The position numbers and the translations under genes were made by a program. A DNA stretch of 64,000 bases, from NCBI GenBank assembly GCA_027487315.1, contig JAIYDW010000249.1, forward strand, positions 1 through 64,000, written 5' to 3'. The DNA is from Verrucomicrobiaceae bacterium (lineage in GTDB: Bacteria; Verrucomicrobiota; Verrucomicrobiia; Verrucomicrobiales; Verrucomicrobiaceae). Positions 1-64,000 of the stretch are shown piece after piece. The notes below the pieces were generated by a model. The model searched no databases. It was not told the DNA's origin and saw only the letters and a list, made by a program, of their open reading frames with translations. Numbering within the stretch: the first letter of the stretch is position 1; each line of letters opens with the position of its first letter.

Positions 1-336
1 AAGGTGGGGGTTAGCACGACGAAGATGGACATTGACGACATGAAGTCGGGCAGCATGAACATGGCGTTTTATGAAGCCAAGAAGGCGAAGACGCTGACGA
101 AGGAGCAGCTGGCGCTGATTGCTTCAAAGAAGAAGGTGTTTCCGGTGAAGACAGCTGCCGGGAAATGGCATGATTTGGTGGTTCAAATCACGGGCGATAC
201 GGTTCGGGTGGCGATCGATGGAAAAGATGTGGGTTCCTTTGCTTCCGAGGGTTTTGCGCATCCGACGAAGAAGATGCTGCGCCTGTCCGTGCCGCATGAT
301 GCGGTGGTGGATGATGTGAAGATTTGGAAGAAGTGA
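1..336 (+). CDS. C-terminal part of a DUF1080-like secreted protein (5' end outside window)
   Basis: The frame is open from the first base, so the true start lies to the left and only about 111 codons are visible. The last ~60 residues run as alternating beta-strand segments (WHDLVVQITGDTVRVAIDG, then a VVDDVKIW ending). This is how concanavalin-like DUF1080 / 3-keto-disaccharide hydrolase domains finish, with the strand before the stop closing the jelly roll. A GTG at position 4 could be read as a start, but no ribosome-binding site is visible because the window begins there. The gene converges on accD with a 13-bp gap. Substrate and localisation cannot be judged from this fragment. Family assignment is by fold pattern, not by a diagnostic motif. 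Confidence 0.5.
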   Translation, partial: KVGVSTTKMDIDDMKSGSMNMAFYEAKKAKTLTKEQLALIASKKKVFPVKTAAGKWHDLVVQITGDTVRVAIDGKDVGSFASEGFAHPTKKMLRLSVPHDAVVDDVKIWKK

Positions 337-349
337 GTCGGGACGCGGG

Positions 350-1189
350 CTAAACCGGCGCGTTGGTGGTGTATTTGAGAAGTTTGCCGAGGGTGGGGCG
401 CATGTCTTTGCGGGCGACGATTTGGTCGACGAGGCCGTGTTGGAGCATGAATTCGGCGGTTTGGAAGCCCGGGGGGAGATCGGCGTGGGTGGTTTCCTTG
501 ACGACGCGGGGGCCTGCGAAGCCGATCATGCACTTGGGTTCGGCGATGATGATGTCGCCGAGGGTGGCGAAGCTGGCGGTGACGCCGCCGGTGGTGGGGT
601 GGGTCAAAACAGAGATGTAGGGGAGGCAGGCCTGGCTGTGGCGGGCGAGGGCACCGCTGGTTTTGGCCATTTGCATGAGGCTGAGGATGCCTTCATGCAT
701 GCGGGCGCCGCCGGAGGCAGAGAAGACGATGACGGGTTTGCGTTCGGCGGTGGCGGCTTCGATGGCGCGGGTGATTTTTTCACCGACGACTGAGCCCATG
801 CTGGCGCCGAGGAAGCGAAAGTCCATGATGGCGAGGAGGACGGGGACGCCTTCAATGGTGGCGCGGCCGGTGACGACGGCTTCCTGGAGGCCGGTTTTGG
901 CCTGGTAGGCTTTGACTTTGTCGAGGTAGCCCTTGAAGCCGAGGGAGTCGACGGAATCGAGCTGGGTGTCCATTTCCTGGAAGCTGCCGTCGTCAACGAG
1001 GCTGGCGAGGCGCTCGGGGGCGCTGATGGTGAAGTGGTAGTCGCACTGGGTGCAGACGCGAAGGTTCTTCAAGAGAGCTTCCTGGAAGAGGCTTTCGCCG
1101 CAGGAGGGGCATTTGATCCAGAGGCCCTCTGGCATGTCCTTCTTTTTTTCGCCGAGGTCGGCTAGGGTACGTTTTTTGAAAAATCCCAT
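350..1189 (-). CDS. accD: Acetyl-CoA carboxylase carboxyltransferase subunit beta
   Basis: AccD carries half of the carboxyltransferase that moves CO2 from biotin to acetyl-CoA, giving malonyl-CoA for fatty acid synthesis in the cytoplasm; its partner AccA is not in this window. The 279-residue product has the usual length. An N-terminal four-cysteine zinc finger is complete (C27, C30, C46, C49). The crotonase-like core follows, with the glycine-rich SASGGARMHEG segment and the MTHPTTGGVTASFA-type region typical of carboxyltransferase beta chains. It is the last gene of a minus-strand run DUF1080-comF-accD, 27 bp after comF. The gene encodes a conserved essential enzyme and shows no sign of damage. 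Confidence 0.96.
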   Translation of the reverse strand: MGFFKKRTLADLGEKKKDMPEGLWIKCPSCGESLFQEALLKNLRVCTQCDYHFTISAPERLASLVDDGSFQEMDTQLDSVDSLGFKGYLDKVKAYQAKTGLQEAVVTGRATIEGVPVLLAIMDFRFLGASMGSVVGEKITRAIEAATAERKPVIVFSASGGARMHEGILSLMQMAKTSGALARHSQACLPYISVLTHPTTGGVTASFATLGDIIIAEPKCMIGFAGPRVVKETTHADLPPGFQTAEFMLQHGLVDQIVARKDMRPTLGKLLKYTTNAPV

Positions 1190-1216
1190 GGTGTGTGGTG
1201 GTTTCGGGAGGTGAGA

Positions 1217-2008
1217 CTAGCCCCGTGCGACGGTGATCACCACCACTTTTTCCGCGCCGCCGTCGCGATGGAGAATACGGGCGCATTCCTGCGCAGTGGA
1301 ACCGGTGGTCAGGACGTCGTCGATGAGGAGGATGCGGCGTCCGCGAACGGAGTGGCCGGGGCGGAGGGAGAAGGCGCTGCGGAGGTTGCGCAGGCGGCGG
1401 TCGCGGTCGAGCCCGGCCTGGGCGATGGTGGAGCGGTTGCGGCGGAGGGCGTTTTGGGTGGGAATGCCGGTGGTGCGGGAGAGTTCGATGCAGAGTTCGC
1501 GGCTTTGATTGTAACCGCGGAGCATTTCCCGCCAGGGGTGGAGGGGGACGGGGACGAGGAGCCAGTCGGTGGGGAGGGAGAGTTCGGTGAGGCGTTTGTC
1601 GGTGAGGGACTGGCGGAGGAGGACGGTGAGGAGGCCGCGGAGTTCGTAGTGTTTTTCGTATTTGAAGGCGTGGATGAGGTCGCGGACGAGGCCTTCGGCA
1701 CGGTAGCCGGAGGTGGCGAAGTCAAAGTCGAAGTGGCGGTCCTGGCAGTTCCAGCAGCGGAAGTCGTGGGTGAGGTCGCCTGGGTAGGGTTCGCCACAGA
1801 GGGAGCAGTAGGGGGGGGCGATGAGGGGGAGGCTGGTCTGGCAGGGTCGGCAGAGCCAGGTTTCGAGGCGAGGGGTGGGGGGCTCGGGGCCTTCGAGGGG
1901 GGTGTCGCAGCCGAAGCAGAGGCGGGGGATGACGAGGTCGAGGGTTCGGCTGGCAAGCTGGCGATGGCTCTTCCCGACCGTCCAGGGGAGGGTGGGGAAG
2001 GGGGCCAT
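1217..2008 (-). CDS. ComF-family phosphoribosyltransferase-like protein
   Basis: ComF proteins carry a zinc-finger-like N-terminus and a type I phosphoribosyltransferase fold. In competent bacteria they help import or process transforming single-stranded DNA, and elsewhere their role is unclear. This 263-residue product has the CFGC pair (C32, C35), further CRPC, CSLCG and CWNC cysteine pairs, and the PRPP-binding loop ILLIDDVLTTGST near the C-terminus. It starts 25 bp after the DUF1080 stop and ends 27 bp before accD, so the three genes are probably cotranscribed. No other competence gene is visible nearby, so a DNA-uptake role is family knowledge rather than something the context supports. 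Confidence 0.85.
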   Translation of the reverse strand: MAPFPTLPWTVGKSHRQLASRTLDLVIPRLCFGCDTPLEGPEPPTPRLETWLCRPCQTSLPLIAPPYCSLCGEPYPGDLTHDFRCWNCQDRHFDFDFATSGYRAEGLVRDLIHAFKYEKHYELRGLLTVLLRQSLTDKRLTELSLPTDWLLVPVPLHPWREMLRGYNQSRELCIELSRTTGIPTQNALRRNRSTIAQAGLDRDRRLRNLRSAFSLRPGHSVRGRRILLIDDVLTTGSTAQECARILHRDGGAEKVVVITVARG

Positions 2009-2033
2009 GGCGGGGTGGCGAGTTGCCGGGGAC

Positions 2034-2762
2034 TTACTTGGTGATGGGGGTCAGTTTCAGGTTTTTGAACTGGACGATCATGGGTGGGCCCTGGTGGATT
2101 TGGAGGGCGATGAGGCCTTCTTTGGGGGCGTTGGCGGCGTCTTCGTCGGTGACGTCGATGGTTTGCATTCCGTTGATGAAGTGTTGGACGTGGTTGCCGT
2201 TGGCGACGATTTTGTAGTCGTTCCAGGCTTCGTTTTTGATGGCGGCCTGGATGGCGTCGGAGTCGCCGACGGTGCCGGTGACTTCGACTTTGGTCTTGGG
2301 TTTGCCTTTGGCGTCGTTTTCGGCAGCAGGTTTGATGACGGTTTTTTGGCCACGGAGGGCGAGGATGCCGCGGCCTTTTTCTTCGTAGAGGATGCCGCTG
2401 TATTTGGTGCCGGCTTCGAAGTCGGCCTGGTAGCCGGTGATGATGGGGCCGAACTCACCGGGGGCGAGTTCTTTGCTGCGGTATTGGACGCCGGAGTTGC
2501 CGGCGACGATGCGGTATTGGAAGGTGAGTTCGAAGTCGGAGAATTGGGCGGCTTTGTAGACGAGGAAGGTGTTGTGCTTGATGATGCCTTTTTTTGGGTC
2601 GGCAGGGTCGGGCGGGGTTTTGCCGGTGATGGCGCCATCTTCGACGCTCCAGAGGGTGGGGTTGCCTTCCCAGCCGGTGAGGTCTTTGCCGTTGAAGAGG
2701 TCTTCGGCGTGGAGGGAGGTGAGGGTCAGTAAGCTGGCGAGGGTGAGGAGGCGGGTTTTCAT
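2034..2762 (-). CDS. Secreted DUF1080 (3-keto-disaccharide hydrolase-type) protein
   Basis: A 242-residue exported protein. A signal peptide of about 19 residues (MKTRLLTLASLLTLTSLHA) is followed by a single DUF1080 jelly-roll domain, beginning with the hallmark LFNGKDLTGWEG and continuing through WSVEDGAITG and NSGVQYRS. DUF1080 domains are abundant in PVC-group bacteria, where members hydrolyse glucosides or 3-keto-sugars in the periplasm or outside the cell. The substrate here is unknown. It is the first gene of a minus-strand run with comF and accD. Upstream lies the 179-bp palindrome, which occupies most of the promoter region shared with the divergent gene at 3079. The gene looks intact, unlike the DUF1080 remnant near 46 kb. 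Confidence 0.88.
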   Translation of the reverse strand: MKTRLLTLASLLTLTSLHAEDLFNGKDLTGWEGNPTLWSVEDGAITGKTPPDPADPKKGIIKHNTFLVYKAAQFSDFELTFQYRIVAGNSGVQYRSKELAPGEFGPIITGYQADFEAGTKYSGILYEEKGRGILALRGQKTVIKPAAENDAKGKPKTKVEVTGTVGDSDAIQAAIKNEAWNDYKIVANGNHVQHFINGMQTIDVTDEDAANAPKEGLIALQIHQGPPMIVQFKNLKLTPITK

Positions 2763-2871
2763 GAGGTTGGTGGCTGAGGGAAGCGGTTTTGGAGACTGGT
2801 GTCAACGCTGGGTAGAGGGAGGGATTGCAAAAGGCTGCGGTTTTTCTTGCGGGGCGGAGGGGCGGCCTGCT

Positions 2872-3050
2872 AGCCTAAATTATTCATGAAACTCTACTGC
2901 GACTTGCTGCAAGCCCCCATTGGCGGCGTTGGGCTTGTTTTGAAGGGCATCGAGCATTTACAAATGCACTCAGCCTTTCAAAACCGCGCCCGCCTAGCCA
3001 CTGTGGGCCTTCGCTACGTCTCGCTACGACTTTCATGAATAATCCAGGCT
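2872..3050. repeat. 179-bp imperfect palindrome (possible MITE-like element)
   Basis: The ends (2872-2891 and 3031-3050) are 20-bp inverted repeats with two mismatches, including a perfect 13-bp match built on TTCATGAA. Inner arms also pair: TTTTGAAGGGC with GCCTTTCAAAA, and GCATTT with AAATGC around a 2-base centre at 2960-2961. The whole segment is therefore one nested stem. It contains a 50-codon open frame on the + strand (2886-3038) whose start and stop fall in the two end repeats. It lies in the divergent region between 2762 and 3079. No clear target duplication is seen. A diverged copy of its right half occurs at 16401-16484. Confidence 0.75.
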
Positions 3051-3078
3051 TGGCTTTTTATCTCGGAGGTGTGTTACG

Positions 3079-3342
3079 ATGATTGAACTCGAAGTTTATG
3101 CGAAGGGCCTGCGGGCGACGAACTATTTGATGGAGCTGAGGGGGCAGATGGACATGCTGCCGAAGGTTCGGTACAAGATCGATGTGCGGCACGATTTGGT
3201 GTATTTTGAGATTGATGATCCGGAGGAGGTGTCGCTGAAGCAAATTCATTGTTTGTTCACGGACATTGGGTTGAATCCGAGGTTTGTGGGGCAGATTCCG
3301 GATTCATTGCGGCCGGACGGGGAGACGGTGCGGTTGAGTTGA
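3079..3342 (+). CDS. Small conserved-looking protein of unknown function
   Basis: An 87-residue protein that I do not recognise. The start is well supported: GGAGGT at 3065-3070 sits 8 bases before the ATG, one of the few strong Shine-Dalgarno sites in the window. The sequence alternates strand, helix and strand (MIELEVYAKG; a helix with YLMELRGQMDML; KVRYKIDVRHDLVYFEID; a helix around SLKQIHCLFTDIG; a last strand). This pattern resembles a ferredoxin-like or ACT-like fold. There is no signal peptide, membrane segment or cysteine pair. A good intrinsic terminator follows at 3390-3432, so it is probably transcribed alone. The fold is an inference from strand/helix alternation only. Confidence 0.75.
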   Translation: MIELEVYAKGLRATNYLMELRGQMDMLPKVRYKIDVRHDLVYFEIDDPEEVSLKQIHCLFTDIGLNPRFVGQIPDSLRPDGETVRLS

Positions 3343-3389
3343 AGGGAGAAAAGGCGTTAACTTTAGGCGTTGAGTTGCGTTGTGGTGTT

Positions 3390-3432
3390 GGCGGGGTAGC
3401 CTCATCGGCTGATTCCGCCCTTTTTATTTTTT
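3390..3432 (+). terminator. Intrinsic terminator of the 3079 gene
   Basis: A two-tier stem: GGCGG at 3390-3394 pairs with CCGCC at 3415-3419, with an inner AGCC/GGCT stem around CATC. A CTTTTTATTTTTT tract follows. It lies 48 bp after the stop of the 87-residue gene and just before the MFS gene, separating the two transcripts. Confidence 0.8.
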
Positions 3433-3439
3433 AACGACC

Positions 3440-4918
3440 ATGGCTGCTCCCAAATTCACGACGACGACTTGGCTGATCATTCTGATTGCCAGCATTGGGT
3501 TTCTTTTTGACACGTATGAGTTGCTGATGACGCCGTTGGTGGCGGCGCCGGCGATCGCGGAGTTGTTGAAGGTGCCGCTGAACAATCCGATGGTGACGGA
3601 CTGGGTGGGCAAGCTGCTGTGGATTGCGGCGTTGTGCGGGGGGGTGTTTGGTTTGCTGGGGGGCTGGCTGGTGGACCGGTTTGGACGCAAGACGATCATG
3701 GCGGCGAGTATTTTCATGTATTCGCTGTCGCCATTTTGCGCGGCGTTTGCGACGTCGCTGCCGATGTTTGTGTTTTTCCGGAGCACGACGTTCATCGGGG
3801 TGTGCGTGGAGTTTGTGGCGGCGATCACTTGGCTGGCGGAGGTGTTTTCGGACAAGAAGGAGAAGGAGAAGTGGCTGGGGATCACGCAGGCGTTTGCGTC
3901 GCTGGGCGGGTTGCTGGTGACGGGGGTGAGTGTGTGGATCAGCCGGCATGGGGCGGACTTGCCGCACTTGGGGCTGCCGCTGGGATTGGGGGCGACGGAT
4001 CCGGGGGCGTGGCGGTACTTGCTGATGACGGGGATTTTGCCGGCGATTCCGATCGCGCTGCTGCTGCCGTTTGTGCCGGAGAGTCAGGTGTGGAAGGATC
4101 GGCGGGCGGCGGGGACGTTGAAGCGGCCGAGTTTTGGGGCGTTGTTCTCGCCTGAGTTGCGGCGGGTGACGCTGGTGACGGCGGCGCTTTCGGCGTGCGC
4201 GTATGGGATTGCGTTCGGGGCGCTGCAGGTGACGGTGGCGCGGGTGACGCCGGGGTTGCCGGAGTTGAAGGCGGAGGCGAAGGCTTTGGCGCCGCTGAGG
4301 AAAGAGGCTGAGGGGCTGAATTTGGAGTTGAACAAGCTGGCGCCGACGGATCCTGAGCGGCAGGCGATTGTGGGTAAGATCAAGGCGAACTTTGGGCAGC
4401 AGAAGCCGCTGAATGACAAGGTGAAGGAGATGGGGGACAAGGTGCAGTTGCACCAGGAGTTGGGGGGCCTGGTGGGGCGGGTTTTGCTGGCGGTGCTCTT
4501 GATTGTGGGGATGAGCCGGGTGGCGCTTTTGAAGGTGTTTCAGATACCGGCTTTGGTGTTTCTGCCGCTGACGTATTTCAAGCTGTTCGACCAGGGTGGG
4601 CAGGCTTTTCTTTGGGCTTACGCGGTTTGCGGGTTGCTGACGGTGGCGCAGTTCAGTTACTTCGGGGAGTATCTGCCGAAGGTGTTTCCGATGCATTTGC
4701 GGGGCACGGGCGGCAGTTTTGCGACGAATGTGGGGGGGCGGATGATTGGGACGAGCATGGCGTTTTTGACGACGAGTTTTGTGGCACCGATGTTTGCGGG
4801 GACGGGGCCGTTGCTGCCTTCGCATGTGGCGATGGCGGCGGGGTGTGTGGGGACGGGGATTGCGGTGATCAGTTTTGTGCTGGGGTTCCTGCTGCCGGAG
4901 CCAAAGGCGGAGGAGTAA
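3440..4918 (+). CDS. MFS transporter with a charged helical insertion
   Basis: A 492-residue major facilitator superfamily permease of the inner membrane; the substrate is unknown. The first half shows the family motif between TM2 and TM3 (GGWLVDRFGRKT, residues 74-85) and a long series of hydrophobic helices. The central loop and the helix after it are followed by an unusual ~70-residue stretch (about 271-341) rich in Lys, Glu and Ala (LPELKAEAKALAPLRKEAE...). This is predicted to be helical, possibly a coiled coil, and it interrupts the second six-helix bundle. Hydrophobic helices resume at ~345. The start has no clear Shine-Dalgarno sequence. The gene converges with the methyltransferase at 4925, with a 6-bp gap. 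It could export the polyketide made by the neighbouring pair, but nothing beyond position supports that. Confidence 0.85.
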   Translation: MAAPKFTTTTWLIILIASIGFLFDTYELLMTPLVAAPAIAELLKVPLNNPMVTDWVGKLLWIAALCGGVFGLLGGWLVDRFGRKTIMAASIFMYSLSPFCAAFATSLPMFVFFRSTTFIGVCVEFVAAITWLAEVFSDKKEKEKWLGITQAFASLGGLLVTGVSVWISRHGADLPHLGLPLGLGATDPGAWRYLLMTGILPAIPIALLLPFVPESQVWKDRRAAGTLKRPSFGALFSPELRRVTLVTAALSACAYGIAFGALQVTVARVTPGLPELKAEAKALAPLRKEAEGLNLELNKLAPTDPERQAIVGKIKANFGQQKPLNDKVKEMGDKVQLHQELGGLVGRVLLAVLLIVGMSRVALLKVFQIPALVFLPLTYFKLFDQGGQAFLWAYAVCGLLTVAQFSYFGEYLPKVFPMHLRGTGGSFATNVGGRMIGTSMAFLTTSFVAPMFAGTGPLLPSHVAMAAGCVGTGIAVISFVLGFLLPEPKAEE

Positions 4919-4924
4919 ACAAAG

Positions 4925-5572
4925 TCATGGCCTTGTTGCGACAAGGCGGTGGGCGCCGAGGGGGGTCTGGGTGACGTGTGTCTGCCAACCCTTTAGGTTC
5001 AGGGCGTCCGCGAGTTCGGTGTGGCGGAAGCCGGCTTCGATGCTGAGGCGCATGTCGTGGCGGGTGACGGGGTTGAGGCGGGCTAGGAGGTGCAGGAGTT
5101 GGCCGGAGACGATGTGGAGGCGGTGGCGGTGGGGTTCGGAGATGAGGAGGAGGCGGGTGGTGGGGGAGAGGCGGGCGCTGAGGGTGGCGAGTTGGGGGGC
5201 TTCGAAGTGGTGGAGGAAGAGGTTGGCGATGACGATTTCGCAGTCGGGAAGGGGGGTGGCGAAGAGGTCCTGCTGGAGCCAGGTGGCGCTGGGGGGCCAT
5301 TCTGGCGGGGCGGGTTGGAGGTCGAGGGCGAGGATTTGGTGGGGCTGGGCGAGTTTGCGGGTGATGAGGCTGCGGGAAAGGGTGCCGTCGCCGGCGCCGA
5401 GTTCGAGGATGCAGTCGGTGGGGCGGAGGTGGGTTCGAAGCTGGCGGCGGATCCAGCGGTGGTTGCCCATGAGGAAGTTGATGAGGCGGAGGTCGCGCCG
5501 GGAGCGGATTGCGTCGGGGTGGTGGGCGGGGAGGGAGTCGAGGATTTCGGGCTGGACGCGGCGGTGGGTCAT
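4925..5572 (-). CDS. Class I SAM-dependent methyltransferase linked to a type III PKS
   Basis: A 215-residue soluble methyltransferase. The S-adenosylmethionine loop is seen in LELGAGDGTLSRSL (about residues 56-69). It is followed by the acidic strand end (LALDLQP), QQDLFATPLPD and an IANLFLHHF segment, as in small-molecule methyltransferases. Its start codon overlaps the stop of the upstream polyketide synthase by four bases (ATGA, 5569-5572), so the two are translationally coupled. Such pairs are seen next to type III polyketide synthases that make alkylresorcinol- or alkylpyrone-like lipids, where the partner O- or C-methylates the product. That role is inferred from the pairing. No quinone- or flavin-dependent oxidase is next to it. 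Confidence 0.85.
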   Translation of the reverse strand: MTHRRVQPEILDSLPAHHPDAIRSRRDLRLINFLMGNHRWIRRQLRTHLRPTDCILELGAGDGTLSRSLITRKLAQPHQILALDLQPAPPEWPPSATWLQQDLFATPLPDCEIVIANLFLHHFEAPQLATLSARLSPTTRLLLISEPHRHRLHIVSGQLLHLLARLNPVTRHDMRLSIEAGFRHTELADALNLKGWQTHVTQTPLGAHRLVATRP

Positions 5573-6672
5573 GCGGCGAGGTTTTTGAGGAAGGCGGTTT
5601 CGACGGTGAGGCCGGGGCCGAAGGCGAGGGCGCAGGTGCGGGGGTCGGCGTGGGTGACAGGGTGGCGGAGCATTTCCTGGAGGACGAAGAGGATGGTGGG
5701 GCTGCTCATGTTGCCGAAGTGGCGGAGGATGTGGCGGCTGGCGGCGAGGGCGTCGGGAGGAAGGTGGAGGGCGGCGGAGACGCGGTCGAGGATGGCGCGG
5801 CCGCCGGGGTGGACGGCCCAGTGGGTGAGGGAATCGAGGGGCCAGCCGGCGTGGTCGGCGGCGGTGGCGAGGAGGGGGGCGATTTGGGCGCCGAGGATGT
5901 CGGGGACGTAGCTGGAGAGGACGAGGTTGAAGCCGTGGTCGCCGATGTCCCAGGCCATTTCGGATTCGGACCCGGGGACGAGGGTGGTGGCGAAGTGGTG
6001 GAGTTCGAAGCCGGGGGTGGTGGGTTTTTCGGCGGTGACGAGGCAGGCGGCGGCGCCGTCGGCGAAGAGGGAGTTGGCGAGGAGGGTGTCGGGTCGGGGG
6101 TCGAGCTGCATGTGGAGGGTGCAGAGTTCGAGGCAGACGACGAGGACGGTGGCGGAGGGATCGGCCTGGCAGAATTGGGCGGCCATGCGGAGGGCGGGGA
6201 AGGCGGCGTAGCAGCCCATGAAGCCGAGGGTGTAGCGCTGGACGGAGGGGGAGAGGCCGAGTTGGCGGATGATTTGGTAGTCGGGGCCGGGGTTGGTGAA
6301 GCCGGTGCAGGAGGCGAAGATGAGGTGGGTGATGCGGCTGCGGGGGGTGCCGTGGGTTTCGGCGGAGGAGAGGAGGTCGCGGACGAGGTCGACGGCGAGG
6401 GTGGGGGCTTCGCGGGCGTAGACGGTGTTGCGGGCGGCGGTGCCGGGGGGCTGCAGTTGGCCGTCGGCGTTGGTTTGGAAGAGTTGGGGGTCTTGATTGA
6501 AGTCGGGGAGGACGCTGTGGCGGCGGTCGATGCCGCTGCGGGCGTAGAGGGCGTGGATGAGGCGTTGCTGGCGGCGGTCGGGGGTCCAGGTTTTCAGGCG
6601 GTCACGGGTTTCCTCCTGGGAACAGGCGTGAGCCGGGACACGCGTGGTCAGGTGGTGGAGGAAAGCTGGCAT
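5569..6672 (-). CDS. Type III polyketide synthase (chalcone/stilbene synthase family)
   Basis: Type III PKSs are homodimeric ketosynthases that extend acyl-CoA starters with malonyl-CoA and cyclise the chain without an acyl carrier protein. The 367-residue product has the full catalytic triad: Cys154 in FMGCYAAF, His288 in WAVHPGG and Asn321 in HFGNMSS. The GFMGCYAA context resembles bacterial alkylpyrone/alkylresorcinol synthases rather than plant chalcone synthases. The gene is coupled to a methyltransferase by a 4-bp overlap. An MFS permease lies just beyond, and the malonyl-CoA-supplying accD is 4.4 kb away, though that proximity may be chance. The region upstream of the start is divergent from gnd. 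The product class is inference from family. Confidence 0.93.
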   Translation of the reverse strand: MPAFLHHLTTRVPAHACSQEETRDRLKTWTPDRRQQRLIHALYARSGIDRRHSVLPDFNQDPQLFQTNADGQLQPPGTAARNTVYAREAPTLAVDLVRDLLSSAETHGTPRSRITHLIFASCTGFTNPGPDYQIIRQLGLSPSVQRYTLGFMGCYAAFPALRMAAQFCQADPSATVLVVCLELCTLHMQLDPRPDTLLANSLFADGAAACLVTAEKPTTPGFELHHFATTLVPGSESEMAWDIGDHGFNLVLSSYVPDILGAQIAPLLATAADHAGWPLDSLTHWAVHPGGRAILDRVSAALHLPPDALAASRHILRHFGNMSSPTILFVLQEMLRHPVTHADPRTCALAFGPGLTVETAFLKNLAA

Positions 6673-6897
6673 GGGCGGCGGAGCGCTGTGGGGATTGGAT
6701 ACGGGTGGGTGGTGGGGATGGCAACGGTGGATGCGAGGCGCTGGGCGATTGGTATGGGGTTTGACATGGGGGTGGATTCATCCCTGGCATGAGGAAAATC
6801 CTCTTTGCGATTGGACAGCGTGCGGGTATGTCTCTGGCCCGCTGGCGGGCATTTGGCTGCGACTGTGGGCGAACCCCCAAACCCTGACAGAATTGAG
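6673..6897. other. Divergent intergenic region, type III PKS / gnd
   Basis: These 225 bp must hold the promoters of both genes. A TTGACA hexamer at 6761-6766 points toward gnd, but no good -10 box stands at the right distance. A short hyphenated palindrome, GAGGA-AAA-TCCTC at 6791-6803, could be an operator or a weak hairpin. I see no gene here; the frame upstream of the gnd start is open but lacks coding character. Confidence 0.4.
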
Positions 6898-8340
6898 ATG
6901 AGCAAAAAAAGTGATTTTGGATTGATTGGCCTCGCCGTGATGGGGCAGAACCTGGTGTTGAACGTCGAGAGCCGCGGCTTTCAGGTGAGCGTTTACAATC
7001 GGACGACGAGCGTGACGGATGAGTTTTTGGCGAAGCATCCGGATAAGCAGTTTGTGGGAGCGCATACGTTGGAGGCGTTTGTGGAGAGTTTGGCGACGCC
7101 GAGGAAGATTCACATCATGGTGAAGTCGACGGCAGTGAAGGACAGCGATCGCGATGCGGTGGATGCGGTGATCGAGCAATTGATCCCGCTTTTGGACAAG
7201 GACGATATTGTGATCGACGGTGGGAACAGCTTTTATCAGACGACGGAGCGTCGGGATGCGTACCTGGCTTCGAAGGGGTTGCGTTTCATTGGAGCGGGTG
7301 TTTCGGGCGGGGAAGAAGGGGCGCGTAAGGGGCCATCGATCATGCCTGGCGGGCCTGCGAGCACCTGGGAGGTGATGAAGCCGATTTTTGAGAGCATCGC
7401 GGCGAAGGTGGACGGGGAGCCGTGCGTGATTCACATTGGACCGGGCGGGGCGGGTCATTACGTGAAGATGATTCACAACGGGATTGAGTATGGCGACATG
7501 CAGCTCATTTGCGAAGCCTACAACATCTTCAAGCATGCGGGTTTCACGACGGATGAGATGGCGGCCATTTTCAATGAATGGAATGAGGGCGAGCTGCTCA
7601 GCTACCTGATCCAGATTTCTGGCAAGGCGCTGGAACAGAAGGATCCGGAGACCGGGAAGCCGATCGTGGAGCTGATCGTTGATAAGGCGGGTCAGAAGGG
7701 CACGGGTCAGTGGACGCTGATGAATGCGGCGGAGAACGCGATTGTGATCAGCACGATCAATGCGGCGGTGGAAGCCCGGATCTTGAGTTCCAAAAAGAAG
7801 GCGCGCGTCGAGGCGAGCAAGCTGCTGACGGGCCCAACGGTGAACATCACGATGGAGAAGGCTGAGCTGGTGAAGAAGGTGCATGACGCGCTTTATGCGT
7901 CGAAGATCATCAGTTACGCGCAGGGGCTGGATTTGATCAAGTCGATGGGCGAGGCGAAGAAGTGGGGGCTGGATTTGGGGCGGATTGCGAGCATTTGGCG
8001 CGGGGGTTGCATCATTCGCGCGCGGTTCCTCAACAGCATTACGGATGCTTATCGGAAGGATCCGGGGTTGAGCAATTTGATGCTGGCTCCGTTCTTCATT
8101 GATGTGCTGAGCCGGACGCAGCAGAACTGGCGTGAGGTGGTGGCGCTTGCGACGTTGAACGGGATTCCGGTGCCGGCGTTCAGTGCTTCGCTGGGTTACT
8201 ACGACAGCTATCGTGCGGAGCGGTTGCCGGCGAACTTGCTGCAGGCGCAGCGGGATTTCTTTGGGGCGCACACGTATGAGCGGGTGGACAAGCCGGAGGG
8301 GCAGTTTTTCCACACGGACTGGCCTGAGGTGATCGGGTGA
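6898..8340 (+). CDS. gnd: 6-phosphogluconate dehydrogenase, decarboxylating
   Basis: This enzyme oxidises and decarboxylates 6-phosphogluconate to ribulose 5-phosphate with NADP+, in the oxidative pentose phosphate pathway. The ATG at 6898 is chosen because the conserved N-terminus starts there (MSKKSDFGLIGLAVMGQNL, Rossmann loop at residues 11-19). The product is 480 residues, the normal length of the long form. Conserved segments include DGGNSFYQTTERR, GVSGGEEGARKGPSIMPGG and the MIHNGIEYGDMQ active-site helix, followed by the all-alpha C-terminal domain ending in HTDWPE. It is separated from the PKS by a divergent 225-bp region and followed by a degraded toxin gene. No glucose-6-phosphate dehydrogenase gene is nearby. 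Confidence 0.96.
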   Translation: MSKKSDFGLIGLAVMGQNLVLNVESRGFQVSVYNRTTSVTDEFLAKHPDKQFVGAHTLEAFVESLATPRKIHIMVKSTAVKDSDRDAVDAVIEQLIPLLDKDDIVIDGGNSFYQTTERRDAYLASKGLRFIGAGVSGGEEGARKGPSIMPGGPASTWEVMKPIFESIAAKVDGEPCVIHIGPGGAGHYVKMIHNGIEYGDMQLICEAYNIFKHAGFTTDEMAAIFNEWNEGELLSYLIQISGKALEQKDPETGKPIVELIVDKAGQKGTGQWTLMNAAENAIVISTINAAVEARILSSKKKARVEASKLLTGPTVNITMEKAELVKKVHDALYASKIISYAQGLDLIKSMGEAKKWGLDLGRIASIWRGGCIIRARFLNSITDAYRKDPGLSNLMLAPFFIDVLSRTQQNWREVVALATLNGIPVPAFSASLGYYDSYRAERLPANLLQAQRDFFGAHTYERVDKPEGQFFHTDWPEVIG

Positions 8341-8352
8341 GGTTGACTTGCC

Positions 8353-8772
8353 ATGGCCTTTCAGATTGAATTCAAACCCAAGGCTGTGAAGGACATGGAC
8401 AAGTTGACGTCCGATATTGCCGTCCGAGTCATCAAGAAGCTTGAACCCGGACGCCGACATTGGAGGCACCCGATAGGCTTGAGCATTGGTCGCTCAAGGC
8501 TTTCCACTCCTTGGGCGGCATCCTAAAAGATGCAGCCGCTGCGGTCTGGAAAGCCTTGGGCAACCAAGCCTCTGCGCCTCTCAAGCACCTCGAATGTCGG
8601 AATCCGGGTTGAGTCGTTGCGGGCTGGGCTGAAGGGTGGAGACGTGAAACGTCTCACCAACTTCAGTCCGGAGTACCGTCTCCGAGTCGGTGACTACCGA
8701 GCGCTGTTTGAGGTGGAAGGATCAGCCATCATCGTGTATAGAGTCATTCACCGCCGGGAAGCATACCGTTGA
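8353..8772 (+). pseudogene. RelE/ParE-type toxin gene interrupted by a palindromic element
   Basis: The 5' part encodes MAFQIEFKPKAVKDMDKL and on to codon 30. The 3' part (from 8613) encodes SLRAGLKGGDVKRLTNF through YRVIHRREAYR. Joined without the insert they give an 83-residue protein with the normal RelE layout, including the GDVKRL and YRLRVGDYR motifs of this mRNA-interferase family. A 165-bp palindrome plus a 3-bp duplication (168 bp, a multiple of three) separates them at codon 31. The frame is kept through the insert except for one TAA at 8524-8526, with an ATG following at 8530. The intact family cleaves mRNA at the ribosome. This copy is probably inactive unless the stop is read through or splitting is tolerated. 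The antitoxin gene follows 4 bp later. Confidence 0.85.
8445..8609. mobile_element. 165-bp palindromic insertion element (MITE-like)
   Basis: The ends are ACCCGGA (8445-8451) and its complement TCCGGGT (8603-8609), extended inward as ACCCGGA-NN-CCGACATT-N-GAGG on both arms. Inner arms also pair, GGCTTTCCA with TGGAAAGCC and GGCGGCATC with GATGCAGCC, closing on a CTAAAA loop, so the entire element folds as one long stem. TGA flanks both ends (8442-8444 and 8610-8612; TTGA if one end base is given to the target). This fits a short target-site duplication. It encodes no transposase; one frame (8481-8609) is open but has no start. It resembles a miniature element mobilised in trans; the mobilising enzyme is unknown. 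Confidence 0.8.
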
Positions 8773-8776
8773 CGCC

Positions 8777-9013
8777 ATGATCAAGCTCAAACCTGAAATC
8801 ATTCACCACAATGGCAAACCTCAGTTCGCCGTGATTCCTTATGCGGATTTTCTTAGCCTGCAGGAAGAGCTTGAGGATGCCGCGTGCTTGCGGCTTCTCC
8901 GCAAGGCCAAGGCCAAGGAGTCTGATGCTCCCACGGTTTCTATGAGCGCGCTGAAGTCAAAGTTGGGGATTACGCCCCGCCAGCGGAGCCGGCCTTCCAC
9001 CTCTGCGACTTGA
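8777..9013 (+). CDS. Phd/YefM-type antitoxin, partner of the broken RelE gene
   Basis: A 78-residue protein starting MIKLKPEIIHHNGKPQFAVI. This N-terminus matches the DNA-binding domain of Phd/YefM-family antitoxins (a beta-strand, then PYADFLSLQEELEDAA as the helix). The C-terminal half, with KAKAKESDAPTVSMSALKSKLG, would be the flexible toxin-wrapping tail. The ATG at 8777 is 4 bp after the toxin stop, so the order is toxin first, antitoxin second, as in some RelE/HigB-type modules. The antitoxin itself looks intact although its toxin is interrupted. It may persist as an autoregulator or as an orphan that protects against related toxins; that is inference. Confidence 0.75.
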   Translation: MIKLKPEIIHHNGKPQFAVIPYADFLSLQEELEDAACLRLLRKAKAKESDAPTVSMSALKSKLGITPRQRSRPSTSAT

Positions 9014-9307
9014 GTTCGCGGGTGTCTCTCGCGGGCAAACGTGTGATCGAAGCCAAAGGAGAGTGCTTTCATACCTACTTGGCTGAAGGCCTTGGTTGAG
9101 GGTTAATGCCAACGTTGAATCAGATCATTCGGAATTCGAATTGATTGATTTTTCCGGATCAAAAAGGGGCCGCGATGAACCAAGCTCAGGTCTTGACTTT
9201 ACGGGGTTTGAGCCGCAGGCTCACTGCGAATGGAGGTGCGAAGATTTCGCTCGTGGCGATGTTGAATCGTACGAATTAGTACTGATAGGCAGAGAATTGA
9301 GCGCACC
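9014..9307. other. Intergenic region, no convincing gene
   Basis: About 294 bp between the antitoxin and the next gene. There is a 34-codon frame with an ATG at 9175 and a longer frame running into the next start, but neither has a ribosome-binding site or recognisable content. The part around 9121-9165 is A+T-rich compared with its surroundings and includes an imperfect palindrome around GGAATTCGAA; it may hold the promoter of the 9308 gene. Confidence 0.4.
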
Positions 9308-9739
9308 ATGAAGCGAATCACCAAACGTCTCATCTTGCTGGTAGTTCTCTTTGCGCTAATGGCGGCCGCATGTCTCTTTCTTGCGCAGCCGCTTTTGCCG
9401 TCCAGGGCTTACGTTGTGACTGCCACGCTCGACGGGAAGCCGATATCCGCAGAGTTGCTTCGTCCGCCAGCGATCCTTGGGACATTTTACATCCGTTTAC
9501 CTGAGACACAGCCGCAACAATATCGTTGGTTTGGGATTGCCTTCCCGCGTGAGTCGGTCTTCAGCCCAATCGCTCTCTACACAGGCTGGCGTGGTCTTCC
9601 CTATATTCATACCGATCAAGCCAAGGGAGTCCGCCTCACCAGTGGGAAGATTAACGATAAGTGGCACGTTGCGTTCACTGACGATGGAGTCCGGTTCTTC
9701 AATGGCTCGCTTGACGTTACCCTGACCAAGCCCAAATGA
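9308..9739 (+). CDS. Hypothetical exported or membrane-anchored protein
   Basis: A 143-residue protein of unknown function. The N-terminus (KRITKRLILLVVLFALMAAA, with further hydrophobic residues) is a signal anchor or signal peptide preceded by basic residues, so the rest should lie outside the cytoplasm. The remaining ~110 residues read as a small beta-rich domain (YVVTATLDGKPISAEL; GTFYIRLPE; KWHVAFTDDGVRFFNGSLDVTL) with no motif I can name. A cysteine at residue ~22 is inside the hydrophobic stretch, but the context is not a clean lipobox. Codon usage is more balanced than in the G-rich neighbours, suggesting a later arrival together with the toxin module upstream. An 85-bp palindrome follows 26 bp after the stop. 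Confidence 0.55.
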   Translation: MKRITKRLILLVVLFALMAAACLFLAQPLLPSRAYVVTATLDGKPISAELLRPPAILGTFYIRLPETQPQQYRWFGIAFPRESVFSPIALYTGWRGLPYIHTDQAKGVRLTSGKINDKWHVAFTDDGVRFFNGSLDVTLTKPK

Positions 9740-9765
9740 AGATGTCTATCAAGCCGCATCATCCA

Positions 9766-9850
9766 ACCCCTACCAGCCGCCTACTCTCGATGTTTTCCCG
9801 TAACTCGAACTTTAACCCCGTGATCAGCGTCCGCCTCCGCTGGTAGGGGT
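9766..9850. repeat. 85-bp element with perfect 12-bp terminal inverted repeats
   Basis: ACCCCTACCAGC at 9766-9777 is exactly complementary to GCTGGTAGGGGT at 9839-9850. The inner sequence pairs only in part. It sits between the 9308 gene and the 3' end of the convergent sulfatase, where it could act as a bidirectional transcription stop. The lack of a T tract and the long loop make a mobile or REP-like element equally likely. No target duplication is obvious. Confidence 0.65.
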
Positions 9851-9875
9851 GCATGCGCTTTAGGTTACGCCGAGG

Positions 9876-11318
9876 TCAGTTCGCTTTTTTGGGACGCATT
9901 GGGGGTTTGGATTTGGACTTCGCAGGTTTTTTTCGGGTTTCGGCGGGGAAGAGGTAGGTGGGGTTTTCGACTTTTCCGGCGGGGCGGCGGGAGGTGGGTT
10001 GGGAGCCGCCGATTTCCTGGGTCATGGTTTCGGCGAGGGCGGTGAGTTTGGCGACGACTTCGGGGTGGGCGTTGGCGAGGTTGGTTTGTTCGCCGACTTC
10101 CTGGTCGAGATTGTAGAGTCGGGGGGTGTTGCTGGTGGCGTCGGGTTGGGCGGGGCGGCCCATGGTTTCGTTTTGGGATGCGATGGCGAGTTTCCAAGGT
10201 CCCTGGCGCACGGCTTGGAGGTTGTAGCCGGCAAAGTAATAGTGCACGCCGCGCGGGGAATCTTTGGTTTGGCCGAGGAGGAGGGGGGAGATGTCGCGGC
10301 CGTCGATGGTGGGCTGCGGGGGCAGGGTGCCGCCGGCGAGTGCGACCGCAGTGGGTAGGAGGTCGATGGTTCCGGTGATGGCATCGGTCGCGGTGTTGGG
10401 GGCGATTTTGCCGGGCCACCAGGCGATGGTGGGGACGCGCACGCCGCCTTCCCAGGTGCTGCCTTTGCCGCCGCGCAGGGGGCCGGCGCTACCGCTGTCG
10501 GCTTCTTTGACGAGCCAGGGGCCGTTGTCGCTGGTGAAGAGGACGAGGGTATTGGGGGCGAGCTGGCGGAGGGTGTCGAGCACGCGTCCGGTGGAGGCGT
10601 CGACTTCTTCGATCCAGTCGCCGACACGGCCGTTCGAGGATTTGCCGCGAAATTTTTCGCCGGGTGCGATGGGGGTGTGGATGGCGGTGTGCGGGAGGTA
10701 GAGGAGGAAGGGTTTGTTTTGATGCTGGGTGATGAAGCGGATGGCTTCTTCGGTGTAGCGCTCGACGATGGGGCTTTGTTGTTCGTCGGTGAGGAGTTCG
10801 GCGACCTGGTCGTCCCGCAGCAGAGGGACGACGGGTTTGCCGGACTCGGTCGATTTGAGCTGCATGTCGTTGGAGTAGGGGATGCCGAAGTAGTGATCGA
10901 AGCCTTGTTTGGTGGGCAGGAACTGGGGTTGGTCGCCGACGTGCCATTTGCCGATGCACTGGGTGGCGTAGCCGAGGTCTTTGAGGCGATCCGCGATGGT
11001 GTGTTCGGCGGGATGCAAGCCGTTGGCGTTGCCGGGGCCGTAGACTCCGGGGACGCTGACGCGGGCGCCGTAGCATCCGGTGAGCAATTGGGCGCGGGAG
11101 ACGGAGCAGACGGGGGCGGCGTAGAAGGAGGTGAGTTTCATGCCCTCGGCGGCCATGCGGTCGAGGTGGGGTGTTTTTTGCTTGGTGGCGCCGTAGGGGC
11201 CGATGTCGCCGTAGCCCATGTCATCCATGAAGATGATGACGATGTTGGGCTGAGGTTGGGCGAGCGCGGCCAGCGGGGCGAGCAGGAGAGCGATGAGGAG
11301 GGTGAGGGCGGGGTTCAT
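9876..11318 (-). CDS. Secreted arylsulfatase-type sulfatase
   Basis: Sulfatases hydrolyse sulfate esters using a formylglycine made from Cys or Ser in the active site. The start at 11318 is chosen because a clean signal peptide begins there (MNPALTLLIALLLAPLAALA); the open frame extends further upstream without coding character. The 480-residue product has the metal-binding MDDMGYGDIGPYG segment (Asp32, Asp33), the modification site at Cys71 (CSVSRAQLLTG) and a later SDNGPW motif. The site reads C-x-V-x-R rather than the common C-x-P/A-x-R. The basic C-terminal tail (KKPAKSKSKPP) is extra. It is divergent from the creatininase gene and convergent with the 9308 gene. The substrate is probably a sulfated polysaccharide, by analogy only. 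Confidence 0.92.
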   Translation of the reverse strand: MNPALTLLIALLLAPLAALAQPQPNIVIIFMDDMGYGDIGPYGATKQKTPHLDRMAAEGMKLTSFYAAPVCSVSRAQLLTGCYGARVSVPGVYGPGNANGLHPAEHTIADRLKDLGYATQCIGKWHVGDQPQFLPTKQGFDHYFGIPYSNDMQLKSTESGKPVVPLLRDDQVAELLTDEQQSPIVERYTEEAIRFITQHQNKPFLLYLPHTAIHTPIAPGEKFRGKSSNGRVGDWIEEVDASTGRVLDTLRQLAPNTLVLFTSDNGPWLVKEADSGSAGPLRGGKGSTWEGGVRVPTIAWWPGKIAPNTATDAITGTIDLLPTAVALAGGTLPPQPTIDGRDISPLLLGQTKDSPRGVHYYFAGYNLQAVRQGPWKLAIASQNETMGRPAQPDATSNTPRLYNLDQEVGEQTNLANAHPEVVAKLTALAETMTQEIGGSQPTSRRPAGKVENPTYLFPAETRKKPAKSKSKPPMRPKKAN

Positions 11319-11451
11319 GGGGAGAGATTGGCGATGAGAGGACGGGTGGGGGGAGAGCGTCAAACGATGGGTTTGGCGGAAAATGTCAGTGAATCCTGAA
11401 CTTCGGAATTCAGATGACATGGTGGGGAAAGCTCGTTTTGTGGGGGAAATT

Positions 11452-12234
11452 ATGACTATGCCTGCTGGACCCCGACCTTGGATGATTGCTGAGACGAACT
11501 GGAAGCAGGTGAGAGCGATGGCGTATGAGGTGGCGGTGCTGCCCTGGGGGGCGACGGAGGCGCATAACTGGCATTTGCCGTATGCGACGGACAACATTCA
11601 GGTCTCGGCGATCGCTGAGGAGGCGGGGCGTTTGGCGTGGGAGGCGGGGGCGAAGGTGGCGGTGCTGCCGACGATTCCGTTCGGGGTGCAGACGGGGCAG
11701 TTGGACATTCCGTTTTGCATCAACATGAATCCGAGCACGCAGATGGCGGTGCTGGAGGATGTCATCGACAGTTTGGTGGGAGTTGGCGTGCCGAAGTTGG
11801 TGGTGCTGAACGGGCACGGGGGGAATGATTTCAAGCAGATGCTGCGGGAGCTGCAGGGGCGGCATCCGGAGATTTTTTTGAGCGCGGTGTCATGGTTTCA
11901 GGTGGAGCGAGGGGAGGCGATTTTTGATGTGGTGGGGGATCATGCGGATGAGCGGGAGACGAGCCTGATTTTGCATCTGACGCCGGAGTGGGTGCTGCCG
12001 AAGGAGGAGTGGGGTTCGGGGGCTGACCATGCGTGGGCGATTCCGGCGATGCGGGAGAAATGGGCGTGGGCTCAGCGGGCGTGGACGCAGGCGACGGAGG
12101 ACACGGGTTCGGGGGATCCGCGGCAGGCGACGGCGGAGAAGGGGGCGCGGTATTTTGAGGTGCTGGCGGGGAAGATCGGCGGGTATTTCAGGGATTTGGC
12201 GGCGGCGGATCTGAAGGCGTTGTATCTGAAGTAG
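11452..12234 (+). CDS. Creatininase-family amidohydrolase
   Basis: Creatininase-family enzymes are metal-dependent amidohydrolases; besides creatinine they act on mycofactocin precursor peptides, formamidopyrimidines and other cyclic amides. Key metal ligands and motifs are visible: LPWGATEAHNWHLPYATD (Glu and His), VLNGHGGN and DHADERETS. The ATG at 11452 follows GGGGGA at 11442-11447; an ATG two codons later (11458) has better spacing and is an alternative. The frame open from 11383 lacks conserved sequence. The product is about 260 residues, normal for the family. It faces the sulfatase divergently, and its 3' end overlaps the end of the convergent DUF2339 gene by 47 bp. The actual substrate is not deducible. 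Confidence 0.87.
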   Translation: MTMPAGPRPWMIAETNWKQVRAMAYEVAVLPWGATEAHNWHLPYATDNIQVSAIAEEAGRLAWEAGAKVAVLPTIPFGVQTGQLDIPFCINMNPSTQMAVLEDVIDSLVGVGVPKLVVLNGHGGNDFKQMLRELQGRHPEIFLSAVSWFQVERGEAIFDVVGDHADERETSLILHLTPEWVLPKEEWGSGADHAWAIPAMREKWAWAQRAWTQATEDTGSGDPRQATAEKGARYFEVLAGKIGGYFRDLAAADLKALYLK

Positions 12235-15160
12235 GGTCGGTTTTGCGTCCGGCGCGCTGGTAGAGGAAGGAAGCGCCGAGGGCGATGATGGCGACGGCCA
12301 TGAAGGCGCCGATGCGGTAGATGCTGCCGACTTGATCGAGGTCGTGGAGGAAGAGTTTGGCGAGGGTGACGAGGAGGAGTCCGACGGCGGCGTAGCGGGC
12401 GCCGGCGGTGTTTTTCCAGAAGCCGATGATGAGCAGGAGGAGGGCGAAGAGGCCCCAGGCGATGCTGTAGGACATGTCGCGTGCGAAGTCGCCGCCGAAG
12501 TTCAGGGTGAGGTAGCGGGTGCCATCAGGAGTGAAGGCGTTGGCGATCTGGAGGTTGACGAGGGCGAAGTAGAGGATGCCGGCGAAGGTGAAGAGGATGG
12601 CGCGGATGGGCAGGCCGTCCCAGCGGTGATGGGGGGGTTTGAGTTGGAGGGCGGCGATGAGCATGGCGGTGGCGCAGAGGCCGAAGCTGATGAGCAGCCA
12701 GAGGGCCATGGGGAGGTGGAGGGGGAGGGTTTCGTAGTTGAGGTTCAGGTCGAGGAAGACGCGGGCGAAGGCGACAGTGGCGAGGCCGAATCCGGCGAGG
12801 CGGAGGCCGTCGTGGGGGAGGCGGGTGAAGAGCCAGCAGAGGGCGGCGGCTTCCAGGGCCCAGGCGAGAGTGAGCCACTCGCGGTCGAACTGGAAGGGGA
12901 AGATCAAGGTGACGAACCAGACGGCGAAGCCGCCGGCGCAGGCGCGGAGGGCGAGGGCGGCGTGGTCGTGGATGAGGCGGCGGGTGAGGGCGATCCAACT
13001 GAGGGCGAAGGCGAAGGGAAGCAGGCCCTGGGTCCAGACGGGCCAGTGGGCGTCGATGGTGGGGTGCAGGAGGGCGAGGCTGGCGGTGGTGAGGAGGCCG
13101 ACGGCAGCGGTGGGTGCGGGATTTTCGCCGTAGCTTTTGCGCATGATCCACAGGAGGGCGAGAGCGAGGGTGGGGACGGCGATTTTCCAAATGACAACGA
13201 GGGTGTCGGGCTGGATGAAGCCGCGGTTTTGATGCCAGGCGAAGGCGACGACGATCCAGCCGAGCCAGGCGGAGAGGGTCATCCAGGGGATTTTGCGGCT
13301 GAGGGCGACGGCGGCGAGGCTGAGGGCGAGGGCGGTGGACCAGGGGAGGGTGGGGTGGGGCAGAGGGATGAGTTGGGGGACCATCGCGAGGACGATGAAG
13401 GGGAGGGTGAGGGAGCCGCATTGGATGAGTTGCAGGCCCGGGGTGGCATCTGAGTCGAAGGTTTGGCGGTGTTGCAGGAGGCTGGCGCCGCCGGCGAAGA
13501 CGAGGAGGGCGAGGGAGAGGACGATCACGAATTCGGTCAGACTACCGGGGACATGGGGAAGCAGGTAGAGCCAGCGGAGGAGGGCGGCGAGGGTGAGGGT
13601 GATGGCGGCGAGACCGATCCAGGGGAGGCGTGACCAGGCGGCGACGAGGAGGGCGGCGGCGCCGGCTATGAGGAAGGGGGGCCAGAGCATCCAGGTGATG
13701 CTGTCGAGGACGACGAGGGGGACGCCCATGAGGATCATCATGAGGAGGGTGATCGCGCCGGGGATGAAGCCCTGCATGGGAACGCCGTTTTGGAGGAGTT
13801 TGATGAGGAGCGCGATGTGGAGGAGGCCGAAGAGGAGATTGATGCCGAGGGCGTGAGGGAGGAGATCGGGAGTGAGCCAATGGGTCATCCAGAGGGCGAT
13901 GTGAAGCATGACGGCGAGGCTGCCTGCGAGGGTGGCGATGAAGAATTGGCGGGCGAACCATCCGGTGGTCAGCCAACCGACAGAGGCCATGAGCACGAGG
14001 GTGTAGAGCAGGAAAGGGCGTTGGCAGATGGTGCGTTGAGAAAGGAAGTCGAAGGCGAGGATGAGGGCGCTGGCGGAGACGAGGAGGGCGGACCACCAGG
14101 GGAATTCGATGGTGGCGTCGCGGCGTTTGGAGAGGTAGGCGAGGAGGGCGAAGAAGAGGGCGAAGCCGCCGAAGACAGCGACCATGCCCCAGGAGTTGAT
14201 GCCGGAGGCGTAACCGCTGGAGGCGAAGAATTTGAGGCGCCAGCCCCAGGTGACGAGGACGGTTCCGGCGGCACCGAGAGGCAGGAGGCGCCACCAAGTT
14301 TCCCGCCAGGCGAGGGCGGCGAGGCCAAGATTGAGCAGGGCGATGTAGCTGAAGAGAATGAGGGGTTGATCCTGACCGCTGGAGACGAGGGCGGGGGTGA
14401 GGAAGCCGCCGGCGAGGCCGAGGACAGCGACGACTTCAGCTTTGGCCCGGATGGCGGTGATGAAGGCGACGGCGGTGATGAGGGCCATCAGGACGAAGGT
14501 GACGGCGGTGGTGAAGGCGGGGAATTGATACCAGGCGTGGGCGGCGTAGGTGACGCCGTAGAAGGCGAGGATGCCGGTGGCGCTGAGGGTTTGGGTGAGG
14601 ACGCGGTAGGCCTGTCTTTGGCGGAACCAGTATCCGGCGGCCATCAGAATGGCGGCGGTGGTGTAGCCGGAGGCGATGCGGACAGTGGGCGGGATGAGGT
14701 CGCGCTCGAAGGCGTATTTGACGAAGAAGACGATGCCGAAGAAGAGGGCGAGGCCGCCGATCCAGGCGAAGAGTTTGACGCCGACGAATTGTTCGAGTGA
14801 GAAGGGGTTGGGGGTGAGGGCGGGTGGTGGCGGAGGTGGAGGGGGTGCGGGCGTGGGCGTGGGCGTGAATTCGGGTATGGAAGGAGGAGGCAGGGGTGGG
14901 GGTTGTGCTTCGATGAGAAGGGGTTGGGGTTCGACCGGGGTGGGTGGCGGGGTGGCGGGAATGGGTTGGGGTTCGACTGGGACGGGTGGCGGGGTGGCGG
15001 GAAGGGGTTGGAATAGCGGAGGTGTGGGAGCGGGGGAGGCGAGTTTTTTTTCCAGCTCATCGACGCGCTGGCGGAGGTTGTGGATTTTGACCAGGGCGAT
15101 GAACGGGCTGATGAGGTATCCCAGTCCTAATGCGATGACGATGAGGGCGGCGAGATCCAT
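12188..15160 (-). CDS. DUF2339 multi-pass membrane protein
   Basis: A 990-residue inner-membrane protein of unknown function. Residues 1-27 form a first membrane helix, followed by a short coiled coil (NLRQRVDELEKKL). A ~75-residue proline-rich linker comes next, including two 14-residue repeats (54-67 and 68-81). From residue ~125 (FVGVKLFAWIGGLALFFGIVFF) there are more than twenty hydrophobic segments through to ~970. This layout is that of DUF2339 proteins, which occur in many Gram-negative bacteria and have no established biochemical role. The C-terminal tail is short and Pro/Thr-rich. The last 47 bp overlap the 3' end of the creatininase gene on the other strand. It appears to be a monocistronic gene, with the haemoglobin gene ending 91 bp upstream. 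Confidence 0.85.
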   Translation of the reverse strand: MDLAALIVIALGLGYLISPFIALVKIHNLRQRVDELEKKLASPAPTPPLFQPLPATPPPVPVEPQPIPATPPPTPVEPQPLLIEAQPPPLPPPSIPEFTPTPTPAPPPPPPPPALTPNPFSLEQFVGVKLFAWIGGLALFFGIVFFVKYAFERDLIPPTVRIASGYTTAAILMAAGYWFRQRQAYRVLTQTLSATGILAFYGVTYAAHAWYQFPAFTTAVTFVLMALITAVAFITAIRAKAEVVAVLGLAGGFLTPALVSSGQDQPLILFSYIALLNLGLAALAWRETWWRLLPLGAAGTVLVTWGWRLKFFASSGYASGINSWGMVAVFGGFALFFALLAYLSKRRDATIEFPWWSALLVSASALILAFDFLSQRTICQRPFLLYTLVLMASVGWLTTGWFARQFFIATLAGSLAVMLHIALWMTHWLTPDLLPHALGINLLFGLLHIALLIKLLQNGVPMQGFIPGAITLLMMILMGVPLVVLDSITWMLWPPFLIAGAAALLVAAWSRLPWIGLAAITLTLAALLRWLYLLPHVPGSLTEFVIVLSLALLVFAGGASLLQHRQTFDSDATPGLQLIQCGSLTLPFIVLAMVPQLIPLPHPTLPWSTALALSLAAVALSRKIPWMTLSAWLGWIVVAFAWHQNRGFIQPDTLVVIWKIAVPTLALALLWIMRKSYGENPAPTAAVGLLTTASLALLHPTIDAHWPVWTQGLLPFAFALSWIALTRRLIHDHAALALRACAGGFAVWFVTLIFPFQFDREWLTLAWALEAAALCWLFTRLPHDGLRLAGFGLATVAFARVFLDLNLNYETLPLHLPMALWLLISFGLCATAMLIAALQLKPPHHRWDGLPIRAILFTFAGILYFALVNLQIANAFTPDGTRYLTLNFGGDFARDMSYSIAWGLFALLLLIIGFWKNTAGARYAAVGLLLVTLAKLFLHDLDQVGSIYRIGAFMAVAIIALGASFLYQRAGRKTDPTSDTTPSDPPPPNP
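14918..15001 (-). repeat. Two tandem 42-bp repeats inside the DUF2339 gene
   Basis: The units encode PATPPPVPVEPQPI and PATPPPTPVEPQPL, a proline-rich linker between the N-terminal coiled coil and the membrane domain. Such repeats expand and contract by slippage, so copy number may vary between strains. Confidence 0.7.
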
Positions 15161-15251
15161 GGCGAAGCGGGGGGTGAGGGGTTAACGAGCGGAAGGTAAG
15201 GCACTTCCGGCGCTCTGCGCATTGATTCTCAGGTGGGAACCATCAATCCGC

Positions 15252-15638
15252 TCAATGGTCGGGGCGATTGCGCATGAAGTCGGCGACTTGGGCGAAGAAG
15301 GCGGCGAGGGTTTCGGCCTGGGGAGGTGGGATGGCGGTGTCGTGCATGGCGGCGCCCATGAGGTCGAGCCAGCGGTCGCGCTCGGCGATGCCGATGGAGA
15401 AGGGCATGTGGCGCATGCGCAGGCGGGGGTGGCCGCGTTCTTCGATGTAGGTCTGAGGGCCGCCGAAGCGGAAGATAAGGAAGTCAGCGAGGCGTTTTTC
15501 GGCGCCTGCCCAGTCGTCTTGAGGGTAGAGGGGGCCGATGATTTCGTCCTCCCGGACACGTTGGTAAAAGGAGGTGACGAGGGCACGCAGGGTGGGCTCG
15601 CCAAGTTCGGCATAAAGGGTGGCGGTGGGGTCGGTCAT
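15252..15638 (-). CDS. Truncated haemoglobin, group II-like
   Basis: Truncated haemoglobins bind O2, NO or other small ligands through a haem in a shortened globin fold. From the ATG at 15638 the product is 128 residues and starts MTDPTATLYAELGEP. It continues with the FYQRVREDEIIGPLYP segment (helices B-C, including the tyrosine of YQR) and then FRFGGPQTYIEERGHPRLRMRHMPF, where the histidine of the RHMPF segment lies at the expected proximal position. The frame is open 44 codons further upstream, but that part has no globin similarity. A role in oxygen or NO handling is family knowledge. It is divergent from msrA, which also deals with oxidative damage. Confidence 0.88.
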   Translation of the reverse strand: MTDPTATLYAELGEPTLRALVTSFYQRVREDEIIGPLYPQDDWAGAEKRLADFLIFRFGGPQTYIEERGHPRLRMRHMPFSIGIAERDRWLDLMGAAMHDTAIPPPQAETLAAFFAQVADFMRNRPDH

Positions 15639-15757
15639 GGGAGAATCGGTGAGGTATCGGCAAGAAAGGGGGTGGGAAGGGTGTTTGCCGATTTGTCGAT
15701 TGTTTGGAATGAGTGAGACGTATCTTTCTCTAACCTTCAACGTAGATTCACGCGACC

Positions 15758-16396
15758 ATGAAAAAGCCACTAACCGTATTGTTTGCCGCCATGACCACTG
15801 CCTTCGGCCTGACCTCCTCTGAAATCTCTGCGGCTGATGAACCTGCTGCCAAGCTGGAATCTGCGATTGTAGGCGGGGGATGTTTTTGGTGTGTTGAGGC
15901 GCAGTATAAGATGCTGAAGGGGGTGAAGAAGGTGGTGAGCGGCTACTCGGGCGGGCATGTGAAGGACCCGACGTACAAGCAGATTTGCAATGGCGATACG
16001 GGGCATGCGGAGGTGATTCGCATCGATTATGATCCGGCTTTGATCACGTTTCGGGATGTGATTGATTTGTTCTGGGATGCGCATGATCCGACGACGTTGA
16101 ACCGTCAGGGCAATGACGTGGGGACGCAGTATCGGTCGATCATTTTGTACACGAGTGAGGAACAGAAGAAGATCTCTGAGGAGTCGAAGGTGAATGCGGC
16201 GAAGATCATTGGAAAGCCGATCGTGACGGAGATTGTGCCGTTGGAGGTTTTTTATCCGGCGGAGGATTACCATCAGGACTATTTCAAGAACAATCCGTAT
16301 CAGGGGTATTGTCAGGCGGTGGTGCGTCCGAAGGTGAGCAAGTTCAAGCAGAAGCTGCAGGAGAAGGGTAAGCTGGATGAGGCGAAGGCGCCTTGA
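15758..16396 (+). CDS. msrA: Exported peptide methionine sulfoxide reductase A
   Basis: MsrA reduces methionine-S-sulfoxide in proteins. This 212-residue copy starts with a signal peptide (KKPLTVLFAAMTTAFGL, then AA before DEPAAK), so it probably repairs periplasmic or secreted proteins rather than cytoplasmic ones. The catalytic Cys42 stands in GGGCFWC, followed by the family segments SGYSGG, YKQICNGDTGHAEV, WDAHDPTTLNRQGNDVGTQY and EDYHQDYF. Most MsrA proteins have G or C after CFW; here it is a second cysteine (Cys45). No MsrB domain is fused and no msrB gene is adjacent. The start of a dispersed repeat (16401) falls 4 bp after the stop codon. Confidence 0.95.
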   Translation: MKKPLTVLFAAMTTAFGLTSSEISAADEPAAKLESAIVGGGCFWCVEAQYKMLKGVKKVVSGYSGGHVKDPTYKQICNGDTGHAEVIRIDYDPALITFRDVIDLFWDAHDPTTLNRQGNDVGTQYRSIILYTSEEQKKISEESKVNAAKIIGKPIVTEIVPLEVFYPAEDYHQDYFKNNPYQGYCQAVVRPKVSKFKQKLQEKGKLDEAKAP

Positions 16397-16400
16397 CCTA

Positions 16401-16484
16401 CACTCCATCTGTCAAAGCAGAGTCTGCCTTGCCAGTGCGGGCATTCGCGGCGTGTCGCTACGATCCTCATGAATCGGTCAGGCC
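16401..16484 (+). repeat. Diverged half-copy of the 2872-3050 palindrome
   Basis: Aligned without gaps to 2967-3050 (the right half of the 179-bp palindrome), this stretch is identical at 60 of 84 positions by hand count. It contains the CGCTACGA...TCATGAAT...CAGGC end. The similarity also holds in the open frame: LASAGIRGVSLRSS-stop here against LATVGLRYVSLRLS-stop there. The left half is missing. It begins 4 bp after the msrA stop. Confidence 0.7.
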
Positions 16485-16572
16485 AAACGCGGGACTTCTT
16501 CCAATACACTATTTAGCGGGAGCGTCATTTGTTGCTTGAGTCGGCAGGGAGTCTGCTGATGGCTAAGGGCAG

Positions 16573-17889
16573 ATGGCGTATGTTTTGTCCTTTCGTTTCG
16601 AGAGAGTCGCACGGCTCTTGCTGGTGCTGTTGTTGGCGGAAGGGTTGCCCTTGCGGGCGGTGACGGAGACGGGGCTGGGGTTGAATGCGGTTCCCGGGGC
16701 GGGAGGTGGGTTGCCAGGAGAGTTGCCGCCGGCGCTGCCTGAGACGCGGATGGATGGGGTGGGGTTGACGCGTGTGGGGGATGAGGCGTTTGAGTTCGAC
16801 AGTCCGGCGGCGGCGGTGCCGATTCCGGGGAAGCCGGGGTGGATGGTGGTGGCGATGCAGCGGGGGGAGTTGTGGTGTGTGCATCCGGCCTCAGGGAAGA
16901 AGCAGATGTTTTTGGATTTCCGGCGGCGGATGCAGGGGATTATTTTGTTTGAAGAGGGGGTGCATGGGATCGTGTTCCACCCTCAGTTTGCGAGCAATGG
17001 GCAGTTTTATCTGAGTTACTCGCAGAATGATCCGAGGCGGAGTTTGCTGGTGGAGATGAGTGTGAAGCCGGGGCACGTGAAGAGCGGGGTGGTGGAGGCG
17101 GATCCGGCAAGCGAGCGGGTGCTTATTGAGCTGCCGCAGCCGCTGGCGGAGCACTGGGGCGGGGGGCTGACTTTTGGTCCGGATGGATGTCTTTATTATG
17201 GGATTGGTGACGGGGGGTTGCGGGATGATCCGTATCGGCTGGCGCAGAATCCGTGGTCGCTGAATGGCAAGGTGTTGCGGTTGGATGTGGACACGCGGAC
17301 GGGGTCGCTGCCGTATGGCATTCCGAAGGACAATCCGTTTGCGGACGATCAGATGGCGAGGTCGGAGATCTGGGCGATGGGATTGCGGAATCCTTGGGGG
17401 CTGCATTTTGATCCGATGACGAGGGATTTGTGGTGCGCGGATGTGGGGCAGGATTTTTGGGAGGAGATCAATCTTTTGCAGGCCGGGGGCAACTATGGGT
17501 GGAGTGACCGGGATGGGCCGTGGCCGCTTCCGGCGCATGTGGGGGCGAAGGCGCACCGGGATGGGGCGGCGTCGAGTTTCATTGAGCCGGTGCATGCGTA
17601 TTCGCGGTTGAGGGGCGAGGGGCTGTGCATCATTGGGGGGTTTGTTTATCGGGGGAAGAAGATGCCGGCGCTGCTGGGGCAGTATGTGTTTGCGGATTGG
17701 GCGATGGGGCGGGTGTGGTCGCTGGAGATGGCGCGTGAGGGGGAGCGGTACACGGCGCTGCACCGGCATTTGCTGCATGAGCGGGTGGAGGGGGAGAGTT
17801 TTAATCCGACGGTGATCGTGCCGGATCCGGATGGGGAGCCGTTGGCGCTTTCGCAGGATGGGAGTGTGTTTCGAGTGGAGCTGAAGTGA
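16573..17889 (+). CDS. Secreted glucose/sorbosone dehydrogenase-like beta-propeller
   Basis: A 438-residue exported protein with an N-terminal hydrophobic leader (VARLLLVLLLAEGLPLRA). The body is the six-bladed propeller of the GSDH / aldose sugar dehydrogenase (YliI-like) family. Recognisable blades include GIVFHPQFASNGQFYLSYS, LTFGPDGCLYYGIGDGG, SEIWAMGLRNPWGLHFDP, and LWCADVGQDFWEEINL followed by GGNYGW. In this family a quinone cofactor such as PQQ oxidises sugars in the periplasm. It lacks an attached cytochrome c domain, unlike the 55 kb protein. It converges with the FAD oxidoreductase gene; a 63-bp palindrome sits in the gap. The upstream 177 bp hold a repeat remnant. Confidence 0.85.
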   Translation: MAYVLSFRFERVARLLLVLLLAEGLPLRAVTETGLGLNAVPGAGGGLPGELPPALPETRMDGVGLTRVGDEAFEFDSPAAAVPIPGKPGWMVVAMQRGELWCVHPASGKKQMFLDFRRRMQGIILFEEGVHGIVFHPQFASNGQFYLSYSQNDPRRSLLVEMSVKPGHVKSGVVEADPASERVLIELPQPLAEHWGGGLTFGPDGCLYYGIGDGGLRDDPYRLAQNPWSLNGKVLRLDVDTRTGSLPYGIPKDNPFADDQMARSEIWAMGLRNPWGLHFDPMTRDLWCADVGQDFWEEINLLQAGGNYGWSDRDGPWPLPAHVGAKAHRDGAASSFIEPVHAYSRLRGEGLCIIGGFVYRGKKMPALLGQYVFADWAMGRVWSLEMAREGERYTALHRHLLHERVEGESFNPTVIVPDPDGEPLALSQDGSVFRVELK

Positions 17890-17920
17890 GGCACGACGCA
17901 GTTACTCCGTGACGGTTACG

Positions 17921-17983
17921 GAATGCGCTGAGAGAGGTTCCTCGTTGACGAAGTCAACCCTGTCGTATCCGTCAGCGGCACTC
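17921..17983. terminator. 63-bp imperfect palindrome between convergent genes
   Basis: GTTGAC-GAA-GTCAAC (17944-17958) is the centre, and the flanks GAATGCGCTGA and TCAGCGGCACTC continue the pairing with interruptions. It overlaps the stop codon of the minus-strand FAD oxidoreductase gene. Its position between two converging genes suggests a bidirectional stop, but there is no T tract on either strand. Confidence 0.4.
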
Positions 17984-20005
17984 ATTGGGCGAGGCGAACG
18001 AAATTGCGGATGACGGTGCGGACGTTTTCGCCGCTGCATTGGCGATCTGCGGTGGCGTGCTCCTGCCAATAGGCGGTTGAAGCGAGGACTTTGCTGGTGG
18101 TGAGGATGCGCAGGGCGTCGGGGAGAGTGGTGGCGGGCTCGAAGTGGCGGGCCATTTGCAGGAGGAGGTGTTCGACTTTGAGGCCGTCGCAGTTCCGCCC
18201 TTTTTGCGCGTTGGCGAGCCAGTCGTCGCCTGAGGCGGTGATTTTCATGGCCACGAGCTTTTGCACTTCGGCGATGAGTTGGTCGTGGGGTGCAGCTTGG
18301 TCGGCGGGTTGGGTGGTGATGGTGGCTTGCTTGAGGATTTGCTTTTCCTTGAGCAGCAGGTCCCGCAGGGGTTCGTAGGGGACGTTTTGCATGCTGCAGT
18401 TGGCATCGATGGCGAGGGTGGCGGCGGCTCCTGCGGCGTGGCCGACCATCATGAAGACGGGCTCCATTCGAACGCTGCCATAAGCGGCGTGGGAGGCGGA
18501 GAGGCAGCTTACGACGAGGAGGTTTTCGCATTCGCCGGGTTTGGGGCGGAGGGAGCGGTAGCTGATGGGGAAGGCTTTGAAGCCGCCAACGTAGAAGCCG
18601 CGTTCGCGGTGCAGGACGCCGGTGTCGTCGACGTAAAGGGTGACGCCGTGGGAGTCGAGCGGGTAGGAGGCGAGGGCGATGCCGTCCTGGGCGTGGCGAG
18701 CGCTTTTGGCGTCATGCTCGGTGATGACGTAGTCACTGATCATGCGGCGGGCTTCGCGGACGTAGATTTGGTGGGGCCAGTGGCCAGTGTCGGCGAACTC
18801 ATCTTTGGCGAGGCCCCAGCGTTGCATTTCGGTGCGGACTTCGATGGGCAGGCGGTCGTCATGACCGAGGAACCAGAGCAGGCCGAGGGAGTAGTCTTTG
18901 TGGTATTGGAAAAGTTGCTCGCGCTTGGCGTAGTCGCCTTCGGGCCACTCGTAGCTGAGGCCGTAGACGTCGCTGCCGAACTCACTGCCGTTGTTGGAGT
19001 CGGTCTTGCGGTTGGGCACCAGGTGGAAGCTGATGCCGAGGTCGCCGCCTTTGCCGCGCAGGCCGACGGCGGAGTGCTTGGCGGGTCCGGGTTTGACGTG
19101 GGTCATGGTGGCGATGTGGCGGGCGAGCAGTTCGTAGTCGAGGGGGTTGTAACTGGCGGGTTTTTCGATGGGGACGCGGTTTTCGGGAACGTCGGTGAGG
19201 CAGACGCGGAAGTTGTAGCCCTGGACGCGGTGGTCGCCGCTGCCTTTCGGGCCGGGGGGCTGGGCAGCGACGCGCGGAAGCAGGCCGCTGGAGGGATCAC
19301 CGGCGATGACGTAGGGGCTGATCTTTGGGAACGGGGTGGGGGTGAAGGGGAAGGTGCCGTTCAGGGTTTCGTCATACTGGGAGTTGGGCTCGCGGCCGAC
19401 GATGTAACTGACGCCGGCCTTGGCCATGAGGTCGCCCTCGTAGCTGGCGTCGATGAAGACTTTGGCTTCGAAGGTGCGGCCGCTTTCCATGACGATTTGG
19501 GTGATTCGCTGACCGTCTTTGACGACGCCTTGCTTGAGGTCCAGGCGCTCGCCGAAGACGACCTGGATGCCGGCTTCTTTGACGAGGTCGTCGAAGACGG
19601 CTTTAGCGGCGCGGGGTTCGAAGAGGAACTGGGTTTGATTGCCTCCATGCGCGGGCCGTCGATGCCCCAGATTTTGGGCAGCCAGGCGAGGTAGTCGGCG
19701 CGATTTTGGAAGCGCCAGTTTTCCGGTTTGAGATAGAAGGCGTAGATGCGCTGGTAGAATTCCAGGGAGAGGCCGCCGATGGTGGCGGTGGAGCCGTTGT
19801 CGGTCATGCCGAGGCCACCGCTGCTCATGCCGCCGAGGCGCTGGGTGGACTCGATGAGCACGACTTTTTTGCCGTGGCGGGCGGCTTCGACGGCTGCGGT
19901 GACGCCACCGCTGGTACCGCCGTAGATGCAGATGTCCGAGGTGGTGACTTCGGCGGCGGGGAGCGTAGGGGCGAGGAGGAGGGTGAAGAGGAGGCGGAGT
20001 TTCAT
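17982..20005 (-). pseudogene. Exported FAD-dependent oxidoreductase with a single-base frameshift
   Basis: The N-terminal part (start 20005) has a signal peptide (MKLRLLFTLLLAPTLPAAE) and a dinucleotide-binding segment (IYGGTSGGVTAAVEAARHG, then KKVVLIES), as in the FAD_oxidored family common in PVC bacteria. The frame fails after GPRMEAIK near 19637. Reading resumes one frame over as TQFLFEPRAAKAVFDDLV and runs on with VFIDASYEGDLMAKAGV to the stop at 17982. Restoring one A in the short A run (CAAACCC on the coding strand) gives a continuous protein of about 674 residues. It may be a true inactivating deletion or a homopolymer error in the assembly. It is convergent with the propeller gene and divergent from the TIM-barrel gene. 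Confidence 0.85.
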
Positions 20006-20166
20006 GGACGGAAGGAGTAAACGGGGCGTTTGGGATAGGATTGACGGGATTTTCAGAATTAACAGGAGGGGGGGCGTTGCGGAGGGGGTTTCTGAGGGGT
20101 TGGAAGGTGCTGCCCGGGTTGGTGGGGGATTGACGGGGGGTGGGGGGGCGTGCAGGTTGGGGGGCT

Positions 20167-21228
20167 ATGATGAATCGTCGTTCTGTTCTTGGTGCTGCTG
20201 TCGCGGGGTTGGCTGGGTCTGCTTTTAATCGGGCGGGGGCTCAGGCGGCATCGGGGGGGAAGCTGGCTTTGGGGTTGGATCACTTTGCGGTGCGGGCGAC
20301 GGGCTGGAAGGCGGGACAGTTCATTGAGTATGGGGCGGGGCTGAAGCTGGATACGGTGTTTTTGTCGGAGCTGGGGGTGTTTGAGAGTTTTGAGGCGGGG
20401 TATCTGAAGGGGCTGAAGGAGCAGGCGGATCGCGGGGGGGTGAAGTTGTATGTGGGGACGGGGAGCGTGTGCGCGAGTTCGAATACCTGGAAGGACACGT
20501 TCGGCACGCCGGTAGAGCATTTGAAGAAGACGATCGAGGTGGCGAAGGCGTTGGGGTCACCGGTGGCGCGGTGTTTCCTCGGGAATCAGAAGGATCGGTC
20601 GAGTGATGGGGGGATCGAGAAGCACATCGAGGCGGTGATTGCGACGTGTCAGGCGTGCCAGAGTTTTGCGGAGGGGGAGGGGATCAAAATCGCGATCGAG
20701 AACCATGCGGGGGATATGCAGTCGCGGGAGCTGGTGGGGTTGATCGAGGCGGCGGGGAAGGGATATGTGGGGGCGAACATCGATCCGGGGAATGCGGTGT
20801 GGGCGATGGAGGAGCCGATGCGGCATCTGGAGGCGGTGGGGCCCTACACGATTTGCAGCAGTGTGCGGGATAGCATGGTGTGGGAGACGGAGGAGGGGGT
20901 GATGGTGCAGTGGACGGCGGTGGGTGAGGGGTTGGTGGACTTTGCGGCGTATGCGAAGCGGTTTGCGGAGCTGGCGCCGGGGGTGCCGCTGCAGGTGGAG
21001 ACGATCTCGGGGTTTGCGAAGCCGATGAACTGGCGGGAGGAAGCGTTTTGGAAGATCTTTCCGAAGATGCCGGCGGCGGATTTGGCGGCGTTCCTGAATT
21101 TTGCGAAGAAGGGTAAGGCGATTCCGGGGTTCAAGGCGCCGGAGGGGGCGGGGAAGAAGGAGGCGGAGATCGCGTATCAGAAGGGGGAGCTGGAGCGGAG
21201 CATGGCGTGGCTGAAGGCGAATGTGTGA
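20167..21228 (+). CDS. Tat-exported sugar phosphate isomerase/epimerase-type TIM-barrel protein
   Basis: The start is placed at the ATG at 20167, just ahead of a twin-arginine leader (MMNRRSVLGAAVAGLAGSA, ending AGAQA); the open frame begins at 20140. The mature part is an AP-endonuclease-2-like TIM barrel with IKIAIENHAGDMQSREL (the metal-binding Glu strand), GYVGANIDPGN and PLQVETISGF (the last metal Glu). Xylose-isomerase-like proteins of this type interconvert or cleave sugars and inositol derivatives; a Tat signal implies it is folded with its metal before export. It ends 3 bp before the convergent SMP-30 gene. Together with the neighbouring oxidoreductase and lactonase it suggests periplasmic sugar oxidation. 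The substrate is unknown. Confidence 0.82.
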   Translation: MMNRRSVLGAAVAGLAGSAFNRAGAQAASGGKLALGLDHFAVRATGWKAGQFIEYGAGLKLDTVFLSELGVFESFEAGYLKGLKEQADRGGVKLYVGTGSVCASSNTWKDTFGTPVEHLKKTIEVAKALGSPVARCFLGNQKDRSSDGGIEKHIEAVIATCQACQSFAEGEGIKIAIENHAGDMQSRELVGLIEAAGKGYVGANIDPGNAVWAMEEPMRHLEAVGPYTICSSVRDSMVWETEEGVMVQWTAVGEGLVDFAAYAKRFAELAPGVPLQVETISGFAKPMNWREEAFWKIFPKMPAADLAAFLNFAKKGKAIPGFKAPEGAGKKEAEIAYQKGELERSMAWLKANV

Positions 21229-21231
21229 TGA

Positions 21232-22197
21232 CTACTGGCCTTTGGTCTGGGTTTTGATGCGGAGGAGGAACATGTCGGCGGTGATGTAGAGGGTGTCGCG
21301 GGCGGGGCCGCCCCAGGCGCAGTTGGCGGTGGGGACGCCGGTGAGGAGGGTGCCGAGGTGCTTGCCGGTGGGGGTGATGATGAGGACGCCGCCGGGGCCG
21401 GTGGTCCAGAGGTTGCCTTGGGTGTCGATTTTGAGGCCATCGCAGTTGCCGGGGCGGGTGGAGGACATGAGGGGTTTGGCGTCGAAGAGGACGCGGCCGT
21501 TTTGCACGCTGCCGTCGCGCTGGAGGTCGTAGGCCATGATGCGGGGGGCGTCTTTGTCCGACACGGCGAGGTAGAGGGTTTTTTCGTCGGGGCTAAGGGC
21601 AATGCCGTTGGGCCAGCGGATGTCGTCGATGATGAGGCTGAGGGAGCCGTTGGGGTCGCGGCGATAGACGCCGTGGTAGGGGGCGTCGGGAGTGAGGCCT
21701 TTTTTCATGCCGTAGGGGGGATCCGTGAAAAAGAGGGCGCCACTTTTGGCGAGGACGAGGTCGTTGGGGCTGTTGAAGCGTTTGCCTTCGAATCGGTCGG
21801 CGAGGACGGTGAAGGTGCCGTCGGATTCCATGCGGGCGACGCGGCGTTCGCCGTGCTGGCAGAGGATGAGGCGGCCTTCGGGGTCGATGGTGAGGCCATT
21901 GGAGCCCTGGCCTTCGCCGACGAGGTTGCCGCTGGGTTTGAGGAAGACGCGGGCGGTGGTGTCGCCGTCTTTCCAGGCGAAGGCGGTGTTTTCAGGGACG
22001 TCGGAGAAGACGAGCTGGTCGCTGGTCCAGACGGGGCCTTCGGACCAGTTGAAGCCGGTGGCGAGGAGTTCGATGGGGGTGCCGGGGGCGATGAGGGAGT
22101 CGAGGGCGGGGTCGAGGCGCTCGATGCTGCCGTTGAAGGCGGGTGTTTGGGCGAGGAGAGGGAGGGCGGTGAGGAGGGGGAGGAGGTGTTTGATCAT
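21232..22197 (-). CDS. Exported SMP-30/gluconolactonase-family protein
   Basis: A 321-residue protein with a signal peptide (MIKHLLPLLTALPLLAQ) and the SMP-30/gluconolaconase/LRE propeller. Characteristic segments are LLATGFNWSEGPVW (the metal-binding Glu), GEGQGSNGLTIDPEGRL, FNSPNDLVLAKSGALFFTDPPYG (the Asn and Asp metal ligands), WPNGIALSPDEKTLY and NCDGLKIDTQGNLW. The family hydrolyses sugar lactones with a divalent metal ion. The start codon overlaps the gmhB stop by four bases (22194-22197), so it is translated with gmhB and ribD although its function is unrelated. Its position next to exported sugar-oxidising genes fits hydrolysis of aldonolactones produced outside the cytoplasm; that link is inference. 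Confidence 0.9.
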   Translation of the reverse strand: MIKHLLPLLTALPLLAQTPAFNGSIERLDPALDSLIAPGTPIELLATGFNWSEGPVWTSDQLVFSDVPENTAFAWKDGDTTARVFLKPSGNLVGEGQGSNGLTIDPEGRLILCQHGERRVARMESDGTFTVLADRFEGKRFNSPNDLVLAKSGALFFTDPPYGMKKGLTPDAPYHGVYRRDPNGSLSLIIDDIRWPNGIALSPDEKTLYLAVSDKDAPRIMAYDLQRDGSVQNGRVLFDAKPLMSSTRPGNCDGLKIDTQGNLWTTGPGGVLIITPTGKHLGTLLTGVPTANCAWGGPARDTLYITADMFLLRIKTQTKGQ

Positions 22198-22736
22198 GGG
22201 AGGAGGGTATCGAGGAGTGAGGCGAGGGTGTCGGTGCCGGGCAGGGTGTGGGTAGCGGGGACCGTGGCGGGGTGGTCGTCGGCGAGGATGCGGATGGTGG
22301 TGGGGAGGCCGGCGTGGATGGCCATTTGGATGTCGCGATCGTAGTCGCCGACGAGCAGGCTGCGGGTGAGGTCGAGGTGGTGTTCGACAGCGGCTCGGTG
22401 GATCATTTCCGGGCTGGGTTTTCGGCAGGTGCAGTCGGGGTCAGTGGAGAGGCAGGTGCAGGCGTAGATGGCGTCGAAGGCGGCGTGCTCGTTGGCGAGG
22501 GCGCGCTGCATTTGGTCGTGGATCTGATCCAAATCGGCCTGAGTCATGAGGCCTTTGCCGACGCCTTGCTGGCTGGTGACGAGGATGGTGGCGTATCCCC
22601 GGGTTTTACAAAGACGGAGGGCGGCGATGAGGCCGGGGGAGAAATGGAAATCGTTCCAGGAGAGGACGTAGCCTGCGCCTGGGGAGAGGTTGACGACGCC
22701 GTCGCGGTCGAAGAAAACGGCAGGGCGGAGGGTCAT
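22194..22736 (-). CDS. gmhB: D-glycero-D-manno-heptose 1,7-bisphosphate phosphatase (GmhB-type HAD)
   Basis: GmhB removes the C7 phosphate in ADP-heptose synthesis for lipopolysaccharide, so its presence implies a heptose-containing outer membrane. The start at 22736 (MTLRPAVFFDRDGVVN) places the catalytic Asp10 and Asp12 as in HAD phosphatases. A zinc-binding loop with four cysteines (CTCLSTDPDCTCRKP) follows, as in GmhB and the histidinol-phosphatase branch, and the VGDYDRDIQMA motif holds the Mg-binding aspartate. It is 180 residues long. The start overlaps the ribD stop by four bases, and the SMP-30 gene overlaps its 3' end, making a tightly coupled three-gene operon. A histidinol-phosphate phosphatase role cannot be excluded from the sequence. 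Confidence 0.85.
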   Translation of the reverse strand: MTLRPAVFFDRDGVVNLSPGAGYVLSWNDFHFSPGLIAALRLCKTRGYATILVTSQQGVGKGLMTQADLDQIHDQMQRALANEHAAFDAIYACTCLSTDPDCTCRKPSPEMIHRAAVEHHLDLTRSLLVGDYDRDIQMAIHAGLPTTIRILADDHPATVPATHTLPGTDTLASLLDTLLP

Positions 22737-23794
22737 GGGGTGGCCTCCTTTGGCCAGATGGGATGACCGCTGACGAGGACGTTGTCGCCCATGGGGAGGA
22801 TTTTGACATCGCTCATTTCGATGGAGCATTCGAAGGGGAGACCTGCAAGGGAGGGGCGGCCGCCGCCGCAGAAGCGGGGGGCGAGATACCAGTGGGCTTC
22901 GTCGACGAAGCCGCCGCGGAAGGCTTGACCGAGGATGATGCCGCCGCCTTCGATGAGGAGGGAGGCGATTTGTCTTTGGGCCAATTCTTTGAGCACGTCG
23001 GCAAACTCCATGCTGGGGAGAACAAGGGTGCGATCTTTGAATTCATCCGTGAAGACGATGGAATCCTTCGGCAAATCGCCGCTGCGGGAGAGGATGACGC
23101 GCCAGGGTTGGAGTTTGTCGGGTTGTGAAGAGCCGCCGCGCAGGGTGAGTCGGGGGTTGTCGCGGCGGATGGTTTCGGCACCGACGAGGATGGCATCGAC
23201 GCGCTGGCGGAGGCGGCGGCCGTGGGCTCTGGCGGCTTCGTTGGTGATCCACTGCGGTTCGCCGGGGGGTCTAGTGATGCGTCCGTCAAGGCTTTGCCCG
23301 GCTTTGGCGATGATGTAGGGGATGCCGGTGGTGATCCATTTGCGGAATGGGCGGATGAGTTCCCAGCATTCTTCGAGCATGATGCCGCGGGTGACTCGGA
23401 TGCGGTGGCGCAAGAGGATTTCTTCGGCGCGTCCCTGGTGCAGGGGATTGGGGTCGCTGGCGCCGAAGACGACGCGGGCGAATCCGGCCTCGATCAAGGC
23501 GTCGGTGCAAGGGGGGGTGCGGCCCTGGGTGCTGCAGGGTTCGAGGGTGACGTAGATGGTGGCGCCGCGGAGGAGTTTTGGGAATGCGGAGCGGGCGTTT
23601 TTGATGGCTTCGACTTCGGCGTGGGGTCCGCCGGCGAAGCGATGATGTCCGGAACCGATGAGCTTGCCGTCTTTGATGATGACGGCGCCGACGGGGGGGT
23701 TCGGTCCGGTGAGGCCGATGCCCTGGCGTCCCTCACGGATGGCCATGCCCATCCAGTGGGCATCAATGGGGTCTTCATCGGGGGCAGGGTTCAT
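22733..23794 (-). CDS. ribD: Bifunctional riboflavin biosynthesis deaminase/reductase
   Basis: RibD deaminates and then reduces the pyrimidine intermediate of riboflavin synthesis. The ATG at 23794 gives 353 residues; the frame upstream of it lacks family sequence. The deaminase domain has the zinc site His58-Ala-Glu60 and Cys87/Cys96 in PCSTQGRTPPC; the usual PCSHHGRTPPC histidines are replaced by Thr-Gln. The reductase domain follows from ~150 with IAKAGQSLDGRIT, ITNEAARAHGRRLR, DAILVGAETIRRDNP and LLIEGGG. It is the first gene of the ribD-gmhB-SMP-30 set. I looked in the 148 bp upstream for an FMN riboswitch and did not find its conserved core. Other rib genes are not in this window. Confidence 0.95.
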   Translation of the reverse strand: MNPAPDEDPIDAHWMGMAIREGRQGIGLTGPNPPVGAVIIKDGKLIGSGHHRFAGGPHAEVEAIKNARSAFPKLLRGATIYVTLEPCSTQGRTPPCTDALIEAGFARVVFGASDPNPLHQGRAEEILLRHRIRVTRGIMLEECWELIRPFRKWITTGIPYIIAKAGQSLDGRITRPPGEPQWITNEAARAHGRRLRQRVDAILVGAETIRRDNPRLTLRGGSSQPDKLQPWRVILSRSGDLPKDSIVFTDEFKDRTLVLPSMEFADVLKELAQRQIASLLIEGGGIILGQAFRGGFVDEAHWYLAPRFCGGGRPSLAGLPFECSIEMSDVKILPMGDNVLVSGHPIWPKEATP

Positions 23795-23942
23795 TTTGGG
23801 TCGGTCTCGGGAGGAGAGGTGGACGGGCCTATCATGCGGGAATTGAGAGCTGCGCGCAAGTGCTGGGAGGGCGGTTGTTAAAGATGCAGACCCAGTGAAT
23901 ACCCGTGGCAAAAGTTGGAACGTGCGCTAGCCTCCGCCGCGC

Positions 23943-25706
23943 ATGGAAGCCTGGATTGTACTTACTCTGCTCGCCATCACGGTGGTGTTGTTTGCCATGG
24001 AGAAGATCTCCGTGGACGTGGTGACGTTGTTGCTGCTGTGCACGCTGATTTTGACCGGGATTCTGACGGTGGAGGAGGCGTTCATTGGCTTTAGCAGTGA
24101 GATTGTGGTGATGCTGGCGGCCATTTTTGTGATTGGGGCGGCGCTGCGGGATAGCGGGGTTTTGGACGCGGTGGCGCAGGGGATGGCGCGGGTGCTGGGT
24201 TCGGAGCCGACGCGGCTGACGGCGGTGATGATGAGCGGGGTGGGGTTGCTGTCCGCATTCATGAACAACACGACGGTGACGGCGATGTTTGTGGGGCCGA
24301 TTGTGCGCTTGTCGAGGCAGGTGGGGGTTTCGTCGTCGCGATTGCTGATGCCGTTGGCGTTTGCGTCGATTTTGGGTGGCACTTGCACGTTGATAGGCAC
24401 GTCAACCAATGTGGCGGTGAGTGGTTACCTCAAAAAGCACGGGTTGCCAGAGCTGGGGATGTTTGAATTCACGGGTATTGGCGTCACGTTGATGGTGGTT
24501 GGGGTTGTTTACATGGTGGTGTTTGGACGATACCTGCTGCCGGAGAGGCATGAGGAATCCGAGACGCTGGCACCCAGGGAATACCTGGCAGAGGTGGTGA
24601 TTTTGGCGGGTTCACCGTTGATTGGTCAGGCGGTGCTGAATTCGGATTTTTCGGTTTTGGGGTTTACGGTGGTGAAGATTTTGAGGGATCGGCAGGAGGT
24701 CGGGGCGGTATCCGGGGAGCATTTTGCGGAAGGCGATCTGGTTTTGGTGGCAGGCAAGGTGGTGAACCTGATCAAGATCAAGAAGATTGAGGGCTTGGAC
24801 ATCAGTGAGGATGTGGAGTTGAGGCGGGGAGGGGTGAAAATGAAAGACGCGCACATCGCGGAGGTGGTGATCACGCCGCGCAGTCGATTGGTGGGGCGGA
24901 CATTGCGGGAGTCGCAATTTCGGCAGACGGCAGGGCTTTCGGTGCTTGCCCTGATGCGGGGGGATCAGAGTTTATTGGGTGCGATTGCCGATACGCCGCT
25001 GAAGGCGGGGGATTTGATGCTGGTGCAGGGTCCGCTGGATTTCATCCGGCGTTACGAAGAGGATGGGGAACTGGTGGTGATTTCGGATCACCCAGGAGTC
25101 GCGTCCGGGTTGACACGCGGGATGGTGGTTCTGGGGTTGTTCCTTGCAGCGATTGCAGCCGGAAGCATGGAGATTTTACCTGTGCCCGTGGCCCTGCTGC
25201 TGGTGGCGTTGTTTGCGGTGCTGACGCGGGCGGTTTCGGTCGAGACAGCGTATGAAAACATCGATTGGCGCTTATTGATCCTGATTTCGGGGATGATGGC
25301 TTTTGGAGAGGCGATGACGTCTTCTGGAGCTGCGGACATGGTTGCGGGAGCTGTGGTGAGTCTTTTGCTTCCGATGGGTTCGCTGGCGGTCTTGGCCGGG
25401 TTTGCGTTGCTTGCGATGTTGTTGACGCAGCAGATGTCGAATGCGGCGGCTGCTCTGGTGGTGCTGCCTGTGGCTTTGCGGGCGGCGGAAACGTTGGGGT
25501 TAGAGTCGAGGCCGTTTGCAATTACGGTCATGCTGAGCGCTTCGGTGGCGGTGCTGACGCCTTTTGAACCGTCGTGCCTGTTGATTTATGGGCCGGGCAA
25601 GTATCGGTTCAGTGATTTTTTTAAGGTGGGAAGTGGTTTGGCTTTGATCACGCTGGTGATCATTTTGGTGATGGTGCCATGGTATTGGCCACTGAAGGCG
25701 CAATGA
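23943..25706 (+). CDS. SLC13-family (CitT/ArsB-like) permease with TrkA-C domains
   Basis: A 587-residue inner-membrane transporter. Helices 1-5 contain FMNNTTVTAMFVGP and LGGTCTLIGTSTNVAVSGYL, the two signature hairpins of SLC13 / divalent-anion:Na+ symporters. A cytoplasmic insert of ~180 residues with two TrkA-C (RCK-C) folds follows (EYLAEVVILAGSPLIGQAV; HIAEVVITPRSRLVGRTL). The second half has TQQMSNAAAALVVLPVA and TPFEPSCLLIYGPG. This arrangement (permease-RCK_C-RCK_C-permease) is typical of a subgroup annotated as citrate or sulfate permeases. A sulfate carrier would fit a sulfatase-rich bacterium, but the sequence does not decide the substrate. It is divergent from ribD and ends 2 bp from the convergent rlmN. 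Confidence 0.88.
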   Translation: MEAWIVLTLLAITVVLFAMEKISVDVVTLLLLCTLILTGILTVEEAFIGFSSEIVVMLAAIFVIGAALRDSGVLDAVAQGMARVLGSEPTRLTAVMMSGVGLLSAFMNNTTVTAMFVGPIVRLSRQVGVSSSRLLMPLAFASILGGTCTLIGTSTNVAVSGYLKKHGLPELGMFEFTGIGVTLMVVGVVYMVVFGRYLLPERHEESETLAPREYLAEVVILAGSPLIGQAVLNSDFSVLGFTVVKILRDRQEVGAVSGEHFAEGDLVLVAGKVVNLIKIKKIEGLDISEDVELRRGGVKMKDAHIAEVVITPRSRLVGRTLRESQFRQTAGLSVLALMRGDQSLLGAIADTPLKAGDLMLVQGPLDFIRRYEEDGELVVISDHPGVASGLTRGMVVLGLFLAAIAAGSMEILPVPVALLLVALFAVLTRAVSVETAYENIDWRLLILISGMMAFGEAMTSSGAADMVAGAVVSLLLPMGSLAVLAGFALLAMLLTQQMSNAAAALVVLPVALRAAETLGLESRPFAITVMLSASVAVLTPFEPSCLLIYGPGKYRFSDFFKVGSGLALITLVIILVMVPWYWPLKAQ

Positions 25707-25708
25707 TG

Positions 25709-26845
25709 TTAGGCGCCGGGGGTTCCGATGGTGATGCGCTTGGATGGAATGGGACTTTCGATGATGCCGAGTCCGGTTTCGTGTTTGAGACGGAGTTGAC
25801 CGCAGGCGGCGGCGATGTCGTGGCCTTTTTCGCGGCGTAGAGTGGCGGGGATGCCGGCATCGGAGAGTACTTTCAGGAAGGCGTCTTGTTGGGCTTCGTC
25901 AGGGCGTTGCCAGGAGAGGCCTTCGACGGTGTTGTAGGGGATGAGATTGACCTTGGCCTCAACGCTGCGGGCGCGTTTCACCAATGATTTAGCTTGTTCC
26001 AGGGAATCATTGATGCCGGCGATGAGGATGTATTCGAAGGTGAGGCGCTGTTTGTGATGTTGCTTCCAGTAGGACAGGGCTTCAAAGAGTTCATCGAGCG
26101 GGTATTTTTGGTTTACCGGCATGATTTGGTTTCGGACCTCATCGCTGGCACCGTGGAGGGAGATTGCGAGGCGAATCTGAAGGGGGATGTTGGCGAGTTT
26201 TTTGATTTGAGGGGCGAGGCCGCTGGTTGAGACGGTCATGCGTCGCGCTCCGATGCCGATGCCCCAGTCTGCATTGAGGACTTCGATGGCTCGGGTGAGG
26301 TTGGAGTAGTTTGCGAGGGGTTCGCCCATTCCCATGAAGACAATGTTGTCGACGCGCTGGCCGGAGTGGGCTTCGGCTTGGACGACCTGTTCGACGATCT
26401 CGGCGGCGGAGAGGTTGCGGGTGAAGCCGGCGAGGCCGCTGGCGCAGAATTTGCAATCGTATGCGCAGCCGACCTGGCTGGAAACGCAGAGGGTGAGGCG
26501 ATCTGATTTATCGCCGTAAAGAGCAGGAGAGGCGGGGATCAATACGGTTTCGACAAAACGCCCATCGTGAAGTTTGAGGAGGAGTTTTTGAGTGGTATCG
26601 GCACTGCCCTCGACCTGGGTGAGGGTCATTGTGCGCACGACCGCGGCTTGGGTGAGCGCTTCGCGCAGCGGTTTGGGGAGGTTTGTCATGGCCTCGAAGG
26701 AGACCGCGCGTTTTTCGAAGATCCATTCGACGAGTTGTTTTGCGCGGAAGCCGGGTTGGCCGAAGCTGGTGACGAGCTCTGTCATTTCCTCTGGCGTGAA
26801 TCCGAGGAGGCCAGGGAGTGGGAGGAGCGCGGCAGCGTTAGTCAT
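25709..26845 (-). CDS. rlmN: 23S rRNA (A2503-C2)/tRNA (A37-C2) methyltransferase RlmN
   Basis: RlmN is a radical-SAM enzyme that methylates C2 of adenosine 2503 in 23S rRNA and A37 in some tRNAs. From the ATG at 26845 the product is 378 residues. The iron-sulfur cysteines are Cys127, Cys131 and Cys134 in CAYDCKFC, followed by MGMGEPLANY and VSTSGLAPQIKKLA. The conserved C-terminal active-site cysteine lies in the AACGQLRLKHE segment, as expected for RlmN rather than Cfr by overall layout. Upstream codons to 26878 contain a possible earlier start but no family sequence. The gene stands between two + strand genes with minimal spacing and is probably monocistronic. Confidence 0.95.
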   Translation of the reverse strand: MTNAAALLPLPGLLGFTPEEMTELVTSFGQPGFRAKQLVEWIFEKRAVSFEAMTNLPKPLREALTQAAVVRTMTLTQVEGSADTTQKLLLKLHDGRFVETVLIPASPALYGDKSDRLTLCVSSQVGCAYDCKFCASGLAGFTRNLSAAEIVEQVVQAEAHSGQRVDNIVFMGMGEPLANYSNLTRAIEVLNADWGIGIGARRMTVSTSGLAPQIKKLANIPLQIRLAISLHGASDEVRNQIMPVNQKYPLDELFEALSYWKQHHKQRLTFEYILIAGINDSLEQAKSLVKRARSVEAKVNLIPYNTVEGLSWQRPDEAQQDAFLKVLSDAGIPATLRREKGHDIAAACGQLRLKHETGLGIIESPIPSKRITIGTPGA

Positions 26846-26961
26846 CGGGCATGTTCGTCCTGTCGGGGGCGATGTCAAAGCATGCTCAAGACTGTTGGTA
26901 ATACAAATGAGTGCAGATTGATCCGAACGGCCCGTTATGGATTATGCCGCACCATTGAGAT

Positions 26962-28536
26962 ATGATCATCCACCGACACCCATTTTTGTTTTTTCTACTT
27001 CCTTTTGCGGCTGTTTGCGCCGGAGAGCCCTTTGATGAGACCCAGGTGAGAACGCTGTTTGCATTTGATAGCGTATCCATACCACACACTCAAAATTTGA
27101 GGCTGGAGATGCGACAGCCTGAGCGACATCCGGCCAATCCGGTGCTTCGGCGGGGGGCGCCGGGAACGCCTGATGCCAATGGGGTGCAGTTTTATGGATC
27201 AGTCATTCGGGAGGGTGGGAAGTACCGGATGTGGTATGTGGCCTTTGACGATGATGAGGGCAACAAGATGGCGTCGGCGCGATGGAGGCCGGCCTATGCG
27301 GAAAGTGTGGATGGGGTGAACTGGACGAAACCAGATCTTGGGTTGGTGACATTCAAAGGGAACAAGCACAACAACCTCATTTTGACGGATCCGACGCCTC
27401 TTGGTTTGGTGAACTTGAAGGTGTTACTTGATCCCGATGATCCCGATCCAAAGCGGCGTTACAAAGCCACCGGGCATGCCTATTTTCGGCATAACACGCG
27501 ACTGGGCAGTCTTGCTCCGTTTGTGAGTGCAGACGGGCTGTCATGGACGATGACGGCGCCCGGTAAGACAAAGGGTGCTGAATTGGTGAAGGAAGACTTA
27601 GTACTGCCGGCAGTTCATTTTGAGCCGAGTGGAGGCCTCTACAAATGGGAGGGGTTGTTCTACGCAAGCGGGCAGAATTCGATGAATGCGCCACAGCCTT
27701 ATCACGGCCGGGTGACGCGGATGTATCGTTCAGCTGACTTTGTGAACTGGTCGCAAACGAGTGCGATCGGGTTTGTGCGGGTTGCACAACACACGTTGCT
27801 TGGTGCGGGTCGAAGTCGGGAGGGGGAACAAACCCATGAGGGCATTAGCGTGTGGAATCGTGGCAATGTACTCATTGGTGTTTCAGGTCTTTGGCATGGA
27901 GCGAAGGAATGGAAAGACGTGACGATAGATTTGGGGTTCATGATCAGCAATGACGGCCTCAATTTCCGGGAAGCCGCCCACGAATGGGCATTCATCAAGC
28001 GTGGCGAGGACGGCGCGTGGGATCAAGGCGGGTTACTGCAGGGTCAGGGGTTTGAGAATATCGGGGATCAGACTTTCATCTACTATGGGGCTTGGGACCC
28101 GAGACACTGGGAGGATGTGCCGACTCGAGGTGGCGTGGGTATTGCGGTGCTGCCGCGAGATCGATATGGAGATCTGGTGGTTGAAGAGGTGGGGAAAGGT
28201 CCGGGAGACTATCAAATGCCTGAGATTACGAGCGAGTTTGTGACCGCCTCAATTCCGGTCAAGCCGGGCAGTTCGCCTCAATTCTATGTCAATGCCGACG
28301 GGCTCGGTGAAGGAGCATTTTTACGAATCGAGCTTCTGGATGCACTTGAAAAACCGCTTGCGGGTTACTCCGGACTTGAGGCTGCTGAGGTTCGCAGGAG
28401 CGGATTCCAGACGCCGGTCAAATGGGGTGGCGGGCTTGATGGCAAGGGCCTGCCGGAGAGTGTTAAGCTACGAGTATTCTTTGAGGGAGCCAGAAACACC
28501 GCCATTCGGTTGAGTGCCATCTATGTACAACCTTGA
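26962..28536 (+). CDS. Secreted glycosidase-like beta-propeller protein
   Basis: A 524-residue exported protein with a short leader (HRHPFLFFLLPFAAVCAGE). The body shows repeats typical of GH32/GH43-like five-bladed propellers: GSVIREGGKYRMWYVAFD, YAESVDGVNWTKPDLGL, RYKATGHAY, FVSADGLSWTM, VTRMYRSADFVNWSQ and FMISNDGLNFRE. A C-terminal beta-sandwich of about 120 residues (VTASIPVKPGSSPQFYVNADG...) closes it. Similar proteins are common in PVC bacteria, often annotated only as hypothetical or glycosyl-hydrolase-like; acidic catalytic residues cannot be assigned with confidence here. Its stop lies 8 bp from the convergent CIA30 gene. A polysaccharide-degrading role is inferred. Confidence 0.65.
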   Translation: MIIHRHPFLFFLLPFAAVCAGEPFDETQVRTLFAFDSVSIPHTQNLRLEMRQPERHPANPVLRRGAPGTPDANGVQFYGSVIREGGKYRMWYVAFDDDEGNKMASARWRPAYAESVDGVNWTKPDLGLVTFKGNKHNNLILTDPTPLGLVNLKVLLDPDDPDPKRRYKATGHAYFRHNTRLGSLAPFVSADGLSWTMTAPGKTKGAELVKEDLVLPAVHFEPSGGLYKWEGLFYASGQNSMNAPQPYHGRVTRMYRSADFVNWSQTSAIGFVRVAQHTLLGAGRSREGEQTHEGISVWNRGNVLIGVSGLWHGAKEWKDVTIDLGFMISNDGLNFREAAHEWAFIKRGEDGAWDQGGLLQGQGFENIGDQTFIYYGAWDPRHWEDVPTRGGVGIAVLPRDRYGDLVVEEVGKGPGDYQMPEITSEFVTASIPVKPGSSPQFYVNADGLGEGAFLRIELLDALEKPLAGYSGLEAAEVRRSGFQTPVKWGGGLDGKGLPESVKLRVFFEGARNTAIRLSAIYVQP

Positions 28537-28544
28537 TCGAGTCG

Positions 28545-29153
28545 TCATCCTGCTTTGATCCAATCCACTTTCAGTGAGAAGCTGCGGGTGCGTTTGTCAC
28601 CAATAAGCAATCCGACTTCTTCGACCTTTGAAAGATCTAGAGGAGGACCGTCGAGTGCGTTGCCTCGGTAGGTGGGTTTGAATGTGGCAAAGGGAACGGT
28701 GACCTCGATCCACTCGTCGGTTTTCGTCGCGAACTCGGCGCTGTAAGAAATGCGCGAGCCTCTGAACCGGGCGTCGGTTGATATGCGCAGTTGGTAGGTT
28801 CGGCCGTCGCCTTTGACTCTGAGGATCATGCTTTTGGCGGTGGTCAGGTCATGACCTTTGCCTGGGGTGCGAATGGATGAAAAACCGCCGTTGTTCTCCA
28901 GGGACAAGCTGCCGCTGAAGTGAAGCAGGCCGTCTTTGATTTTGGCCGATCCCTGCGAAAGGCCGCCCATTACTCCGTCATTAACGGCTATCCAAGGGGA
29001 TTCCGTTTTTGATTCATTGAAGTCCATAAGCGTTCGGGGAGAGGGAATTTTTTGATCTGACTCTTGGTCTTTTCCTGACAAACTCGGGCTAATGAGCGTG
29101 AGCGTGCCGAGAAGAATTCTGGAAAGGTTTATAGCCTCAAGGTTCATGGCCAT
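28545..29153 (-). CDS. CIA30-domain protein
   Basis: A 202-residue protein. The N-terminal ~35 residues contain a hydrophobic stretch (LLGTLTLISPSLSG) that may be a signal peptide or anchor; ATGs at 29153 and 29147 are both possible. The rest is a CIA30 / NADH:ubiquinone oxidoreductase intermediate-associated fold, a galactose-binding-like jelly roll: WIAVNDGVMGGLSQG, LHFSGSLSLENNGGFSSIR, MILRVKGDGRTYQLRIST and WIEVTVPFATFKPT. Despite the name, bacterial members are not known to assemble complex I and may bind carbohydrate or other ligands. Just 24 bp separate it from the upstream carboxypeptidase gene on the same strand, so the two are probably cotranscribed. Confidence 0.82.
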   Translation of the reverse strand: MAMNLEAINLSRILLGTLTLISPSLSGKDQESDQKIPSPRTLMDFNESKTESPWIAVNDGVMGGLSQGSAKIKDGLLHFSGSLSLENNGGFSSIRTPGKGHDLTTAKSMILRVKGDGRTYQLRISTDARFRGSRISYSAEFATKTDEWIEVTVPFATFKPTYRGNALDGPPLDLSKVEEVGLLIGDKRTRSFSLKVDWIKAG

Positions 29154-29177
29154 TGGACTGTTGGTTTTTGGGTAGGC

Positions 29178-30086
29178 TTAGGGTTGTTGGGTCCAGGCCC
29201 AACGAAAGAGATTTCGAGCATCGCTATCACGGGCCTCTTCTGATGTGCTTCCGAGTACGACGACATGCAGTCGACGTTGTTCTCTTTGACCGCTTGCGAT
29301 CAAACAGTGTCCGGCTTGGTTAGTGAGTCCGGTTTTGATGCCATCGTAGCCGAGGTCGAGTTCAAGCAGTGCGTTGGAGTTCTTCCAACTTGCGGTGCGC
29401 AAGCTGCCATCCGCCTTTTTGATGCGAGCTTCGTGATGGCGGGTGGCGACGGCTGTCCGGAATGCTGGCAACTGCATGGCCGCAAAGGCGAGACGAGAGA
29501 GATCAGCTGCGGTGGTGGTTCGATCATGCTCAGTGCCGCCGTCGCCGAAGGAAGACCGGTAAATGGTTTGAGTCATGCCGATTTGACGCGCAAAACGATT
29601 CATTTCTGCGATGAAGTGAGAGCGTGTGTTGAGAAGGGGGTTGTCGAGTCCGGCGTTCAATAAAACTTCGTCTGGTGGGGCGAGTCGGAGATGAAAGTGT
29701 TCGGCCAAAGCGTTGCCAGCATCGTTTCCGGAGGGCAGGAGCATGGCTAGAAGGGCGTCCTTAACCTGAATTTGCTCACCCGGCTTGAGTTCAGCGGTTG
29801 AACCGACGGTGGTTCCGGCCAACTGGGATATTTTGACCCATTCGGACATGATGGAAGGGTCTTTAGTTGCAAGCTGGAAGACTGTGTAGGCACACATGAC
29901 CTTGGCTGTGCTCGCGGCCTTGCGCTGCTGGTCTGCCTCGTGCTGCCAGAGCAGTTTGCCGGATGCGGCATCGCTGATGACCCAGGCTTTTGCGGTCACG
30001 ACTGGCGGTGAATTGAGGTCTTCTTCGTTGGCGTGGAGTGCAGGCACCGAGGTTGCGAGCATAAGAATGAGAGACTTGGGATTCAT
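29178..30086 (-). CDS. D-alanyl-D-alanine carboxypeptidase (PBP5/DacF-type)
   Basis: A low-molecular-weight penicillin-binding protein that trims the terminal D-Ala from peptidoglycan stem peptides in the periplasm. From the ATG at 30086 the product is 302 residues with a signal peptide (NPKSLILMLATSVPALHA). The three serine-peptidase S11 motifs are complete: STAK (Ser59, Lys62), SGN (119-121) and KTG (251-253). The usual C-terminal PBP5 beta domain and amphipathic membrane anchor are absent, so this is a short, probably soluble form. It forms a pair with the CIA30 gene downstream. Its neighbours on the other side include PBP1C and an M23 peptidase, so this stretch is enriched for wall-remodelling functions. 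Confidence 0.92.
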   Translation of the reverse strand: MNPKSLILMLATSVPALHANEEDLNSPPVVTAKAWVISDAASGKLLWQHEADQQRKAASTAKVMCAYTVFQLATKDPSIMSEWVKISQLAGTTVGSTAELKPGEQIQVKDALLAMLLPSGNDAGNALAEHFHLRLAPPDEVLLNAGLDNPLLNTRSHFIAEMNRFARQIGMTQTIYRSSFGDGGTEHDRTTTAADLSRLAFAAMQLPAFRTAVATRHHEARIKKADGSLRTASWKNSNALLELDLGYDGIKTGLTNQAGHCLIASGQREQRRLHVVVLGSTSEEARDSDARNLFRWAWTQQP

Positions 30087-30156
30087 ATTGGGCAAATGCT
30101 ACAGGAGAGGGGAGTGGGCCAGCGATTGGAAAGCCACCATGGGGTTCCATTCGTAT

Positions 30157-30486
30157 TTACTCGCCCAAAACGGATTGCTTCACCCAGTTTGAATAACGTT
30201 CGGAGACTGCTTCGGGACGAATGGCAATGATCTCGGGGGTATCGTAGGGGTGGTGCGCTGATAAAGTCTGTTCGAAGACGGGTAGTCTATCCCGCGTGGT
30301 CTTGAACAAAGTTTGGACCTCCCGGGCTGATTCTATGGCCCCCTGCCACCTGTAGATGGACTCGATCCCTGGGATCAAATTGACACAAGCAGCTAGTTGA
30401 GTCTCAACTAGAAAGGTGCCAACTTGTCGCGCAGAATCCTTGTCTGGAAACGTGCAGAAAACCAAAATCACTTCATTTGTATTCAT
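30157..30486 (-). CDS. cutA: CutA1-family divalent-ion tolerance protein
   Basis: CutA1 is a small trimeric ferredoxin-like protein, historically linked to copper tolerance; its true biochemical role is unsettled. The 109-residue product begins with NTNEVILVFCTFPDKDSARQ and contains LAACVNLIPGIESIYRWQG (the conserved AACVN and YxW segment), EVQTLFKTTRD, HPYDTPEIIAI and a C-terminal YSNWV, all family hallmarks. The ATG at 30486 faces the ATG of the sensor kinase at 30499, leaving 12 bp between the two start codons. Each promoter must therefore lie inside the other gene, or one start is further in. The open frame extends further upstream but only the part from 30486 is family-like. Confidence 0.93.
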   Translation of the reverse strand: MNTNEVILVFCTFPDKDSARQVGTFLVETQLAACVNLIPGIESIYRWQGAIESAREVQTLFKTTRDRLPVFEQTLSAHHPYDTPEIIAIRPEAVSERYSNWVKQSVLGE

Positions 30487-30498
30487 GGGCCCTAGCGT

Positions 30499-31635
30499 AT
30501 GAGAACCGCTTTCATTGACAAGCTCATCAAGCGGATTGACAAGCTCGAACCAGGCGAATTGCAGCATGTTATGCTCGATTTGCTGAGAGAAAAGGGTTTC
30601 CTGGAGAAGGTCTTTCAGGCCCTACAGGAAGGTATTATCCTTCTCGATACCGAAGGCCAAGTGACGTATGTGAATCGCGCTGCCTGTCAGTTTTTCGGAC
30701 TTGAGGCGGAGCAGGTCGTCGGGCAGAAACTGGCGCAGGGATTGCGTGGCTTAGATTGGCCTGAGCTACTGAAGCCAGGAACTGTCGTCAGCCGCGATTT
30801 AGAGGTCGTTTACCCTGAAAACCGATACCTGAACTTCACCATCACGTCCATTGATGACGAAGCGCCCCTGGGGTTTGTAATGATCATTCGTGACATCACC
30901 CAAACACGCAAGGTTACCGAGGAAAAAATTGAAAGTGAACGCATCAGCGCGCTGACGATACTAGCGGCGGGTGTAGCCCATGAACTGGGCAATCCACTCA
31001 ATTCGATCACGATACACCTGCAATTGCTTGAGCGACGCATTCGCAAAATGGGTGCTGCTGGGGCCAAACTTCAAGAGCATTTGGATGTCGCTCTGGGTGA
31101 GATCAAGCGCTTGGACTTCATCATTTCACAGTTTCTGACCGCTGTTCGACCAACCCAACCCCATTTTCAGCCTATCATTGTCACCGATTTGATCCTTGAG
31201 TCACTGGCATTCCTAAAGCCTGAGTTAAGTCAGCACAATGTGAGCGTTCGAACTGAACTACGTGCCGATGTTCCGGCCATGCCCCTGGATGGCAACCAAA
31301 TGAAACAGGCGTTTTATAATTTAATTCGTAATGCCTGCCAAGCCATGCCTGAAGGCGGAACCCTCACAGTTGAGGCAACCTTTAATGATTACGAAATTCG
31401 AATTGCCTTCACTGACACAGGAAAGGGAATCTCTGCGGATAATCTAAATCATCTTTTCCAGCCTTTCTTCACCACGCGTGGCAGCGGAACAGGTTTGGGC
31501 TTGATGATCGTTCGGCGTATCGTTCGCGAACATGGCGGTGAAATTGACATTGAGAGTCGAGTCGGCAAGGGCACGCGATTCACTCTTTTCCTGCCTCTCG
31601 TAGAAAAGAAAATCCGACTTTTGGAGGCTGGTTAA
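30499..31635 (+). CDS. PAS-containing sensor histidine kinase (NtrB-like)
   Basis: A 378-residue kinase with no membrane segment, so it senses a cytoplasmic signal. After a short helical N-terminus comes a PAS domain (about 40-135, ALQEGIILLDTEGQVTYVNR). HisKA follows with the phospho-acceptor His161 in GVAHELGNPL, then the ATPase domain with Asn278 (NLIRNACQAMPEGG), DTGKG (306-310) and GSGTGLGL (328-335). The layout and the partner gene 18 bp downstream point to an NtrB/NtrC-type pair acting through sigma-54. The signal is unknown. Because the regulator gene overlaps pbpC, envelope stress or cell-wall state is a plausible input; that is inference. Confidence 0.92.
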   Translation: MRTAFIDKLIKRIDKLEPGELQHVMLDLLREKGFLEKVFQALQEGIILLDTEGQVTYVNRAACQFFGLEAEQVVGQKLAQGLRGLDWPELLKPGTVVSRDLEVVYPENRYLNFTITSIDDEAPLGFVMIIRDITQTRKVTEEKIESERISALTILAAGVAHELGNPLNSITIHLQLLERRIRKMGAAGAKLQEHLDVALGEIKRLDFIISQFLTAVRPTQPHFQPIIVTDLILESLAFLKPELSQHNVSVRTELRADVPAMPLDGNQMKQAFYNLIRNACQAMPEGGTLTVEATFNDYEIRIAFTDTGKGISADNLNHLFQPFFTTRGSGTGLGLMIVRRIVREHGGEIDIESRVGKGTRFTLFLPLVEKKIRLLEAG

Positions 31636-31653
31636 CAATTCAATATCCTTTGC

Positions 31654-33114
31654 ATGATTACCGACGCACCCACTGTCCTGATTGTCGATGACGAGAAGCA
31701 TACCCGAGAGGGACTAAGGCTCACTCTAGAAGACGACTTCGATGTCTATGTCGCATCCAATGCGGCGGAAGCTCTTGAGCATCTTCGACATGATGAGATT
31801 GCTGTCATGCTGACCGATCTTCGCCTTGGTGCCGATGATGGGATGAAGTTGCTCGACGAGGCACTCAAGCTACCAAAACCACCAGTGTGTATCATGATGA
31901 CCGCCTATGGTAGTGTCGACACGGCAGTTGAAGCCATGCGACGTGGGGCTTGGCATTTTGTGACCAAGCCATTGAATCTTGATGAAGTCGAATTGCTTAT
32001 CAAGCGCGCACTTAGAGGACGATCACTCGAGCAGGAAAACCAGCAACTTCGACAGCAAGTAGAGAGGAAATTTTCTGTTAATGGTATCTTGGGCCAGTCG
32101 GATGCGATGAAGCAGGTGATCGAAACAATACAGCAAGTGGCGCCCACTCGCGCGACCGTCTTGATTGAGGGGGAAAGTGGCACCGGCAAGGAGCTTGTCG
32201 CGCGTGCCGTGCATCATCTCAGCGGCCGACCTGTCGCCAAACTAGTTTCTGTTCACTGTGCTGCTCTATCACCGCAAATTCTCGAAAGTGAGCTTTTTGG
32301 CCATGAGAAAGGTGCCTTTACCGGGGCGATGGAGCGGCGTATCGGGCGATTCGAACAAGCCGATGGTGGCACCCTGTTTCTTGATGAGATCGGCGAAATT
32401 GATGGCAGCACGCAAATCAAACTTCTGCGTGCTCTTGGAGAACAAATCATCGAGCGCGTTGGCAGCAGTAAACCAATCAAGGTGGATGTTCGTGTTGTTG
32501 CTGCGACCAATCGTGACCTCGCCCGGATGGTAGAAGAAGGAACCTTCCGAGAAGATCTTTACTGGCGGTTGCGGGTGGTGACGCTTAACATGCCACCACT
32601 TAGAGAACGCAAAAGTGACATTCTTGTTCTTTGCGAGCACTTCCTCAAGGAAATCGCCGAGGCTAATGGCAAAGCGCCCAAGCCGTTTGCAGATGAAGTG
32701 TTACCAGCTCTTATGGCGTACGATTGGCCTGGCAACGTGCGAGAGCTACGCACGGTGATTGAGCATGGTGTCGTCATGAGCAATGGTGCCAAAATCCAAC
32801 TTCGGCATCTTCCCGGCTACCTCTCCCACATTCCAGGCGGCATCGGATTGCGCGCTCCCATTTCTAGTGGCCGAAACAAGACGCCGCTCGCTGCTCAGGA
32901 AAAAAAATCAGCGAATGTTCCAATGTCCGAATCCCAAGCCGATCTCGACCTTGGTCACCTTGAAGCGATGATGATTCGCGAAGCCCTCGCACGAAGTGGC
33001 GATAATCGCACCGAGGCTGCTGAAAAACTAGGGATTTCGCGGCGCACTTTGCAACGCAAGTTGAAAGAAATGGGCCTCATTCGCAGGAAGCGCCAACTTC
33101 GGGATGAAGGTTAA
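31654..33114 (+). CDS. Sigma-54-dependent response regulator (NtrC family)
   Basis: A 486-residue transcription activator. The receiver domain has Asp12/13, the phospho-acceptor Asp55 in LTDLRLG, Thr83 and Lys105. The AAA+ domain has Walker A GESGTGKE (173-180), the sigma-54 contact loop GAFTGA (220-225) and Walker B LFLDEIGE (241-248). The C-terminus is a Fis-type helix-turn-helix (DNRTEAAEKLGISRRTLQRK) of about 40 residues. It is cognate to the kinase 18 bp upstream, and its end overlaps the start of pbpC by 11 bp. It should activate promoters with GG-N10-GC elements; I did not find a convincing one ahead of the genes in this operon. Confidence 0.95.
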   Translation: MITDAPTVLIVDDEKHTREGLRLTLEDDFDVYVASNAAEALEHLRHDEIAVMLTDLRLGADDGMKLLDEALKLPKPPVCIMMTAYGSVDTAVEAMRRGAWHFVTKPLNLDEVELLIKRALRGRSLEQENQQLRQQVERKFSVNGILGQSDAMKQVIETIQQVAPTRATVLIEGESGTGKELVARAVHHLSGRPVAKLVSVHCAALSPQILESELFGHEKGAFTGAMERRIGRFEQADGGTLFLDEIGEIDGSTQIKLLRALGEQIIERVGSSKPIKVDVRVVAATNRDLARMVEEGTFREDLYWRLRVVTLNMPPLRERKSDILVLCEHFLKEIAEANGKAPKPFADEVLPALMAYDWPGNVRELRTVIEHGVVMSNGAKIQLRHLPGYLSHIPGGIGLRAPISSGRNKTPLAAQEKKSANVPMSESQADLDLGHLEAMMIREALARSGDNRTEAAEKLGISRRTLQRKLKEMGLIRRKRQLRDEG

Positions 33115-35383
33115 TGTTCGAAGGGTGAAATGGTTGCGCTTCGCGATATTCATCTTCGCGAGTACGGGGATCTTTTGGCACCTGCTGCCATATGCGTTCG
33201 ACCTCCCGCCCGCCCTGTTAGTCCCTAGACCTGTATCTCCTCGCTATTTCGCCCGTGACGCCACAACGCTGCGTCTCATGCTCGATGAAACGGGACAAAG
33301 GTCCGCACCCGAAGTTGCTTGGCATGAATTGCCGAAAGCCCTCATAGACGCCACCATCGCCGTCGAGGACCAACGCTTCTTTCAACACGGCGGAATCGAC
33401 TACTTCGCTATTGGGCGAGCCATTAGCCAAAATGCCCGTGCTGGTCGCACTATTTCCGGTGCCTCGACCTTGTCCCAACAACTCATCAAAATCAGTGCCC
33501 CTAAAACTTCGAGAACACTGTGGCGCAAATTCGTTGAAGCGCAGCAAGCGCGCCTACTTGTCCGCAAATGGCCGCGCACTCGCATTCTCGCAACCTGGTT
33601 GAATCGCGTTTCATTCGGCAATCTTCTCATAGGCTGCCGTGCCGCAAGCGAAGGATACTTTAACAAGCCACTTAGCGATTTGACCGTCGCCGAATGCGCT
33701 CTGCTAGCCGGCCTCCCTCAATCTCCGGCACGTCTCAATCCTCTTCGCCAACCCGAGCAGGCTAAAAACCGCCAGCGACATGTTCTCAAGCGACTCTTGG
33801 AAGAAGACTATATCTCGTCCGAGACCTATGAGCATGACCGAACTCAACATCTTGTTTATACGCCCTTTCATGGCGGGTTTGCAGCTCCCCACGCCGTAGA
33901 ACTTCTGACCCAAAAAACCGATACGACTCAAATCACGACATTTCAGACGACACTGGACTCCACGCTTCAGCATCGAGTCGAGCAAGTCCTCACCAATCGC
34001 CTCGCCGGCTTGCGCGACCGACACGTCACACAGGCTGCGGCCGTTGTCATCGAAAACGCCACGGGCAATGTGCTCGCGTTAGCGGGATCACGAGACTTTT
34101 TTTCGCAGGACGGTGGCCAGATAAACGGTGCTTGGACACCCCATTCTCCAGGTTCCGCCATCAAACCTTTCACTTACCTGTTGGCCCTCGAGCGTGGACA
34201 AACTCCAGCTTCCATCATTGCCGACCTTCCCATTACCTTTAGCACCCCAACTGGGCAATACCGACCCGAGAACTACACCGGCAAAAACTTCGGTCCAGTA
34301 ACTCTTAGAGCAGCACTCGGAAACTCCTTGAACATTTCTGCGGTCAAAACCCTCGATCACATCGGGGGTGCACCCGTTCTCCTGGAAACGCTCAAACGCC
34401 TTGGCCTCACAACCCTCACCGAGACGCCTGAACACTACGGGCTTGGCCTGACTATCGGAAACGCCCCCGTCCGCCTCCTTGAACTTGCCAACGCTTACGC
34501 GTGCCTCGCTCGCCTCGGCGAATTCCGCCCGTGGCGCCTCCTGAATACCGACCCCTCACCCCCAGCCGTTCGGCTCTTCGATCCCCGTTATGCCTGGCAA
34601 ATCGCCGACATTCTCAGTGATAACCAAGCCCGCCTTCTCACCTTCGGGGCGCACTCCCCGCTTCGAATGCCATTCAAAGTGGCGGCCAAAACCGGCACAA
34701 GTTCCTCCTATCGCGACAACTGGGCCCTCGGCTACACTCCCGAATACACCGTCGCCGTCTGGGCCGGCAACTTTGACCGCACCCCCATGCAGGGCGTTTC
34801 TGGCGTCACAGGTGCAGCCCCCATACTCGCAGACCTTTTCACCGCGCTACGAGAGCAGTTTGGACCCACCACTTGGTTTCAAACTCCGTCAGGCTTGGAA
34901 TCAATCCAAATCGATCCCCGTAATGGCAAACGCATCACCTCACAATCCCCGGCTGCTCGCCTCAGCCAAACTGCTTGGCTCGTCTCGTCCCAGTTGCCAA
35001 CCCCGGCCACTATCATTGACTACGACGCCCAAGGCCGCGCCTTCCTGCCGCCTGAATATCGGGCCTGGCTGACAAGCTCCGACAATTGGCTCGCCGATCT
35101 TGTCACCCTCGGTTCCGAACCTCAGGCACTTCGCATCGTGCAACCGTTGGCCGGTGCCGTGTATCATCTCGACCCCGATCTCCCGGACCAGGGTCGTCGA
35201 CTTAGCTTACAAGCGACCGCAGGCTACCCAACTGTCACGTGGTCCAGCCCCTCCCTCAGTGTCACAGGAGGCCATGATCAATGGACCGCCATCCTGATCC
35301 CGGGCACTCATCTCATTCGTCTCCATCAAGCCCCTGGAGCCCCTCATGCTCAAGAAATCACAATCACCGTAATCCAGGACTAA
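33104..35383 (+). CDS. pbpC: Penicillin-binding protein 1C
   Basis: A bifunctional peptidoglycan polymerase anchored in the inner membrane. Of 759 residues, the N-terminus holds one membrane helix (WLRFAIFIFASTGIFWHLLP). The glycosyltransferase domain has the catalytic Glu88 in EDQRFFQHGG. The transpeptidase domain carries SAIK (Ser351, Lys354), an SLN motif in GNSLNISAVKTL, and KTG at 529-531. A C-terminal domain of ~90 residues matches the BiPBP_C extension of PBP1C. PBP1C is generally dispensable and its cellular role is uncertain. The start overlaps the regulator gene by 11 bp, implying coupled expression with the two-component system. The M23 peptidase gene follows after 77 bp. Confidence 0.95.
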   Translation: MKVNVRRVKWLRFAIFIFASTGIFWHLLPYAFDLPPALLVPRPVSPRYFARDATTLRLMLDETGQRSAPEVAWHELPKALIDATIAVEDQRFFQHGGIDYFAIGRAISQNARAGRTISGASTLSQQLIKISAPKTSRTLWRKFVEAQQARLLVRKWPRTRILATWLNRVSFGNLLIGCRAASEGYFNKPLSDLTVAECALLAGLPQSPARLNPLRQPEQAKNRQRHVLKRLLEEDYISSETYEHDRTQHLVYTPFHGGFAAPHAVELLTQKTDTTQITTFQTTLDSTLQHRVEQVLTNRLAGLRDRHVTQAAAVVIENATGNVLALAGSRDFFSQDGGQINGAWTPHSPGSAIKPFTYLLALERGQTPASIIADLPITFSTPTGQYRPENYTGKNFGPVTLRAALGNSLNISAVKTLDHIGGAPVLLETLKRLGLTTLTETPEHYGLGLTIGNAPVRLLELANAYACLARLGEFRPWRLLNTDPSPPAVRLFDPRYAWQIADILSDNQARLLTFGAHSPLRMPFKVAAKTGTSSSYRDNWALGYTPEYTVAVWAGNFDRTPMQGVSGVTGAAPILADLFTALREQFGPTTWFQTPSGLESIQIDPRNGKRITSQSPAARLSQTAWLVSSQLPTPATIIDYDAQGRAFLPPEYRAWLTSSDNWLADLVTLGSEPQALRIVQPLAGAVYHLDPDLPDQGRRLSLQATAGYPTVTWSSPSLSVTGGHDQWTAILIPGTHLIRLHQAPGAPHAQEITITVIQD

Positions 35384-35460
35384 GTCGTCAGCACCCTGAG
35401 CGTGCATTTAACAGTGGCAAATTTGGTCCAGGGCAGTATTTTCGAGACCCAGCCCGAACC

Positions 35461-36339
35461 ATGGCCGCTCTATTTTCCCTTTTTCAACGCTGCCAAAAGG
35501 TCTCCCGGCTTGCCTGCGTTAGCTTGTTGGTTGGGGCCTCGTCTCTTCCCGCCTCAGACACCGTCCGCTGCCTGCTCGCTGACGGCTTCGACTTCCCCGT
35601 CGGCAAACCCGACGCCACCGGCTACTACAAATTCCGTGGATTCTACCCCAATGGCCACCTCGGCGAGGACTGGAACGGCAAAGGTGGCGGTGACTCCGAC
35701 CTCGGCGACCCCATCTACGCCATGGGCCGCGGTGTTGTCGTCTTCTCCGAAAACATCCGCGTCGGCTGGGGAAACTGCATCATCGTCCGCCACGCTTACC
35801 GCGACATCACCGGCAAAATCGACATGGTCGACAGCCTCTACGCCCATCTCCATGAGCGCAAAGTCCAGGTTGGCCAACTCGTCGAAAAAGGCCAACTCGT
35901 CGGCACCATGGGCGGCAACAACGGCATGTACGCCGTTCACCTCCACTTCGAAGTCCGCAAAAACCTGCAGATCGGCATGAACCGCTCCCAGTTCGCTCGC
36001 GACTACTCGAACTACCACAGCCCCACGACCTTCATCAATACCCGCCGTCAACTCCAGGCCAGTTTCCAAAAGGTCGACATCCCAGTGAAGACCTTCGCGG
36101 CCTACGGCAAAACGCTTGCCGACGACCCACCCGGCGGCTCCGGTCGAGGCACCACCATCCCCATTTTCACTCCCAAAGACGACAAAAAAGCCGAGGAAAA
36201 ACCCGCCGCTCCAGGCGATACCGCCACCACCGACGAAGATGACTTTTGGGCCAAACTCAAAAGCAAAATGTCCAAAGGCAAAGTCACCGACAGCCAGGGT
36301 CAAACCCCCACCCCGCCCCCCACCCCAGAAGCCAAGTAA
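35461..36339 (+). CDS. M23-family (LytM-type) metallopeptidase, exported
   Basis: A zinc endopeptidase family that cleaves peptide cross-bridges of peptidoglycan. From the ATG at 35461 the protein has 292 residues. The N-terminus is hydrophobic (RLACVSLLVGASSLPAS) and should be exported. Zinc ligands are His66 and Asp70 in HLGEDW and the HLHFE pair (His160, His162), with His129 in the YAHLHE segment. The C-terminal ~90 residues are low-complexity (Lys/Pro/Thr/Glu, ending TPPPTPEAK). The open frame starts at 35281 inside pbpC, but that part has no family content. Following PBP1C, it probably acts in wall expansion or turnover under the same regulator. Confidence 0.93.
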   Translation: MAALFSLFQRCQKVSRLACVSLLVGASSLPASDTVRCLLADGFDFPVGKPDATGYYKFRGFYPNGHLGEDWNGKGGGDSDLGDPIYAMGRGVVVFSENIRVGWGNCIIVRHAYRDITGKIDMVDSLYAHLHERKVQVGQLVEKGQLVGTMGGNNGMYAVHLHFEVRKNLQIGMNRSQFARDYSNYHSPTTFINTRRQLQASFQKVDIPVKTFAAYGKTLADDPPGGSGRGTTIPIFTPKDDKKAEEKPAAPGDTATTDEDDFWAKLKSKMSKGKVTDSQGQTPTPPPTPEAK

Positions 36340-36389
36340 AGGCTCGCCCCTTTCTCATGCGCGAACCCGATCCAAAGCGTATCCCATTC

Positions 36390-37286
36390 ATGCGCATCGG
36401 CATCACAGGAGCCACCGGCTTCATCGGCACCCACCTCAGCAAACTCGCCACCCAGCGCGGTCACGAGATCATCACCTACTCCCGCCGCCGCCGTCCCGGC
36501 CCCCACAGCCTCGTTCAACCCGCACAAACCCCCTGGGCGCTCCCCCAGCCGGACCGCCCGCTCGATGTCCTCATCCACCTCTCCGGCGAACCCGTCTTCG
36601 GCCTCTGGACCACCGCCAAACGTGCCCTCATTGACGAAAGTCGAGGCGCCTTCACCGAAAAACTTGTCGACCACCTCGCCTCCTGGACCCAGCCCCCGGC
36701 CGCCCTCCTCGTCGCCTCCGGCGTCGGCTACTATGGTGATCGCAGCGACGAAATCCTCACCGAATCCAGCCCCGCCGGCAGCGGCTTTCTCGCGGAGGTT
36801 TGCATCGCCTGGGAAGCCGCCGCCCAGCGTGCAAAAGACCGCTTCGGCGCCCGCGTCGTCCACTTCCGCACCGGCCTTGTGCTCGGTAATGAAGGCGGAG
36901 CCCTCCCCCTGATGCGCCGCGCGTTCAAGTTTGGCGTCGGAGGCAACCTCGGCAGCGGCAGTCAATGGATGCCCTGGATCCACATCGCCGATGAGGTCGG
37001 CCTCATCCTCTGGGCCGCCGAAAACACCGCCGTCACCGGCCCGCTCAACCTCAGCGCACCGAACCCCGTCACCAACGCCGACTTCACCCGCGCCCTCGCC
37101 GCCACCGTGCATCGCCCCGCGTTCTTCCACGCCCCCGCTTTCGTCTTGAAAACCCTCCTCGGCGATCTCGCCCAGGAAATGCTGCTCACCAGCCAACGCG
37201 CCCTCCCCGCCGCCGCCCAATCAGGAGGCTACACCTTTCAACACCCCGACCTCACTCCCGCACTTGCTCATCTGCTGGCGCTTTAA
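36390..37286 (+). CDS. TIGR01777-family NAD(P)-binding epimerase-like protein
   Basis: A 298-residue member of the extended short-chain dehydrogenase group (TIGR01777, YfcH-like, DUF1731 C-terminus). The dinucleotide loop GATGFIGTHL is within ten residues of the ATG at 36390; an upstream in-frame ATG at 36357 would add eleven residues. Later hallmarks are DVLIHLSGEP, the active-site SGVGYYG followed by DRSDEILTE, WEAAAQ, VVHFRTGLVLG, WIHIADEV, NLSAPNPVTNADF and the C-terminal QRALPAAAQSGGYTFQHPD. Some homologues influence cell division; the reaction is unknown. It is co-directional with the peptidase and HAD genes, with short spacers. Confidence 0.9.
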   Translation: MRIGITGATGFIGTHLSKLATQRGHEIITYSRRRRPGPHSLVQPAQTPWALPQPDRPLDVLIHLSGEPVFGLWTTAKRALIDESRGAFTEKLVDHLASWTQPPAALLVASGVGYYGDRSDEILTESSPAGSGFLAEVCIAWEAAAQRAKDRFGARVVHFRTGLVLGNEGGALPLMRRAFKFGVGGNLGSGSQWMPWIHIADEVGLILWAAENTAVTGPLNLSAPNPVTNADFTRALAATVHRPAFFHAPAFVLKTLLGDLAQEMLLTSQRALPAAAQSGGYTFQHPDLTPALAHLLAL

Positions 37287-37313
37287 TCTTTTCGTAGCAT
37301 AGTATCCGCCGAC

Positions 37314-38192
37314 ATGGCTACCGCTCAAACCACCATCGGACTGATTTACGACTACGATCAAACACTCAGTCCGAACTACATGCAGGATGAGGTCCTCTTT
37401 CCGCGCTTCGGCATCAATCCCACTCAGTTCTGGAAAAAAAGCCGCGAACTCGTCGACACCGAAGGCTACGACGGTGAACTCGCCTACCTGAAGGCCCTGC
37501 TCGACTACCTCGCTCTCGACCGCCCCACCAACGCCGAACTCAGCGCCCTCGGAGCCAACCTCAAATTCTACCCGGGCCTCCCCGCCCTCTTCGCCGAGCT
37601 CAGCGCCTCCCTCACCGATCAGCACCGCATGCTCGGCATCAAAGTTGAGCATTACATCGTCTCCTCAGGCCTGAAAGCCCTCCTCGACGGCTCCGAACTC
37701 GCCCCCCACGTCAAAAAAATCTTCGGCTGCGAATTCGGTGAAGACAGCGACGGCCGCATCAGCTTCCCCAAGCGCGTCATCAGCCACACCACGAAGACCC
37801 AGTTCCTCTTCCGCATCAACAAAGGCATGCTCGAACCGAACGAGGACGTCAACGATCACATGGCCCCGGAACTCCGCCCCATTCCCTTCCAAAACATGAT
37901 CTATGTCGGTGACGGCCCCACCGACGTCCCTTGCTTCACCCTCATGAAAAAATACGGTGGCCACGGCATCGCCGTCTACAATCCCAACGAGCCCAGCCGC
38001 GCCTCCTTCAAAAAGTGCTACCAGCTCTCCGCTCTCGCTGACCGCGTCAAACACATCGCCCCCGCCGACTATCGCCCCGGCAGCCACCTCCGGCTTCTCC
38101 TTGAAGAAATGATCACCGAGATCGCCGATGGCATCGTCCGCCGCCACCGACTCGAATTCGAAGAAGGAACCGTCTCCGCCCCTCATTTTTAG
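37314..38192 (+). CDS. HAD-superfamily phosphatase-like hydrolase
   Basis: A 292-residue soluble protein. HAD motif I is DYDQT (near residue 13, in LIYDYDQTLSP). Motif II may be the serine of YIVSSG, and the motif IV region is YVGDGPTDVPCF with the Mg-binding aspartates. A cap of about 100 residues lies between motifs I and II (FPRFGINPTQFWKKSRELV...). It resembles phosphoserine-phosphatase-like HAD enzymes in fold, but the substrate is not obvious and the family is larger than typical SerB. The gene starts 27 bp after the TIGR01777 gene and precedes the PL6 lyase by 64 bp. The start is well defined by motif spacing. Confidence 0.85.
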   Translation: MATAQTTIGLIYDYDQTLSPNYMQDEVLFPRFGINPTQFWKKSRELVDTEGYDGELAYLKALLDYLALDRPTNAELSALGANLKFYPGLPALFAELSASLTDQHRMLGIKVEHYIVSSGLKALLDGSELAPHVKKIFGCEFGEDSDGRISFPKRVISHTTKTQFLFRINKGMLEPNEDVNDHMAPELRPIPFQNMIYVGDGPTDVPCFTLMKKYGGHGIAVYNPNEPSRASFKKCYQLSALADRVKHIAPADYRPGSHLRLLLEEMITEIADGIVRRHRLEFEEGTVSAPHF

Positions 38193-38256
38193 CCACGCTC
38201 CACTTCGGCGCACGAACCCCTTCGCATCGGCGTTGGTTTGGTTGACCGATTCAACC

Positions 38257-39534
38257 ATGAAAGCCACCCTCGCCGCCCTCTTCTTCGCGCCCATCCTCCA
38301 CGCCGCGACCTTCTCCGTCTCGGATCCCGAGGCCGCCCGCAAGGCCGTTCGAGATGCCAAGCCCGGAGACACCATTGTTCTCACCGCAGGCGATTGGAAA
38401 GACGCCGATCTCCGCTTCGATGGCGCCGGCACCGCTGAAGCACCCATCACCATCCGCGCTGAAGTCCCCGGCAAAACCGTCTTCACCGGCGCCTCCCGCC
38501 TCCGCATTGGCGGCAGCCACCTCATCGTCAGCGGTCTGCACTTGCATAACCTCTCCGGCTCAAAAGCCGATTGGCTCGAGTTCCGCATCGACTCCAAGCG
38601 CCGCGCCAATCACTGCCGCGTCACCGACTGCGCACTGACGGCAGCTCCCGACTTCAAGGCCACCGAGAAAGAAGACCGTTGGATCGGCATTTACGGCACC
38701 TCCAACCAACTTGACCACTGCCGCATCGAGGGCAAAAAAACCAAAGGCACCTCGGTCGTGGTTTGGTTGGGAGAAGACGACCCAGGAAACCATCATCTTC
38801 ACCACAACCACTTCGGTCCTCGCCCCGAATTGGGCAAAAACGGCGGTGAAACCCTTCGCATTGGAGACAGTAACAGCTCCATGATGGACGCCCGCTGCCT
38901 CGTTGAAGAAAACCTCTTCCACGCCTGCAACGGCGAGACCGAGTGCGTCTCCAACAAATCCTGCAGCAACACCTACCGCGCCAACACCTTCATTGAAGTC
39001 GAAGGCACACTCACCCTTCGCCACGGAAACCGCTGCATCGTCGAAAAGAACCTCTTCCTCGGCAACCACAAAACCCGCACCGGCGGTATCCGCGTCATTG
39101 GCGAAGATCATCAAATCCTCGACAATCATCTCCAAGACCTCGAAGGCGATGGCTTTCGCACCGCCATCGCCCTGATCAACGGCATTCCCGACAGTGTCCT
39201 CAATGGCTACTTCCAAGTGAAGAACACCCTCATCCGCGGCAACACCATGCTCAACTGCAAGCACAGCATGCTCCTCGGTTACAACGACGTCAAAAAAGCC
39301 ACCCTTCCCCCCATCGGTATCCGCCTCGAACGCAACCGCATCGTCGCCCGTCCGGGCCAGCCCGCCATCGAGACCAAGCTTGCACCTGAAACCTTCATCT
39401 GGATTGACAACGAAGCCAATGCAGAACCCATCGGCCTGCCAACCCAAAGTGGACTGAAGCACAACAGCGACCTAGCCATCAAATCCCGCTCAACACCCAC
39501 CCAGGATGCTTTCGGCCCCACCTGGATGCGCTGA
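38257..39534 (+). CDS. Polysaccharide lyase family 6 (alginate lyase / chondroitinase B-type)
   Basis: PL6 enzymes cut uronic-acid polysaccharides (alginate or dermatan/chondroitin sulfate) by beta-elimination, using a parallel beta-helix. The ATG at 38257 starts a signal peptide (KATLAALFFAPILHAA) and gives 425 residues. The core shows family segments: LRIGDSNSSMMDA, HACNGETECVSNKSC, YRANTF, GTLTLRHGNRCIVEKN, and RTGGIRVIGEDH, where Lys and Arg of NKSC and LRHG lie in the positions of the catalytic pair. A sulfated or uronic-acid polymer is the likely substrate, which fits the sulfatases elsewhere. It ends 10 bp from the convergent ilvD. Confidence 0.9.
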   Translation: MKATLAALFFAPILHAATFSVSDPEAARKAVRDAKPGDTIVLTAGDWKDADLRFDGAGTAEAPITIRAEVPGKTVFTGASRLRIGGSHLIVSGLHLHNLSGSKADWLEFRIDSKRRANHCRVTDCALTAAPDFKATEKEDRWIGIYGTSNQLDHCRIEGKKTKGTSVVVWLGEDDPGNHHLHHNHFGPRPELGKNGGETLRIGDSNSSMMDARCLVEENLFHACNGETECVSNKSCSNTYRANTFIEVEGTLTLRHGNRCIVEKNLFLGNHKTRTGGIRVIGEDHQILDNHLQDLEGDGFRTAIALINGIPDSVLNGYFQVKNTLIRGNTMLNCKHSMLLGYNDVKKATLPPIGIRLERNRIVARPGQPAIETKLAPETFIWIDNEANAEPIGLPTQSGLKHNSDLAIKSRSTPTQDAFGPTWMR

Positions 39535-39544
39535 AGTCGGAACC

Positions 39545-41275
39545 TTACAGCCCCTTGTCCGTCACAGCTCCCTCGCTCGCACTTGTCGTCAGCGCTGCAA
39601 ACTTCGCCAGCACCCCGCGTGTGTAGCGAGGCTTCGGCTGCTTCCAGGCCTTCAAACGCGCCGCCAGTTCCTTCGCGGGAATTCCCAGCGTTATCGCACG
39701 CTTCTCAGCATCAATCGTGATCTTATCGCCATTCTTAATGACCGCGATCGGACCTCCCACAAACGCCTCCGGCGTCACATGGCCCACCACAAATCCATGA
39801 CTGCCTCCGGAGAAACGACCGTCCGTGATCAGCGCCACATCCTTGCCCAGGCCCTTGCCCATGATCGCACTCGTTGGACTCAGCATCTCGCGCATCCCAG
39901 GCCCGCCCTTCGGCCCTTCCATGCGCACCACAATCACATGCCCCTTCTTCACCTTGTCATTCAGGATCGCGTCCAAAGCCTTCTCTTCGGAATCAAACAC
40001 AATCGCCTTGCCCGTAAAGGTTAGCCCTTCCTTGCCCGAAATCTTACCCACCGCTCCCTGCGGGCATAGGTTGCCTTTGAAAATCACCAAATGGCTGTCC
40101 TTTTTGATCGGATCCTTCAGTGACCGAATGATTTGCTGACCCTTCGGATAAACGATCTTCGACTTTTTGAGGTTCTCCTTCATCGTCCGCCCCGTCACCG
40201 TCAGGCAGTCGCCATGCATCAGGCCTTCCTCGACCAGCATGCGCATCAAAGGCACCGTGCCGCCGATCTTGACCAGATCGTTCATGAAGTACTTGCCGCT
40301 CGGCTTCAAATCACCCAAAACCGGCGTCTTCTTGCCGATCCGCACAAAATCCTCAATGGTCAGTTTCACCCCGGCCGTGTGCGCCATGGCGATGAGGTGC
40401 AACACCGCATTCGTGCTGCCTCCCAGCGTGATGATCAAGGTGATCGCATTCTCGAAGGCTTCCTTCGTCATGATGTCCCGGGGCGTGATGCCCAGCTTGA
40501 TCATGTTCATCACCGCCGCCCCTGCATCAAAGCAGTCGATCAGCTTCTCATCCGACACCGCCGACTGCGCGCCCGAGTTCGGCAAAGACATGCCCATCGC
40601 CTCAATCGCACTCGCCATCGTGTTGGCCGTATACATCCCCCCGCAAGAGCCTTCTCCAGGAATGCTGTGCTCCTCGATGTCCGCAAGCTCCTTGTCGCTG
40701 ATCAAACAATTGGCATGTTTGCCGACCGCTTCAAACACCGTCACAATGTCCGCGTCCCTCTTCTCAGGACCGACACAACCCGGCAGGATCGTGCCCCCGT
40801 AAACAAAAACACTGGGACGATTCATACGCGCCATCGCCATCATGCAGCCCGGCATGTTCTTGTCGCATCCGCCAATCGCCACAAAACCATCCATCCCCTC
40901 GCATCCCACCACCGTCTCAATTGAGTCCGCAATGACCTCGCGCGACACCAACGAATACTTCATCCCCTCCGTTCCCATCGAGATCCCGTCGGAAATCGTG
41001 ATCGTGTTGAAAATCACACTCTTGCCCCCCGCCGCATCCACACCCTTCGCCGCTTCCTCCGCCAACCGATCAATGTGCATGTTGCAGGGCGTCACCATGC
41101 TCCACGTGCTGGCGATCCCAATCTGCGACTTCTGAAAATCCGCCCGCTTAAAACCTACAGCATGCAGCATCGCCCGGCTGGCAGCCCGTTCCGGCCCGTC
41201 AACTACGATGGCTGAGTGCTTGCGATGAAGGGGAGAAACAGATGGGGCGGATTTGGAAGCAGATTTTTTGGCCAT
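39545..41275 (-). CDS. ilvD: Dihydroxy-acid dehydratase
   Basis: IlvD dehydrates dihydroxy acids in the last shared step of valine and isoleucine synthesis, using an iron-sulfur cluster. The 576-residue product (normal length) has its cluster cysteines in TPCNMH (Cys64), [10 protein letters not shown] (Cys137) and [14 protein letters not shown]. Other family motifs are [30 protein letters not shown] and [15 protein letters not shown], followed near the C-terminus by [10 protein letters not shown]. The N-terminal ~15 residues are a Lys/Ser-rich tail. It is the only branched-chain biosynthesis gene in the window and is transcribed alone; the lipoprotein gene upstream ends 62 bp before it. I saw no leader-peptide attenuator in that gap. 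Confidence 0.97.
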
Positions 41276-41337
41276 AATCGAGCCTCCAATCTGGCAGCAG
41301 CCCCGCCGACTTGCAAGGATTCATCGAATGCATCGCC

Positions 41338-41844
41338 TCACTGGGGCGCCATCGGCACAAAACTCGTCGCGGCGTTGTTCATATTGCCCATGCTCGGTAT
41401 CACTCCACCCGCATTCCCGTTATTGAAGGCTCCCTGCGCCTGTTGTGTGAATGGCCGGTAAAGACTCCCCCCTCCTGCCACGCCTCCCCCACCCACTCCA
41501 CCTTGAAGCGCATTCGGCGCCATGATCGACTGGGGCGCATCCGGCGTCGGCTCCCCGTTCGCCCGGCGCTCGCTTTCGACCAAAAAATGGTGCGACCACG
41601 CCGCATCCCGCGCATCATCCGAAATCCGCTTCTCCAAAGCCGCCCGATCCGCCTGGTAATCCGCCTCACTCAACAAACCCATCGCACGTCGCCTCTCCAA
41701 TTCATCAAACTCCGGCCTCGCCTGCTCCCTTAACACCCGCGCACTTGCGTTCAACGATTCAGCCGTAGGCAGCGAGGAACTGCCGCAACCGATCAGTAAA
41801 AACCCAGCCAAAAAACCAGAGATGACATGTGCAAGAACTCGCAT
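41338..41844 (-). CDS. Putative lipoprotein with a SHOCT-like segment
   Basis: A 168-residue protein. The N-terminus is a lipoprotein signal (VISGFLAGFLLIGC) with a lipobox LIGC, acylated Cys20, and GSSS after it. The middle part (FDELERRRAMGLLSEADYQ, then RAALEKRI) resembles the short SHOCT helix-pair found at the ends of many bacterial proteins, though here it lies mid-protein. The C-terminal ~60 residues are Gly/Asn/Ala-rich and probably disordered, ending NNAATSFVPMAPQ. It is a membrane-anchored protein of unknown function. The upstream 167 bp separate it from the end of the GH16 protein gene; a weak hairpin lies at 41889-41912. Confidence 0.7.
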   Translation of the reverse strand: MRVLAHVISGFLAGFLLIGCGSSSLPTAESLNASARVLREQARPEFDELERRRAMGLLSEADYQADRAALEKRISDDARDAAWSHHFLVESERRANGEPTPDAPQSIMAPNALQGGVGGGGVAGGGSLYRPFTQQAQGAFNNGNAGGVIPSMGNMNNAATSFVPMAPQ

Positions 41845-41888
41845 GGAATGACCTCAAGACTAGCGGCTCCAAACTCCGGAATCAATCC

Positions 41889-41912
41889 AATCCGCAGCTA
41901 GAATAGCGGATT
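41889..41912. terminator. Short hairpin after the GH16 gene
   Basis: AATCCGC (41889-41895) pairs perfectly with GCGGATT (41906-41912) around a 10-base loop, about 100 bp after the stop of the large minus-strand gene. There is no T tract on the minus strand, so it is at best a weak or factor-assisted terminator. Confidence 0.35.
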
Positions 41913-42011
41913 CACTTCGCCTGACCTACTCACGGCAACCTTTCTTTGCCCTGGCCCTTTTGCCGGCGATCAGTTCAGAGATGCGCTGTGAGGTTGACAT
42001 AGTGGCTGACT

Positions 42012-45000
42012 TCATGGTCTGGTCACTTTGAGACGCACAAACCGCCTACCATTGGTTCCCGCTGGAACGGTCGCTTTGATTTGCTGCGTGGTTCCGTTGT
42101 CGCTTAATAGGCTACTGGTCACTCCGGCAGTGCTCCAGGTCGTCAGATTATCGGTCCACTCGACAGTGTAGGTCACGTCGGTGGCGGATTTGTTTTTGGT
42201 GTAGGTGTATTCGAGATTGGAGCCATTGCGGGCGGCGGAGTGCGGTAGGCTGGTGTTGGTGCTCGGGCTGCTGGCAAAGGCGTATTCGAGGAGATTGAAC
42301 ACGCCGTCTTTATCGTCGTCGGCTTGCTCGCCTGCGATAAGGGTGTTGTTCGTATTGGCTCCGAAACTGGTAGCCTGCCAGGTCTGCCAGGCGGTGGGCG
42401 TGATGCGGGTGAGGACAACGTCATTGCCACTGCCACCGGTGTAGCTGATGCGCCACCATTGGGCGTCTTCGTAGAACTCTGCTCCTTCCGGAAGTCCGCT
42501 AAAAGTGCCGCTGACGGCAAGGCTGGTGCCGGTGTTATCAATGATGCGGAAGGAGCTACCTGCGACGAGTCCAGGCGCTGCGACGAGATCGAGCATGCCT
42601 GCCAAGGCCACGCTGCTGGTGGCGCTGGTGAGGCGGAGTTGATCGTATTGCGTGCCAGCAGTGGTGCCATTGAGGCGAAAGCGCACGCTGCCTGCGGAGT
42701 TTACGGTTAGGCTGCCTGCCACCGTGCGGATTCCTGTTGTTGCCCCGAAGGTCACAGTGCCGCCATCGACGATCAAGCTGCTGTTGAGGCTGCCAGCGAG
42801 ATCGAGCGTGCCTGCCTGCACGGTGCTGCCGCCGGTGAAGGTGTTGGCACCGCTGAGTGTGACGGTGCCGCTCGTGGTCTTGGTCAAAGCAGCCGAGCCA
42901 CCGAGTCGTGCGCTCACTGCCCCGCTGCGCACATCATAGCTCGTGCCGGCGAGGAACTGCGTGGAGGACCCGGTGCTATTGACGATGCTGCCGCCGAAAA
43001 GCTCCACTGGACCGAGCGTTTCGCTAAAGGCATTCAAGTCGAAAACTGCGCCAGTGTTCACGATGAGATCAAGCGTGCTGCTGAATCGCTCACTGGCTCC
43101 GAGTTTTGACGTGCCGGATTGCAGATTCAGGAAGCCCACGGTGCTCATCGTGCCAGAGAAAGTGAGCGTTCCTGCGCCTTGCTTGATGTAGGTGCCGGTG
43201 CCGCCCCAGTTGTTGGTGACGGTGCGATCTGTGGCATCATCGTAAATCATCGTCCCAAAGTTCACAACGGCTCCTGGCAGTGAAACGAGATTCGTGCTGA
43301 GCGTGCCTTGATTGACCGTGGTGGTGCCCGTGTGTGAGGCGAGGCCATTGAGCTGGAGTGTGCCGGTGCCGTTTTTCACCAGAGCACCAGCACCCGAGAT
43401 GGTACCATTCATGATCGTGGTGCCACTACCGGCAAAGGTTAGGGCAAAGGCACCTGTGGTGGTATCGAGATCACTGGCGAGCGTTAGTGTGCCCGTGCCA
43501 GCACCACTGCCGATTCGGGCACCGGCGTCCATCACGAGCAGTCCGCTGAAACTCACGGCGCTGTTGTCTTCCACATCCAGCGCACCGGAGGTTCCCGTCT
43601 CACCATTGCCGGAAAGACGCACTGTCTCAGTACTGGTGAAGTTGACGCCGCCCGCGAGTGCTAAGGTCGCGCCGCTTGCCACGGTGGTGTTGGCAGCAGT
43701 CGTGCCGAGTGCGCCACTGTGAGTCACGACGATTTCACCGTTTTGAATATCCATCGTGCCGGTGAAGGCGTTGGCATTGGTTAGCCAAGCCGCGCCCGTG
43801 TTGATCTTCACGAGATCGCCAAAAGAGGCACCGATAGCGCTGTTGACATTGACTCGCCCATTGCCCGCGAGAGTGATTTTGCGAGCCGCAGCTGTGCTGG
43901 TGAGCACGCTATTGATGTTCAGCGCCGTAGTGGATGCAGGGCTGTTGTTGGCAAAGGTCAGATCATTCTGCGCTTGGATCGCGGTGTTGACTGTTTGGGC
44001 CGTTGTGACGTCGCCATTCACCACGATCCCGCCCACACCGGTGCCAGATACCAGTTTACCGAGCAGCAGTTTAAACGAACCCGCAGCGAGTGTCATGGCC
44101 GGACAGTCAGGCGTGGTGAAATAGAGTTCCTTCACGTTCTTATCTCCAAGCAGAGAGACGATGGTGCGGGTCGTGGCACGGTTAAAAATCGCCGCATCGC
44201 CTGAGTCAGGCACGCCATCTGGCCCCCAGTTTGCTGGAGTGCCCCAGTTCCCACTTTCCGCACCTTCCCAGCCGGGCTTCATCCAAACCTTCACGTTGGC
44301 GATGTTCATGCTGGAGCCATTCATCGTCGGGCCAGGTGTGCCGGCCCACGGGATGACTTTGGTGCTAAACATGACCTGTAGCGGCAGCATGCTCTGACAG
44401 GCTGAAACTTGGGATGCCGTGGCCGTGTAAACGAGCTGCCCATCCCAATACCAACGCATGCTGCCATCCGTCGCCCATTCCAGTCCCGCTGTATGATAAC
44501 CAGGATAAATTTCCGGCACTGAATGGGATGTTCCCAGGTTGTCATGCACGGGCTGCCAGTCATGCAGCGTCACATGATTGTCATTGTGCGCATGGGCCTC
44601 GGAGATGTCGATCTCTTGCCCGTCCACATCATTACCGAGGTTGGCGGGAGTGGACAGCCAGAAGGCATTGTTAAGACCATCGCTACTACCGATTTGAAAA
44701 ACGGATTCGTAGTAGCCAAAGCGCTGTGTGAACTGAGTGGTATAAAGCCCGCCCGTGTCCCATTCCGTGCCATTCGCTGTGGTGGTGAGCCGTAGTTGCC
44801 CGCTGCTCACGGTGTTGTTTGGCCGATTGTCATACACGGCCCACACCGCTGGATTGAAGGCCGTTCCGTCGAACTCATCTGCAAAGGTCGTTTGCGTGTA
44901 GCCCGGCATGGGTTGCTCATTGAGGACGAACTGCACGGCATCTGCCGAGACAAACCCATTGGCTCCATCATTGCGCAAAAGCACATTCCCAGTCGTGCCA

Positions 45001-45668
45001 GCCGCAAAGTCAAACGAGCCCACTTTCACCCAAGTGCCACCATTGACCCGCTGGTTCACTCTGGTGAAAATTGTTCCAGCAGTCGAGTTCACATCCACAC
45101 GGACATTCGAGGCGCGGATCGAATCGGCGACCCACCACATGTAGACATCATAACGCCCGGCCAAAGGCAGCGTGGGCCTGAACCGCACACTCTTTCCACC
45201 TGTCCCGCCAGTATTGCCATCTTGCAGGTAGTTACTGCCAAAGTAGCCAGCAAGGCCCGTGCTCGCCGTCCACCCGGCGCTGATCGTCACGCCAGTCGCG
45301 GCGGTATTGTCCAAGACAATCGAAGGAGTCGTGCTGACTGTTGGCGAGGCCACACCCTCGCCTGTGCCATCAATCGCCGTCAGGCGGTAAAAGTAACGAG
45401 TGCCCGCCACTGCCGTCGTATCGGTGAAACTCGTGGTCGTCGGCGAGCCAACTACGCTAAACGGTCCAGTCGCCACCATGGCTCGCTTCACGCTGTAGCT
45501 GGTCGCACCTGCAGCCGCAGTCCATGTCAAACTCACCTGACCTGCAAAAGGTGGCGCTGTCAGTGCAACATTAGCCGGAGGAGCAGGCGCAGCCACGGCG
45601 TGAACGGCCAGTAGTCCAAGGATCGCAAACACGATACGAAGGTTAGGTTTTGGCAAAAGGCGGCTCAT
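42012..45668 (-). CDS. Giant secreted GH16 glycosidase with autotransporter-type beta-strand repeats
   Basis: A 1218-residue exported protein. Order of domains: signal peptide (1-27); fibronectin type III domain (about 28-118); a golvesin-like beta-sandwich module (about 120-250, GGKSVRFRPTLPLAGRYDVYMWW); a GH16 glucanase domain (about 255-470) with the catalytic E-x-D-x-x-E as EIDISE (Glu352, Asp354, Glu357); then ~500 residues of beta-helix repeats of the autotransporter-associated type (GTLQLNGLASHTGTTTVNQG, GTVTLSGANTFTGGSTV). The C-terminal domain has a DDDKDGVFNLLEYA calcium-type motif. There is no obvious C-terminal barrel. GH16 enzymes cut beta-1,3/1,4-glucans, laminarin, agarose or carrageenan. 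The strand composition is less skewed than in flanking genes. Confidence 0.88.
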   Translation of the reverse strand: MSRLLPKPNLRIVFAILGLLAVHAVAAPAPPANVALTAPPFAGQVSLTWTAAAGATSYSVKRAMVATGPFSVVGSPTTTSFTDTTAVAGTRYFYRLTAIDGTGEGVASPTVSTTPSIVLDNTAATGVTISAGWTASTGLAGYFGSNYLQDGNTGGTGGKSVRFRPTLPLAGRYDVYMWWVADSIRASNVRVDVNSTAGTIFTRVNQRVNGGTWVKVGSFDFAAGTTGNVLLRNDGANGFVSADAVQFVLNEQPMPGYTQTTFADEFDGTAFNPAVWAVYDNRPNNTVSSGQLRLTTTANGTEWDTGGLYTTQFTQRFGYYESVFQIGSSDGLNNAFWLSTPANLGNDVDGQEIDISEAHAHNDNHVTLHDWQPVHDNLGTSHSVPEIYPGYHTAGLEWATDGSMRWYWDGQLVYTATASQVSACQSMLPLQVMFSTKVIPWAGTPGPTMNGSSMNIANVKVWMKPGWEGAESGNWGTPANWGPDGVPDSGDAAIFNRATTRTIVSLLGDKNVKELYFTTPDCPAMTLAAGSFKLLLGKLVSGTGVGGIVVNGDVTTAQTVNTAIQAQNDLTFANNSPASTTALNINSVLTSTAAARKITLAGNGRVNVNSAIGASFGDLVKINTGAAWLTNANAFTGTMDIQNGEIVVTHSGALGTTAANTTVASGATLALAGGVNFTSTETVRLSGNGETGTSGALDVEDNSAVSFSGLLVMDAGARIGSGAGTGTLTLASDLDTTTGAFALTFAGSGTTIMNGTISGAGALVKNGTGTLQLNGLASHTGTTTVNQGTLSTNLVSLPGAVVNFGTMIYDDATDRTVTNNWGGTGTYIKQGAGTLTFSGTMSTVGFLNLQSGTSKLGASERFSSTLDLIVNTGAVFDLNAFSETLGPVELFGGSIVNSTGSSTQFLAGTSYDVRSGAVSARLGGSAALTKTTSGTVTLSGANTFTGGSTVQAGTLDLAGSLNSSLIVDGGTVTFGATTGIRTVAGSLTVNSAGSVRFRLNGTTAGTQYDQLRLTSATSSVALAGMLDLVAAPGLVAGSSFRIIDNTGTSLAVSGTFSGLPEGAEFYEDAQWWRISYTGGSGNDVVLTRITPTAWQTWQATSFGANTNNTLIAGEQADDDKDGVFNLLEYAFASSPSTNTSLPHSAARNGSNLEYTYTKNKSATDVTYTVEWTDNLTTWSTAGVTSSLLSDNGTTQQIKATVPAGTNGRRFVRLKVTRP

Positions 45669-45766
45669 GAGAGGGTTGGTGGTCAGGGCTGTTTTATCAA
45701 ACGCATTCGCAGAAGCCTAGACATTTCAACGAATCGTCGGCGGCCTGCTACTTGGTCACTGGGTGG

Positions 45767-46261
45767 TCACTGGGACAGAGCTGCTTTCACAGCGATGGCC
45801 GCCGAAAATGCCGTGATCGGACGGAGGCGGATGTTGCGGAAATAGACCTCTGAGCCTGCGAGGCTGCGCATCCAGACATTCCAGAAAGCGCCATGTTTGC
45901 CCGTGCAGTGGTAGAGCAAGCCGCTATCTCGTGCTCGGTCGAGCCGTGGTGCCCACTTCTTTTCGCCGAACTTCACCTCAAAAGAATAATGGTAGTCGCC
46001 GTATTCTTTGAGCGTGGTCAGGCCACCGTAGATTTCGCCTGTGATCTTGAGCACAGGTGTTCCTTCCTCTTCGATCACCGTGAAGACCTTCTTCGGATCG
46101 TTGTTCAAGCCTAGCGGTGTGCCTTTATTGTAGTTGTCTGACTGCGGCGTGCCTGGGGGTAGTCCCTCTACACTCTGATTTTTTACCACCCAGTTTTTAC
46201 CGGCTGCTGTTCGGAAAGTAAGATGGAGCACGATTGGGATTTGAGTTTGGATTGAGAACAA
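45767..46261 (-). pseudogene. DUF1080 gene remnant with internal deletion
   Basis: The frame encodes a DUF1080-type core (KNWVVKNQSVEGLPPGTP ... EIYGGLTTLKEYGDYHYSFE ... DSGLLYHCTGKHGAFWNVWM). It then jumps from WMRS straight to GSEVYFRNIRLRPI, which normally lies about a hundred residues later and closes the domain. There is no signal peptide, and the only possible start is a TTG (46261) with no ribosome-binding site, so the 5' end has also been lost. The product, if made, would be a non-functional jelly roll. It follows the sulfatase gene and a 33-bp relic of another gene (46288-46320), so this end of the locus has decayed. Confidence 0.75.
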
Positions 46262-46287
46262 TGGCTGGCCAATGTCAGCGTCTTGGC

Positions 46288-46320
46288 TCAGCGGGTGACA
46301 CGGTTCAGCGAGTTCCCACG
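46288..46320 (-). pseudogene. Relic of a PhoD-like gene 3' end
   Basis: The 33 bases encode RGNSLNRVTR-stop, the same ten residues that end the intact PhoD-like protein at 47859-47891. By hand count the two stretches agree at 27 of 33 positions, with mostly synonymous differences. No upstream similarity is seen, as the sulfatase gene follows directly. It looks like the last codons of a lost paralogue, or the footprint of a recombination. Confidence 0.6.
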
Positions 46321-46327
46321 GATCTGA

Positions 46328-47845
46328 CTATTCGACGCCCTTTTTCTTACCGGCCTTGCGCATGGCTCTTTTGTCATCCTTGTTGGTGGGGGAGTCAGGC
46401 TCGTTGTGCGCAGGCAGGAGTGCTTTGAACTTGGCCATGATTTCCTTGGATTCGGGATTGGCGGCCAGGTTTTTGTGTTCCAGCGGGTCGGTGCTGTGGT
46501 CGTAGAGTTCCTCTGCGCCATTCGCTTTGCCGCCATACCAGGTGTAGCGGTAACGGCCATCGGTGAGGGAATGGTTGCTGAACTGGTAGGTGGTCAGGGT
46601 GGGATGATTCCACTCCATCTTCGGGTCCTTCAGCAAGGGCACAAAGCTGCGTCCTTCGTTCTCCGCATTGGGCGGGAGGCCGCACAACTCAACCAACGTG
46701 GGATACATATCGAGCAGGTTGACGACGCCATCGCATTTGACGCCGGCGGGAGTCATGTCGGGCACGCGGACCATGAAGGGTACGCGGTCAGACTCTTCCC
46801 AGAGGTCGGTTTTGCCGTATTTGGTCTTTTCGCCCAGATGCCAGCCGTGATCGCCCCAGAGCATGAGGATGGTGCTGTCAGCATGCTGGCTCTTCTTCAA
46901 TGCATCGAACAGCACACCCAGACAATGGTCCACGTAGCTGATGTTTGCGAGGTAGGCGCGTTGCGCTTGCTTGTGCATGTTGGCTTTGTCGATCGCGTCA
47001 AACGAGCCAATCGAAGATTTGAACAGGTGCTTTCCATTCGCGTCCACGATGTCGTTGAGATCGTCGCGGAAGATTTCGACCGGCTTGATGGTTTCCAGCG
47101 GATAGAGGTCAAAAAACTGCTGTGGGACGAACCACGGCAGATGCGGTTTCGAGATGCCCAGGGCCATGAAGAATGGCTTGCCATCGAAATCGCGTTTGAG
47201 CTGATCTGCCGCCCATTGGCAGGCGACATAGTCCTTCGTCTCTTCGACCGCGGCCTTGCAGGCTCCCCACTTCGTCACTTCCTTTTCCTCACCTTTCTCC
47301 TGGCCCTTTTCGTCGGCTTTTTCGCCTGAGGCGGATGACGGAGATTCCTCCCAGAGCATGCCTTTGTTGCGTCCTCCGCCTTCAGCGAACTCTTGGAACG
47401 CCCATTGGCCCTCATCCATCCCTTCAGACGTCGGATGCTTGTGGAAGATCTTTCCCGTGGAGAGTGTGTGGTAGCCGTTCTTGGCGAAGTATTCGGGAAG
47501 GGTGACCACATCCTTGGCTTTCGGGGCTTTCTTCAGGTCTTGAGTGTTGCCGTAAATGCCCGTCGTGGAAGGGCGTTTGCCGGTCAGGATCGCCGAGCGA
47601 CTCGGGCAGCAAACCGTGGATGCGCAATAGGCCTTGTTCATCACCATCGCCTGCTCTTTGGCGAGCCGGTCAAGGTTCGGCGTGATCGCCTGTGAGTTGC
47701 CGCCGAAGCATCCGACCCAGTCGTTCAAGTCGTCAACGGCAATGAAGAGGACGTTGTAGGGCTTGGTGGGCTTGTCTGGGCTCGTTTGAGCGCCTGCAAC
47801 GGATGCCATCAAGGCGCTGGCGAGAATGAGGTGTTTGAGCTTCAT
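46328..47845 (-). CDS. Secreted sulfatase (iduronate-2-sulfatase-like)
   Basis: A 505-residue exported sulfatase. A signal peptide (KLKHLILASALMASVAGA) is followed by NVLFIAVDDLNDWVGCFGG (metal-binding Asp residues). The formylglycine site is Cys79 in CCPSRSAILTGKRP, which conforms to C-x-P-x-R. LMLWGDHGWHLGEKTKYGK carries the later metal ligands. The start of the mature domain, GISKPHLPWFVP and the length match iduronate-2-sulfatase-like family members in PVC bacteria. A Lys/Glu-rich insertion (~170-190, GEKADEKGQEKGEEK) is not usual. The basic C-terminus (AMRKAGKKKG) is similar in character to the other sulfatase. It is 13 bp downstream of the PhoD-like gene and belongs to the ECF-sigma locus. 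Confidence 0.93.
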   Translation of the reverse strand: MKLKHLILASALMASVAGAQTSPDKPTKPYNVLFIAVDDLNDWVGCFGGNSQAITPNLDRLAKEQAMVMNKAYCASTVCCPSRSAILTGKRPSTTGIYGNTQDLKKAPKAKDVVTLPEYFAKNGYHTLSTGKIFHKHPTSEGMDEGQWAFQEFAEGGGRNKGMLWEESPSSASGEKADEKGQEKGEEKEVTKWGACKAAVEETKDYVACQWAADQLKRDFDGKPFFMALGISKPHLPWFVPQQFFDLYPLETIKPVEIFRDDLNDIVDANGKHLFKSSIGSFDAIDKANMHKQAQRAYLANISYVDHCLGVLFDALKKSQHADSTILMLWGDHGWHLGEKTKYGKTDLWEESDRVPFMVRVPDMTPAGVKCDGVVNLLDMYPTLVELCGLPPNAENEGRSFVPLLKDPKMEWNHPTLTTYQFSNHSLTDGRYRYTWYGGKANGAEELYDHSTDPLEHKNLAANPESKEIMAKFKALLPAHNEPDSPTNKDDKRAMRKAGKKKGVE

Positions 47846-47858
47846 GGTGATTGGCAGG

Positions 47859-49274
47859 TTAGCGAGTGACGCGATTCAGGGAGTTCCCTCGTGAATCGAA
47901 ATGCTCGAGCGTGAGCTGTTCGGCGGCAGCGGTGATTTGGAGGAAGCCACCTTGCGGTGTAGCGGAGGTGTAAGGCTGTTTGATGAGAGCGTCTGGATCG
48001 GAGCCGTTCTTGGCTCCGGGCGCGACTCCCATGCGTGAGTTTTCATCATTCAAAGCCCCACAGGCGAACTCCTCGATGCCGGAGGGATGAATGCTGTGGT
48101 ATTGCCAATGACGGTCACCGCAGATGAGCTTGAGGTTATCAATCTTGTTTTCTTTCAACCAGGCAAAGAAGGCATCGGCTTCGTGACGAAAGCCGCTGAT
48201 GTCGGCGTGGTTATCGATCTTCTTTTTGTCGTCGGGGCCGACCATGGGAGTGGGCGAGATGATGATCTTCCATTTCGCATCGCTGGCCTTGAGTGTGGCT
48301 TTAATCCATTCAAGCTGCTCGGTGCCCCAGAGTGATTTTCCCGGGCCATCGGCCATTTCATTGGGCGAGCGATAGTCACGGCCTTCGGTGAGCCAAATTT
48401 GCAGGTTCTTGCCGACGCGATGGGTTCGGTAGCTGGGGCTTGGAACAGGCAACTGCTCGCGGAACATATCGATGCCGGTCTTTGGCAAAGGCAGCTCGCT
48501 GCTGGTGTTATCGCTTTCGTTGTATCGGAAGTCGTGATCGTCCTTTGACCAATAAGTCGGCACGTGACGGAAGAACTCAATCATGCGCGGAAAGCGAAAC
48601 TGCTCATGCCAGCACTTGCGCAGTTGTGGTACCGTCTTGGCCACACGAAGCGGGTGGTCGTAATAGACAATGTCGCCCGTGCCGATGAAGAAGTCAGGTC
48701 GCAGTTTCAGCATGGTTTCAAAGGAGGGAAAGCCGAGTCGCTTATCTTCCGACGTAGCTGTCTCCGGCCCGCTGGCCTTGCCTTTCTTGCCGAGCATGAA
48801 CTTGTTGTAGTTCATGCAACTGCCCACGATGAACTTCACCGGCGTGTCGGTCTCACCGCTCGGCAAGGTCTTGAAGGAACACTCCGGACCTGGCTTGGCA
48901 CTTGCTTCCGAGCTGCCAAAGACCGGGCGGCAGTAGTAAGCCGTGTTCGGTTTGAGAGAGGTGAGTTCAGCGCGGAGAATGAAGTCACTGTCATCACTCG
49001 CAGCCTGAAACATCGTGCGGTGAGCAGCACTGAAATCCACCTTTGAGCTCCATTCGAAGCAAACTATCCCGTTGGCACCTGGAAGGTCACCGTTTGCATC
49101 GAGTTCCGTGGCGCTCGTTAGTCGCGTCTGCAGGCGGGCGGTGGACTGTGTGACTTCACCACACATGGTGCCTTGCCCGAGGTAGGGAGCTTGGGCATCT
49201 GCGGCGTGAAGGAGCTGACGTTGCCACACCAAGAGTGGGAGGGCTTTGAGGATTTGGCGGCGGGCTGTCTTCAT
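47859..49274 (-). CDS. PhoD-like alkaline phosphatase/phosphodiesterase family protein
   Basis: A 471-residue protein with a basic, possibly Tat-like leader (MKTARRQILKALPLLVWQR). An N-terminal fibronectin-like domain (YLGQGTMCGEVTQSTARLQTR shortened; ends CSFKTL) is followed by a metallophosphatase domain. Its metal ligands are in VGSCMNYN, FFIGTGDIVYYD, YWSKDDHDF (with NESD after it), WIKATLKASDAKWKIIIS and CGDRHWQYH. PhoD-type enzymes hydrolyse phosphate esters; PVC genomes carry many such genes beside sulfatases, where the true substrate may differ. It is 13 bp upstream of the sulfatase and 25 bp downstream of the DUF1592 gene. Its last ten residues reappear as a relic at 46288. Confidence 0.88.
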   Translation of the reverse strand: MKTARRQILKALPLLVWQRQLLHAADAQAPYLGQGTMCGEVTQSTARLQTRLTSATELDANGDLPGANGIVCFEWSSKVDFSAAHRTMFQAASDDSDFILRAELTSLKPNTAYYCRPVFGSSEASAKPGPECSFKTLPSGETDTPVKFIVGSCMNYNKFMLGKKGKASGPETATSEDKRLGFPSFETMLKLRPDFFIGTGDIVYYDHPLRVAKTVPQLRKCWHEQFRFPRMIEFFRHVPTYWSKDDHDFRYNESDNTSSELPLPKTGIDMFREQLPVPSPSYRTHRVGKNLQIWLTEGRDYRSPNEMADGPGKSLWGTEQLEWIKATLKASDAKWKIIISPTPMVGPDDKKKIDNHADISGFRHEADAFFAWLKENKIDNLKLICGDRHWQYHSIHPSGIEEFACGALNDENSRMGVAPGAKNGSDPDALIKQPYTSATPQGGFLQITAAAEQLTLEHFDSRGNSLNRVTR

Positions 49275-49299
49275 TGGTTGGGGAGATCTCGATAGCAGA

Positions 49300-51759
49300 T
49301 CAGCGGGTCAAAAAGGGCTCACTGCACACCACGGCTTCAATCAGTGAGCGCAGGCCGTATTCTTTCATGGGCAAATCAGCGACGATCTTCTCTACGGTGG
49401 CCTCATCGAGAGCTTCGATGCGGCGACCGCAGGCATAGGTGAGGAGGCGGTCGGTGAGCATGTGGGCGAAGAGGGCTTTGCGTTGAACGAGGATCTTTTT
49501 CAATCCGGTCACGTCGTCGAACTTCTCGCCGCTGGGCAGTTCACCGCTGGAGTCGATCTTGGTCTTCTCGATGCGTGGACGCCAGTCGCCGATGGCGTCG
49601 AAGTTCTCCAGGGCGAAGCCAAGCGGATCGATTTTCTGATGGCAGCCGTAGCAGTTCGGCGATTCGCGATGCTTGCTCAGCAGCTCGCGCATGGACTTGG
49701 CTCCGCGCACATCGGGATCAATGGCGGGCACATCATCGGGTGGCGGTGGTGGCGGTGTGCCGAGGATGTTTTCCAGCAGGAAAACGCCGCGTGTGACGGG
49801 TGACGTGTCGATGCCGTTGGCGGTGATCGTGAGCACGGAACCCATGCCAAGCAAGCCACCCCGTTTGTTGTTTTTGAAACTGACTTTACGGAACTCGTGC
49901 GCTTTGGCGGGAGCGCCCAACTCGCCGAGTTCGTAGTGTGTGGCGAGCGGTTGATTGAGGAAGCTGTAATCGCTATCGAGGAAGTTTACGATGCTGGCAT
50001 CACGCTCGATGAGGTCGCGCATGAACATCCGAGTCTCTTGCTTGAAGGCATCCTGGAAACCCTTCGAGTAGTATTCCTCGAACTCGCTGCGGTCTGGCGG
50101 CATGCCACCGAGGTTACGGAGATTCAGCCAGCTATCGAGAAAGCCTGCCACGAAGGCATCGGAACGTGAATCGTCAAGAAGGCGACGTGTCTGCGCGATG
50201 AGAACGTCTGGCTTCGTGAGGTCTTGGCTCAGCAGTTCTGCATCCGGCATCGTGGACCAGAGGAAGTACGAAAGCCGTGAAGCCAGCGCTTGATTAGAAA
50301 GCCTCTTGGAGTCCTGTTTCGTCTCCTGAGAAAGATAGACAAAGCCTGGTGAGCAAAGCGCGGCCTTCAATGCTGCTTTGAAGCCATCCAGCGGCGTGTG
50401 CCCCGTGCTGATCCGTTTTTCAGCGATGGCCATGAGACGATCCATTTCGTCTTTTGAAGCCGGACGACGATAAGCACGCTCCGCAAAGGTCTGGAGCAGC
50501 TCTCGCATGTTTTCTGGTGAGAAGCCTTGTTTGCCCAAAACAGCCTGCTGAGGCGCGGGCGGCCATTGGTCATGGATCGGGCCGCGAATCTTGACTTCAT
50601 CAATGCGGATGTGAGGGAACTTGCACACATGCAACGTGACCTGCTTGGCCTCAACGATTCCGAGCTTGCCTTCGTCGTCCTCGCTGATGAACTGCGGCCA
50701 TAGATCCTTGTGGTAGTCAGCAATCTTGAACCAGGTTTTGCGGATGTCTTCAGGCCCATTCGGGAAGACGAATCGGGGCGTGTGCCCAGCATCAAGCCAG
50801 ACCGTCATTGTGCGCCACTCGGATTCGCCGTCATTCAGAGCGAACTCAGCCAGCATCGGCTGTTGCGGATGTGGGAGTTCGAGCGGGCCGAATTTGGCAT
50901 CGCCCGGCACGATGCCGAATCGGAAAGGCTCGCGAATATCGGTGCCGAAGATTTCAGGATCATATGGATGCTGTCGGTTCATGGCCTTCACCAGCACCTG
51001 GATCTCATAAAAGCCGTCCGCAGGCACACCTTCCTCGAAGTCGTTGATGAAGCCGAAACCTGCGGTGTGCTTGTCTGAGTCCATGCACTCCATCACGAGC
51101 AGGTGACGGTTGTCATATTCGTTTCGCTTTTTCTCGGACTTCGCTTTGGTTTTGAACTCACCTTTGAAGTGCCACACCTGCTCCTTCGGCTGCTTTTGAT
51201 GAGCGAAGACTTTTTCCACCACGGCATCGGCGGCGTCGAGGTATTGATCGAGGAGGTAGCCAGAGGTTTGCAGCACATCGCCGAGGTTCTCCATGTGCTC
51301 TTCGGATTGATCGCGGGGGAACTTGGTGGTCGGATCAAAGGCGGCCATGTTCAGTGAGAACAAATCGCCGATGGTGTTGATGTATTCGTGACGGTTCAAT
51401 CGACGCAAAACGGCGCTGCCACCCGTGCTGGCGAGCGTTTCGCGGCCTGTTGTGAGGGCTTGCGTGAGTTGTTCGATGATGGCCTTTTGCTCATCGGCCG
51501 AGGGCTGCTTCGATTTCTCCGGCGGCATTTCACCGAGGTTGATTTGATCTAGGATGTCTTTGAGGTCGATCAGCGTGTCCACCTTGGCAACAGGCAGCGC
51601 GAGTGTGTCGAAACGGCGGTCGCCTTTTTGTTTCTCAGAGCCGTGGCAGTCGTTGCAGTAGGTGGAGAGGAACTCAGCAGGGCCGGCAAAAAGATGGGCT
51701 GTGAGGAGCAGTGAGAACAGCTGTCCCCATTGTTTGGCGGAGGTTCGTGATGGCAGCAT
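49300..51759 (-). CDS. DUF1587/DUF1592/DUF1588/DUF1585 cytochrome-type protein
   Basis: An 819-residue exported protein from the ATG at 51759, chosen because the signal peptide (WGQLFSLLLTAHLFAG) begins just after; the frame runs another 54 codons upstream without content. Near the N-terminus is a single c-type haem motif, CNDCH (Cys35, Cys38, His39), as in planctomycete-type cytochrome c. Then follow DUF1587 (RRLNRHEYINTIGDLF), a carbohydrate-binding-like beta region, DUF1595/1592 (LSYFLWSTMPDAELL), DUF1588 (RGGLLGMGSVLTITANG) and DUF1585 at the C-terminus (YACGRRIEALDE). Such proteins always pair with a DUF1552 gene, which is directly upstream here. The biochemistry is unproven; an extracellular oxidation linked to carbohydrate use is the usual idea. 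Confidence 0.9.
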   Translation of the reverse strand: MLPSRTSAKQWGQLFSLLLTAHLFAGPAEFLSTYCNDCHGSEKQKGDRRFDTLALPVAKVDTLIDLKDILDQINLGEMPPEKSKQPSADEQKAIIEQLTQALTTGRETLASTGGSAVLRRLNRHEYINTIGDLFSLNMAAFDPTTKFPRDQSEEHMENLGDVLQTSGYLLDQYLDAADAVVEKVFAHQKQPKEQVWHFKGEFKTKAKSEKKRNEYDNRHLLVMECMDSDKHTAGFGFINDFEEGVPADGFYEIQVLVKAMNRQHPYDPEIFGTDIREPFRFGIVPGDAKFGPLELPHPQQPMLAEFALNDGESEWRTMTVWLDAGHTPRFVFPNGPEDIRKTWFKIADYHKDLWPQFISEDDEGKLGIVEAKQVTLHVCKFPHIRIDEVKIRGPIHDQWPPAPQQAVLGKQGFSPENMRELLQTFAERAYRRPASKDEMDRLMAIAEKRISTGHTPLDGFKAALKAALCSPGFVYLSQETKQDSKRLSNQALASRLSYFLWSTMPDAELLSQDLTKPDVLIAQTRRLLDDSRSDAFVAGFLDSWLNLRNLGGMPPDRSEFEEYYSKGFQDAFKQETRMFMRDLIERDASIVNFLDSDYSFLNQPLATHYELGELGAPAKAHEFRKVSFKNNKRGGLLGMGSVLTITANGIDTSPVTRGVFLLENILGTPPPPPPDDVPAIDPDVRGAKSMRELLSKHRESPNCYGCHQKIDPLGFALENFDAIGDWRPRIEKTKIDSSGELPSGEKFDDVTGLKKILVQRKALFAHMLTDRLLTYACGRRIEALDEATVEKIVADLPMKEYGLRSLIEAVVCSEPFLTR

Positions 51760-51802
51760 GCTTGTGCTTGATTTTGAGAGTCGTGTGATACTTGAAATAG
51801 GT

Positions 51803-51838
51803 CCTATTTGTCGTATTCGACCTATTGGTCTTATAAGA
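51803..51838. repeat. Degenerate 9-bp tandem repeats in the operon spacer
   Basis: Four consecutive 9-base units read CCTATTTGT, CGTATTCGA, CCTATTGGT and CTTATAAGA on the + strand. The last overlaps the DUF1552 stop codon. They are preceded by a 13-bp hyphenated palindrome AATAGG-T-CCTATT (51796-51808). This lies between the DUF1552 stop and the DUF1592 start. Confidence 0.6.
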
Positions 51839-53099
51839 GGCCTGAGAGCGTGCCCGTGCTGGTTCCAAAGGCATCCACCTCCGCTCCAAAACGCTGTAGC
51901 ATCGACAGATAGAGATTGCACAAAGGTTGCTTGCCCAAGCCGTTCACTGGATAGGCCTTGTGCTCACCATGTTTGATGCCACCTCCAGCCAGGATGATTG
52001 GGAGGTTGGTGTTCTGGTGAGAGTTCGCATTGCCCATGCCGCTGCCGAAGAGGACCATGGAATGATCCAAAAGCGTGCCACCACCGTCTTGGATGGACTT
52101 GAGCTTCTCCAAGAACCTCGCAAACTGCTCCACCTGATAGCGCTCCATCTTGATGAGCCCCTTAATGGCGTCCTCGCGCTGACCATGATGGGAGAGACCG
52201 TGGTAGCCACCGTTCAAGCCGAAGGCTGCCGCTTCAAAATCACCGCCGATCTCCAGCGTAGCGATGCGTGTGGAATCTGTCTGCAAAGCGAGGGCGATGA
52301 GGTCATACATCACGGGCAGATCGGAGACGAAGTCCTTGTTGTTTGGCTCGTCGATCTTTGCCTCAGGCTTCGGCACATGCGCCCACTTGCGGCGCAGTTC
52401 GATCTGCTTTTCCACATCGCGGACCGAGGTGAAATACTCGTCGAGCTTTTCTTTGTCGCGCTGAACGAGCTGACGCTGGAGAGACTTCGCGTCGCCCTGC
52501 ACGGCGTCGAGGATAGAGCCTTTCATATCCAATCGATCCAACGAGGCGGCGATGTCGGCAGAGCCATCGGAGACGAAGAGTTTCCGAAACAACTCACGGG
52601 GCGTGGAGATGGGTGGGACGCGAGTGCCGCTGCGAGTCCAAGACATGAGACAGCCACCGTGGATACCGCTTTCCGAACCCAGCGCAAGCGTGGGAAAGCG
52701 AGTGGCTCCGCCCAGGGTCTCGGCAGCTCGTTGATCAAGCGTGATATTGCCCTCCGGCATGCCTTTCGCATCAGCAGTGCGCACGCCACTGAGGAAGGAG
52801 CTCATGGCAAAGTGACCACCCTTCACTCCATGATCGAGGCCGGAATAAAGCGTGAAGTCTTTTTGATGCGGCTTCAGCGCCTGCACGGAATCCGGCAGGT
52901 CGTAATCCGCGCCTGTTTTCGTGGGAAAGAACGCAGGCGGATAAAAGCCGAGGAGATTGCCAATGCAAACCATGCGCATCGGTGACGATGCCGCAGTGGC
53001 TTTGGCAGAAACACGGCCTGTGAGCGACTCCAGGAATGGCAGAGCCATGCTGATACCGGTGGAGCGGAGGAAGAAGCGGCGATTGAATGCGGAGGTCAT
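51831..53099 (-). CDS. DUF1552 protein, Tat-exported
   Basis: A 422-residue protein with a twin-arginine leader (FNRRFFLRSTGISMALP, then FLESLTG). The rest is the DUF1552 family, an alkaline-phosphatase-superfamily relative of DUF1501 proteins. Segments include IGNLLGFYPPAFFP, HGVKGGHFAMSSFLSG, SLDQRAAETLG-type text (ITLDQRAAETLGG), MYDLIALALQTDSTRIAT, YHGLSHHG (likely metal ligands), LLDHSMVLFGSGMGNANSHQ and NLPIILAGGG. These proteins occur next to DUF1592 cytochrome-type proteins and are thought to act outside the cytoplasm on unknown substrates. It is 9 bp downstream of the anti-sigma-like gene, so the four genes are probably one transcript. Confidence 0.9.
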   Translation of the reverse strand: MTSAFNRRFFLRSTGISMALPFLESLTGRVSAKATAASSPMRMVCIGNLLGFYPPAFFPTKTGADYDLPDSVQALKPHQKDFTLYSGLDHGVKGGHFAMSSFLSGVRTADAKGMPEGNITLDQRAAETLGGATRFPTLALGSESGIHGGCLMSWTRSGTRVPPISTPRELFRKLFVSDGSADIAASLDRLDMKGSILDAVQGDAKSLQRQLVQRDKEKLDEYFTSVRDVEKQIELRRKWAHVPKPEAKIDEPNNKDFVSDLPVMYDLIALALQTDSTRIATLEIGGDFEAAAFGLNGGYHGLSHHGQREDAIKGLIKMERYQVEQFARFLEKLKSIQDGGGTLLDHSMVLFGSGMGNANSHQNTNLPIILAGGGIKHGEHKAYPVNGLGKQPLCNLYLSMLQRFGAEVDAFGTSTGTLSGLL

Positions 53100-53108
53100 A
53101 AATTTGAA

Positions 53109-54035
53109 TCAGGGAAGCGGGGTTTCCGAAGAGAGCAGTGCGACCTGCACCTCATCAAGGTAATGCACGGAAGCAGGCCTTGATGGAACCTCAGGCGGGA
53201 CGGCACCGAAGATGAGCACCAAGGTCGTTGAGCCTGGGGGCAGGCGCAGGGTCATCGAGAAGGTTTGCCAACCATGAGAACCGGGAGCGGTGTCAAAGCG
53301 CTGCGATTCGGACACGACGCCATCACTTTCCACTTTGGACCAAAAGTTCTTTGTAGCCTGTGCGGGCGCTTCATCGAGAGCGATGGCACGAATCAGGTAT
53401 CGCGAGCTAGCTTCGCTGTCCGTGGCGCAAAATGAAGCCGACACTTCCACTTCGGCATCGCCTGTCATGGCAGCAGCAGGAAGAGAACGCAGATCGAGCA
53501 CCTGATAGGCACGCGAGGTGTGATTCTTCACGTCCTTCTCACGTGGAATCGGCTCCAATCGCAGCATATGCTGTCCGGCCAAAGGCGTCACGTTCCCGTC
53601 CGCAGGCACAACCTTGGCGTCATCCATGCCCCATTGCCCGGCCTGAGACGGCAGGCCGTCGTTCAGGATCTGCTTCGTAGCTTCCAAACCGGCATCAAAG
53701 ACACTCAGCGGCATCTTTTTCACCGCCGTCCGCTGCACCACAAACCCAAAAACCATCGACGTGCAAAACATGCCAAACACAATCCCCGCCGCTGCTGCGG
53801 TGAGTGGCCGCCAAGTGAACCAGCGGGTTCGATGCGGAAGTGCTGTGAGCGAGGGACATGGTGCCGCTTTGGCCACTGTGCCCAGCGCCACGTCGAGATT
53901 TATATAGCGCAGGTACGCTTCGCGGAAGTCGGGGTCTTCGCGCAAGTTGGCTTCCAGTTGTTTGAGTTCCTCTGATGAGGCGTTTCCATCGCGACTTTGG
54001 CGGATGATTTCGAAGCGTGGATCGTTAGTGTTCAT
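53109..54035 (-). CDS. Membrane anti-sigma-like protein with beta-sandwich domain
   Basis: A 308-residue single-pass membrane protein. The N-terminal ~60 residues are a cytoplasmic helical domain (RFEIIRQSRDGNASSEELKQ, then LEANLREDPDFREAYLRYINL) like that found in FecR-type and other anti-sigma proteins. One membrane helix spans about 77-101, and a ~200-residue extracytoplasmic beta-sandwich (LamG/carbohydrate-binding-like) follows. It overlaps the sigma factor stop by four bases (ATGA, 54032-54035), as expected for a sigma/anti-sigma pair. The outer domain could sense polysaccharide and so control the locus; that is inference from layout. No FecR signature motif is present. Confidence 0.75.
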   Translation of the reverse strand: MNTNDPRFEIIRQSRDGNASSEELKQLEANLREDPDFREAYLRYINLDVALGTVAKAAPCPSLTALPHRTRWFTWRPLTAAAAGIVFGMFCTSMVFGFVVQRTAVKKMPLSVFDAGLEATKQILNDGLPSQAGQWGMDDAKVVPADGNVTPLAGQHMLRLEPIPREKDVKNHTSRAYQVLDLRSLPAAAMTGDAEVEVSASFCATDSEASSRYLIRAIALDEAPAQATKNFWSKVESDGVVSESQRFDTAPGSHGWQTFSMTLRLPPGSTTLVLIFGAVPPEVPSRPASVHYLDEVQVALLSSETPLP

Positions 54036-54565
54036 GTCAATTCTTCGGTAGCGAGTTCACGACGTGTGCAGTCCATGAGGGTTAGGCGAATGCGATGCAG
54101 GGCTTTATAGAGCGCCATCGCGGTGCGGCCCAGTTGTCTTGCGAGGTGATCGATCTTTATCCCGGGCGAATAAGCTGTCCGCACAAGATACCGCTGGTCT
54201 TCGGGCAGCTTTTGCAGGCAGGTGTCAAGCGCCCGGCGTTCTGCCTCGAGCGAATCTGATTGCTCCAAGACAGTCTGCGCGAGCAGTTTAAAGACTTCGT
54301 CCCCAAATGTGTGCCGGTCTCGTGCGCGGTCCCTCCTGAATGCCAGTGCCTCCATGCGTGCCACGCCGAAGGCCCAGCGGCAGAAGGCCTCGCTGTCCAT
54401 ACTCGGATCAAACTTTCGCCAAAGCACCACCGCGACTTCCTGCATCACCTCTCGCTCCTCATCATGGTTGAACAATAAAGAGCGCACAAACACGCGCAAA
54501 GATTCCTCGAGCCCCATGAAGAGGCGGAGAAAATGATCCTGTTGCACTATGTCGGATTCCGTCAT
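54032..54565 (-). CDS. ECF-type RNA polymerase sigma factor
   Basis: A 177-residue sigma factor of the group common in PVC bacteria. Region 2 runs from FLRLFMGLEESLRVFVRSLL through DEEREVMQEVAVVLWRKFD (2.1-2.4). Region 4 runs from DTCLQKLPEDQRYLVRTAY through LARQLGRTAMALYKALHRIR, with the helix-turn-helix near the C-terminus. It lacks any extra domain. It heads a minus-strand locus sigma, membrane partner, DUF1552, DUF1592, PhoD-like and sulfatase. The promoter should be in the 490-bp gap to its right; I did not find a repeated -35/-10 pair that would mark its own regulon. Confidence 0.9.
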   Translation of the reverse strand: MTESDIVQQDHFLRLFMGLEESLRVFVRSLLFNHDEEREVMQEVAVVLWRKFDPSMDSEAFCRWAFGVARMEALAFRRDRARDRHTFGDEVFKLLAQTVLEQSDSLEAERRALDTCLQKLPEDQRYLVRTAYSPGIKIDHLARQLGRTAMALYKALHRIRLTLMDCTRRELATEELT

Positions 54566-55055
54566 TCAAGAGAGATGCTCCATTAAGGGTCGGAATTTGC
54601 CGGAAAATCTTCACTTTTTTTCGTGCTCGAATGGTTGCCAAGCATGGAACATGGGAACGACACGCGTGGCGGCGCGGCGTTGGTTGTCATCACAGCGATG
54701 GAGTCCGTGTCATTGAGGAGCGAAATGGTGTCTGCTCATGCCTCGGGATCCTGCATGGTGATGATGCTTCCACGGTTAACGTCTTTGCGCATGTGCAGGC
54801 AGCTCGGAACGGCTTCGAGGCCTTTTTTAGACCGGTTCTCAAAAAAATTGTCATTTTAATCCAGCGGCCTCAGTGGCAAGGGAGTCGCGCAGATCAATAG
54901 CGGGCAAGCGGCTGACGCAGCCAATGAGGCTGCTCCGCCGCTGGGCAAGGTGTCATGCATTTCGAGAACCGGTCTAGGTCCAGAATCGGCAGGCTTGCCC
55001 TTTTCCACGCTGAGGAGGGTCTTTGCCGGAAAAGGTAGTTCCATCAGGCCAAGCC
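54566..55055. other. 490-bp intergenic region with a palindrome
   Basis: This gap separates the 3' end of the LamG-dehydrogenase gene from the sigma factor start, both on the minus strand. It contains the 149-bp palindrome at 54828-54976. The part nearest the sigma factor (54566-54620) is relatively A+T-rich and probably holds its promoter. An 89-codon frame at 54631-54900 runs into the palindrome and has no ribosome-binding site, so I do not call a gene. Confidence 0.5.
54828..54976. repeat. 149-bp imperfect palindrome with 13-bp perfect ends
   Basis: TAGACCGGTTCTC (54828-54840) is exactly complementary to GAGAACCGGTCTA (54964-54976). Further in, CCAGCGGC pairs with the complement in GCCGCTGG, and CCTCAGTGGC with GCCAATGAGG, each slightly offset. 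No coding sequence or clear target duplication is visible. It is of the same size class and architecture as the palindromes at 2872 and 8445, but the end sequences differ. Confidence 0.65.
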
Positions 55056-58000
55056 TCACCTGGCGCTGATACGCACCCGGAAAAACTGCTGGGGTCCCGA
55101 GACAGGGCCGGAAAGTGTGATGGCACCGCCCTGGGTGGGCAGGCCATGATTGCCGGGGATGTCCCAGGTTGTCCATGTCATCAAGTCGGTCGAGGTTTCG
55201 ATGACGGCGCTGCGGTTGGCGGGCAGACTGAAGGTGAGGCTGGCCTGCGTGCCGTTATTGGTCAGCTGTGGATTAAGGAAGGCGGTTCCCTTGCGGGGAT
55301 CGGTTCCGGCGAGGTATTCGGACTGGTTAATGGCGCCATCCGCATCGGCATCCTCGTCTGGCGCTCCTTCGAGGCTGGTGGTGTTGCCAAAGTTGGCCAG
55401 CCGCCAGTCTGAGTAGCTTTGCTGGGTGGGCAAGGCTGCGTTAATCCAGGATTCGAGTAAGGTCAGCGCTGGCTGGTCGAGTTCGCTGGTAGCGAGCGGT
55501 GGCATGCGGGTGAAGCCGTTGAACGCTCCGGTGCGATTGTAAATGATGCTGTGCAGGGTGCTGCCGGGCACGATCAGGCGATTGGCGGTATTACCGCCAT
55601 TGTTTGCCGCCGGGGTGTTGATGAGAAGCGTCTGGTCGAGGGTCAGCTCCGGGCGGCCATCCCAGGGGGAGGTGCCGCCAGTGCCGCCGGCTTTGTGGCA
55701 ATAAGCGCAATTGACCGCAAGGTAACTGCGCACGCGGGCCTCAATAGGAAAGGCACTCTCAGTTGGCCGGAGATGGCGCGGAAGGAGGTTGGGCGATTCG
55801 ACGGCGTTGGCAAAGTAGCCCGCACTTTGCAGGAGCGTGAGCTGATTTCCGGTGAAGCCGTTCATCGTGCCTGTGAGATTGAACTGGCGGGTGTTCGAGG
55901 ACAACGCGTGACCGGCCTGCGGGGTGTGGCAAGTGAGGCAACTGGCCCGGCTCGGGATGCTCCAGCGCTGCACGCGCGGGGTGCCGTTTTCGACCACGTT
56001 CAGGTCAAACTCCACGCCTTCCTCAGGCACGAGTGTGGCTTCCGTGCCGGCGTCGTTCCAGCGGTAACTGACACCGTAGGATCCACCGGCATTGCGGACG
56101 AGCAGCCGGGTCTCCAGCCTTCGCCGGGTGGCGGGATTGCCGCGCGTGAGGTCCATGTCGAAGTGCTTCACCCACACCTGGCCGGTGGGAAAGCTCCACT
56201 CGCCATCCCGGCTCCAGGTCATCGTGCTCGATAGCGCAGGGATGGTGAACCAGCGCCGCTTCTCCGCGAAGTCGCTCCAGAAGGGCAGGTTCACCGAGTA
56301 GGAGACGACACCGGGATTGGGAGAAAGATCCGCCAAGTCCGCGAAAACTCCCGTCTCGCTCAGCGTCGCCGGATAACCTGTGGACGGCACGCCACCGATC
56401 AGGCGGCGGATGCGATCCGAACTCAAGTTTGCCATCAAGACATCGCCGTTGGACGGGTCACGCCCAAAGGCGACAATGCCGCCTTCGCCCGTGAGCCGGA
56501 CCGGTGTGGTCGCCCCATTCGCACCGCTGCGTCGGATGCTCCAGATGTTCCCAGATACATAGTCCGCATAGATGTAAGAACCCACCAACGAGGGAAACCG
56601 AGAGCCCCGATAAACGATCCCGCCCGTGATGGAGTTTCCCTGGGTGGGACCGCTTCCTCGCGTGTAATCGTGAATCGGACGGGTCCCGAAGAGAGTATCG
56701 AAATTGGTGGGAGCCTGTGCCGACTTCGGACCGTTCACGGAGCCTTCCCTGAGCGCCCAGCCGTAGTTCCCGCCTCGCGTGACGATATTGATCTCCTCAC
56801 GCTGCCCGCCTCCCACGTCGGCGACCCAGAGATCGCCACCGACTGGGTCAAACGACATGCGCCAAGGATTGCGCAACCCAGAGGCCCAAATCTCGGAACG
56901 CACAAAGGGCAACTCGCCCGAGGGAATCGCCGTCCCGTTGAACGTCCCGTTCCAATTCCCGCCAAGGCTGGTGTGGACGTAGGGATTGTCGATGGGAATG
57001 CTGTAGCGGGCGATCCCGCTGTCCCGAATGACCGCATCGGGCGGCGGGCTGGAGGGATAATCGACCGGGTTCGGGTTGGCGTTTGGCTCCAAGTTGCCAG
57101 GGCGTTTATCGACATCGATCCGCAAGATGGAGCAGAAGAGATCCTTGGTGATGCGTTGGCTATTGTTCCTTGCGTCGCTTTGATCTCCTTCATCCCCAGT
57201 GGAAATGTAGAGGTATCCGTCCTGCCCGAAATGGAGATCGCCGCCGTTGTGATTGTTCACCTCGTCGAGTTGTTCGATCAAGACCAGTTCGGAGGCCGGA
57301 TCGGCAGCGTTAGGGTTTCCCGCCTGAGTGGTGAAGCGCGAGACGCGATTGTAAATGACACCGCTTCGCGCCGGCGTATAGAAGAGGTAGAAATACCGAT
57401 TGCTGGCATAGTTCGGGTGAAAGGCCAGTCCCAGCAAACCGTTCTCGCTGCCGGTGTCGAGGGATTCTCCGCGAGAGGTCAGGAGCGTGGGGAGATCGAG
57501 AAACGTCGAAGCGGTTGGTGTGGCGGCATTGGTGTTGGGAATGACCCGCAGGAGCCCCCCTTTTTGACAGACGAAGAGCCGGGACGTTTCGCCGGGAGGA
57601 GTCGCCAGCGTGGTGGGATCGGTAAACGTGATCGGAAAGGCATCGACGAGTTGGTAGCTCGTGGGAGGCGGCGACGAAGGCACATTGACCGTGGGTGCTG
57701 CCAGGCGCAGATTTGGTGAAAAGGTGATCGTTACGTTCGTGATCTCGGACTGACCGGCGGCATTGATCGCCCGATACGTGATCGTATCCGTGGCTGGATT
57801 TCCCGTGGTATGGACATACCGAATTCGATTGAGCTCATCAACGACGACGGTTCCGAACTGCGGCCCTTGAGCAATCGTGACGAACAGGCCCCCCGTGTCG
57901 TTCGCCAGCACGGGAATTGAGGCTTTGGCACCAGGGTTTAAGATGATGGCATCTGACTGGGCCACGGGTAGAGCTGGATTCGCTCCTCTGGCAAAGCTGG

Positions 58001-58814
58001 CGTTGATTTCGAGCTGTGTCAGAGCCTGATCGTAGAGGCGAACTTCGTTGTAGCGAATGTTTGAGGTCCAATCGTTCGATCCCTGCGACCGTCCCAGCCA
58101 ATTGTTCACGTCCTCTAGCGAGGAGAGCCGGAAATTCAGATCGATTGAGCGGACAAAGACCGTATCGCGATACCAAGTCAGGCGCCCGCCCGTCGCAGCG
58201 AAGGTCCCCACTCCGGCTTCATACGTCACGATGTAATGGTGTTCGGTCCCGGCCGAAGTCGGCAAAGACGTGTCTCCCTGGACGGGGGTGGCCCCATTGA
58301 GGCGCCCCTCCAGCCTTTGCGCATTCAATGCGGACGCACTGGTTCCTCGACTGATGTTCAAATTGATGCCGTCACTGGCGCTGGTCGATCCGGCACTCGT
58401 GGTGGAGGTGTTGGTGATCTCGCCCGCAGCGCCCCCTCCAACCCCTGCCGTGTTAACGCGCCCAAACTCGAAAAGACGCTGGTTGTTCTGCATCGACACC
58501 GCCGTCGCCCAAATCTCCACGGTGAGATTCGTCTTGCTGGAGATAATCCCATTCGGCAGGTCGATGTAGGCGGAGATGACGTTCGCGGCTGCCGTTGAAG
58601 CAGCCCCGCTTCCTGGCAGCGTTAGGGCGGTTCCCGTGAAACTGGCGTTCACACCCACGATGGTGGCAGTCGCTCCTCCGATGGAGTCCGCCATCGTGGT
58701 TCCGGGGCTCGCAGCGCCGGATGGCTGATTGAAGGACCAACGATTGGTGATGACGGCCGAAACCGGAGACAAACCGGCCATGCAAAAGCCAAGGACGAGG
58801 ACGATTTTCTTCAT
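55056..58814 (-). CDS. Secreted LamG - sugar dehydrogenase - dihaeme cytochrome fusion
   Basis: A 1252-residue exported protein. Domain order: signal peptide (1-20, KKIVLVLGFCMAGLSPVSA); a LamG/concanavalin-like domain (about 25-260); a cadherin-like bacterial Ig domain (about 285-390, PVLANDTGGLF...VTITF); a glucose/sorbosone dehydrogenase propeller (about 400-820, GLLGLAFHPNYASNRYFYLF, SEIWASGLRNPWRMSFDP); a dihaeme cytochrome region with CLTCH (Cys959, His963) and CAYCH (Cys1036, His1040). A C-terminal tail has a DEDADADGAINQSEYLAG calcium-type motif and a final beta domain. The arrangement suggests sugar oxidation by the propeller with electrons passed to the attached haems. It is divergent from nothing close; the AraC gene lies upstream on the same strand. 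Confidence 0.9.
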   Translation of the reverse strand: MKKIVLVLGFCMAGLSPVSAVITNRWSFNQPSGAASPGTTMADSIGGATATIVGVNASFTGTALTLPGSGAASTAAANVISAYIDLPNGIISSKTNLTVEIWATAVSMQNNQRLFEFGRVNTAGVGGGAAGEITNTSTTSAGSTSASDGINLNISRGTSASALNAQRLEGRLNGATPVQGDTSLPTSAGTEHHYIVTYEAGVGTFAATGGRLTWYRDTVFVRSIDLNFRLSSLEDVNNWLGRSQGSNDWTSNIRYNEVRLYDQALTQLEINASFARGANPALPVAQSDAIILNPGAKASIPVLANDTGGLFVTIAQGPQFGTVVVDELNRIRYVHTTGNPATDTITYRAINAAGQSEITNVTITFSPNLRLAAPTVNVPSSPPPTSYQLVDAFPITFTDPTTLATPPGETSRLFVCQKGGLLRVIPNTNAATPTASTFLDLPTLLTSRGESLDTGSENGLLGLAFHPNYASNRYFYLFYTPARSGVIYNRVSRFTTQAGNPNAADPASELVLIEQLDEVNNHNGGDLHFGQDGYLYISTGDEGDQSDARNNSQRITKDLFCSILRIDVDKRPGNLEPNANPNPVDYPSSPPPDAVIRDSGIARYSIPIDNPYVHTSLGGNWNGTFNGTAIPSGELPFVRSEIWASGLRNPWRMSFDPVGGDLWVADVGGGQREEINIVTRGGNYGWALREGSVNGPKSAQAPTNFDTLFGTRPIHDYTRGSGPTQGNSITGGIVYRGSRFPSLVGSYIYADYVSGNIWSIRRSGANGATTPVRLTGEGGIVAFGRDPSNGDVLMANLSSDRIRRLIGGVPSTGYPATLSETGVFADLADLSPNPGVVSYSVNLPFWSDFAEKRRWFTIPALSSTMTWSRDGEWSFPTGQVWVKHFDMDLTRGNPATRRRLETRLLVRNAGGSYGVSYRWNDAGTEATLVPEEGVEFDLNVVENGTPRVQRWSIPSRASCLTCHTPQAGHALSSNTRQFNLTGTMNGFTGNQLTLLQSAGYFANAVESPNLLPRHLRPTESAFPIEARVRSYLAVNCAYCHKAGGTGGTSPWDGRPELTLDQTLLINTPAANNGGNTANRLIVPGSTLHSIIYNRTGAFNGFTRMPPLATSELDQPALTLLESWINAALPTQQSYSDWRLANFGNTTSLEGAPDEDADADGAINQSEYLAGTDPRKGTAFLNPQLTNNGTQASLTFSLPANRSAVIETSTDLMTWTTWDIPGNHGLPTQGGAITLSGPVSGPQQFFRVRISAR

Positions 58815-59088
58815 GTCTGCTGGGTGTTGCAGTTGGAGTTACGACAGAACTTGAGGGTTGGGATTTAGGAATAGTTGATGATGACCGATCTCACCTACAT
58901 CAAAAGGCCGGGGCCGCAGGGACCACTTTCGCAACGCCAACCGCAACGCGACCAGCGCGTTGGTGCGACCGTTGCCAACGATGAGAGAGTCAATCGGTTG
59001 GGTGGAACCTCCTGGGGACATTCGCTCAGTGTGGCGGTATTCCCTCTCTGGAGATAGAGTAACCGCGACACTTTTTGGAAGAATCACG
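58815..59088. other. Intergenic region upstream of the fusion gene
   Basis: The 274 bp contain an 82-codon frame on the minus strand (58839-59087) that I cannot assign to a family, with no ribosome-binding site. The promoter of the LamG-dehydrogenase gene should lie here. No strong hairpin is seen. Confidence 0.35.
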
Positions 59089-59946
59089 TCACTGCTCTGC
59101 TGTGCGGAACCGGCTTCGATACTCGCGCGGCGTCATGCCCGTCTCGCGGCGGAACTCGCGCCCGAAATGGCTTTGATCGCAAAAACCGTGCGCTGCGGCG
59201 ATTTCCGCGATGGACTGCTCCGAATACACCAGCGGATGACAGGCCATGCGCACGCGCAGCCGTCGCAGGTATTGCTGCGGTGAAAGGAAAAAAGACTCAC
59301 GGAATCGCCGCTCCAGCACGCGCAGAGACACCCCCGCATGCCGCGCCAATTCCGCATTCCGCACCGGCAGCGAGACACGCTCGCGCAGGTACTCCAGCGC
59401 CCGTGCCATCGACGTGTCCGCCGTCGCAAGGAACTCCGCGCGCCTGCCCAACGGACGTGCCACCCCCGCAGTGCCGACAATGCGCCCGCACTCGTCGTGC
59501 AACGGTACCTTGTCCGTCACACACCAGACCGCCGTGTGGTCGAAGCGCCCCACTAGTTCGATGCGGTTCATAATGCTCTGCCCCTTCAGCACCCGCTCGT
59601 CATCCATCTGGAACTGCGCTGCGATATGCCACGGAGACAACTCGCCATCCGTTTGTCCGAAAGCCTCCGCCACCTCCGTGAATCCATGATCCTGAAGGCA
59701 CGCGCGGTTCATGACCAAATAACGCCCTGCGCGGTCCTTCACCCAAAACTGCACTCCAGGCAGATGTTCAAAAAGCTCCAGCAAGGATTGACACCGCCAG
59801 CCATCTGGTAGGGCGCTGCAGGTCTTGTCGGGCCGTTGGGACTTCATGCAGAGGCTACGGTAGGAAAGGCATTCGCGAACTGGACGGCGGACACCGGGGA
59901 TTGCGCGGCCCGAAGGAACTTCAGCCGATGCAGAAGAGGCGGGCAT
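59089..59946 (-). CDS. AraC-family regulator with an N-terminal PAS-like domain
   Basis: A transcription factor of up to 285 residues; an internal ATG at 59847 (34th codon) is an alternative start, and the first 33 residues have no recognisable content. Residues ~50-165 form a PAS-like sensor (LLELFEHLPGVQFWVKDRAG, RYLVMNRACLQDHGF). The C-terminal ~100 residues are the AraC double helix-turn-helix (SLPVRNAELARHAGVSLRVL; the second helix in SIAEIAAAHGFCDQSHFGRE; the family end TGMTPREYR). PAS-AraC proteins of this kind are common beside PVC carbohydrate genes. By position it may regulate the LamG-dehydrogenase downstream or the cytochrome gene upstream; neither is shown. Confidence 0.88.
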   Translation of the reverse strand: MPASSASAEVPSGRAIPGVRRPVRECLSYRSLCMKSQRPDKTCSALPDGWRCQSLLELFEHLPGVQFWVKDRAGRYLVMNRACLQDHGFTEVAEAFGQTDGELSPWHIAAQFQMDDERVLKGQSIMNRIELVGRFDHTAVWCVTDKVPLHDECGRIVGTAGVARPLGRRAEFLATADTSMARALEYLRERVSLPVRNAELARHAGVSLRVLERRFRESFFLSPQQYLRRLRVRMACHPLVYSEQSIAEIAAAHGFCDQSHFGREFRRETGMTPREYRSRFRTAEQ

Positions 59947-60274
59947 GCTGTTATTGGGGGCATCCTTCTACCGATGCTAGCTCTGCATTCCCTCTAAATC
60001 ATACAAGAAATAACCTAAACTACGATTCGCTTTTCTCACTGTTTGACCGAGCGCCAGGTCTGTCGAGGCGAATGTCACGGAACGCCGCCGGATTGAGGGG
60101 TGGTAATTGTCGTGCACGATCTGATTGCATACACCAGCGCTCCGCCCCCAGCGTCCTCGCATGGTCCGCCGTGACCTTCACCATCAGGTCAAAGACCTCA
60201 GCCTGTGAAAACAGCAGAAACCGCCAGGGCAGGCAGGTCTTTCAAGATGACAAGGTGTGCCATCTGTTAAGCGA
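59947..60274. other. 328-bp intergenic region, possible gene relic
   Basis: Between the AraC start and the stop of the PVC dehydrogenase. On the minus strand 60020-60243 stays open for 74 codons (an ATG occurs at 60184), with balanced codon use and a text including SQAEVFDLMVKVTADHARTL, which I cannot assign. It could be the end of a lost gene. The A+T-rich stretch 59990-60035 may hold the AraC promoter. Confidence 0.35.
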
Positions 60275-62686
60275 TTAACGGCTCTGAATCCGAGCCAGCA
60301 AATCCGCCGTTTCCTGAGCGGTTAGCGCGGCCTCTAATCCCTCTGGCATCAGGGAACGCGAAAGCGTTTTCACGGTGCGAATCTTGGCTCTCGGCACTGG
60401 AACATCCACGCCGCCAGGCAACCGGAGACTGAAACCGCCAGGAGTTTCGGCAACAAGCAGACCCGCCAGCACACTGCCATCTGTCTGGGTGATCTCGGTC
60501 GTAACGTGGCGCTGTTCCACCGCTTTATTGGGATCGAAAATGGCTTCCAAGATCTGCTCCATCGGTTTGGCGGCCACGGTCTCGAGTTTCGGCCCCACAT
60601 CAGCACCCGACCCGTTCAACTGATGACACGCCATGCACGCCTTTTGATACACTTGCTCTCCTCTGACCGCGTCTCCCCGGAGTTTGGAGACTTGTTCGAG
60701 GTAGCGTTTCACGACCGCCATCCGATCCGGGTTGTTGCGGGTGATCAAAGGCAGATTGGCGGCTGCAGCCGGGGTTTCAGCCTCAGGAAACCAACTGGCC
60801 AGTTCAGCCGGATGGACGTCATTGCTTCCCGCCGCATTCAGTGCCACTCCACGCACTTGGGGATGAAAAGTCCGCATGAGGTCCAGTAGCGCTGGTCGAT
60901 GCGCTTCCTCTAGCAAGGCCGCCGTCCACGCCGCTTGAAGACGCACCCCGTGGGACTGCGCTGCCTCCTGCGAAAGAGCCAAAAGCCAGGGCAGAGCCGT
61001 TCGATCCCCAGACTCCAGCAGCTGTCGCTGAGCGGTATCACGCTGCCAACGCTGGGGCGAACCCATGGCAGCGGCAAGATCTTCCAGCAATCGATGTTTC
61101 CCTTCTCGAGCCGAGGGACCTTCAACGCGAAACACGCGCCCGCGATCCTCCCCTGCACGCAGATTCAGGCCCTTGACCATTTCTGGTGGGATCCACTCCG
61201 GATGCTCCAAGACCAACCGATACATGTCCACGATGTACAACGCCCCATCGGGTCCTTCACGGATCATCGTGGGCCGAAACCAATGGTCCGTGCTGGCAAC
61301 AAACTCCGTCTCCAAATCCTCGGGATGCCGGGTGCTGATGAGCGGAAAACGGGAGTAATCCAGCACATCTCGGCGGATCAAATGGTTCGCAGGCTCGCAG
61401 ATCAGCAGGCAGTCGAGTTGACCATCGAACCAGGGCATGGGCGAACAGGCCGCCGTGAGAACATGAGTCGCCCCAGCCCAGTTGAACCGACGCACAGGTG
61501 GGCTGATCGTGAAGACTCGAGTGTCAGTATTCAGCACCGAACGCACCGACTTAGCCACCCGGTCTGTATGCTGTTCCAAATACCTCATGGGCACGTGATA
61601 ATGCCAGCCCAGGGTGCTGTTATTGTTTCCAAACCAATTGCCGCAATCATCCCGCCATTTGCCATACTGAGAACGCCCGGTTTCAAGCCGGAACTCGCCT
61701 GAGACCGGATGAAAGCTGAAATCGTGCGTGCCCAGTTTGATCTTGGCTCCCGTTTTCAAACAAGTGATGTCTCCGCCGCTGTCGCCATTTGCACCGTAAA
61801 ACCAACCATCCAGCCCCCACGCAAAGCCATTCACCAAATGCTGCGGATTGCCCGCAGTAAAGCCGGTAAACCAAGCCTCGCGCCTGTCACACACGCTATC
61901 ACCATCTGTATCCTTGGCGTATAGGATGTCCGGAATCGCCGAAATGAAAACGCCCCCATCCCAAAAGGCCAGCCCTGTGGGATGCCGCAGACCTTCCAAA
62001 AAAAGGGTGGCCCGGTCATAGTCACCGTCCGCATCCGTGTCCTCCAAGATTTTGATTCGCCCATCTTGCAGGGGTGAAACTTTCTCCTGCCCGCTGCGGC
62101 CATCGGAGGTCTTTTCCCCTGGTGCAAAGGGGTAGTCTCCCATCTCCACCACCCACATTCGCCCTTGCGCATCCCAGTCCACAAAGATGGGATCCTGCAC
62201 CAGTGGCTCATGGGCCACCAAACGGATCGTGTAGCCTGGCTTCACGCGCAGGGTTTTGAGCGAGTCCTCGGGCGACAGCGGTGCCGGCCCTGGCACACGC
62301 AAAAGCTCGGCCAACGGCATCAGCACAGCACCCGCTGCATCTCTCAAAGCCCCTTCTTCAAATCGCACCCCGGTGTTTTCACCCTTCGCATCCACAAGCA
62401 ATGGCAGGCTGCCGGCATCACCAGCACGACCTTCACGCAGCACCTGTGTCCAACCCTTTTCCCACTGCACATTGGCCTTCGCTACGGGATTAAAGAGATA
62501 AACGCCATAACTTTTGGGATTCGAGATGAGCAGGTCCTCATGCCCGTCCCCATTCAGATCCACAAAAAGCAGCCCCCCCTGTTCAGCCGCCTCCGGCAGT
62601 GGCGCGATCTTTATCGCCGCCTCCGGCGTCAACCCACCCCGTGCAGAGGCAAGCATCAGGCTGCAGCATAGAAGTGTTTTGATCAT
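60275..62686 (-). CDS. PVC-type membrane-bound dehydrogenase with c-type haem
   Basis: An 803-residue exported protein; the ATG at 62686 is preferred over a TTG at 62710 because the signal peptide (MIKTLLCCSLMLASARG) begins there. It starts with an FG-GAP-like repeat (LFVDLNGDGHEDLLIS). The family known as putative membrane-bound dehydrogenase of PVC bacteria follows: a propeller with VDWDAQGRMWVVEMGDYPF, GLRHPTGLAFWDGGVFIS, FAWGLDGWFYGANGD and REGPDGALYIVDMYR, then HEAT-like helices. The C-terminal cytochrome c domain has CMACH (Cys684, Cys687, His688) in CMACHQLNGSGADVGP. The gene is 46 bp downstream of the dimethylformamidase-like gene on the same strand. Substrate and electron acceptor are unknown. 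Confidence 0.9.
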   Translation of the reverse strand: MIKTLLCCSLMLASARGGLTPEAAIKIAPLPEAAEQGGLLFVDLNGDGHEDLLISNPKSYGVYLFNPVAKANVQWEKGWTQVLREGRAGDAGSLPLLVDAKGENTGVRFEEGALRDAAGAVLMPLAELLRVPGPAPLSPEDSLKTLRVKPGYTIRLVAHEPLVQDPIFVDWDAQGRMWVVEMGDYPFAPGEKTSDGRSGQEKVSPLQDGRIKILEDTDADGDYDRATLFLEGLRHPTGLAFWDGGVFISAIPDILYAKDTDGDSVCDRREAWFTGFTAGNPQHLVNGFAWGLDGWFYGANGDSGGDITCLKTGAKIKLGTHDFSFHPVSGEFRLETGRSQYGKWRDDCGNWFGNNNSTLGWHYHVPMRYLEQHTDRVAKSVRSVLNTDTRVFTISPPVRRFNWAGATHVLTAACSPMPWFDGQLDCLLICEPANHLIRRDVLDYSRFPLISTRHPEDLETEFVASTDHWFRPTMIREGPDGALYIVDMYRLVLEHPEWIPPEMVKGLNLRAGEDRGRVFRVEGPSAREGKHRLLEDLAAAMGSPQRWQRDTAQRQLLESGDRTALPWLLALSQEAAQSHGVRLQAAWTAALLEEAHRPALLDLMRTFHPQVRGVALNAAGSNDVHPAELASWFPEAETPAAAANLPLITRNNPDRMAVVKRYLEQVSKLRGDAVRGEQVYQKACMACHQLNGSGADVGPKLETVAAKPMEQILEAIFDPNKAVEQRHVTTEITQTDGSVLAGLLVAETPGGFSLRLPGGVDVPVPRAKIRTVKTLSRSLMPEGLEAALTAQETADLLARIQSR

Positions 62687-62732
62687 TCGAAGAGGGAATA
62701 GAGAACGCAAAGAAAGCAGGCATAATCGAGCC

Positions 62733-64000
62733 TCATTTCGACAAACGGTCTAACAGATTCCGGGTGATTTGTTGCACCATTGGATCCCCACCCCGAAGGC
62801 CATGCGACCAGTCCGTCGTGCCGGCTGTAAAAACGGTGCCACCTCGTGTGTAAAGGCCCATGCAGGCAGCTCCGGTGCGGCCTTTTTCCCACCGTTCATA
62901 CCATTCCGCATCATCGGGATGCCAGCGCACCGGGCAGGTGGCCAGCACCTCGAAAGACGCTGGCGTGCCATCGCGGCCGGTAGGATAGGGCACCCCATCC
63001 TTCCATTCCAGTTCGCAACCATCGCACTCGTAACCTACCACGGTATCCTGATCGCCAAAAAGATCCCCAGCTTTAAGCCCCGTTCCCGCCAGGACCCAAT
63101 GCGCAGGCCGATGCACCTCATAAGCCGCTGGACCCTCCATAAACTGCCCATGACTGCGCCGATAGCCGCCCCAGAGAAAGCCGACACCCGTGAGCGCGTT
63201 CTCTGGCCGCTTCACCAGGTGATGGCTCCAAAGCGTGCTCAGCGTTTGAAAGTCCTGCGTCTGGAAGATCGGGTCGAGATGGTAGTTTTGTTTCCAACAA
63301 GTGAAGGCTCGCCCTTCATCCTCGCTGCGCACCTGCCAGCAACAGGTGTTGCCACTGAAGAATGCCACATTTCCACCCTCGCCGATCCAGTTCTCCAAAT
63401 GGTCACGCATCGGGGCGGACCAATATTCATCATGACCCACACTGAGCACCAACTTGTAGTGCGCCAGCAACTCAGGATGCCATTCCAGATCCGAGTTGGC
63501 AGCGAACTCGAGCTCGTAACCATTCTCTTCCGCCCACTTCACAAAGGGCAGTTCCCAACGCAAAAACTGGGACGCTGCCGGCCTTTCAAAACTCACACGA
63601 TGTCCCTGGTTATTGGAAAGACTGTTGTACGCATACACGCTGAAGCCTCCCCAGTTGTTGTAAGCGTTGTAGGTGTTGGTCGCCAGTTGCAGAAGGATCT
63701 TCGAACGACTGCCAGGCTGGGCGGTACGCACAATGAAAAAAGCGCTGCCCTCGGCGGTTCTTCGGCTGCGATGAGTCCACTTCCCCCCCGCATCAGACGT
63801 GCGAAAACTGATCTCGTAGTACCCCGACTTCCAATCCATGGCCACAGGCACCCGTAAGCTTTCTGGCCAACGACAGCCTTGGGAAGAGGCGTCCTCCGGC
63901 ACCGGGTGGTTCACGCCCACCACCCCGGTCTTTTTCCAGACCACTTCCCGAACAGAACCCAACCTGGCGATTTCCACGTCGAACGTCGCCCCGCTGGTGC
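62733..64000 (-). CDS. N,N-dimethylformamidase beta-subunit-like protein (5' end outside window)
   Basis: The minus-strand frame is open past the window edge, so the start is missing; about 422 codons are visible. The GTG at 63977 is internal to the family sequence rather than a real start. The visible part matches the large-subunit domain of N,N-dimethylformamidase-like proteins: LLQLATNTYNAYNNWGGFSV, YELEFAANSDLEWHPELL, LVLSVGHDEYWSAPMRDHLE, NVAFFSGNTCCWQVR, and GTVFTAGTTDWSHGL near the end. Many homologues in PVC bacteria do not act on dimethylformamide and have unknown substrates. It is followed after 46 bp by the PVC dehydrogenase gene, so the two are probably one transcript. Confidence 0.85.
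   Translation of the reverse strand, partial: TSGATFDVEIARLGSVREVVWKKTGVVGVNHPVPEDASSQGCRWPESLRVPVAMDWKSGYYEISFRTSDAGGKWTHRSRRTAEGSAFFIVRTAQPGSRSKILLQLATNTYNAYNNWGGFSVYAYNSLSNNQGHRVSFERPAASQFLRWELPFVKWAEENGYELEFAANSDLEWHPELLAHYKLVLSVGHDEYWSAPMRDHLENWIGEGGNVAFFSGNTCCWQVRSEDEGRAFTCWKQNYHLDPIFQTQDFQTLSTLWSHHLVKRPENALTGVGFLWGGYRRSHGQFMEGPAAYEVHRPAHWVLAGTGLKAGDLFGDQDTVVGYECDGCELEWKDGVPYPTGRDGTPASFEVLATCPVRWHPDDAEWYERWEKGRTGAACMGLYTRGGTVFTAGTTDWSHGLRGGDPMVQQITRNLLDRLSK

What the first reader, a model, noticed from the sequence alone, without database searches (positions are those of the whole stretch)
8353..8772. RelE-type toxin gene split in frame by a 165-bp palindromic element
The insertion with its 3-bp duplication totals 168 bp, so the toxin frame is preserved on both sides and the only block is one TAA in the insert, followed four bases later by an ATG. 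The toxin could be silenced, translated as two fragments, or made by readthrough. Meanwhile the antitoxin is intact. It is a natural record of insertion into a toxin gene with precise ends.
Basis: partly seen in the sequence, partly recalled or inferred. Interest (0 to 1): 0.65.

Follow-up and report, generated by a model that had tools for sequence, protein, structure and literature searches.

The report
Toxin gene broken by miniature transposon
A small hairpin-shaped mobile DNA element, one of dozens of copies in this bacterium, has landed inside the toxin gene of a toxin-antitoxin pair and most likely silenced it; such events are ordinary, but the element family is undescribed in the papers searched and has an unusually conserved imperfect-hairpin shape.

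Summary
The split toxin gene is real. A RelE/ParE-type toxin (PF05016) is interrupted at the equivalent of residue 30-32 of its 81-83 aa intact homologues by a palindromic element; a 78-aa Phd/YefM-like antitoxin follows, intact. Across 55 copies the element is 163-166 bp (CCYR...YRGG) with a 5-bp NTNAN target duplication, not 3 bp. Here it is 8446-8608 with TTGAA/TTGAG. At least eight other insertion sites are empty, without gaps, in sister species, so the element is mobile. It belongs to a family of at least four subfamilies and about 40 or more copies per genome, found only in one Verrucomicrobiaceae genus. It is a MITE-like non-autonomous transposon; no parent transposase was found. Frame preservation carries no weight: 163+5=168 is the subfamily's usual length. 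The apical in-frame stop is also typical (18 of 20 copies). Silencing is therefore the best reading; readthrough or a working two-piece toxin is unlikely. The most interesting by-product: the four subfamily consensi diverge by compensatory changes in the stem, while nine unpaired stem positions are invariant, suggesting the folded hairpin itself is recognised. New member of a known kind; low to moderate interest.

The parts
6907..8340 (+). gnd, 6-phosphogluconate dehydrogenase, upstream neighbour; 99% identical protein in two congeners
   Evidence: TIGR00873 E 2e-204
8353..8445 (+). 5' piece of RelE/ParE-type toxin gene (about 30 residues); the open frame runs on into the element to the TAA at 8524-8526 (57 aa)
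   Evidence: PF05016 weak, E 0.064; aligns to residues 1-30 of intact homologues
8441..8445 (+). left copy of 5-bp target duplication, TTGAA
   Evidence: family-wide duplication statistics and empty sites
8446..8608 (+). MITE-like palindromic element, subfamily A, 163 bp, ends CCCGG...CCGGG
   Evidence: 35 matches in own genome; covariance-model hits in three genomes; fold z -8.4
8524..8526 (+). in-frame TAA at the hairpin apex; 18 of 20 subfamily-A copies have a stop in this frame
8530..8532 (+). ATG of the downstream open frame, inside the apical stem; no strong ribosome-binding site seen just upstream
   Evidence: inference
8609..8613 (+). right copy of target duplication, TTGAG (4 of 5 identical)
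8614..8772 (+). 3' piece of toxin gene (52 residues plus TGA)
   Evidence: PF05016 profile positions 36-89, E 1.5e-7; 65% identical to the L059 homologue over the aligned part
8777..9013 (+). antitoxin, 78 aa, Phd/YefM- and RelB-like, intact
   Evidence: PF02604 E 0.0015 and TIGR01552 20.5 bits against a cut-off of 20.8; homologous to the antitoxins beside L059 and L060

Best explanation
A non-autonomous, MITE-like palindromic transposable element of a genus-restricted family inserted, presumably by a transposase acting in trans, into an NTNAN target (TTGAA) inside the toxin gene of a toxin-first RelE/ParE-Phd/YefM-type pair, duplicating 5 bp. The insertion puts 56 codons, including the element's apical TAA, into the toxin frame between the equivalents of residues 30 and 32, so no complete toxin is made. 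The antitoxin gene remains open. Shown: element identity, mobility, duplication and gene split. Inferred: silencing of the toxin, transposase-mediated mobility, and lack of function of the two fragments.
For: Multicopy family in own genome. 5-bp NTNAN duplication in 55 copies, 25 of them 5/5. Ungapped empty sites in congeners for at least eight other copies. Intact homologues lack the insert. Both pieces match opposite halves of PF05016. In-frame stop in 18 of 20 subfamily-A copies. The correct toxin halves and a matching target duplication on both sides argue against a repeat-mediated misassembly.
Against: No transposase with matching ends was found. The exact orthologous empty site is not available, because both congeners lack the toxin-antitoxin pair downstream of gnd. 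Neither toxin piece has decayed further, which leaves room for some retained use or simply for a recent insertion. No expression data.
Confidence: 0.88

Rival explanations
1. The element is an RPE-like in-frame guest: the toxin is still made by stop-codon readthrough or by termination and reinitiation at the ATG just after the stop, giving two fragments that may assemble.
For: Total length 168 is a multiple of three; ATG lies 3 nt after the TAA; no other stop or frameshift in either piece.
Against: In-frame length is the subfamily norm (16 of 20 copies are 163 bp) and the stop in this frame is present in 18 of 20, so nothing here is tuned to the gene. The ATG sits in the apical stem of a hairpin near -99 kcal/mol with no clear ribosome-binding site. 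Copies are overwhelmingly intergenic in a rough coding scan.
Confidence: 0.06
2. The insertion is adaptive: silencing the toxin while keeping the antitoxin was selected, for example so the retained antitoxin acts as an anti-addiction module.
For: Antitoxin open reading frame intact and close behind the toxin stop (8772/8777).
Against: No test of selection was possible; toxin genes are expected to lose function neutrally, and a second decayed homologue (frame broken, L061 in G006) shows such decay without this element.
Confidence: 0.05
3. Assembly artefact: a repeat copy chimerically joined in a metagenome assembly.
For: Repeats of this family often sit at contig ends, so they do disturb assembly.
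Against: Left and right flanks are the matching halves of one toxin gene, in order and in frame, with a 4/5 target duplication.
Confidence: 0.02

Closest known systems
Bacterial MITEs (for example Chunjie of Geobacter, QMITEs of Coxiella)
   Same: Short, non-coding, terminal inverted repeats, target duplication, tens of copies, polymorphic between related genomes, occasional gene disruption (PMC10969869)
   Different: Nearly the whole 163-166 bp is one imperfect hairpin with nine invariant unpaired stem positions; 5-bp NTNAN target; parent transposon not found
Rickettsia palindromic elements (RPE)
   Same: About 150-bp palindromes, several families, one copy here in frame inside a gene
   Different: RPEs are reported as often inserted in genes with the frame kept open (PMC10969869); here the frame carries a stop and copies are almost all intergenic
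REP/REPIN sequences with RAYT (Y1) transposases
   Same: Palindromic, dispersed, hairpin recognition plausible; Y1 transposases exist in these genomes
   Different: Much longer unit, 5-bp duplication, and no clear enrichment near the Y1 genes (2 copies in 61 kb)
RelE/ParE toxin with Phd/YefM or RelB-like antitoxin (type II toxin-antitoxin)
   Same: PF05016 halves, small downstream antitoxin; nearest solved sequence match of an intact homologue is toxin RelE3, 3bpq
   Different: Toxin gene interrupted; toxin-first order, shared with homologues L059 and L060

Membership tests
MITE | short, non-coding, multicopy dispersed element | tested here: met
   163-166 bp; 35 matches in own genome and many in two congeners
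MITE | terminal inverted repeats | tested here: met
   whole-length palindrome, CCCG..CGGG or CCTA..TAGG ends
MITE | target site duplication | tested here: met
   5-bp NTNAN, 25 of 55 perfect, mean 82% identity; ungapped empty sites
MITE | mobilised by a known autonomous transposon with the same ends | tested here: inconclusive
   no long end pairs; IS1380-type and DDE_Tnp_1 transposases absent in own genome; draft assemblies could miss it
Rickettsia palindromic element | inserted into genes with an open reading frame maintained | tested here: not met
   stop in the toxin frame in 18 of 20 copies; copies nearly all intergenic (rough)
REP/REPIN with RAYT | short tagged palindrome linked to a Y1 transposase gene | tested here: not met
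   long element, no clear enrichment at Y1 loci
RelE/ParE superfamily toxin (PF05016) | profile match over the domain | tested here: met
   3' piece 32.4 bits over cut-off 23, 5' piece weak; intact homologues cover 1-89 of 89
Type II toxin-antitoxin pair | neutralising antitoxin gene adjacent | tested here: inconclusive
   antitoxin scores below Pfam cut-offs but is homologous to neighbours of intact toxins; neutralisation not testable here

The most novel reading that the evidence does not exclude
The element family is recognised and mobilised (or acts) as a folded imperfect hairpin, by an unidentified transposase that reads invariant mismatches in the stem yet leaves a 5-bp NTNAN duplication, which would be an unusual combination. 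Basis: all 29 varying stem pairs among four subfamily consensi include a double change, while nine unpaired stem positions are invariant and 97% conserved across 48 copies, against 77% for paired positions.
Probability: 0.25. Interest if true: 0.55.

Novelty: new member of a known kind. Interest (0 to 1): 0.32.

Why it matters
It documents a toxin gene cleanly interrupted by a recently mobile miniature element, and defines an undescribed-looking element family restricted to one Verrucomicrobiaceae genus. The sharper point is the element's hairpin: stem sequence changes by compensation while specific mismatches stay fixed, which makes a structure-recognising mobilisation mechanism testable.

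Tried and rejected
3-bp and 4-bp duplications: identity 22% and 41%, against 82% for 5 bp. IS1380 as parent (suggested by CCT ends and 4-5 bp duplication): no match in own genome, only weak ones in G001 and G002, the G001 one lying in an ORF that matches DDE_Tnp_1 better. Long end pairs marking an autonomous element: none, all pairs are MITE-sized. RAYT association: 2 copies in 61 kb of Y1 neighbourhoods, near the chance level I estimated. Rfam: nothing above gathering score. First coding-potential model was poorly calibrated and discarded; the second is rough and failed to call gnd, so its intergenic verdict is indicative only. Orthologous empty toxin: not obtainable, congeners lack the pair. 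Papers: no description of this family or of a MITE in a relE-type gene turned up in the searches made.

Full report
What is there. The frame starting at ATG 8353 reads 57 codons to a TAA at 8524-8526, resumes at ATG 8530 and ends at 8772; the two halves match the beginning (weakly, E 0.064) and the end (E 1.5e-7, above cut-off) of Pfam ParE_toxin PF05016. A 78-aa Phd/YefM- and RelB-like antitoxin follows at 8777-9013; it scores below the Pfam cut-offs but is related to the antitoxins beside intact homologous toxins in G051 (L059) and G030 (L060). Upstream is gnd.

The insertion is real. Intact toxins of 81-83 aa in other genomes of the same family and order (L059, L060, L062) have no counterpart of the inserted stretch. 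Aligned separately, the N piece ends at column 30 and the C piece begins at column 32, leaving at most about one residue between them. The two toxin flanks were not joined.

Its ends. Collecting 55 copies from three genomes shows that the element runs from CCYR to YRGG, 163 bp in most A and C copies, 166 in B, 164 in D, and is flanked by a 5-bp duplication of form NTNAN: mean identity of the two 5-mers is 82%, 25 of 55 are perfect, and the other lengths tested give 16-41%. Here the duplication is TTGAA/TTGAG around 8446-8608. The overall 168-bp gain is unchanged.

It is mobile. Joining 60-bp flanks of 24 other (non-toxin) copies of the window's genome and searching three congeners gave contiguous, ungapped matches across the junction for at least eight sites (L123, L127, L128, L132, L133, L135, L141, L004), each keeping one copy of the 5-mer position; other sites were filled, and several are filled in one congener and empty in another. 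The family is found in the own genome and in two of three congeners, and in none of the other genomes of the family and order searched. Elements also insert into one another (L146, L129) and next to one another.

How it most likely works. These are MITE-like non-autonomous elements. A parent was not found: all inverted end pairs are MITE-sized, IS1380-type and DDE_Tnp_1 transposases are absent from the own genome, and Y1 transposases exist but are not clearly associated with copies. In the toxin gene the element adds 56 codons with a stop at the hairpin apex. Subfamily A carries a stop in this frame in 18 of 20 copies and has length 163 in 16 of 20, so the preserved frame and the stop are properties of the element, not adaptations to this gene. 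The downstream ATG is within the apical stem of a very stable hairpin. Silencing of the toxin is inferred, not shown.

Chance and artefact. The palindrome is far beyond shuffles (z -8.4). A chimeric assembly through the repeat would not place the two correct halves of one toxin gene, in order and in frame, with a matching duplication.

Context. In the two congeners with 99% identical Gnd protein, the toxin-antitoxin pair is missing downstream of gnd; in G003 the same interval holds a short, decayed relative of the element. The pair is therefore a variable locus, and an exact orthologous empty site could not be obtained.

A structural point. The four subfamily consensi are 54-73% identical, yet share 55 stem pairs (present in at least three of four); 211 of 220 cells are paired, and all 29 pairs that vary include a change on both sides, against 3-7 when partners are slid by 1-3 columns. 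Nine unpaired stem positions (window 8474, 8484-8485, 8511, 8534, 8542, 8568-8569, 8580) are identical in all four consensi and average 97% across 48 copies, against 77% for paired columns (Fisher p 0.0005). The pairing statistics are favoured by structures having been derived from these same sequences; the invariance of the mismatches is not obviously so, though the nine positions were picked after seeing the alignment. Recognition of the folded hairpin is the natural reading; it is not demonstrated.

Verdict. Observation real with corrected ends; interpretation partly supported. A new family of a known kind of element, with an ordinary consequence for the gene.

Noticed in passing
window 8446-8608 and loci L123-L161: Four element subfamilies differ by compensatory stem changes but keep nine unpaired stem positions invariant.
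   Followed up: partly
L089 (G003), just downstream of gnd: A short, decayed relative of the element lies in the interval where the window's genome carries the toxin-antitoxin pair.
   Followed up: partly
L011, L013, L014, L016: Internally deleted copies of about 85-95 bp that keep both ends, apparently a recurrent short form.
   Followed up: no
L146, L129, L154: Elements of one subfamily inserted inside or directly beside elements of another, reusing NTNAN targets.
   Followed up: no
L002, L005, L033, L035, L041, L124, L125, L131, L138: Many copies lie within about 10 bp of a gene's 3' end, as expected if NTNAN targets overlap stop codons (rough gene calls).
   Followed up: partly
L061 (G006): Another homologue of the toxin is itself broken, by a change of frame near the same region.
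   Followed up: no
G000, G001, G003: Six to eight Y1-type transposase genes per genome, with no clear link to this element family.
   Followed up: partly
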